Shown piece after piece: positions 1 through 27,403 of a stretch of DNA of 27,403 nucleotides. Position 1 is the first letter of the stretch; each line of letters starts with the position of its first letter. Source of the stretch: a virus; the IMG/VR virus record IMGVR_UViG_3300030106_003574, positions 10,717 through 38,119 of that record, one strand, 5' to 3'. The translations under genes were made by a program, and so were the position numbers. The notes beneath the pieces were generated by a model that saw only the letters and a program-made list of their open reading frames with translations, had not been told where the DNA came from and searched no databases.

Positions 1-497
1 CGAGCCTGTTCACGAGCCACTCCCATATCTAATAGTTTGTTATATGTCTCTATCACATTGTTCTGTGCGGTTCCCCAATGTATCGAGGCTACCACTTGGT
101 CATCAATAAGTCCGTCGCTAGCCTGTTTATTGTCATCGGATTGTTTACGAAACTCTTTAGGTTCATAGAACTCGTCATAAGGGACATACCTACCACTAAT
201 CTCGTTCCAAGCATGGTCTTTGGTGACATGACTTGATGTTGTTTCGATACCAACAACGTGTTTATACCATTGTCTCATCACAAATTCTGGTGCTTTTATA
301 ATTACCTGTATTGTTTGATGTCTGAAAGGACTATGATGTTTGTGTTTAATCAGGAATTTTGATAGTTTCCTATCTTTATCCGTGAATTTGTCTGAACGAC
401 CACCGAATGATACACGAGCCGCATTGACTGGCGTTAGGTCATCACCTAAAGTGTCAACAACCTCGATGTATCCTTTGTCTAATACATCTAATTTCAT
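1..497 (-). CDS. thyX: Flavin-dependent thymidylate synthase ThyX (3' end cut by window)
   Basis: This gene makes dTMP from dUMP using FAD, NADPH and methylene-tetrahydrofolate. Marine phages often carry it to supply thymidine for DNA replication. I translated 165 residues from the ATG at 497-495; the frame stays open to base 1, so the C-terminus is missing. Seen: an early HHSPFRH stretch (ThyX has a conserved H-x-SPFxH here), RQWYKH where the classic RHR motif begins, then AWNEISGRY, which matches the NExSxRY half of the signature, and near the edge VAREQAR, which fits the conserved C-terminal region. Odd: the usual RHRxxSxNE motif is split. KHV replaces RHR, and about 15 extra residues lie before NEISGRY. 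The start is preceded by AAGG in an AT-rich leader. It is the only metabolic gene seen and follows the baseplate genes. The family call is firm; activity is inferred. Confidence 0.9.
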   Translation of the reverse strand, partial: MKLDVLDKGYIEVVDTLGDDLTPVNAARVSFGGRSDKFTDKDRKLSKFLIKHKHHSPFRHQTIQVIIKAPEFVMRQWYKHVVGIETTSSHVTKDHAWNEISGRYVPYDEFYEPKEFRKQSDDNKQASDGLIDDQVVASIHWGTAQNNVIETYNKLLDMGVAREQA

Positions 498-517
498 ATT
501 ATAACCTTAATTTTTAT

Positions 518-525
518 ATAAATAT
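518..525 (-). promoter_or_regulatory. Intergenic ATATTTAT motif upstream of thyX
   Basis: The coding strand reads ATATTTAT, ending 20 bases before the thyX ATG and just after the TAA stop of the upstream gene. It is one of nine exact intergenic copies. Read on the plus strand it is TATAAATATTATT, very close to the T4 late promoter but pointing away from the genes. Its function is inferred only from position and recurrence. Confidence 0.45.
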
Positions 526-527
526 TA

Positions 528-1130
528 TTATCTTTTCAGAAAAGATAATTTTTTTTGTATGTCATCAATCGTGCCTGTGTCGGGTCTCCAATATTCAAGT
601 GGGGTAAGATAATTACTCATTCCTGGCAGTTCTAACTCCAAAGACCTTAATCGTGTGAGATTAACATCTCTGACATTATTTCTCTTACCTGAAATTGTCC
701 ATCTGATATCGTAATATAGATATAAAGAACTCTGATTATTAAAGTCATCCTCAGATATTTCGAATATTTGTGCTTTATCATCATTCCCTTTTTTACAAAA
801 ATATCTTCTTATCGTACCAACATCATAATCATTTTTAGTTGGTAAATTTTTAGATGGTTTAGGATATGGTTCCCTTTCTAAATTAGCTACATCTTGATAC
901 CTGACAAATAAATCTGTCTCCTCAACCTTTTCAATTCGTCTTCGATTCCCAACATCGCTTGGTAGACCTGTCAAATAAACTTTATCCTTATTATTTGTAT
1001 AATAAATCGTGTATCGCTGATTAGCTTGTACAAAACCCTCGGTATCGTAATACCTAAACTCACGGAAGCCTGTTGTATTATTTCCAATCAATCTTTCCGT
1101 ATTTTCAGTAATCTGTTCATACTTACTCAT
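528..1130 (-). CDS. Conserved-type hypothetical protein next to the baseplate hub (200 aa)
   Basis: I do not recognise the family. The protein is charged and rich in Tyr, Asn and Arg, with no signal peptide or membrane segment. Its ATG overlaps the last 8 bases of the hub-like gene, so the two are probably translationally coupled; the leader is a run of A with no good Shine-Dalgarno. Its place at the end of the tail/baseplate run suggests a small baseplate or tail-completion protein. It contains the words YYDIRW and LTPLEYWRPDTGTIDDIQ, the latter close to the C-terminus. It could equally be a non-structural late protein. The coding call is strong because of length, coupling and strand; the function is unknown. 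Confidence 0.75.
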   Translation of the reverse strand: MSKYEQITENTERLIGNNTTGFREFRYYDTEGFVQANQRYTIYYTNNKDKVYLTGLPSDVGNRRRIEKVEETDLFVRYQDVANLEREPYPKPSKNLPTKNDYDVGTIRRYFCKKGNDDKAQIFEISEDDFNNQSSLYLYYDIRWTISGKRNNVRDVNLTRLRSLELELPGMSNYLTPLEYWRPDTGTIDDIQKKLSFLKR

Positions 1131-4011
1131 TTTTTTCTGCCTCTTGTTCTGCTTTTATTTGGTCTGCTAACTGATTGACCTTTTCTTGTACCGTTGTTTG
1201 TTTTCCCTTTTTATTATTCCAAGCTTTATTCGCGTCCTCAACTTCTTTGTTTATCTTTTTCTTTAACTCAGTTGCAGTTGAGGCTTTTTGTGCTTTATTA
1301 AATTGCTCGAGCACATCAGCTTTCTCCACCTCTTGAATCTCGGTCTTATAGATGTTCTTAAAAGTAGTTCTCATCTTTCCACCTATCGTTGTCGTCCATT
1401 GACTAGAATCGACGGTGTGATTTACCGAGAATATCTGAAATAAAGCCTCGTCTTGATACCTTTTTGGTAGGTAAGTAGAGTGAAAAGATTGAAAAGGAAG
1501 TATCCCACCGATACCGTCGATTGATAACTCTATTTCGATTGGTAATAATAAGGGTTTGTCCAATTCACTTGTTTTAGTTTTTACCGTTCTTGTTGAATAG
1601 GTTGTATTATAAACTATGCTGTCTATAAATTCTTGTTTCATCCTTCCATTATCATCAAACTTAGCTGAGTATAATTGTTGAAAATCAGATAGTCCACCAA
1701 ATTTTTCTGGCTTGAGTTTTTTATCACCCGCTACAATATCTCTTAGTAATTTTTTTCGAACATCAGGCTCTAAACTACTTAGTAGTGGTGGTGGTAAAGA
1801 ATTATTGATATCCTCATCTAAAAAAGTATTTAAACGACCTGCGCTAGCAGCGTTTATTTCTTTGTCCTTTTCCTCTTTTATTTCTTTACTTCTTTTATCA
1901 ACCAAGTCACGTGTCTTTTCATCTGTAAAATAATCCTTGAGACTTATCTGTAAGTTATCACCTTTATTTCGAAGACCACCTCTATCATATTCTAACTCAG
2001 AATCAACACCATACTTCTCAATGTTTGGATTGTGAAAAACAATCTGTAGATTTTCTAAATCACCACCATCGTTTTGACTTTTACCCATACCACCTGCTCC
2101 TTGTGCTCCCTCATCATTAGCCTCATTCTCAACCGCACCTTGTGTGTCAATTTTTGGTGCGTTAGCACCATACATCACGGATATCGCCACACTATTTGGT
2201 ATTGTGCAACTAACGTTTTGGTCTTTCACTATTGAATCGTGTTGCCAAACTGGAAAAAAGAAGACGCCATTATTGTCTACCCTATTTTCTGCCTTATTGT
2301 AAATACTTCTATTTAAAGGTTGATTTAGGAGTGGTTTCGATGGTTTAGATGGTATCGGTTTTTCAGTCGCAAAACCATCGACAACTCTAATTCTATGTGA
2401 TTGAACCCTATCTGGTTGTAGTTGAAAATTCCAAAAACCTATATCCTCGTTGAGTATACCAAACATCCTTGATAAGGCCTCGTATGTTGATAGAGATTCA
2501 GCTCCAAATCCCTCTTTAACACCGAAAGCCTCTTTAATTACATCCGTGTGTATCAACATATTTCTGAAAACACCTCTATCTGCCCGTGGTTTACTTAAGA
2601 TGGTGTCTGGTATGGTTGCGAAGTCATAATCCTGAGAATTAAACGGACTAAAGTTATTTAAATCGTTTACAATACCCGCTAATTCGGTTAATTTTGCGTC
2701 ATCACCCTTTAAATTTTTTAGTAACGCTTTTAAATCGGCTCTCTCTTGTTCTTCTGCGGTAAAAACATTTGCAAAATCGCTTGAGGACAATGTAAAAAAT
2801 TTACCTGGTAAAATATACTTGAATGGGTTTACTGTTTGAAACTCCTCATGGTCTTTAATTAGGGTTGGTTCGTATCTATCCCCTAAAAAATCATCTACAT
2901 AATTCACCGAACGAATCTGAGACTTTTCAATACCTTTCCCACCAATTACAGTCTCAAACTTTGATAATATATTGTCTTCAAACCAACCCCATCTGACCCA
3001 AACGTTATTTTTTGTTTTCTTACCGTTCTTCTGAATGATAAATGAGTCCTCAACCCAAATATAATTACCAACGTCGTTTACGCCTTCTCTGGCTCTATCA
3101 GCTGTTATTCTTGAACCTGGTCGTCTTACCTGCTCATACAGATACCCATTCAGTAAAAACACAACGTTTTTTAATGTGACATCAGATGGTGTGATATTCT
3201 CGTTATCACTTTCTGTCTTTTTCTTTAAGTCATCAGCGGTCTCACCCTTTTTTACACCCAAGCGAACTGTCATGTTTGTTGCTCCCTTAGCCGGCGTTGG
3301 TTTCTTTAGAAAATCAACCCCAATGCTTGATAACGTGGTGGTGCAATCAAAACCCCCATCCGACCTTGTATTGAATTCGAAGTTCTTAACGATACCGACA
3401 ACCATGTCAATATCACCCTTTGCGTTTTGGATAACCTTTCTATTATTCTGATAAGCTGATTTTCTTATACCACTCGGCCCTATGAAACCTCTAACGTTTT
3501 GTAATCCTTTATTACCATACACCCAACCCCATTCTACACACACGGTCTTACCAACCGATAAGAAATGTGGGGTTAATCTATCAATATCATCAAATGACCA
3601 ACAAGTCCAATTCACAGTTGCTTGTCGTAAAGCTTTGTTACCACCAAGAAATTGTGCATCAAGGGATTTGATACCCGGCATGGGTCTTCTAAATTTATTT
3701 TCTCCAACAGGATTTAACTTTAATAAATCATCTTGAGAAAAATATGGTCTTGGCCCATAAATTTCATCATAACCTGCAGCTGTGTCAGAGCCGTTTACTA
3801 ATTCACCACCCATTAGAATTACGGGTTCGTTGAGGCCGGATGTCATCCTAATAAATGTACTTCGTGTGGCTAATTTATCGAGTGATAAACCATCTTGACC
3901 ACCTATGGTAAGAGTCGAATTTGGGCTATTTCCCTCACGACCTAATATTCTCATTTTTTGAAAAAGTCTAAGTTGAATTTCTCTATCGATTGGTTCTAAA
4001 AATTCGGACAT
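1123..4011 (-). CDS. Large baseplate hub-like structural protein (962 aa)
   Basis: Probably the central hub of the baseplate, which joins tail tube to spike. The evidence is mainly order: tape measure, tube cap, LysM protein, then this gene, as in many contractile tails (compare P2 U-X-D). The C-terminal part (about residues 820-900) contains LPIEIELSIDGIGGILPFQS and later FSVNHTVDSSQWTTTIGGKM, which resembles the closing beta-barrel domain of gpD/gp27-like hubs. The N-terminal part has a conserved-looking FRRPMPGIKSLDAQFLGG and VCVEWGWVYG. A low-complexity stretch (EGAQGAGGMG) lies near residue 635. The last ~60 residues are highly charged and probably coiled coil. It is far longer than T4 gp27 (about 390 aa), so extra domains are inserted. 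Its ATG overlaps the stop of the LysM gene, with a GGAGG-like site inside that gene. No lysozyme domain is visible. The alternative is another large baseplate protein. Confidence 0.6.
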   Translation of the reverse strand: MSEFLEPIDREIQLRLFQKMRILGREGNSPNSTLTIGGQDGLSLDKLATRSTFIRMTSGLNEPVILMGGELVNGSDTAAGYDEIYGPRPYFSQDDLLKLNPVGENKFRRPMPGIKSLDAQFLGGNKALRQATVNWTCWSFDDIDRLTPHFLSVGKTVCVEWGWVYGNKGLQNVRGFIGPSGIRKSAYQNNRKVIQNAKGDIDMVVGIVKNFEFNTRSDGGFDCTTTLSSIGVDFLKKPTPAKGATNMTVRLGVKKGETADDLKKKTESDNENITPSDVTLKNVVFLLNGYLYEQVRRPGSRITADRAREGVNDVGNYIWVEDSFIIQKNGKKTKNNVWVRWGWFEDNILSKFETVIGGKGIEKSQIRSVNYVDDFLGDRYEPTLIKDHEEFQTVNPFKYILPGKFFTLSSSDFANVFTAEEQERADLKALLKNLKGDDAKLTELAGIVNDLNNFSPFNSQDYDFATIPDTILSKPRADRGVFRNMLIHTDVIKEAFGVKEGFGAESLSTYEALSRMFGILNEDIGFWNFQLQPDRVQSHRIRVVDGFATEKPIPSKPSKPLLNQPLNRSIYNKAENRVDNNGVFFFPVWQHDSIVKDQNVSCTIPNSVAISVMYGANAPKIDTQGAVENEANDEGAQGAGGMGKSQNDGGDLENLQIVFHNPNIEKYGVDSELEYDRGGLRNKGDNLQISLKDYFTDEKTRDLVDKRSKEIKEEKDKEINAASAGRLNTFLDEDINNSLPPPLLSSLEPDVRKKLLRDIVAGDKKLKPEKFGGLSDFQQLYSAKFDDNGRMKQEFIDSIVYNTTYSTRTVKTKTSELDKPLLLPIEIELSIDGIGGILPFQSFHSTYLPKRYQDEALFQIFSVNHTVDSSQWTTTIGGKMRTTFKNIYKTEIQEVEKADVLEQFNKAQKASTATELKKKINKEVEDANKAWNNKKGKQTTVQEKVNQLADQIKAEQEAEKNE

Positions 4012-4379
4012 TAGTAACCGCCTCCACCACCAGCGGCTCCTCCTCCTCCACCTGTCGAGCCACCGCTTACAGATGATGTTGAATCATCACTCTCGTTTAT
4101 GTCCTCAAAATCATCGATTATTTTTGTTATATTACCTGGTATCCTAATCAGTTCTCCAGCCTTAAGAGCTATCTTTCCCCTTATACCGTTTGATTTAGCC
4201 AATACCCACCATAGCTTTGTATCGCCATAATATTCATTCGCTAAGGAGTCCAACCTTGAACCCTCTTTAGCTAAAATAAAAGTATCGGAGTCCGATATTG
4301 GTATGCTTGGATAAAAGGTCGTTGAATATACCCGTAGACCCTCTTTAGATTTTTTGACTTTAGTATTCCTATATCTCAT
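4011..4379 (-). CDS. LysM-domain baseplate/tail protein (122 aa)
   Basis: A small tail protein with one LysM domain at about residues 32-83: DTFILAKEGSRLDSLANEYY, then GDTKLWWVLAKSNGI and a closing GELIRIPGN. The 'LAxxYYGDxxLWWVLAxxN' pattern is the form found in phage tail LysM proteins (T4 gp53 in the wedge, P2 gpX). In phages this fold packs against baseplate or hub rather than digesting cell wall. After an acidic linker the protein ends in a Gly-rich tail (residues 106-122) almost without other residues, which is unusual and probably flexible. Its start overlaps the stop of the tube-cap gene (TAATG), and its own stop overlaps the hub start, so three genes are coupled. The purine-rich DNA of the Gly tail also supplies the ribosome site of the hub gene. 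Confidence 0.75.
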   Translation of the reverse strand: MRYRNTKVKKSKEGLRVYSTTFYPSIPISDSDTFILAKEGSRLDSLANEYYGDTKLWWVLAKSNGIRGKIALKAGELIRIPGNITKIIDDFEDINESDDSTSSVSGGSTGGGGGAAGGGGGY

Positions 4380-6334
4380 TATAAGTTACTCAATAAACGT
4401 GATTTCAAATTCCCAGCGAGTTTATTAGGGTCAACCCTATTAGCAGCTTCACTCAATATTGCTCCTCCTAAATTAGATAAAAAGTCTGGCGATTCGACTT
4501 CATAAACCTCTTCACCTATCCACTCAGCTTCATAATGTTTCTGCTTGCTACTCGGTAATCTGTCCCCTATGTATGTAAATGAACAATTAGCTTGTATGTA
4601 TTTTGGTAACTTTGCGAATGTTGTCTCATAAGTGCCTGTATCTTGAACGGTGTAGGTAAGTGAGGAAATATAGCCTGACGTGTTCTTATACATATCACCG
4701 ATTGTTAGCTTAGCGAAAGGTGCTATCATACCAAGACCACCGCCTGCACCAGTTGACTCATAACTTGGATAACAAAGACCAGCCAAGTAATTCATCTTAG
4801 ACCAAAGTGTAATCATTTCCCTATCACTCTGAGGGTAGATGTCGAACGTGAAACTTATCTCACGTTGTGTTCCTTGGTAAACGTAAACACTATCTGGTCT
4901 ACCAACATATCTTTCTGAAGAATACTCAGGTGAAAAAGTATCTGTAATTCCACTTAATAAAGCTCTAAAAACTATCCTTTTTTGATTAACGACATCATAA
5001 AAACTGAAAGGTATAAAATCAATATATTCATATGATGTTCCTTCAAATGAATCCGAACCATAGGGAATAAGGTTGAGTAAGTCAGCACCTCTATTTAAAA
5101 CGGGCTGTCTACCTTGTACAGCGATTAAGGATTTTTTATCAAGAATTCCAGTCCCAAACGAAAAAGCTTTCGCGGCATCGGCAACTTGACTCGCGATTGC
5201 CCCAACCCTCTCTTTTAGACCTGATGTATCTATAAATGATGGTGCACTAATGGAAATATTTATATTAGGTTTTGGTATGTTCGGTAACTTCCTACCTATC
5301 GCCTTTAGTCCCCCACCAACAAATGATGCTGCAGCCTGTGCTATTGGGGATAAAGCCTGTGCACCAAACTTTATGACCCTCCTACCTGCTCTTTGTGCTA
5401 AATCTGTTATTTGAGGAGCAATCGTATCTTTTATTGTGTTAATATAAGGTTCTACAAGTTGTCCTAAATCAGGAGTATTTATATTCAATTTTGTTACGCC
5501 TGGAATGCTAGCTAATGATAAAGAGTTATATTTTTGTAGGTTCTCACTCTCCGCTAATGGGCCGGTTGGAATTGCATCAAACGCCTCATTTTTATATCTA
5601 ACCGCACCTATAAATGGATTTGGGTTTCTACGTTTTAAGGTTTGCTGTTTTGCTAAAAAACCAACCCCCTTTGGTGTTAGTAAGAACTTAGCTGTCCTCG
5701 TGAATGAATTTACCGATGCACCAACGAACTCGTTTGGTGACCTACCTAACACTGCGCCAGCGATATTATCAACGATACCACCAGCGGTATCTAAAAATTG
5801 AAGTATGGTGTTATTTTGTGAAAACCTCTCTAAACCATCGAAACCTAATCTATTATCCACTCTTCTAATCACGAAAGGTTGGTCAAATGAAAATTTTGAA
5901 TTATTTCTCAGTCCTAACTCATCATTATTACTAAGTGCCCTACCATATAGGTTTTGTAAAAAATTATCATCAGTATGTAATTTTAAAAGCTCTGAGTTTC
6001 TATCTATAACATATGGTTTACGTGGGTCAAAATTTATGGGTTTATTACCCCTTGAATCAATTATATTATCATTGAATGTCGATGGGTTAGCCCTTTCACC
6101 CCTAAAATTATTTTTTTGAAATGATTGTAACCCTAACTCTTCCCTAATCGGTTTTGCTTTATTAGCTTGAGAATAGTTGAAAGGTGGTACAAAGTCACCT
6201 TTAGAATCCAAAAATTTATTATTTTTCTTCGCATCCGCGGCACTAGTATTCGGTGATTCCTTTTCGCGGTTCCTATCTGGTTGGTCGAAACTGTTAATCT
6301 GTGATAAATCCGATGTTAATTTAACTAATGCCAT
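4379..6334 (-). CDS. Tail-tube cap / tube initiator baseplate protein (gp48/gp54-like, 651 aa)
   Basis: Likely caps the baseplate and starts tube polymerisation. It directly follows the tape measure, the place of T4 genes 48 and 54. The first ~180 residues are polar and probably disordered, rich in Asn, Asp, Lys and Arg. The middle (about 180-420) is helical or Pro/Ile-rich, with an Ala-rich segment. From about residue 430 it looks like a tail-tube fold: IDFIPFSFYDVV, then YVGRPDSVYVYQGTQREISF and a segment with TFDIYPQSDREMITLWSKMN. That pattern of a receptor-like strand pair followed by tube-type beta strands is typical of tube-initiator proteins. Start: ATG two bases after the tape-measure stop, with CGGAG upstream. 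Length is above T4 gp48 (364) and gp54 (320), so this may combine roles. The function is inferred from fold impression and order. Confidence 0.6.
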   Translation of the reverse strand: MALVKLTSDLSQINSFDQPDRNREKESPNTSAADAKKNNKFLDSKGDFVPPFNYSQANKAKPIREELGLQSFQKNNFRGERANPSTFNDNIIDSRGNKPINFDPRKPYVIDRNSELLKLHTDDNFLQNLYGRALSNNDELGLRNNSKFSFDQPFVIRRVDNRLGFDGLERFSQNNTILQFLDTAGGIVDNIAGAVLGRSPNEFVGASVNSFTRTAKFLLTPKGVGFLAKQQTLKRRNPNPFIGAVRYKNEAFDAIPTGPLAESENLQKYNSLSLASIPGVTKLNINTPDLGQLVEPYINTIKDTIAPQITDLAQRAGRRVIKFGAQALSPIAQAAASFVGGGLKAIGRKLPNIPKPNINISISAPSFIDTSGLKERVGAIASQVADAAKAFSFGTGILDKKSLIAVQGRQPVLNRGADLLNLIPYGSDSFEGTSYEYIDFIPFSFYDVVNQKRIVFRALLSGITDTFSPEYSSERYVGRPDSVYVYQGTQREISFTFDIYPQSDREMITLWSKMNYLAGLCYPSYESTGAGGGLGMIAPFAKLTIGDMYKNTSGYISSLTYTVQDTGTYETTFAKLPKYIQANCSFTYIGDRLPSSKQKHYEAEWIGEEVYEVESPDFLSNLGGAILSEAANRVDPNKLAGNLKSRLLSNL

Positions 6335-6336
6335 TA

Positions 6337-7608
6337 TTACTCCGATACAAATCTTGCTACTGTTTCACTTGCTTTTCCACCTCTTTCAGTATTTTTAACG
6401 ACATCAATTGTCGCCGCCAAAATACCCTTTGAAACCTCCTCTTGGGTCATAGCAGCTTGTGCCACACCCGTCGCACCTGCATTAGCGTTATCCCTTACGA
6501 GTCTTGATAACTCTTGTACACTAACACCAACACTATCCGCTAGGGCTTGTCTTTGTATTCTATTCAATTCATTGAATTCTGCTTCACCACCGACCTGTGT
6601 CACCACCTCTTCAAGAGCACCAGCCAAATCATTATTTAATGCTAATTGTCTAGCCCTATCAAGGTTTATCTCCCTACCCAATAATACCGAGGCCTCTAAT
6701 TGACTCTCAATCGATGATTCAAAGTCTAATAATTTATCAGCTATTCCTGTAACGGTTCTGAATTCTATTCCGAGTTTTCTAGCTTGTATTGCCGCTCTAA
6801 TTAAGTTATCACCACCATCATTTATACTTAACGCCACGGCCTCAGCATTTTCAGCTAATTGTCTAAAGACCGCATCTGGTGCTACACCCTCTAATCTTAT
6901 CGCCGCTGACACCGTGCTTAATTGTGCTAATAGTGTTTCTCTACTTGCTGAGGTTACCGATTCTTGTATCGCTAATAAATCAGCTATCTGTGATGTCGTT
7001 GCTCCTGTCACAAGTTGTGCTCTAGCAAGATTGAATACAAATTTACTTGATGCTTGGTCTATACCACCAAATGTCTCTCTAATAGCATTGAAAGAAGTCT
7101 GTGCATCATCCGCCTCTAAACCAAGAACCTGAAGAGCTTTACCAGTGGCTTCAACCCTTAACCTTATTTTAGCTGCTTCGACAGCGCTTACACCAAGACT
7201 TGTTCTTGTCTCAGCTAGGGCTTTATTAATTTTACTTAATAAGGTTAAAACAAATACCAAAGCTGCTCCGATAGCTATGACTGGATTTGCTGCTAATACT
7301 AAATTAAATGTTTTTGCACCAGCGATAAGCTTTTTAAAACCACCTAATTGTGCGGCCACATTCTTTCTGATTATATTTTGCCCTTGAATCGTCTTTAGTT
7401 GTTGTTTAGCAAAATCATTTGAAACGTTTCTTTTTAAGCTTTCTTTTGCTAACAAGTCTTTGTTTATAACAGCAGCGTCTTTGTAAAGACCAAGTTGTTT
7501 AGATAGTAAATCTCCACTTTCCTCTTGGATATCCTTCATCTCTTCTAGCTCATTTTTTAATTTTTGAGCTATATCTAAACGTTCTTGAGTTACCTTTTCA
7601 ATAGACAT
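6337..7608 (-). CDS. Tail tape measure protein (423 aa)
   Basis: Sets tail length and is ejected with the DNA. Seen: an N-terminal coiled-coil region (residues 1-85, rich in Lys, Glu, Leu), a hydrophobic stretch at about 102-125 (VLAANPVIAIGAALVFVLTL) typical of the membrane-active segment of tape measures, then a long Ala/Leu/Gln/Glu-rich helical body. It sits after the chaperone with frameshift and before the tube cap, the diagnostic place. The start overlaps the stop of the 78-aa gene (TAATG), with AGGAAA upstream. At about 0.15 nm per residue it would predict a tail of roughly 60 nm, short compared with T4 (gp29, 590 aa). No peptidase or lysozyme domain is visible. Confidence 0.8.
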   Translation of the reverse strand: MSIEKVTQERLDIAQKLKNELEEMKDIQEESGDLLSKQLGLYKDAAVINKDLLAKESLKRNVSNDFAKQQLKTIQGQNIIRKNVAAQLGGFKKLIAGAKTFNLVLAANPVIAIGAALVFVLTLLSKINKALAETRTSLGVSAVEAAKIRLRVEATGKALQVLGLEADDAQTSFNAIRETFGGIDQASSKFVFNLARAQLVTGATTSQIADLLAIQESVTSASRETLLAQLSTVSAAIRLEGVAPDAVFRQLAENAEAVALSINDGGDNLIRAAIQARKLGIEFRTVTGIADKLLDFESSIESQLEASVLLGREINLDRARQLALNNDLAGALEEVVTQVGGEAEFNELNRIQRQALADSVGVSVQELSRLVRDNANAGATGVAQAAMTQEEVSKGILAATIDVVKNTERGGKASETVARFVSE

Positions 7609-7844
7609 TAAAGTTTCCTAAGAATTTCTCTTCCCTCATCATCAATATCGATTCCCTTAGCCTTTAAATCCTTTTCAACTTTATCCCTTAATTTAACGAG
7701 GGTAGCGTAGTTCTTAGCAAAGGTCTTATCTTTTTTGGATAATTTTTTGATAGCATCACTTTGTGCTTTTTTTGCGGCATTGGCAAAAATCTTGTCTAAA
7801 AAACTCTCTATGATTTCAGGTTTAAGATTTTTGTATTTAGACAT
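7608..7844 (-). CDS. Small basic helical protein before the tape measure (78 aa)
   Basis: A short, Lys-rich, almost wholly helical protein (EIIESFLDKIFANAAKKA, then a charged helix LVKLRDKVEKDLKAKGIDID). I know no named family. It lies between the chaperone/frameshift extension and the tape measure and is coupled to the latter by a one-base stop/start overlap, so a role in tail assembly is likely. ATG is preceded by CGGAGATTACT, a good ribosome site. It could be an extra chaperone subunit or a remnant of a longer tape measure N-terminus; neither can be decided here. Confidence 0.7.
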   Translation of the reverse strand: MSKYKNLKPEIIESFLDKIFANAAKKAQSDAIKKLSKKDKTFAKNYATLVKLRDKVEKDLKAKGIDIDDEGREILRKL

Positions 7845-7876
7845 AGTAATCTCCGATTAATTAAAACACTTCAATA

Positions 7877-7884
7877 ATAAATAT
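7877..7884 (-). promoter_or_regulatory. Intergenic ATATTTAT motif upstream of the 78-aa gene
   Basis: The coding strand reads TAATATTTAT, where TAA is the stop of the frameshift extension. The motif ends 32 bases before the next ATG. One of nine exact copies. Confidence 0.4.
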
Positions 7885-8096
7885 TACTTTTTACTAAAAG
7901 ATGACCTCATCTTAGAAGTCTCCTTTTTAATCTCCTTAGCCTCTTCTTGATAATACTTATTTAATCTATTGAGATAAAAACTTCTCAGATATACTGGTAG
8001 GTTGTATAATTCACTAAAGGTAAAACCACCTTTTGAATTAATCATAAGTTGGAATATTTGTTCGTGTAGGTCTCGCCTATATGTTGGCGGTAGGCC
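7884..8096 (-). CDS. Frameshift extension of the tail assembly chaperone (gp51-like, 70 aa, no start of its own)
   Basis: An open frame that overlaps the end of the gp26-like gene in the +1 frame. It begins GLPPTYRRDLHEQIFQLM and continues with a segment containing GGFTFSELYNLPVYLRSFYL, ending in a Lys/Ser-rich tail. It resembles the short protein that follows gp26 in marine T4-like phages (annotated gp51 there). No ATG, GTG or TTG start exists in this frame before residue 18: the upstream frame is closed by TGA about 30 bases before the T run. The internal ATG at 8045-8043 has no ribosome site and would discard the conserved N-terminus. The simplest reading is that ribosomes slip at the TTTTTTT run and make a fused long form, as other tail chaperones do just upstream of the tape measure. 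I list residues from the first shifted codon. Confidence 0.7.
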   Translation of the reverse strand, partial: GLPPTYRRDLHEQIFQLMINSKGGFTFSELYNLPVYLRSFYLNRLNKYYQEEAKEIKKETSKMRSSFSKK

Positions 8097-8823
8097 AAAA
8101 AAATCGGAGGGTGACTGGAATTGTCACCTCTATCTCCTCCCCATTGACATCTTTAACATTTGCGGTCATGTCAATGTCTGGTTGTATTTCTTGAATATAT
8201 TTTCTTAGAGCCAATGAGTCTACAGATAAAAATTCGTTATCAACAAACTTATTTATGAATGAAGCCTCTGTTTTACCGTCAACAGAAATAATTGTCTTTT
8301 TGAATCTGGTCGTTAGGTCTGTTGACACCGCCTCGTTAACTTTTTTCATGGCTTTGACCTCTTCATCAATCGCAGCCTCATCGTGACCATTTGGTAATTT
8401 AAACTTTATCTCTCTTTTTGAGTTTGGTAGTTTAAAATCAAACTCATTCATACCCTTAGTATGTTTACTTAGGTCTACCTTTTTATTTGATAATTCCGTT
8501 AAATCTACTGATTGTTCAACACCACCATACTCAAAGTTATATTCTTTTCCGTATGCTAATATTCTAGTAGCGACCATTATCGCATTTTTATCACCAGTAA
8601 GTAAGTCGTTTACATTTATTGACTTGTCTACTATAAGTGCTTCCAATAGTTTGTCTATTACTATGCCTTGACGGATTAAATTTTCTGAGGATAATATATC
8701 CTCTTCTTTTGCCGTCATATATTTTATCTCGACCTTACCTGATGATAGGGGGTGTCCATTGACATAGAAATGACCTTTTGATGGAAGTTCTACTACCTCG
8801 GTAGGGAACTTGTAATCAGCCAT
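8077..8823 (-). CDS. gp26-like baseplate / tail assembly chaperone, short form (248 aa)
   Basis: Resembles the T4 baseplate protein family of gp26: early LPSKGHFY, then VEIKYMTAKEEDILSSEN and a helical segment IDKLLEALIVDKSINVNDLL, then TRILAYGKEY, all typical of that family. It is the first chaperone-type gene ahead of the tape measure, the place of gpG in lambda-like tails, so it probably binds the unassembled tape measure or baseplate hub. Start: ATG at 8823, with AAGGAG eight bases upstream. In the normal frame it ends RFFWPTANI after a 7-T run; slippage there gives RFFGLPPTYRR and the extension ending at 7884. Two products in a set ratio are therefore expected. I am confident of the gene and fairly confident of the family. 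Confidence 0.75.
   Translation of the reverse strand: MADYKFPTEVVELPSKGHFYVNGHPLSSGKVEIKYMTAKEEDILSSENLIRQGIVIDKLLEALIVDKSINVNDLLTGDKNAIMVATRILAYGKEYNFEYGGVEQSVDLTELSNKKVDLSKHTKGMNEFDFKLPNSKREIKFKLPNGHDEAAIDEEVKAMKKVNEAVSTDLTTRFKKTIISVDGKTEASFINKFVDNEFLSVDSLALRKYIQEIQPDIDMTANVKDVNGEEIEVTIPVTLRFFWPTANI
8097..8103 (-). other. Probable programmed frameshift site (TTTTTTT before GGC)
   Basis: The coding strand reads CGA TTT TTT TGG CCT in the 0 frame. A peptidyl-tRNA-Phe on the second TTT can move +1 onto another perfect TTT, and the next codon becomes GGC, opening the extension. A -2 slip would give the same frame with one extra Phe. A single-base error in the homopolymer is the main alternative. 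Confidence 0.6.
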
Positions 8824-8856
8824 TATTTTCTACTCCTTTGAATAATTTTAAAACCA

Positions 8857-8889
8857 ATTATAATTATAACCTTTAATCACTTAAAACAA
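8857..8889 (-). promoter_or_regulatory. Weak candidate promoter upstream of the gp26-like gene
   Basis: The 68-base gap before the gp26-like gene has no ATATTTAT motif. It holds two abutting TATAAT hexamers (8868-8857, coding strand) and a TTGTTT at 8889-8884, only 15 bases from the first. The spacing is short and the region is AT-rich, so chance is quite possible. The 11-mer AAGGTTATAAT here also occurs directly before the thyX ATG. Confidence 0.25.
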
Positions 8890-8891
8890 AT

Positions 8892-9044
8892 TTATTTTGA
8901 CGGCATCATCTTTTCTTTGATTGGTTTAAGAACTGCGTCAAACAAGATGTCATCATATTTTGTTGGTGTAAGTTTAACAATCTTTTCGATTGCGTAAAAA
9001 GCTACTAAAACGTACTCCCAATTTGCTGCTAACCATTCAGTCAT
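8892..9044 (-). CDS. 50-residue small protein, possibly membrane-associated
   Basis: An ORF below the usual length cut-off. It starts at ATG 9044-9042 with a strong ribosome site, AAGGAGAATAAA, which overlaps the stop of the tube gene. It reads MTEWLAANWEYVLVAFYAIE, then KIVKLTPTKYDDILFD and ends KEKMMPSK. The first ~22 residues form an amphipathic or hydrophobic helix with three aromatic anchors; the rest is charged. Similar tiny 'W..NW..(h)n..EK.VK.TPTK.DD' proteins occur in marine phages, to my recollection without a known role. It could be a holin-like or membrane peptide, or a tail factor, given its place between tube and chaperone. The coding case rests on the ribosome site, tight packing and amino acid pattern. 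Confidence 0.65.
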   Translation of the reverse strand: MTEWLAANWEYVLVAFYAIEKIVKLTPTKYDDILFDAVLKPIKEKMMPSK

Positions 9045-9054
9045 TTTATTCTCC

Positions 9055-9540
9055 TTAGAATTGTAAGATTGCGTAATCGTATTGTAGGGTCAATATTATC
9101 TCGGCTGGGTCACTTGTAGCATAATCCATATCACCAAAGTTTGCATTTTGAATGTATGTGCCTTTTAATAACCATTCTTCAACCACATCACCAACTGGCC
9201 CTAATAAATTAAAGGTTATATCTTTCTTATAAAAATCTGAATACCCATCTCTACCTGTAACAGACTCGTGACCTAAACGAATCCATTCTAACACAGACTG
9301 TGCTCCACTTGGAACTATCGGGTCATAAAGTGTGATGTCAATCGGCTGCCATGCTGCTTTACCTTTGACATATCTTTTTACATTTATATGGTCTAATACT
9401 ATCTCCTCAAACTGAAGCTGAGGTCTGTTCATCGCCCTTATAAGATACGCTGGTATTCCATCAATGTACATAATGAACCTATTTTTAGTTTTAGGTTCAA
9501 AGGGGGTAAACATTATTTCATTAGGGTCTAATGTAGCCAT
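9055..9540 (-). CDS. Tail tube protein (gp19-like, 161 aa)
   Basis: Forms the stacked hexameric rings of the inner tube. Seen: NRFIMYIDGIPAYLIRAMNR near the N-terminus, then VKGKAAWQPIDITLYDPIVP, the strand pair typical of T4 gp19-type tubes, and a C-terminal half with ADIILTL-like strands ending YDYAILQF. Length 161 is near T4 gp19 (163). It follows the sheath, as 18-19 do in T4. ATG has GGAG seven bases upstream. A strong terminator lies between sheath and tube, so the tube is likely transcribed partly from its own start. An ATG one base out of frame just upstream (ATGAATGG) is not used. Confidence 0.88.
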   Translation of the reverse strand: MATLDPNEIMFTPFEPKTKNRFIMYIDGIPAYLIRAMNRPQLQFEEIVLDHINVKRYVKGKAAWQPIDITLYDPIVPSGAQSVLEWIRLGHESVTGRDGYSDFYKKDITFNLLGPVGDVVEEWLLKGTYIQNANFGDMDYATSDPAEIILTLQYDYAILQF

Positions 9541-9577
9541 TCATTGTCTCCAATAATCATTACTTTGATACTCACTA

Positions 9578-9585
9578 ATAAATAT
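9578..9585 (-). promoter_or_regulatory. Intergenic ATATTTAT motif upstream of the tube gene
   Basis: The coding strand reads GATATTTATTAG, 37 bases before the tube ATG and downstream of the sheath terminator. This is where a separate tube promoter would be expected. Confidence 0.45.
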
Positions 9586-9619
9586 CAATCTAAAAAATTT
9601 TCGACAAAAACGGCAAAAC

Positions 9620-9650
9620 AAAAAACCCCATCGTAAAATGGGGCTTAATG
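9620..9650 (-). terminator. Rho-independent terminator after the tail sheath gene
   Basis: On the coding strand a stem CCCCAT/ATGGGG with a six-base loop (9643-9626), extended by G-T and A-T pairs, is followed by TTTTTTG. It lies about 25 bases past the sheath stop. It is the clearest terminator in the window and would separate sheath from tube transcription. Confidence 0.85.
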
Positions 9651-9671
9651 TTTTTTCTATTTAGTAATTAA

Positions 9672-12137
9672 TTACTCAGGAAATGAAGCGCCTGTTGGTT
9701 GAACCACGAAGTCTAACACGATAAACTCAGCTGTTCTTGTAGGTTGAATGAATATCTGACCTACCAACTGATTTCTATCAACAACATCCGGCGTGTTATT
9801 CGTGTCATCCATCACCACCCTAAACGCACTCAATCCACTATTAGATTGTACCGACTCTAAGAAAGGATTCACAATATTTAGGAATCTGTTTCTTGTCGCC
9901 TGTGTATTCTGTTCGAATACCAAGAATCTTGATGTAGAAGCGATAAACTTACGTAATCTGATTAATAGTCTTCTAATGTTGATTCTATCTAATGCGGATG
10001 GTTTAGATTGTAATGTTTTCTGTCCAAACACCACCACGTTCTGATTTGGGAATGAAGCGATTGGGTTTATTCTTGCCTCATACAAATCATCACGTTCTGC
10101 GTGGGTTAACCTTGTTTTAGCTTGTAATACATTGGTCAATCCACCCCTTGTTAAACCAGCTGGTGCGAACCACTCATGTGCCACACTATCGTTGAAACTA
10201 TAAACACCAGGTAGAACAGTTGATGGGGGAACCCATACTGGACTATCGGTGCTTGTGTCAACAATCTGTACCCATGGATAGTAGACTGCCGCATAATTCG
10301 TGTCAAGATTGATTATTACATTTTTCACCGTCTCAATCGTGTCACTCCAACCTGTCGCATCCATAATATAAAATGCGTCTGCTCTAGATTCCATCTTTGA
10401 TATCGCGTGGTTTGTTACAGTTGAGTGTAAACCATGTATAACGCCTGGTATAGCTAATAAGTTTATATCTACCTCATCAGGATTAGATATTGTATTTATA
10501 GCCCTCTTAAACGCAACTGAACCACTAGCGGTGGTTGACGAGAGGTCAAATCCTTGTGTATTTGTATTTACAATATCGGTGCCTGTCTTTGAATCAATCG
10601 CTGGATTCTTACCATCAAAACCAAACTGTAAAGGTACAATGAATTTTCTCTGTTGTAGAGCCGAGTTAGTTAACGTTATCGTCTCGGTGCTGTCCGCAAA
10701 TGTTGATACTCCTATTTCTGAAGCTTCAGTTGTTCCAACTTGGTTTTCAAGAGCAAAAATTACATTACTACCTGTAGTAGCTGCTGATGGTATTGGTGAT
10801 AAGTATTGTCTTGATATCTCATTAGAAAAGTCATGTCCGTAGAAGATATTTGGGTCGTACACATTAGCCGAGGTTAACTGATTAGATTGGGTGACTGCCG
10901 TTGGTACGTTTGTTCCACCCGGCACAGGATTTTGTAGCTCTCCATATCCCATAGGAACTAATGCTTTATTCAACTTAAATTGACCATCTTTAACAAGGTT
11001 CTTAAAATCACCAACTCTAATATGCTTACTGATATTTGGAAATGTACCGTACTCAGTCTTTTTACCATTGTCATCAATAATTGAATATCTATCTCCTATT
11101 CTTCTAGCAAAGAAGTTTGGTGATAATGGGTCAAAGGTGAGTTTCTCAAAGTTCTCTAATATCGTATCATCATCAGTGCCATTTGGATTATGAACCCTTA
11201 CCTGTATTGAGAATGTTCCAAAGTCCGAACCTGCAACATCATCTGCTCTGATAATATCTAAAATGGCTATCTTAAATTTAGAGTTAACATCCGTACCATG
11301 ACTTCTTGTATAGACTCTAAATAAATCTTCCCTACCACTTGATAGATTTTGTGATTGAATAAATGGTGTTCTAGCAAATTGAAAGTCTTTATTTCCAGTC
11401 CACGTTGTATCTGAAGCGTCACCACCATCGTCTGTTAGGTTAGTGCCACTCTGAAAATCTAAACCATCATTTGTTATAGCTATAGATGCTGACATAGTGG
11501 ATAGGGAAACACCTGTCTCACTTACAACATCAAACGGTCTTGTTTTAAAATTTCTATAGAGATAAACATCCCCATCGGCACCATTTATTTTTGTTGATAA
11601 TGGATTGGAACTAAAAACCTTACCAACATAGTTATCGACAGTGCTACCTGTATCAAATGATAATGAATATGTTCTTTCGGTTATGTTACTACCACTTACA
11701 ATCAAACTAAATGACGTTGCCGTACTGTTTGTTGCGGTTAGTTTAGATTTTGATAGGTCACCACCACCACTCGAACCGAGTGAGGGTGCCAAGACTGCTA
11801 TTGACTGAGTAAATTCTGAATAACCAGAACCACTACTTGCTATTCTAAGTTCTATCGTATCTGCTACGTATCCTCCGATACCTAACACTCTGACTATTGT
11901 TACCACACCAGCGCTTTTTAAATACTCCTCCGCTGCGTATGGGGTGTAAAATCTTGGGTCTAATGAACCAAATATTTCTTCAAATTCTTGAAAGTTTGTG
12001 ATTTGTGTTGGTGTGAAAGCAGGGCCTTTCTCGGTAGGCCCGATGATAGCTGCACCTATTTCACTTATGCCTTGGGGTAAAAAAGATAAATCCTTTTCTC
12101 TTGTAAATACACCAGGCGAGACGATTCTTTCAGCCAT
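9672..12137 (-). CDS. Contractile tail sheath protein (gp18-like, 821 aa)
   Basis: Contracts to drive the tube through the host envelope. The N-terminus MAERIVSPGVFTREKDLSFL, followed by GAAIIGPTEKGPAFTPTQIT, is classic for phage sheaths, as is FGSLDPRFYTPYAAEEYLKS. The C-terminal domain contains FGQKTLQSKPSALDRINIRR, then LRKFIASTSRFLVFEQNTQA, and ends with QIFIQPTRTAEFIVLDFVVQ, the inner conserved domain that binds the tube. The middle (about residues 120-560) is Ser/Thr/Asn-rich and variable, making the protein longer than T4 gp18 (659 aa); this is probably the surface-exposed insertion region. ATG is preceded by AGGAGA. It is flanked by terminators on both sides, so it appears to be its own transcription unit, sensible for a protein needed in high copy. 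Confidence 0.93.
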   Translation of the reverse strand: MAERIVSPGVFTREKDLSFLPQGISEIGAAIIGPTEKGPAFTPTQITNFQEFEEIFGSLDPRFYTPYAAEEYLKSAGVVTIVRVLGIGGYVADTIELRIASSGSGYSEFTQSIAVLAPSLGSSGGGDLSKSKLTATNSTATSFSLIVSGSNITERTYSLSFDTGSTVDNYVGKVFSSNPLSTKINGADGDVYLYRNFKTRPFDVVSETGVSLSTMSASIAITNDGLDFQSGTNLTDDGGDASDTTWTGNKDFQFARTPFIQSQNLSSGREDLFRVYTRSHGTDVNSKFKIAILDIIRADDVAGSDFGTFSIQVRVHNPNGTDDDTILENFEKLTFDPLSPNFFARRIGDRYSIIDDNGKKTEYGTFPNISKHIRVGDFKNLVKDGQFKLNKALVPMGYGELQNPVPGGTNVPTAVTQSNQLTSANVYDPNIFYGHDFSNEISRQYLSPIPSAATTGSNVIFALENQVGTTEASEIGVSTFADSTETITLTNSALQQRKFIVPLQFGFDGKNPAIDSKTGTDIVNTNTQGFDLSSTTASGSVAFKRAINTISNPDEVDINLLAIPGVIHGLHSTVTNHAISKMESRADAFYIMDATGWSDTIETVKNVIINLDTNYAAVYYPWVQIVDTSTDSPVWVPPSTVLPGVYSFNDSVAHEWFAPAGLTRGGLTNVLQAKTRLTHAERDDLYEARINPIASFPNQNVVVFGQKTLQSKPSALDRINIRRLLIRLRKFIASTSRFLVFEQNTQATRNRFLNIVNPFLESVQSNSGLSAFRVVMDDTNNTPDVVDRNQLVGQIFIQPTRTAEFIVLDFVVQPTGASFPE

Positions 12138-12177
12138 CGGTAATCTCCTAATTAGTTGATATTAATATTTGTCTTCT

Positions 12178-12185
12178 ATAAATAT
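12178..12185 (-). promoter_or_regulatory. Intergenic ATATTTAT motif upstream of the sheath gene
   Basis: The coding strand reads TATATTTATAGAAGAC, 40 bases before the sheath ATG and immediately downstream of the U-tract of the preceding terminator. Confidence 0.45.
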
Positions 12186-12225
12186 AAAAAAATATCCTAA
12201 AAACATCTTTTAGGACACTTTTTTT
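12186..12225 (-). terminator. Rho-independent terminator after the coiled-coil gene pair
   Basis: Coding strand stem TCCTAAAA/TTTTAGGA (12215-12195) with a five-base loop, followed by TATTTTTTT. On the other strand the stem is followed by seven T, so it could act in both directions. It begins only a few bases after the stop of the gene ending at 12224. Confidence 0.75.
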
Positions 12226-12499
12226 AGTTAGTAGGTGTAAAAACTCCTGTCTCAGGGTCTAATTGTCCAGCGCCGTATTTATCATTCAATGTTTTTACTA
12301 ATCCCTGCTCCCTACCTTGTATTGAAATGTACTCTTGTTCTAATTCAGATTGACGATTCTGTAACTCCGCTAGTTGTTGATTCAGTAAAAGTCTCTGAAC
12401 GTGAACCTGTCCTAACTCAACCTGTTTTTGCGAATAGTCTTCTTGTAAAGATTTTAATTCCTTTAACTCGTCATCGTTGAATTTTATTTTCTCTGCCAT
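12224..12499 (-). CDS. Small coiled-coil protein B (91 aa), paralogue of its neighbour
   Basis: One long predicted helix rich in Gln, Glu and Leu (about residues 10-70, for example LLLNQQLAELQNRQSELEQE), then a compact end with LNDKYGAGQLDPETGVF. The same ending is found in the upstream gene, so the two are tandem duplicates. I know similar short proteins in marine phages but no function. The start is two bases past the stop of its partner, with only a weak ribosome site, which suggests coupling. The acidic, coiled-coil make-up and position just before the sheath fit a structural or assembly role, but this is inference. Confidence 0.75.
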   Translation of the reverse strand: MAEKIKFNDDELKELKSLQEDYSQKQVELGQVHVQRLLLNQQLAELQNRQSELEQEYISIQGREQGLVKTLNDKYGAGQLDPETGVFTPTN

Positions 12500-12500
12500 A

Positions 12501-12770
12501 CTATTCTGCTTTTATAAAAACACCACGTTGTAAATCAACCGAACCAGCACCATATTTTTGATTTATTTTTTGTGATATTTCAATTTCTTTTTGGGTTTTT
12601 TGTACGTATTGTTGTTTTAGATTATCCTCTTCAGCCTCTAACTGAATTTTTCTAATCTTCAAGTTACCAAATGCACTCTGTATTTGTGTGGATAACTGAA
12701 AAACCTCTTTGAGTTGTTCTACTTCACTCTCCGATAAGGATATCTCATTGTTTTGAACGTCATCAGACAT
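12501..12770 (-). CDS. Small coiled-coil protein A (89 aa), paralogue of its neighbour
   Basis: Same design as the following gene: an acidic N-terminus, a helix with heptad-like Leu/Ile spacing (LKIRKIQLEAEEDNLKQQYV) and the ending INQKYGAGSVDLQRGVF. The two proteins align along their full length but differ at most positions outside the KYGAG-x-(L/V)-D-xxx-GVF ending, so the duplication is old. ATG has AGGAGC upstream, a good site, unlike its partner. Function unknown. Confidence 0.75.
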   Translation of the reverse strand: MSDDVQNNEISLSESEVEQLKEVFQLSTQIQSAFGNLKIRKIQLEAEEDNLKQQYVQKTQKEIEISQKINQKYGAGSVDLQRGVFIKAE

Positions 12771-12796
12771 ATTAAGCTCCTATAACTTTTGTTTAG

Positions 12797-12804
12797 ATAA
12801 ATAT
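12797..12804 (-). promoter_or_regulatory. Intergenic ATATTTAT motif upstream of the coiled-coil pair
   Basis: The coding strand reads GATATTTATC, 26 bases before the ATG of coiled-coil protein A. The 61-base gap is otherwise A/T only and holds no convincing hairpin. Confidence 0.4.
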
Positions 12805-12831
12805 CTTTTTATTTTTTAAAATTAAATTTTT

Positions 12832-13038
12832 TTATACTTCTATAACCTTGTATAAACGACCTGAAGAATCAGAACCACTTAGTTCGGTCATCTTAGCGGA
12901 TGCGGATGCCTCCGTGCTATATTCCCATATCTGTTCACCGCTACCACTAAATCTAGCAACGTAAAAATTTCTACTTGCCCACCATGGGTCACTACCAGTC
13001 GGTGCTGGTTTTAATTGTTTTACGACTCTATATGGCAT
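12832..13038 (-). CDS. Small hypothetical protein (68 aa)
   Basis: Reads MPYRVVKQLKPAPTGSDPWW, then ASRNFYVARFSGSGEQIWEY and ends YKVIEV. It is a compact, beta-looking protein with several Trp, Tyr and Phe and no signal or membrane segment. ATG is preceded by TGGAGA. It lies between the glycosyltransferase-like gene and the coiled-coil pair and has its own ATATTTAT motif upstream. No family is recognised; a minor virion protein is possible. Confidence 0.7.
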   Translation of the reverse strand: MPYRVVKQLKPAPTGSDPWWASRNFYVARFSGSGEQIWEYSTEASASAKMTELSGSDSSGRLYKVIEV

Positions 13039-13056
13039 AATTTATCTCCATTTGTA

Positions 13057-13064
13057 ATAAATAT
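13057..13064 (-). promoter_or_regulatory. Intergenic ATATTTAT motif upstream of the 68-aa gene
   Basis: The coding strand reads TGATATATTTATTAC: the motif follows the TGA stop of the glycosyltransferase-like gene and ends 18 bases before the next ATG. Confidence 0.45.
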
Positions 13065-13065
13065 A

Positions 13066-13701
13066 TCATATATACATTTCCTTTAAATGATTGACCCTTA
13101 ATTCTGGTAATATTGTCGGTTTAACACCGCATTTTTCCCAAACATCAAGACAGAATGTAGCATCCTCCGATACATTCTCACTATGGTCACCGATTGTAAC
13201 CATTCTTTGTCTAAAATAAGGATATTCTAACTGCCTTATGATATTCGAAGAAACTTTTGTGAATCCAAATCCACAATAGCTAGCCTCAAAAGGTTCATCC
13301 CTCTGTCTAATCTCATCCTGATGATAAAATTTCATGTGTAGGTTTGATTCAAAGTAATCCTCGTCCCAATCTGCTATCATGGCTAATCCACTCAACTCTT
13401 TTATGTACCAACCGCTACAAAAATCATGACCGCTCTCTAACAACGTACATAATTGTTGATAATTAAATTGTTGGTCTGCGTCAATCCACACTAAATTATC
13501 AAATCTATCTATTAATTTTGTCGGATTAGAGTAACCACCACCATCCGTACATAACCAATTTCTAGCATCCACGTGTGTTCTACCGACGACCGTGAAAATC
13601 TCACCATCTAGTTGACGACACCAATCTTGAAGATGTAAGAACTGTGGTAACAATCTACCACTTATCGTATTATAAATAGGAATGAGAAAAGCGTACTTCA
13701 T
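13066..13701 (-). CDS. Glycosyltransferase-like protein, GT-A fold (211 aa)
   Basis: Probably transfers a sugar from a nucleotide sugar. Seen: an N-terminal strand KYAFLIPIYNTISG as in GT-A enzymes; a DxD-type metal/nucleotide site in LVWIDADQQF (Asp74, Asp76); an acidic catalytic-type segment SEDATFCLDVWEKCG (Glu179, Asp180); and a late His in RVNHLKE (His205), a common third metal ligand. The N-terminal part is short and lacks an obvious P-loop-like TxN motif, so the donor is not predictable. No membrane segment is present. It sits directly after the fibre cluster and before tail genes, so decorating fibres or host glycans are both possible. ATG follows AGAGGT. Similar short glycosyltransferases occur in marine T4-like phages. 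Confidence 0.65.
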   Translation of the reverse strand: MKYAFLIPIYNTISGRLLPQFLHLQDWCRQLDGEIFTVVGRTHVDARNWLCTDGGGYSNPTKLIDRFDNLVWIDADQQFNYQQLCTLLESGHDFCSGWYIKELSGLAMIADWDEDYFESNLHMKFYHQDEIRQRDEPFEASYCGFGFTKVSSNIIRQLEYPYFRQRMVTIGDHSENVSEDATFCLDVWEKCGVKPTILPELRVNHLKEMYI

Positions 13702-13715
13702 AAAACCTCTTTTAT

Positions 13716-13723
13716 ATAAGTAT
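13716..13723 (-). promoter_or_regulatory. Variant intergenic motif (ATACTTAT) upstream of the glycosyltransferase-like gene
   Basis: One base differs from ATATTTAT. It is 14 bases before the ATG and within a 25-base gap, in the same relative position as the exact copies. Confidence 0.3.
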
Positions 13724-13726
13724 TAA

Positions 13727-16700
13727 TTATTTTTCTAAGGCTTCCATTCTTTTTTTGAGGTCATTATTTTCTGCTGATAACTCTTGAATTGCTTTTACAA
13801 GTGTTGGTACAAACCTTTCGTATGCTAAACCTTGTTGGGTTGTATTTTCATCTATCTGCACAATTTCATTGTTTTCACTAAACCCTAAATCTTGGAGAAC
13901 TTCACCAACTTCTTGTGCGATAAAACCGAGTCTTGTTTTTTCTTTCTGTTCTTCTTCTAAAAGTCTTGGTGGTGTATCATTTATATACCAAGACATTTTT
14001 GTTTTTAGACTATCATCATACTCAGTAACTTCTTTTTTTCTATAAGTAACTGGTCTTAATTTATTAATAAAGTTCAACCCTAAGTCTGAGTCTTCAATAT
14101 CTTTTTTGATTCTTCTATCTGATGTATTGATGGTTGATGTTCCAGCAAACAACTGAGCTCCTTGGTCATCTGCGAGATATAATCTTGTTGTACTACCATT
14201 ACCAATCACCGCATAGTTATCACCTTGTCCAGCGACACCATATCCGATTACGATTTGATTTACTGCTCCGGCCGCACTTGGGTCACTTTGACTTCCAATA
14301 ATAGTATTATTAGTTCCACTTGTGATAACATCACCAGCTTCACTACCAACACAAGTGGTGTTAGTATCACCAGATGCATTAAGATTTGCACCAGCTTCTT
14401 TTCCGATTAGTGTGGCGTGTGAGGCAGCGGAATGTAAATCATATCCAGCTTGATAACCTAAGCAAGTGTTGTGGTCACCTGTTGATACAAGTCTTCCTGC
14501 TCCACCTCCAACAAATGTGTTTGCATCACCACTGGTTAATGCGGCTCCTGCACTAGAACCGATTAAAACAAGACCATCTCTTGTGTTATTAGCTGCTCCC
14601 GCGGAATGACCTATGATTACACAATCTGCACCTGAAGTCATAGCGACACCAGCTTCCCTACCGATGATTACATTTGATGCACCTGTTACCGCCTCACCTG
14701 CTCTTGCTCCAATAAAAGTATTGTTTTCAGACGTAGAGTTTGAATAACCTGCTCTGTATCCTACCGCAGTGTTAGAACCGTGTCCGTCAGAGCCGGGATT
14801 AAAAGTATACATACATTGATAACCGACAGCCGTGTTAAAATCACCGACATCCATACCATCATATAGTGCTGCGAATCCTACAGCTGTATTTGCTTGTCCG
14901 CTAGTCAAATTACCTAAAGCAAAAGCACCCACCGCTACCGTACCATTAGCATCACCGCTAGTAACCGCTGTACAAGCATCTCTACCTATAGCCACTATTT
15001 CATTGACGGTTGCGGTATCAGTTGAATTCAATGCGTACATACCTATCGCTACGTTGTATGACATTGCGCCACCATTACCACCAGTTCCAGCTTCAAAACC
15101 TATCATCACATTATAATCGTTAGCTGCGTTATTTGCGTTAGCCATAGCACTATATCCGATAACAACATTTCCATCTTCACCATCATCGGCCGCACCCATA
15201 GCGCTGTAACCTATCGCAACGTTTCTATCATTTTCTGCTGCCGCATCCAATGCAAAAGTACCAATAGCAACATTACTATTACTATTACCTGCTAATGCCT
15301 TACCAGCTTGATAACCTAATGCAGTGTTATAGCTAGCATTGGCGCCCATAGCACCACTCATAGCTTCATAACCAACTCCAGTATTACTTGCGCCAGCTGT
15401 CAATCCTTCTAAAGCCTTATATCCTATCGCCACAGTTCCGTTTGCAGCAGTTGTTATGTTACCGTTTTGAGCTGCTCCTCTTCCTATTATAACGGCGTCG
15501 TGAACACCTGTTGTGGTCTGACCTGCTCCATCACCAATGATTACATTTTCATCACCATCGCTTAAAGCAGTAGCTGCTTCTTTTCCTATTATTGTGTTAG
15601 CTTCTCCTGTGGTCACGGCATCACCTGCTAAACCACCGACAATAGTGTTAGCATTACCTGTGTTGATACTTCTACCCGCAGAATCTCCAATCGCAGTATT
15701 ATAAACACCCTCTGTTAAATCAAGTAAAGCTCTCATACCAACCGCCACGTTGTCGTCACCAGTTGTTAATGCACTCAATGCTTGATATCCAATACCGACA
15801 TTATCAGTTGCATCGTTCATAGATGCATCAGCTACACTCTCACCTATAAAGACGTTAAAGTTTGAACCAGCATCTATATTATCTCCAGCGTTTTTACCAA
15901 ATACCGTATTAGACGTACCACTATCGTTGTTACTCAAACTAATGTTTGATTCTAGATTAAGTTTCATTCTAACACTATTATTAGCTCCAAAAATAAGATT
16001 GCTATTTTCATAGTTCCAAACATAAGCGTTACCCTCTGTAGCAAATCCGACAACAAAACCATCACTTGCTGAATCATTATCTTGTGGAAAGTGTATATAA
16101 GAGTTCTGACCACTACCTGATACGACCAACGGATATCTTGGATTATTTGTGCCGATGCCCACGTTGCCACCGTAAGGATTTATAGCTATGGTTTTACCAG
16201 CTTGTGATGAATTATCATCTGATGCATCAATTACACCTTGTATATATCCAGCACTACTACCCAATCCACCAAAAAACATACCATCATCTGATTCGTCAGT
16301 CCTATATCTTACTCTTAGCGTAGCTCTATCAACCGATTGGTCAAGATTATCAGCATTAGTTGCACCTGGTGCGTCTATATCTAATGTTGCAAAAGCGGGT
16401 GTGGCACCAACACCAATACCAATCCTATTATTACCACCATCAACAAAAAACATATGAGTATTATCATTACTCTCAACCCTAAAATCTTGGTCAGCAGAAT
16501 CCTCATTAAAAACTATGTTACCACCATCAACCGTTAGTGTCCCATCTATGTCGGTATTATCAAGATTGGTTGTGCCATCTACATCAACATTACCAGGCAC
16601 CACAACTGAACCGAATGAACCAGTTGATGTAGCTGAACCGCTTATGGTGTTACCTAAGAAATCATGAACGTCATCGCTACTATTACCAAACTGAGTTGAA

Positions 16701-17212
16701 CCGCTTGTGAATAATATGGAAGCTGACTCAAACTCGGTGTGAACCTCCTGCGCTGTTAGAGTGCCACCAACGGCTAAATCACCTGTGACCGTACCACCTG
16801 CGAATGTTGGTGAATCGGTCGTCTTAACACCTTGATTTACCCTTCCCTCGTTTACAGTCACCCTTGACGCTAGTGATGAACTGACCGCTGTTGATGAACC
16901 ACTAATAGTTGTCCTATCTAAACTTCTAATCACATCAGCATTGTCACCAAGTGAACCGCTTATATCTGTGGCTATCTGAGCTGAGCTAGTAACCACATTA
17001 GCCACCTTAGCCCCTAAATGCTCTTTGGAAAATGAACCGCTTATATCTGCAGCTAATTGAGCGGAACCCGATACGAGTGTCTTACTCGTCGTCCCACCCT
17101 CGACTAACGTCACCCTTGATGAGAATGATGAACTCTCGGCGGTATCGGAACCACTAATCGAAGCCTTAAGACCATCCGATATAATTTTTTCTGTGAGTTT
17201 AGTTAATGCCAT
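13727..17212 (-). CDS. Trimeric tail fibre with YadA-like head repeats and S74 self-cleaving chaperone (1161 aa)
   Basis: A fibre or adhesin expected to bind the host surface. Order: N-terminal MALTKLTEKIISDGLKASIS (attachment part); SGS/SSAQ linker repeats (30-140); the module shared with the other fibres (about 135-205); one GNVGIGT repeat; then, from about 433 to 995, some 30 repeats of the type NTAVGYQA/NVIIGREAG spaced about 18-22 residues, like the left-handed beta-roll of YadA heads. The C-terminus (1031-1161) is a peptidase S74 intramolecular chaperone: SDRRIKK with Ser1031 and Lys1036 five apart as in the known Ser-Lys dyad, then RLGFIAQEV and a final coiled coil ending KRMEALEK. Cleavage before Ser1031 would release the chaperone after trimerisation. 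The ribosome site is weak (AAAGAG). Whether it is a side or central fibre is unknown. Confidence 0.85.
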   Translation of the reverse strand: MALTKLTEKIISDGLKASISGSDTAESSSFSSRVTLVEGGTTSKTLVSGSAQLAADISGSFSKEHLGAKVANVVTSSAQIATDISGSLGDNADVIRSLDRTTISGSSTAVSSSLASRVTVNEGRVNQGVKTTDSPTFAGGTVTGDLAVGGTLTAQEVHTEFESASILFTSGSTQFGNSSDDVHDFLGNTISGSATSTGSFGSVVVPGNVDVDGTTNLDNTDIDGTLTVDGGNIVFNEDSADQDFRVESNDNTHMFFVDGGNNRIGIGVGATPAFATLDIDAPGATNADNLDQSVDRATLRVRYRTDESDDGMFFGGLGSSAGYIQGVIDASDDNSSQAGKTIAINPYGGNVGIGTNNPRYPLVVSGSGQNSYIHFPQDNDSASDGFVVGFATEGNAYVWNYENSNLIFGANNSVRMKLNLESNISLSNNDSGTSNTVFGKNAGDNIDAGSNFNVFIGESVADASMNDATDNVGIGYQALSALTTGDDNVAVGMRALLDLTEGVYNTAIGDSAGRSINTGNANTIVGGLAGDAVTTGEANTIIGKEAATALSDGDENVIIGDGAGQTTTGVHDAVIIGRGAAQNGNITTAANGTVAIGYKALEGLTAGASNTGVGYEAMSGAMGANASYNTALGYQAGKALAGNSNSNVAIGTFALDAAAENDRNVAIGYSAMGAADDGEDGNVVIGYSAMANANNAANDYNVMIGFEAGTGGNGGAMSYNVAIGMYALNSTDTATVNEIVAIGRDACTAVTSGDANGTVAVGAFALGNLTSGQANTAVGFAALYDGMDVGDFNTAVGYQCMYTFNPGSDGHGSNTAVGYRAGYSNSTSENNTFIGARAGEAVTGASNVIIGREAGVAMTSGADCVIIGHSAGAANNTRDGLVLIGSSAGAALTSGDANTFVGGGAGRLVSTGDHNTCLGYQAGYDLHSAASHATLIGKEAGANLNASGDTNTTCVGSEAGDVITSGTNNTIIGSQSDPSAAGAVNQIVIGYGVAGQGDNYAVIGNGSTTRLYLADDQGAQLFAGTSTINTSDRRIKKDIEDSDLGLNFINKLRPVTYRKKEVTEYDDSLKTKMSWYINDTPPRLLEEEQKEKTRLGFIAQEVGEVLQDLGFSENNEIVQIDENTTQQGLAYERFVPTLVKAIQELSAENNDLKKRMEALEK
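14260..15911 (-). repeat. About 30 in-frame YadA-head-like repeats
   Basis: Each unit encodes a variant of N-(T/V)-x-(I/V)-G-xx-A followed by a short loop, for example NVAIGYSAMG and NTAVGYRAGY. Spacing is mostly 18-22 codons, with a few longer loops. Codons vary between units, so this is an old protein repeat rather than recent DNA expansion. Confidence 0.8.
16606..16812 (-). repeat. Shared fibre module, copy in the YadA-like fibre
   Basis: Encodes TVTGDLAVGGTLTAQEVHTE, then FESASILFTSGSTQFGNSSD and ending near ISGSATSTGSFGS. The same block is present in the other three fibre genes. Confidence 0.8.
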
Positions 17213-17229
17213 TTATTTTCTCTTTACCT

Positions 17230-17237
17230 ATAAATAT
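17230..17237 (-). promoter_or_regulatory. Intergenic ATATTTAT motif upstream of the YadA-like fibre
   Basis: The coding strand reads TAATATTTATAGG, where TAA is the stop of the preceding fibre. It ends 17 bases before the ATG. Confidence 0.45.
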
Positions 17238-20200
17238 TATTTTTCTAACTCTTCAATTTTTTGTTGAAGTTCATTTACCTTTGATGAAAGTTCTTGGATA
17301 GACTTTAACAATATCGGTGTTAATCCAGCATAGTTTAACCCTTTATATGTTGTTTCCTCTGTATCTCTTGTTGTGCCATCATATATGAGTTCTGGAAAAT
17401 GTGGTTCAACCTCTTGAGCTATCAGTCCAATATGTTTCTTTTCTATCCCCTCCTCAACATCTTCTTTCCACTCAAACTTTACTGGCTTTATCTCATCTAA
17501 AACATCTAGTACATCAGGTATCTTTTCTATATTTGTTTTTAATCTTATATCAGAGCCTTCGGTTAAGTTTCCATCAATGCTAACATTTCCACTCGTATCT
17601 AAAGTAAATCTTGAGTTTTCACTTGTACCACCATCATTAGCCGCCGTTGCGAGTGAATATGCTTGTGAATAAAATGCTTTTATTGAGTTACCATCAGCTG
17701 ATAATATAGTATTGAAAAAAGTACCACTATTACCATCTTGTAATCTTAAACCTAAAGATGGATTTGTACCCGTAACAGTAAGAGCTGGTGTAAAACCTGC
17801 TGAACTACCACTTGGCCCAACACAAAGGTTACCAGTAGATGTTAATCTCATCCTCTCTCTAGAAGCACCACCACTTCTTGTATTGAATTGCATGTGACCA
17901 GTATCTGCATCTGGTGAAACTGGTAAGAGAGCCGCTCTATCCCTATCTCCATCAGATAAACATAAACCAGTAGTACCTTGAACATGGAGAGCTCTCTGTG
18001 CTGAAGCACTTCCTCCGACGGTTACACCATCATTATTTATATTTACCATTTGTGTTCGTTGAGCCGCATTAGTAGATGTAAACATCCTTATACTACTCGT
18101 ATTAGCATCATGATTATCGGTCACCAATAATATTTTGGATAATTCAAGTCCATCCTTATCCAATCCAACTATACCACCTGCAACACCATTTGTTGTGCTA
18201 AGATTTCTAAAATCTATACATAAAGCGGTGTCTTGACCAGTATGGTCTGTGGTGTCGTTTGTACCGACTATTAACTCCGCAGGGACTGAATTGGTTTGTA
18301 GTTTCATTGTATCTCTTAAATCGAGACCAGCATCTGGACTATCTGTGCCGATACCCACGTCACCATCTGAGGTTATTCTCATTTTTTCAGAACCATCTAA
18401 TTGAAATGATATAATCGTATTAGCTAGTTTATTTTGAACATCAGCTCCTATCTCTAAACCACCCACAGAACTATTAGCATTTATAGCACAAGATGTTCCT
18501 GCTGCGTGATTCATATCTTGTAATATTATATTAGGTTCATTAGCTCGTATATGTAAGGATGATGATGGTAAACCAGTAGCACTATCTACTAGAATACCAA
18601 CCTTGCCCTCTTTCATAACAAATTCCCCACCTTCACCTAATTCTAAAGTTCTATTATCAGGGTCTGCAGTGATTGCAAATGTTCTACCAGCACCACCGTT
18701 AGTCAAAGTTCTTATTTTTATTGCAACATTTTCACCGTTAGTGCTTGACTCTACTTTCAATTTTGCGTCGGGTTGTGTCGTGCCGATGCCAACTTGCCCC
18801 GAACCACTTATAAACATCATACTTGTGGCACTATCACCAGTAAAATTAAGAATATTTAATGCATGTGAAGAGACTGCTCTTATGGAGAATAGGTCATCGT
18901 GGTCATCACCTTGGTCTGATTGTAATTTTAATTCTGGTTCACCACCCTCATTACTGGCTTTTATTCTAATTGATGGACTTGAACCCTCTACGTGTAATTT
19001 TTCATTCGGGTTATCTGTGCCGATTCCCACGTTGCCTGCATTCGTCGCACCACCAATAACCATTCTTGTAGAACCATCGACTGAAAAGAAAAGATATTCA
19101 TTTCCACTATTATAGAATCCACCTATGTGACCGATATCATTATCACTTGTAGAACCAAACTGTATTCTTGACGAGTTACCATCTGGTGATAAAACTGATA
19201 TTCCGGCATCACCATTATTTTCTACAACAAGTTCATCCGCACTACCACCAGCTGTTACTGAACCAGCAGTAGCAGAGTGAATATGTACCTTTCCGTCTGG
19301 ATTATTTGTGCCGATACCAACGTTGCCTCCATTAAATGTAGTTACACCAGTGCCTTTGGTAACGATTGAACCAAACGAACCTGTTGAAGTGATTGAACCA
19401 CTTATCGTGTTACCTTTAAAATCATGTACATCATCACTACTGTTACCAAATTGGGTTGAACCACTTGTAAATAGGATTGATGCACTTTCAAATTCCGTAT
19501 GAACCTCTTGTGCCGTTAATGTTCCTCCTACAGCAAAATCTCCTGTGACTGTTCCGCCTGCAAATGTTGGTGAATCGGATGTGCCAACTCTTTGGTTTCC
19601 GAAAGAACCGCTTATATCAGCTGATAATTGTGCGGAGCTTGTGACAACGTTAGCTACCTTTGCTCCCAAATGTTCCTTTGAGAATGAACCACTTATATCA
19701 GCTGCCAATTGTGCAGAGCTAGTAACCACATTAGCTACCTTATCCCCTAAATGTTCCTTTGAGAATGAACCACTAATAGCATCCCTTGTTAAAGTTCTTA
19801 TCACCGCAGCGTTAGAACCTAAAGAACCGCTTATGTCTGTCGCTAATTGTGCGGAACCACTAACCATCCCATCAAATATAGCAGCCTTAACCGTTTGTGC
19901 GCTGAAATCCGTGTTTATCTTACTACCGCTTATATTAGCGGTCGATTTTACCATACTATCAACTATGATGCTTGACTCAACAAATTGTGATGAACCTGCT
20001 AACACACCATGAAACTGAACACCGCTCTCAGGTGCTTCCGAAAAATTAATTGTTGAGCCAGTAACCGAGTAAGCGGATGATGGTATCTGCACCACACCAT
20101 CAAGAACAACGGTTAGGTTTGACGCATCAGGTAACACATCGGTTCCACCGACCTGTAAGGTAAATGAAACATCGCTTCCATCAAAGCCCGAGCTGATATC

Positions 20201-20254
20201 ATCGATTACCTCGAAAAATCCTGTGTTTGTTACTGGTCTTCCTAAATATGGCAT
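17237..20254 (-). CDS. Tail fibre with VGIGT repeats and S74 self-cleaving chaperone (1005 aa)
   Basis: Starts MPYLGRPVTNTGFFEVIDDI and continues with a beta domain (FTLQVGGTDVLPDASNLTVV) of the kind found at the baseplate-proximal end of marine phage fibres. Then follow SGS/SSAQ linker repeats with two SFSKEHLG units, the shared module (about 230-295), and about seven repeats built on GNVGIGT-xx-P (for example AGNVGIGTDNPNEKLHVEG). At the end is a peptidase S74 chaperone: SDIRLKTNIEK with Ser901 and Lys906, HIGLIAQEVEPHFPELI, and a closing coiled coil LQQKIEELEK. Self-cleavage before Ser901 is expected. The short GTAAATGCC leader has a purine run AAAGAGAGAG as ribosome site. Receptor unknown. 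Confidence 0.85.
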   Translation of the reverse strand: MPYLGRPVTNTGFFEVIDDISSGFDGSDVSFTLQVGGTDVLPDASNLTVVLDGVVQIPSSAYSVTGSTINFSEAPESGVQFHGVLAGSSQFVESSIIVDSMVKSTANISGSKINTDFSAQTVKAAIFDGMVSGSAQLATDISGSLGSNAAVIRTLTRDAISGSFSKEHLGDKVANVVTSSAQLAADISGSFSKEHLGAKVANVVTSSAQLSADISGSFGNQRVGTSDSPTFAGGTVTGDFAVGGTLTAQEVHTEFESASILFTSGSTQFGNSSDDVHDFKGNTISGSITSTGSFGSIVTKGTGVTTFNGGNVGIGTNNPDGKVHIHSATAGSVTAGGSADELVVENNGDAGISVLSPDGNSSRIQFGSTSDNDIGHIGGFYNSGNEYLFFSVDGSTRMVIGGATNAGNVGIGTDNPNEKLHVEGSSPSIRIKASNEGGEPELKLQSDQGDDHDDLFSIRAVSSHALNILNFTGDSATSMMFISGSGQVGIGTTQPDAKLKVESSTNGENVAIKIRTLTNGGAGRTFAITADPDNRTLELGEGGEFVMKEGKVGILVDSATGLPSSSLHIRANEPNIILQDMNHAAGTSCAINANSSVGGLEIGADVQNKLANTIISFQLDGSEKMRITSDGDVGIGTDSPDAGLDLRDTMKLQTNSVPAELIVGTNDTTDHTGQDTALCIDFRNLSTTNGVAGGIVGLDKDGLELSKILLVTDNHDANTSSIRMFTSTNAAQRTQMVNINNDGVTVGGSASAQRALHVQGTTGLCLSDGDRDRAALLPVSPDADTGHMQFNTRSGGASRERMRLTSTGNLCVGPSGSSAGFTPALTVTGTNPSLGLRLQDGNSGTFFNTILSADGNSIKAFYSQAYSLATAANDGGTSENSRFTLDTSGNVSIDGNLTEGSDIRLKTNIEKIPDVLDVLDEIKPVKFEWKEDVEEGIEKKHIGLIAQEVEPHFPELIYDGTTRDTEETTYKGLNYAGLTPILLKSIQELSSKVNELQQKIEELEK
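19333..19390 (-). repeat. 58-base identical repeat, copy 1
   Basis: Every base matches positions 22952-23009 in the neighbouring G2 fibre gene, third codon positions included, while the flanks differ. This is a sign of recent exchange. Confidence 0.9.
19370..19571 (-). repeat. Shared fibre module, copy in the 1005-aa fibre
   Basis: Encodes the GGTLTAQEVHTEFESASILF block followed by GNTISGSITSTGSFGSIV. It overlaps the end of the 58-base repeat. Confidence 0.8.
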
Positions 20255-20272
20255 TTACTCTCTCTTTGCATT

Positions 20273-20280
20273 ATAAATAT
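20273..20280 (-). promoter_or_regulatory. Intergenic ATATTTAT motif upstream of the 1005-aa fibre
   Basis: The coding strand reads TAATATTTATAATG. Its TAA is the stop of the vestigial KTIEELEK frame, not of the preceding gene. It ends 18 bases before the ATG. Confidence 0.45.
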
Positions 20281-20306
20281 TACTTTTCTAATTCTTCAAT
20301 TGTTTT
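20280..20306 (-). pseudogene. Vestige of an S74-fibre C-terminus (K-T-I-E-E-L-E-K-stop)
   Basis: Immediately after the TAA of the G2 fibre, in the same frame, nine codons read KTIEELEK-stop. The neighbouring S74 fibre ends QKIEELEK-stop, followed by the same TAATATTTATA junction. This is best read as what is left of an S74-type chaperone after a G2-type C-terminus replaced it. Readthrough of the TAA would append these eight residues. The stretch is too short to exclude chance alone, but the match in frame, codons and junction supports it. Confidence 0.6.
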
Positions 20307-23300
20307 TTATTTTACTAACCAAAGTTGTATTGAGTCAGACACATCTTTCATTTTAATCCAACGACTACCCGTCGCCTGACCTGTTCTAACTTTTATTTTA
20401 CCCATTAAACCGATAGTGTCCCATTCTCCTCTACCTCTTCTTGTTGTGTAATCTCTTGTCTCATCATAGTCATCTGCTAGTTGAGACTCTTCCTTATTGT
20501 AATAGTGTGCATTTGATGGAATAGAACCACCATATGGAACACCACGTTCACTTGAACCACTTGGTATATTACTTAGGAAACTACCTGTGTAAGCGATTTC
20601 TGTTCGAAAGGTTTTTTGTACTACCTCACCATTACCACGTGTGAAATCATAAGACCAACTAACCATTGGTATCAATTTTGGTATTTTTCTGTCCCATTCA
20701 TCCGTTTTCCATTTACCTTGCCAGGCTAATGGATTATCACCTATGACACCAGGTCTTGCTGAAACAACACCAATCGGTTCTTCACTACCTGAAGCGACTC
20801 TTATCTTATCACCACTTGACCCAAACACCACGCTATAACCAACTCTGTCTTCCTCGCCTGTGTTACCATCCTCCCACTCAAACATCTCAGCGTAGTCATA
20901 ACCAGTTATACTTGTCGAACCATCGGCGTGTATATCACCATCCTCATCGATAAGAACCACAGCTGGTGAAGCATCACCCCTCCTAACCCTAAATATGTAA
21001 GCAGTTCCATTCGAATTTATGTTGCCGGCATTCGTTCCTGACAAAGCATAAGCGAAGAACTGAAATCCCTTATCAACTGCAGTTCCATTAGATGGGGTGT
21101 CATATACTGTGCTAAAGTTAGATAAAGCTAAACCTCTCTCCCCCTCAGAAAAACCTTGAAGGTTAAGACCACCCTCAGCATTCGAATACTTTCGCATATC
21201 GACAAATGTATCATTTGCAACTAAAGACGTAAAACTGTGTGCTACATCACTATTCTTTATTGTGATATGGCCTGTATCATTAGCACCATGATTTACAGTC
21301 AATCGACCATCAGGATTGTCATCACCGATGCCGACATCTCCTGTATTCGCGATTCTGATTGTCTCAGCGGCATTAACGACAAATCTCATACTGTTATCAT
21401 TGTGGTCGTAATCTACCTGACCGATTTCACTAGAACCAGCATCACCAAAGTTTAGAATTGAGTTTCTATTTGCATCACTCGCTTTTATAAGTACATTAGC
21501 GTTAACTGTATCATCTTCGAATACTGCTATTGCATGTCCACCCCCATTACCCTTTACATGAAGTAAAGCATCATTAACATTAGCAGTTGTGCCGATACCG
21601 ACTTGGCCTTCTTGAGTAATTCGCATTAGTTCTGCATAAGCACTTCCATTATAGTTTTGAAATACAAAATCACCTTGACCATTTGAACCATCTTGTGCAT
21701 ACCCAAAAAAGGCTTCCATAGAACCGTGACTTCTAAATCTTATTAGTCCTGCAGAGTCATTGGCATTTGGAAAATCTATCGTAATAGCTGAATTTATGTG
21801 GTTTCCAGAAGCGGGAGTATAGGTATTAGTTCCTCCAGTATGTACGCCTAAACTTGAATACTGAATCTGACCATCTTTGATTGATATACCACCCGCTTGA
21901 GAACTACCTGATGCGGTTGTTATGACTCCAGTTGATTTAATACGCATTCGTTCAGTTACACCACTACCACCATTTGTGTAAAATAATATATTTCCTTTTG
22001 ATGTGCTATCATCTCTCTGCGTCTGTATTAATGCAGTATTGTTATCGTGGTCATAAAAAGCAATAGAACCAACCGCTACATCATTAGCAATACTATGACC
22101 TTGTAGTTGTAAAACGCCATAATTATTAGCTCCCGCGTCATCTACTGAGGATATTAAAAGATGTCCTCTATCATTACCAAAATCTTGTGGGAATGACGTA
22201 GCCTTAATAGCAACTCTACCATCAGATTCAATACGCATTCTTTCAGCTACAGTTCCTGCCGCGGCTGTAGCAAAACCAATCCTACCATCATCCTTATTAC
22301 TTGTATCCGTACCTGTAAACATACTGATTCGTGCTACGTTTGTCTCATTCCAATTAGCATCTATGAAAGCAATATTGTCCGCCGCTGATGAAATATTTGA
22401 ATCAAATACTAAATTATTTCTTGTGTTTCCTGTGCTTTTTAGGTAGATACCCTCCGTACTAGCATCCGTGTGTATGTGTAGTCCACCAGATACGGGTGTA
22501 GCTGTGCCGATGCCCACATTTCCAGAAGTATCTAACGTTGCTCTTATAGTTCCATCTGTAACTAATCTTAATGGATGGTCTGTTTGTGTACCAACATAAC
22601 CTTGGTCATCTAAAGCTCTTAGCATAGTAGTTACAGTATTCGTTGTATCTGTGACTGCTATTTGTGGGTTAGTAGCATCTGCAACTTCTAACTTATATGC
22701 TGGATTATCTGTGCCGATACCCACGTTGCCATTAGTTAAATTAAAAGTCATCATAGTACCAGCATCACCATCACCACTATCTGCATCATTTCTACCCTCA
22801 AAGAAAAACGCATCACCACCACCAGCTAATCTAAAAATCTTAGAATCAGTACCACCACCAGTATCCTTAAAGGTTAGTGTTGGTGAGGTGCTACTAGCTA
22901 TTGTTAATTGACCTGTTGGACTATCTGTGCCGATACCTACGTCGCCACCCATAAATGTAGTTACACCAGTGCCTTTGGTAACGATTGAACCAAACGAACC
23001 TGTTGAAGTAACCGAACCACTAATCGTGTTACCTTTAAAATCATGAACGTCATCACTACTGTTGCCGAATTGGGTTGAACCGCTTGTGAATAAAATTGAT
23101 GCGGATTCAAACTCGGTGTGAACCTCTTGCGCTGTCAACGTTCCACCGACCGCAAAATCACCAGTTATTGTACCAGCCGCGAATGTCGGCGATGCATCCG
23201 TGGTTAGGTCTTGATTTACGTTTGAGTTCTCCTCCACCGTTAAAGTTTTAGATGCCCCACTAAAAGTTATCGTACCATCGTTTCCATCGCCTACGGTGAG

Positions 23301-24143
23301 ACTTTCATTTAAGGTTATGGTTCTTGCCGCACCTACTGCATTTACCGTAACATTATTGTTTTGTGTTGTGAATGTGCCTGCTGTAGTTAAATCCCCACCA
23401 AGAGTCAAAGTATTTGAACCAAATAGCGCATTAGCTTGGTGTGTCTGTAACCTACCAATCGAACCTGTTGAGATTGATGAAGCGCTGATACTACGATTAA
23501 ATGTAGCATCACCTGCCTCTGACATATCTAATGTTAATGCGGTTATCGTTGCTGAATCGTCAACACCTTTTAAAAGTATATCGTTATTATTACTTATGGA
23601 TTTTATTACTAAGTCAGAAGATACTCTACTTAATCTACCAAATTCTGTTCCGTCATCTTTTAATTTGATATCCGCACCATTAGCATCAAATATAATATCC
23701 CCTTCCACATCAAGTGTTAAATCTCCTGATGATAAATCTATTTCTGTTCCGTCAATAGTAATGTTATCAACTGTTACTCCACCATCAGCATCTAAACTTG
23801 TCGCTGAAGTAACTCCTAATGTAGACTGACCTGGCACCACTAAAGAACCAAACGAACCAGTTGATGTTGATGAACCACTAATTTGATTTGAGCCACCACC
23901 TTGAAATGAACCACTTATATCGGCAGCAAGTTGTGCTGAACTTGATACGAGTGTTTTTGAGGTACTACCTGCTTCTACGTCGGAAACTCTCGTGGAGAAA
24001 GAAGAACTTACCGTAGTAAATGACCCACTTATAACATTACCTAAACTAGAAGATATATCCGCCGCTATTATGCTACCATCCTCAATATTTGTGGTGGTTA
24101 CTGTTATTGGGTCTGCACTCTGTGGTTTACCGATGTAAGGCAT
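20307..24143 (-). CDS. Tail fibre with VGIGT repeats and G2-type self-cleaving chaperone (1278 aa)
   Basis: Starts MPYIGKPQSADPITVTTTNI. It then has SGS/SSAQ linkers, a beta region with GDIIFDANGADIKLKDDGTE common in marine phage fibres, the shared module (about 315-385), and six or so GNVGIGT-type repeats. The C-terminus (about 1070-1278) is different from its neighbours: GYDYAEMFEWEDGN, DRVGYSVVF, EPIGVVSARPGVIGDNP, then AWQGKWKTDEWDRKIP. This matches the peptidase G2 chaperone of phi29/GA-1 neck appendages (Asp/Glu autocleavage). It closes with IKMKDVSDSIQLWLVK and has no final coiled coil. Its ATG overlaps by one base the stop of the 112-aa gene (TAATG), with TTGGAG upstream. A vestige of an S74 end follows the stop. 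Confidence 0.82.
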   Translation of the reverse strand: MPYIGKPQSADPITVTTTNIEDGSIIAADISSSLGNVISGSFTTVSSSFSTRVSDVEAGSTSKTLVSSSAQLAADISGSFQGGGSNQISGSSTSTGSFGSLVVPGQSTLGVTSATSLDADGGVTVDNITIDGTEIDLSSGDLTLDVEGDIIFDANGADIKLKDDGTEFGRLSRVSSDLVIKSISNNNDILLKGVDDSATITALTLDMSEAGDATFNRSISASSISTGSIGRLQTHQANALFGSNTLTLGGDLTTAGTFTTQNNNVTVNAVGAARTITLNESLTVGDGNDGTITFSGASKTLTVEENSNVNQDLTTDASPTFAAGTITGDFAVGGTLTAQEVHTEFESASILFTSGSTQFGNSSDDVHDFKGNTISGSVTSTGSFGSIVTKGTGVTTFMGGDVGIGTDSPTGQLTIASSTSPTLTFKDTGGGTDSKIFRLAGGGDAFFFEGRNDADSGDGDAGTMMTFNLTNGNVGIGTDNPAYKLEVADATNPQIAVTDTTNTVTTMLRALDDQGYVGTQTDHPLRLVTDGTIRATLDTSGNVGIGTATPVSGGLHIHTDASTEGIYLKSTGNTRNNLVFDSNISSAADNIAFIDANWNETNVARISMFTGTDTSNKDDGRIGFATAAAGTVAERMRIESDGRVAIKATSFPQDFGNDRGHLLISSVDDAGANNYGVLQLQGHSIANDVAVGSIAFYDHDNNTALIQTQRDDSTSKGNILFYTNGGSGVTERMRIKSTGVITTASGSSQAGGISIKDGQIQYSSLGVHTGGTNTYTPASGNHINSAITIDFPNANDSAGLIRFRSHGSMEAFFGYAQDGSNGQGDFVFQNYNGSAYAELMRITQEGQVGIGTTANVNDALLHVKGNGGGHAIAVFEDDTVNANVLIKASDANRNSILNFGDAGSSEIGQVDYDHNDNSMRFVVNAAETIRIANTGDVGIGDDNPDGRLTVNHGANDTGHITIKNSDVAHSFTSLVANDTFVDMRKYSNAEGGLNLQGFSEGERGLALSNFSTVYDTPSNGTAVDKGFQFFAYALSGTNAGNINSNGTAYIFRVRRGDASPAVVLIDEDGDIHADGSTSITGYDYAEMFEWEDGNTGEEDRVGYSVVFGSSGDKIRVASGSEEPIGVVSARPGVIGDNPLAWQGKWKTDEWDRKIPKLIPMVSWSYDFTRGNGEVVQKTFRTEIAYTGSFLSNIPSGSSERGVPYGGSIPSNAHYYNKEESQLADDYDETRDYTTRRGRGEWDTIGLMGKIKVRTGQATGSRWIKMKDVSDSIQLWLVK
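22952..23009 (-). repeat. 58-base identical repeat, copy 2
   Basis: Identical to 19333-19390. It encodes the start of the shared module region in this fibre. Confidence 0.9.
22989..23192 (-). repeat. Shared fibre module, copy in the G2 fibre
   Basis: Encodes ITGDFAVGGTLTAQEVHTEF and the following FTSGSTQFGNSSDDVHDFKG block. Confidence 0.8.
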
Positions 24144-24481
24144 TAAGTAATCTCCAATACGCTAACCACGACATCTAATGACGTTGCCGTGTCGCTTTGA
24201 AATTGTAAAACATCTGCGGCTTGTAAAACGACCTTGTTACCCGCCATGACCTCAACACTTGAACCAACTGGCACAGGCGCAGTCTTGACAACGAAGACAT
24301 CATCTTGACCTGCCGCACTTCCATCCTTTTTCAATTTTATTGAACTTCCGATTGGTGATGAGTGTGTGTTAGCCATACTAGCACCGAGCACGATTGATGT
24401 TGTTGAGCTCGGACAGGTATAAACACCTACGAGAGTTGTTCCGATACTACCACTTGTTATTGATTTAAATGTGTTTGCCAT
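24143..24481 (-). CDS. Small conserved virion-type protein (112 aa)
   Basis: A compact beta-sandwich-looking protein: VGVYTCPSSTTSIVLGASMA, then FVVKTAPVPVGSSVEVMAGN, VVLQAADVLQFQSD and a final LDVVVSVLEIT. The pattern 'VKTAPVPVGSS...GxKVVLxAxDxLxxxSDTAxSLDVVxSVLEI' recurs, in my recollection, in small proteins beside marine phage fibres and is usually listed as structural or hypothetical. Between two fibre genes, it may be a fibre tip, adaptor or decoration. ATG has AAGGAT upstream, and its stop overlaps the next fibre start. Confidence 0.75.
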   Translation of the reverse strand: MANTFKSITSGSIGTTLVGVYTCPSSTTSIVLGASMANTHSSPIGSSIKLKKDGSAAGQDDVFVVKTAPVPVGSSVEVMAGNKVVLQAADVLQFQSDTATSLDVVVSVLEIT

Positions 24482-24499
24482 TTTTTATCCTTATTTACT

Positions 24500-24507
24500 A
24501 TAAATAT
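24500..24507 (-). promoter_or_regulatory. Intergenic ATATTTAT motif upstream of the 112-aa gene
   Basis: The coding strand reads TAATATTTATAG, with TAA the stop of the first fibre. It ends 18 bases before the ATG. Confidence 0.45.
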
Positions 24508-27403
24508 TATCCTAACGCAATTGATAATGCTATTATGTCACCATCCAACGTGTCTAATTTTGTTGCCACCGAAGAGCTAAATGTTGTTAGTGATTCTATA
24601 CTCATACCACCAACTTGAACCTCACCAAAGGAGCCGGTTGAGGTAGCCGAACCACTTATGTTACCGCTTGGGTTAACCACCGAACCACTTATATCAGCGG
24701 CTATCTGAGCAGATGAACTTATTACAGAACCCTCAGCCTCACCCTCCTCCGAGGTGATTCTTGATGCGAGACTTGCTGAGACCGCATTAAATGAACCGCT
24801 TATCGTGGTTCTATCTAAACTTCTAATCACATCAGCGTTATCACCAAGTGAACCACTAATGTCTGCAGCTATTTGAGCTGATGAACTTACGACCGAACCC
24901 TCAGCCTCACCCTCTTCAGCTGTCAATCTCGATGATATGCTTTCTGATACCGAGGTGAAAGAACCACTAATTGTATCTCTTGTTAGGGTTCTGATTACAG
25001 CTGCGTTAGAACCTAATGAACCGCTTATATCAGCTGCTAGTTGAGCTGAGCCAGATACTAAGGTTTCTCCTAATTCATCCTCGGCGGTGGTTATCCTTGA
25101 CGCTAGACTCGAACTTGTGCTTGTAAAAGAACCACTAATCGTATCCCTTGTTAAGGTTCTAATTACAGCCGCATTAGCTCCAAGTGAACCACTTATGTCA
25201 TCAGCTAATTGTGCCGATGAGCTAACAACGGAACCCTCTGCCTCAGCTTCCTCCGCAGTAATTCTTGAAGCCAGACTTGAGGATACCGAAGTAAACGAAC
25301 CACTAATTGTTGTTCTATCTAAACTTCTGATGACATCAGCATTTGAACCTAATGAACCACTTATATCAGCTGCTAATTGAGCTGAACTTGAAACTAATGT
25401 ATTTTCTAACTCATCTTCTGCTATCGTTATTCTCGATGCTAAACTTGAGCTTGTGGTTGTAAATGAGCCACTAATGGTGTCCCTTGTTAATGTTCTTATT
25501 ACGCTAGCATTGGAACCCAAGGAACCGCTAATATCTGCCGCCAGTTGTGCTGAACTTGTGACAACATTAGCTACCTTAGCCCCTAAATGTTCTTTTGAGA
25601 ATGAACCGCTTATGTCGGCTGAAATCTGTGCTGAACTTGATAAAGCTCCGACAAAAGTTCCCTCAAAACTATCTGCCGACATGCTACCTGTGGTGTTCAC
25701 AGAGCCAGTAATATTATGGACATCATCCATACTATTACCAAGCTTAGTAGAACCACTTGTGAATAGTATTGATGCTGATTCAAATGCGGTGTGTACCTCT
25801 TGTGCGGTCAAGGTGCCTGTTACAGTAACATCTCCTATTGTGGTCACACCAGAAACTTGTAGGTTATCATCAATTACGACTGTTCCACCAGCGGAATCTA
25901 ATGTAAGATTACCAGCGGATGTATCAACCTCACTAGCCGCTGTAACACCCACCTGTATATTACCTAAAGTAGAACCACCAGATATATCACCCATATAGGA
26001 TTTTAATCTTGACATCGTGGCTTTTCTATTTGTACCACCAGCTCCGTCATCTAAAATAAATAAATCAGCATCAACAATCGCCGCACCAATATCATCAGCA
26101 CCATCTATATCAATTTGGGTTATATCAAAAGTTGTTAATCGGGTGGATAGTGATGCACTTAGAGCGGTTGATGAACCACTTATGTCGGTTGCTATCTGTG
26201 CCGAGCTGGTGACAACGTTTGCTACTTTATCACCTAAATGTTCTTTTGAGAATGAACCGCTTATATCTGCGGCTATTTGAGCAGATGAGCTAACGACTGA
26301 ACCCTCAGCTTCACTTTCCTCAGCGGTCAGTCTTGATGCTATACTCTCTGAAACAGCCGTGAATGAACCACTAATAGTTGTCCTATCTAAACTCCTAATG
26401 ACCGCTGCGTTATCACCAAGTGAACCGCTTATATCAGCTGCTAATTGAGCCGAACCACTTACTAAAGTCCTAAATCCATTTATGTCCTGCACCAATGCAT
26501 TTTGACCTGTGTGTATCGCCCATCCCATATAACCATGAGAAGAACATTGGTAGTAAATTATCTGAGGACTATCCTTGTCAATCAATAATGTGATTACGTT
26601 ACCATCCACCGAGACGTGAGTCGATGGATTATATTGGGTCGTCTTAGCCGCATCAAAATAAAATCTTATTGGGTGTGATGTCGCTCCACTATAATCAAAC
26701 TTGTAATAACCCTCTGTCAAATATAAGAAAGGGGTTTCAACACCATCAATAATATAACCTTGACTCGAACCAGAATCCTTATAAGGATGGTTTGATGTTT
26801 TTGTTGCTGCTGTTGCTGTAAATGTGTGAGCGCTTGCAGCTGAACTTAACTTACCCTCTGCTAATCTAGCTAAATAATTAAAACCTTGTACTGGCTCTCT
26901 TCCTAACTCTATCTTTCCTGTGGTCGTTAGGGAACCAGCTAAACTCACGTCGTCGTTAAAATCTATTGTCGCTCCACCAGTCGTTGAAACAAAAGCATCA
27001 GCCGATACTGTACCACCAGCTTCAACCCTACCAAATGAACCAGTTGAGGTAGCCGAACCACTTATGTTGACAGTTGGATTTGCGATTGAACCGCTTATGT
27101 CGTCAGCTATTTGTGCGGATGAGCTAATGACTGAACCTTCAGCTTCATCTTCCTCTAATGTCAACCTTAGAGCCAGACTTTCAGAAACGGATGTAAAAGA
27201 ACCACTAACAGCATCAGCTATTTGTGCAGAACCTGATAATGCACCATTGAAAATTCCATTAAATTCATTTGCTGTTATATCACCACTTGCACTTATGTTT
27301 CCACTTGCAGTTATATGTCCACCTGTGGAAATTCTTAATCTTTCTTCACCAGAAGTATGAAAACTAATCGTATCAACATCAGGAAATCTTATCTTTGTAT
27401 TTG
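24507..27403 (-). CDS. Long repeat fibre with cupredoxin-like domain (5' end outside window, 965 aa visible)
   Basis: The frame is open to the window edge; the TTG at 27164 is internal, since in-frame fibre-like sequence (TKIRFPDVDTISFHTSGEER) lies upstream. Visible order: fibre repeat; SSAQ repeats; a domain at about 190-300 with LYLTEGYYKFDYSGATSHPI and YYQCSSHGYMGWAIHTGQ, whose His243, Cys286, His289 and Met292 match type-1 copper ligands; the shared module (about 520-570); then five tandem 56-residue repeats (SSAQLAADISGSLGSNADVI, RSLDRTTISGSF, SLASRITAEEAEAEGSVV). It ends with no S74 or G2 chaperone, just SVATKLDTLDGDIIALSIAL. Probably a trimeric, partly coiled-coil stalk protein. No enzyme motif is seen. 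Confidence 0.8.
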   Translation of the reverse strand, partial: NTKIRFPDVDTISFHTSGEERLRISTGGHITASGNISASGDITANEFNGIFNGALSGSAQIADAVSGSFTSVSESLALRLTLEEDEAEGSVISSSAQIADDISGSIANPTVNISGSATSTGSFGRVEAGGTVSADAFVSTTGGATIDFNDDVSLAGSLTTTGKIELGREPVQGFNYLARLAEGKLSSAASAHTFTATAATKTSNHPYKDSGSSQGYIIDGVETPFLYLTEGYYKFDYSGATSHPIRFYFDAAKTTQYNPSTHVSVDGNVITLLIDKDSPQIIYYQCSSHGYMGWAIHTGQNALVQDINGFRTLVSGSAQLAADISGSLGDNAAVIRSLDRTTISGSFTAVSESIASRLTAEESEAEGSVVSSSAQIAADISGSFSKEHLGDKVANVVTSSAQIATDISGSSTALSASLSTRLTTFDITQIDIDGADDIGAAIVDADLFILDDGAGGTNRKATMSRLKSYMGDISGGSTLGNIQVGVTAASEVDTSAGNLTLDSAGGTVVIDDNLQVSGVTTIGDVTVTGTLTAQEVHTAFESASILFTSGSTKLGNSMDDVHNITGSVNTTGSMSADSFEGTFVGALSSSAQISADISGSFSKEHLGAKVANVVTSSAQLAADISGSLGSNASVIRTLTRDTISGSFTTTSSSLASRITIAEDELENTLVSSSAQLAADISGSLGSNADVIRSLDRTTISGSFTSVSSSLASRITAEEAEAEGSVVSSSAQLADDISGSLGANAAVIRTLTRDTISGSFTSTSSSLASRITTAEDELGETLVSGSAQLAADISGSLGSNAAVIRTLTRDTISGSFTSVSESISSRLTAEEGEAEGSVVSSSAQIAADISGSLGDNADVIRSLDRTTISGSFNAVSASLASRITSEEGEAEGSVISSSAQIAADISGSVVNPSGNISGSATSTGSFGEVQVGGMSIESLTTFSSSVATKLDTLDGDIIALSIALG
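24690..25560 (-). repeat. Tandem 56-codon (168-base) repeats, about five copies
   Basis: Each unit runs from SSAQ(L/I)A to EGSVV or ENTLV. Two subtypes occur (SLDRTTISGS with EAEGSV ends, and TLTRDTISGS with ELENTL ends) in mixed order. Copies differ at many silent sites. Confidence 0.8.
25687..25830 (-). repeat. Shared fibre module, most diverged copy
   Basis: Encodes VTGTLTAQEVHTAFESASIL and FTSGSTKLGNSMDDVHNITG. It has lost part of the downstream half found in the other copies. Confidence 0.75.

Follow-up and report, generated by a model that had tools for sequence, protein, structure and literature searches.

A chaperone remnant in a fibre cassette

Why does the coding sequence for the tail of one fibre chaperone lie directly behind the stop codon of a fibre gene that ends in another? 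We analysed a window of 27,403 nt, part of a 38,119-base virus record (IMG/VR IMGVR_UViG_3300030106_003574). The record belongs to a marine myophage with its genes on the minus strand, and its tail sheath is nearest, among annotated phages, to that of Microcystis phage Mel-JY01 (46% identity). The long fibre genes form a cassette that extends from 13727 to the right end of the window. The gene in question, P0001 (20307..24143, minus strand, 1278 aa), starts MPYIGKPQ and has a Peptidase_G2 end at WLVK-TAA. Directly upstream of it is a 112-aa gene beginning MANTFK (24143..24481, minus strand), which we used as a synteny marker for the same position in relatives. The next fibre after P0001, P0002 (17237..20254, minus strand, 1005 aa), is S74-ended with the tail QQKIEELEK-TAA-TATTTATA, and P0003 (13727..17212, minus strand, 1161 aa) is S74-ended with the tail RMEALEK-TAA.

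The P0001 C-terminus matches Peptidase_G2 (PF11962) at 76.8 bits in Pfam, where the curated cut-off is 25, and at 77.3 bits in a search of its own genome. The domain covers 20379..20978 on the minus strand (aa 1056-1255 of P0001) and carries the D-[YF]-A-E motif as D-Y-A-E-M-F-E, within a DYAEMFEW stretch that is invariant among 17 aligned G2 ends. As the 3GQH chain (phi29 gp12 chaperone, 3GQH/3SUC) begins DFAEYFE, cleavage of P0001 is predicted before DYAEMFE. The C-termini of P0002 and P0003 match Peptidase_S74 (PF13884) at 61.4 and 43.0 bits in Pfam (cut-off 22). Both contain the S-D-x-R-x-K motif, which has an accepted role in S74 (SDIRLK and SDRRIK), and their terminal coils end IEELEK and MEALEK. 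A role for this motif in S74 is also given in PMC4690869, which further describes the S74 chaperone as terminating in a coiled-coil helix and as being cleaved off once folding is done.

The remnant behind the G2 stop codon

The G2 stop codon of P0001, TAA, occupies 20307-20309 on the minus strand. It is followed in frame by the 24-nt sequence AAAACAATTGAAGAATTAGAAAAG (20283..20306, minus strand), which encodes K-T-I-E-E-L-E-K, then by the former S74 stop TAA that closes the remnant (20280..20282, minus strand), and then by the junction element TATTTATA (20272..20279, minus strand), which precedes most fibre genes of this phage family. An earlier, sequence-only reading of the locus had described this order of codons, stop and junction, a matching junction on the adjacent S74 fibre and a 27-base scar. 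All three descriptions are exact: the elements lie in frame after the G2 TAA on the minus strand, P0002 ends as described, and 24 nt of codons plus a stop codon give 27 bases.

The remnant peptide matches the C-terminal coiled-coil of S74-ended fibres of the same phage family and corresponds to the end of the S74 helix. When 20280-20306 was tested for membership of Peptidase_S74, the chaperone domain was absent and only the last 8 tail codons were present; the segment is a fossil, not a family member. It corresponds to the end of the type of C-terminal coil found in the phage T5 L-shaped fibre pb1 and endosialidase S74 domains (PMC4690869), but unlike these it consists of the coil end only, with the chaperone body and active site missing. 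Such S74-tail homology, in register with the TATTTAT junction and outside an S74 ORF, is what we refer to as a scar.

In fixed register with the junction, the remnant is identical at 22/24 positions to the best S74 tails in a set of 24 distinct tails (23 from relatives plus P0002's own). Against P0002's tail alone, 4/24 bases differ. In the family as a whole, judged from the 24 distinct tails, an S74 tail of this sequence followed by the junction is the rule. The 24 nt immediately upstream of the remnant match the tails at no more than 11/24, so the similarity does not extend past the G2 stop codon. Allowing up to 3 mismatches, the pattern GAAGAATTAGAAAAATAA is present 3 times in comparison to 0.13 expected, namely at the two S74 ends and the scar. 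Taken without its junction context, the short scar reaches a profile E of only 0.054 across all loci compared.

The fibre upstream of P0001 (24507-27401), in which no chaperone domain was detected, ends ...IIALSIALG-TAA-TATTTATA and has no scar, and provides a natural control for a non-S74 end.

Homology partners on either side of the stop codon

By blastn, the homology partner changes sharply at the G2 stop. To the left, P0001 matches G2 fibres of unrelated phages (L022, and L017 at 72% up to the stop). From the last base of the stop rightward, the matches are S74 ends of the family (L156, L161, L155 and others; 84% over 63 nt, E 2.8e-9).

We found close relatives by searching with the neighbouring genes. 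In L124 and L125, the gene after the 112-aa MANTFK gene resembles P0001 at its start (82% DNA identity through the 5′ end) and has an S74 end. The fibre directly behind the scar in the window begins MPYLGRP, and in L124 and L125 the gene preceding the MPYLGRP fibre ends in S74. Body modules of P0001 also match S74-ended fibres in L072 (86% over 263 nt) and in L125. Both the position and the body modules recur with S74 ends, so that one of the checks proposed in the sequence-only reading supports it. The contig of the closest relative, L122, ends before the end of the gene; the immediate S74-ended ancestor was not found among the relatives, all of which are fragments, and a query with the S74-end protein returned no confirmed loci. 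A search for a donor of the distal shaft gave short weak matches only (two fell in fibres whose ends are S74-like) and did not identify the donor.

The normal end of this G2 subfamily is WLV[KR]-stop or the similar YLV[KR]-stop. No coil-like peptide lies behind any of 44 other G2 ends, in any frame, within 300 bases (0/44), and the remnant is not part of the G2 gene. The sequence-only reading had also proposed looking for the scar behind other G2 ends; its absence there is what one would expect had the recipient, rather than the donor, supplied it. PF11962 was not found in 19 records of relatives, all fragments, so G2 looks rare in this phage family.

The 24 bases are thus very probably the last eight codons of an earlier S74 fibre, the distal end of which was replaced by a G2-ended part. 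Under this explanation, an S74-ended fibre would formerly have stood at the position of P0001, and recombination would have exchanged its distal part (shaft end and S74 chaperone) for one ending in Peptidase_G2. On the right, the join would lie where the incoming stop codon meets the last coiled-coil heptad of the S74 tail being replaced, so that all that survived of the old end was its terminal coil codons and stop, along with the TATTTATA junction that precedes the next gene. Such a join, which leaves both a stop codon and the next gene's leader intact, may have been selected for that reason. We infer that phage recombination, homologous or microhomology-mediated, made it at short A-rich homology. 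The part lost was presumably a complete, working S74 domain, and the G2 domain would now carry out the folding and self-cleavage that were formerly S74's.

Of the two wordings offered earlier, that the G2 end was inserted into an S74 end or that it replaced one, replacement of the distal gene end describes these data better than insertion.

Further scars in related contigs

When all loci were scanned for S74 tails lying outside an S74 reading frame, three extra scars emerged, in L071, L170 and L070, where S74-tail remnants of ~25-37 bases lie behind three other non-S74 ends. In L071, the fibre end ...VGCTYHCG-TAG is followed by ATATTTATACGCAAATAG and then the remnant. In L170, ~80 bases separate the fibre end ...SCVLYCG-TAA from the remnant. 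L070 has a third type of end, then a 92-aa ORF, and then a ~37-base remnant just before the next gene. None of these three remnants is in frame with its fibre ORF; in all four, including that of the window, the reading frame is open to the old stop. The presence of such leftovers in three relatives points to recurrent exchange rather than accident. End replacements would thus recur in the family, with the junction repeatedly falling within the same ~25-37-base S74 tail.

Other candidates from the scan were rejected. Pattern matches in L160 and L165 look like unrelated sequence. In L166, two junctions flank an orphan 50-aa S74 tail, which is accompanied by tandem fibre-start fragments (MAYIGREPTINGE; reverse strand 346-600). 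The fragments are apparently remnants of deleted fibre genes, and we regard the locus as a deletion remnant, not an end swap.

L071 and its sister contig L072 are 99.8% identical over 8955 bp and have different fibre ends: the L072 fibre is S74-ended, and that of L071 has a different domain plus the scar. The identity starts at L071:1368 / L072:1763, 25 bases before the S74 stop codon of L072, and to the left of this block the two share a 207-nt body segment at 83%. With sister contigs this close, the swap is recent. Between the L071 remnant and the L072 tail there are 3 mismatches in 25 positions, all in the left part of the remnant, in comparison to ~17 differences across the remaining ~8930 bases (p about 1.5e-5 for the excess in the remnant). 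The left 14 nt of the remnant are identical to the KRIKELEN-type tails found in six other contigs, and its right part is identical to L072. Most likely, going by these matches, the left part arrived with the foreign end and the crossover fell within the remnant. In that case this scar of mixed ancestry took a later crossover within itself and served as a homology arm.

Other marine phages also have the domain that ends the L071 fibre, with no remnant following it. At L071:846-1346 and in L177-L193 it forms a conserved fibre C-terminal domain of many marine phages, ending [YH]CG and bearing the motif GYGMKQDDD. It has no match in Pfam, PHROGs or PDB. Profile comparison with G2 gave a weak 20% probability over 38 columns, and its GVVS segment weakly resembles G2; a structure model (pLDDT 56.5) was too poor for use. 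The domain is possibly another intramolecular chaperone or tip.

In L170 (reverse strand ~245-345), the S74 remnant is fused to a 32-aa frame (MRKKLNQWADAGKILNFMVILGFAIALKKSKN), which shares bases with the fibre stop (TAATG) and may represent the beginning of a small membrane-protein gene contributed by the donor.

Alternative explanations

The strongest competitor is that a G2-ended fibre gene, or most of one, replaced an S74-ended gene outright, with no domain swap on a kept body. We regard this as possible but rather doubtful. It would account for the P0001 shaft at ~aa 750-1060, which is without a close match, for L070, where an entire end and the 92-aa ORF precede the scar, and for L125, which has three genes where the window has one. 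On the other hand, P0001 is typical of the family in its 5′ end and in several body modules, at 82-86% DNA identity to S74-ended fibres, and L071 and L072 keep their common body segment despite having different ends. The proposed replacement of an S74 end by a G2 end is supported; an exchange of the chaperone or distal part only looks the same here as one of the whole gene.

It is very unlikely that the remnant has been retained for a function, either as a C-terminal extension made by readthrough or as a leader of the next gene. The in-frame position behind the TAA in the window and the open frame of four of four remnants would suit such a role. However, none of the other three shares the reading frame of its fibre ORF, and one frame match in four is the chance level. 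At 24507, moreover, the next gene follows TATTTATA without any coil. In solved relatives the G2 fragment begins at D-[YF]-A-E (3GQH), and an extension would therefore be shed. The suggestion that readthrough of the TAA adds a coiled-coil tip is thus not supported, because the other scars are out of frame and the tip would sit on the part expected to be released by self-cleavage.

An assembly chimera, in which a G2-ended fibre from one phage was spliced to another phage's S74 tail and next gene, seems just as improbable. These are metagenomic contigs with repetitive fibres, and no independent contig covers the window junction: a DNA search of phage records with the junction and an exact junction pattern in IMG/VR (which was too strict) gave no match, and no second contig with the same G2-plus-scar junction appeared after the IMG/VR pattern was loosened, among records from which near-identical ones may be absent. 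The window junction consequently rests on one metagenomic assembly. Against a chimera, the differences from the P0002 tail indicate that the remnant is not a copy of it, and the join falls exactly at the stop codon between sequences that share only short A-rich microhomology. Four different scars, in contigs from different samples, would require four separate chimeras, all at one and the same point.

Chance similarity within AT-rich intergenic DNA can practically be dismissed: although the genome is AT-rich and the peptide is rich in lysine and glutamate, only 2 of 20,000 random 24-mers from the window, a sample that itself includes the scar and real tails, reach 22/24 (~1 in 10,000 or rarer), TAATATTTATA is adjacent in the expected register, and three further scars exist in relatives.

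Relation to known fibre exchange systems

That related appendages may carry either chaperone is already known. Among Bacillus phage appendages, GA-1 (3GUD) has an S74/endosialidase-type chaperone and phi29 (3SUC) a G2-type one (PMC4690869). There, alternation was inferred between phages, whereas here a base-level remnant of the outgoing chaperone remains behind the gene of the incoming one. Smug et al. 2023 (PMC10684548) similarly found that intramolecular chaperones and other fibre domains are shuffled among proteins, with recent events detectable; their analysis used protein profiles and was agnostic on the DNA event, in contrast to the breakpoint, outgoing module and reused scar described here. 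In the Pectobacterium tailocin carotovoricin (PMC13195805), fibre loci are likewise exchanged by homologous recombination in conserved flanking blocks, but these blocks are far longer and an invertase is involved, whereas the right flank here is the last coil codons and the gene junction. What is new is the nucleotide scars, their recurrence and their reuse; within the part of the literature covered, we found no paper that reports one chaperone's nucleotide scar behind a second chaperone.

Protein comparisons have made the modular exchange of fibre ends familiar, but the DNA event is seldom caught. The window gives the outgoing module, the incoming module and the breakpoint at base resolution, in a case where one chaperone class stands in for another. 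Because the tail and junction are conserved among fibres, one scar can serve as right-hand homology for later exchanges. The suggested rule is that the S74 coil end and the gene junction behind it form a preferred exchange boundary. We hypothesize, tentatively and at somewhat less than an even chance, that the last ~25 bases of S74 plus TATTTATA are a standing recombination boundary, in front of which C-terminal modules are swapped, the scar being reused in the next swap. If true, the modules swapped would include S74, G2, the unnamed [YH]CG-ending domain and others, and the fibre array would be a cassette system with a history readable from its scars. Scars would also be a cheap way to spot past swaps in metagenomes and to infer the earlier fibre end.

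The TATTTAT element

On the gene strand of the window, 9/11 TATTTAT occurrences are intergenic, most of them 24-47 nt before a start codon. The intergenic copies, on the minus strand, are at 24506, 20279, 17236, 13063, 12803, 12184, 9584, 7883 and 524. The element is strongly enriched in relatives, on the gene strand only (16 versus 3.7 expected in L125 and 16 versus 2.8 in L075). TATTTAT is the reverse complement of T4's TATAAATA and may be a late promoter or processing site of this phage family.

Follow-up and report, generated by a model that had tools for sequence, protein, structure and literature searches.

A cupredoxin-like domain with a full set of type-1 copper ligands in a marine phage tail fibre

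Introduction

Amicyanin, pseudoazurin, and plastocyanin (PF00127, TIGR02657) are free exported electron carriers and are the closest described counterparts of the domain discussed here. The ligands of a type-1 site occur in the order His, Cys, His, and Met, the last three in one loop, and this is also the arrangement found in the phage domain. The residue that follows the first His is usually Asn in the small blue copper proteins, while in multicopper oxidases Pro can follow the His of the type-1 site.

The hosts of cyanophages are the most abundant photosynthetic organisms on Earth, and for picocyanobacteria copper is both scarce and toxic. It is established that the T4 fibre protein gp37 holds iron by means of HxH motifs, and similar sites have been put forward for the fibres of further marine phages (PMC11705849). 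For this fibre-borne iron, a Trojan Horse hypothesis has been published (PMC11705849). A search of the open-access literature returned no relevant paper on a cupredoxin, on type-1 or plastocyanin-like copper, or on metal binding of this kind in tail fibres, virions, or cyanophages, and no family in Pfam, NCBIfam, or PHROG names the domain described below a cupredoxin.

The fibre gene and its setting

The window analysed here is a stretch of 27,403 nucleotides, positions 10,717 to 38,119 of the virus record IMGVR_UViG_3300030106_003574, which is itself a 38-kb fragment. The features discussed are listed in window coordinates.

24507..27401, minus strand: tail fibre gene, 964 codons visible, the 5' end lost at the contig end
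26490..26891, minus strand: cupredoxin-like domain, visible residues 171-304 with a well-ordered core at about 191-298, from an alignment of 92 relatives and an AF2 model
26673..26675, minus strand: His243, first type-1 copper ligand, in H-P-I-R-F, kept in 92/92 relatives
26544..26546, minus strand: Cys286, thiolate ligand and the sole Cys of the visible chain, from residue counts and alignments
26535..26537, minus strand: His289, second His ligand, from alignments
26526..26528, minus strand: Met292, axial ligand, kept in 91/91 relatives and lying outside the search pattern

The fibre chain is made up of a long array of SAQxAADISGS...TISGSF repeats, each about 56 residues long, that flank the cupredoxin-like domain. 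Searched against PHROG, the whole chain matches the tail fiber protein family phrog_30742 (E=1.6e-10), and the domain alone gives a match at E=2.8e-28. The adjoining genes encode a tail sheath, a baseplate hub, a tail spike, and more fibre families, and because of these neighbours the virus can be placed among the T4-like myoviruses. Repeat shaft, tail gene neighbourhood, and homology to fibre families are all present, as in a phage tail fibre. The same tail gene region also contains three large proteins of 962, 651, and 423 aa (window 1123-4011, 4379-6334, and 6337-7608, minus strand), for which PHROG gave no match at E<0.001.

An identical domain is present on the IMG/VR contig L012, where it is part of a 1092-codon open frame whose start codon is the second residue. 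The domain occupies approximately residues 264-401 of that frame, which places it inside the repeat region. Despite the identical domain, the repeats of the L012 fibre shaft differ from those at 24507-27401 of the window, with an extra segment present and other units replaced. This suggests recombination among the 56-residue repeats.

Ligand residues

The original prediction named H243, C286, H289, and M292 as ligands, with 43 residues from the first His to the Cys, a C-x2-H-x2-M loop, and the first His in H-P-I-R-F, and all of this numbering proved correct. Since the visible chain of 964 residues contains just 1 Cys, 12 His, and 6 Met, the chance expectation of C-x2-H-x2-M within it is approximately 72/964^2 = 8e-5, and a chance occurrence is ruled out by conservation in relatives. 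A disulfide role for Cys286 was also rejected, as the visible chain has no other cysteine; across the family, a disulfide is disfavoured by the presence of a single Cys in 277 of the 282 ligand-complete copies. The sole match to a DNA pattern search for the ligand motif was the known site, and a genome search of the 38-kb record recovered neither a second copy of the domain nor a match to PF00127. The domain has a further histidine, His205 (window 26787-26789, minus strand), which belongs to a KTxxH(R/P)Y motif and is kept in 87/92 relatives.

Fold and homology to blue copper proteins

The AF2 model of the window domain is predicted with a pLDDT of 90.4 and a pTM of 0.85. When this model was compared with the PDB using Foldseek, rusticyanins came first (E=1.2e-3, probability 0.97-0.99), ahead of multicopper oxidase, SO1698, SufI, and nitrite reductases, but the TM-scores to cupredoxins are low (0.33-0.45) and the rmsd is about 8 Å. 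In the model, the first His lies just ahead of a strand, the Cys ends a late strand, and the second His and the Met are in the next loop. The sister domain from gp9-type baseplate proteins is modelled with a pLDDT of 95.6. Cupredoxins make up almost all of the 50 best PDB matches to this model, with TM-scores of up to 0.56 and with amicyanin, plastocyanin, rusticyanin, and copper nitrite reductase among them. Cupredoxins are thus the best solved matches to the predicted fold, and along the strands of the window model the ligands fall where cupredoxins have theirs; together these two observations give indirect support for four ligands that would converge on one metal position. In BFVD, the window model also resembles predicted giant-virus proteins named 'Beta-sandwich protein' from Pithovirus LCPAC302/304 and Marseillevirus LCMAC201/202 (TM 0.63-0.70, identity 20-28%).

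When the sequence of the window domain was searched directly against PDB, Pfam, and NCBIfam, no match was significant. At5g54830-like, the highest-ranking Pfam family, fell under its cut-off, and the window member matched neither the amicyanin family TIGR02657 nor Pfam Copper-bind (PF00127). The best related members also stay under the curated cut-offs, at 0.009 for amicyanin and 0.00044 for Copper-bind, and one gp9-type member from a MAG just reaches 21.2 bits for Copper-bind together with its neighbours. Judged by these profile scores, the domain is not filed as an amicyanin or a plastocyanin, the curated cut-off not being reached.

Profile comparisons provide two routes to the copper proteins. 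The gp9-type profile retrieves amicyanin from PDB sequences at E=0.0039, followed by nitrite reductase, plastocyanin, and pseudoazurin, and cupredoxins account for 20 of the 22 rows. By hhalign, the window-type and gp9-type profiles are related at 99.5%, and the gp9-type profile and bacterial amicyanin/pseudoazurin-like proteins at 93.8%; aligned directly with amicyanin-like proteins, the window type reaches only 41%. The window-type profile alignment pairs the first His and the C-x2-H...M loop with their counterparts in the copper proteins. The second route runs through L121, a frame of 148 codons from the Prochlorococcus single-cell genome AG-418-M08 that begins like a signal peptide. An HMM built from phage sequences only and searched against 3845 ORFs finds L121 at E=2.7e-5 with nearly the whole domain length aligned, whereas the reversed phage HMM has no match in the same 3845 ORFs. 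L121 itself passes Pfam Copper-bind (5.7e-8) and retrieves plastocyanins of related picocyanobacteria (4.7e-6 and weaker), and so at the level of sequence it is an intermediate between the phage domains and plastocyanin. The frame (L121/L337) contains HPFYI...YYVCSPHASFGM. A strong match to this type of cupredoxin was seen in only 1/81 family genomes searched, the other matches being plastocyanins. Because the gp9-type sister subfamily and the L121 intermediate lead to the same proteins, the phage domain can be regarded as homologous to the blue copper proteins. Conservation, fold matches, and profile homology therefore support the proposal that this phage fibre contains a cupredoxin-like domain with all of the type-1 ligands.

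Conservation of the ligand set

Most of the 92 aligned relatives were fetched with the pattern [LI][YH]YQC..H, which covers neither H243 nor M292, and these two residues are kept in 92/92 and 91/91 of the aligned relatives, respectively. A ligand-blind sample was collected using the N-terminal half of the domain, which is free of all four ligands, as the query. The full set was present in 56/56 complete domains from the best 80 matches, two more being cut by contig ends; this sample is fairly close-knit, as it was drawn from those best 80. Among viral copies, all four ligands are found in 151/155 at 90% identity, 56/59 at 70%, and 20/23 clusters at 50%. The C-x2-H-x2-M spacing is constant in all 282 ligand-complete copies, and 272 of them have Pro directly behind the first His.

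The exceptions are extra copies, found in gp7 and in further large structural proteins, together with one copy cut by a contig end. In L103 (gp7 of P-HM2) and in the large structural proteins L102 and L105, most ligands appear to be lost or cannot be aligned. These are second copies, each next to a ligand-complete copy within one protein. A copy that has lost ligands lacks most of the set rather than single residues. As the ligand-poor copies are still recognisable as the same domain, this suggests that the ligands are kept elsewhere for metal and not for folding. The concern that homologues might shed the ligands at random is thus answered by the alignment of 92 relatives, the ligand-blind sample, and the clusters at 50% identity.

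Distribution in phages and cells

A tblastn search with the window domain returned 71 phage records from Synechococcus, Prochlorococcus, Methylophilales, and Pelagibacter phages, annotated mostly as tail fibre or baseplate wedge tail fibre connector. A gp9-type relative used as query returned 341 records, and the fibre copy of Bellamy returned 36, gp7 baseplate proteins among them. The domain occurs in gp7, gp9, spike, and fibre proteins, and its carriers include T4-like Kyanoviridae and an Autographiviridae phage, P-GSP1. Profile scans of IMG/VR with three queries each gave at least 600 matches. The window domain is one member of a domain family that is reused across marine-phage fibres, gp9-type connectors, gp7, and spikes. 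Several matches in cellular genomes resemble phage contigs within MAGs or single-cell genomes and have long fibre-like frames (e.g., L122), and for this reason we do not claim a broad cellular distribution for the phage type.

Proposed role and alternative readings

We consider it fairly likely that the T4-like marine phage fibre carries a cupredoxin-type domain with an amicyanin-length loop and a full type-1 set that serves as a rigid, copper-binding block. The domain would fold in the virion as a rigid unit with one copper per chain, and the metal would pin the Cys-His-Met loop, preserving the shape of the block so that it may offer a face to fibre joints or to the host. Because phage particles are put together in the cytosol, which has little free copper, the metal would be taken up outside the cytoplasm, from seawater, lysate, or the host envelope, with loading probably taking place after lysis or at the envelope. 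In the window-type fibre, the domain lies within the repeat shaft, away from the tip. This position, the unrelated hosts, and the occurrence in baseplates fit a general structural or contact role better than receptor specificity. We infer the structural or adhesive role, the copper occupancy, and the place of loading from these features. The ligand set suggests that marine phage particles probably carry copper on their tails, and that the domain is most likely a virion-borne, copper-binding, non-enzymatic module. Several points speak against the copper reading, namely the low TM-scores, the 41% direct hhalign value, the His-Pro pair, the close-knit sample, and the awkward loading of copper in the cytosol.

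It is possible, if rather unlikely, that the site is intact and binds metal, with zinc, nickel, or iron as the biological metal acting as a structural staple as in other tail fibres. Zinc and iron, unlike copper, are available in the cytosol. HxH iron sites are established in T4 gp37 and have been suggested for the fibres of some marine phages (PMC11705849). However, His2-Cys-Met in a cupredoxin-type domain is the type-1 copper set, and the invariant Met is hard to square with zinc or iron. A reading without any metal is more doubtful still; here, a degenerate cupredoxin would serve as a β-sandwich building block, its four residues persisting through recent descent or packing. The recognisable extra copies that have lost most ligands (L103, L105) would suit such a block, as would the presence of metal-free cupredoxin-type proteins such as SufI among the fold matches of the window model. 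Against this, the descent involved is not recent, since all four ligands are retained in 20 of the 23 clusters formed at 50% identity; the constant loop spacing and the loss of most of the set at a time also speak against it.

Alternatively, the fibre copper might be offered to or exchanged with host envelope proteins or receptors in the manner of a Trojan horse, or might be redox-active at adsorption or injection. The intact ligand set implies redox competence, some relatives infect hosts to which copper is scarce and toxic, and the Trojan-horse idea is in print for iron (PMC11705849). Yet the domain is in the repeat shaft rather than at the fibre tip, it is also found in the baseplate gp7 and gp9 proteins, and it is common to phages of hosts as unrelated as cyanobacteria, Pelagibacter, and Methylophilales, so that we hold this reading to be improbable. 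We know of no partner for such an exchange. In its fullest form, marine phages would have stoichiometric tail copper in a recruited blue-copper domain, would form a pool of copper-binding ligands in the ocean, and would use the metal in attachment or injection through redox change or metal exchange at the envelope, which we likewise think unlikely. If the structural copper block is correct, the conserved copper-type site that cyanophages have in their fibres and baseplates would add a new class to the metal sites of virions and provide a testable cofactor for tail function. The debate over phages as iron ligands would then extend to copper. The assignment also supplies an annotation for a domain that hundreds of deposited genomes list only under tail, structural, or hypothetical proteins.

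Comparison with known systems

Both the fold and the site are already known; what appears undescribed in the open-access literature searched is that they serve as a widespread virion domain with all four ligands kept. The direct homologues of the domain are PHROG 30742 (tail fiber protein) and phrog_677 (baseplate wedge tail fiber protein connector), which are named by their virion role only, without a copper or cupredoxin annotation. The HxH iron-binding fibres, T4 gp37 and that of Alteromonas phage R22Y, share with it a His-based metal site in a tail fibre (PMC11705849), but differ in having His-only ligands, another metal, and another fold. Rusticyanin and the cupredoxin domains of multicopper oxidases and nitrite reductases provide the best solved fold matches, while their loop length differs from that of the phage domain; unlike the multicopper oxidases and nitrite reductases, the phage fibre shows no type-2 or type-3 copper domain. 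Amicyanin, pseudoazurin, and plastocyanin differ from the phage domain in being free carriers rather than part of a virion fibre and in having His-Asn in place of His-Pro, and the window member lies under every curated cut-off for them. They nevertheless share with it the order and type of the ligands, the fold as retrieved by Foldseek, and a P-x-L-x-L-x-x-G-x-T-Y-x-F...H...F pattern ahead of the first His, and amicyanin in addition shares the C-x2-H-x2-M loop.
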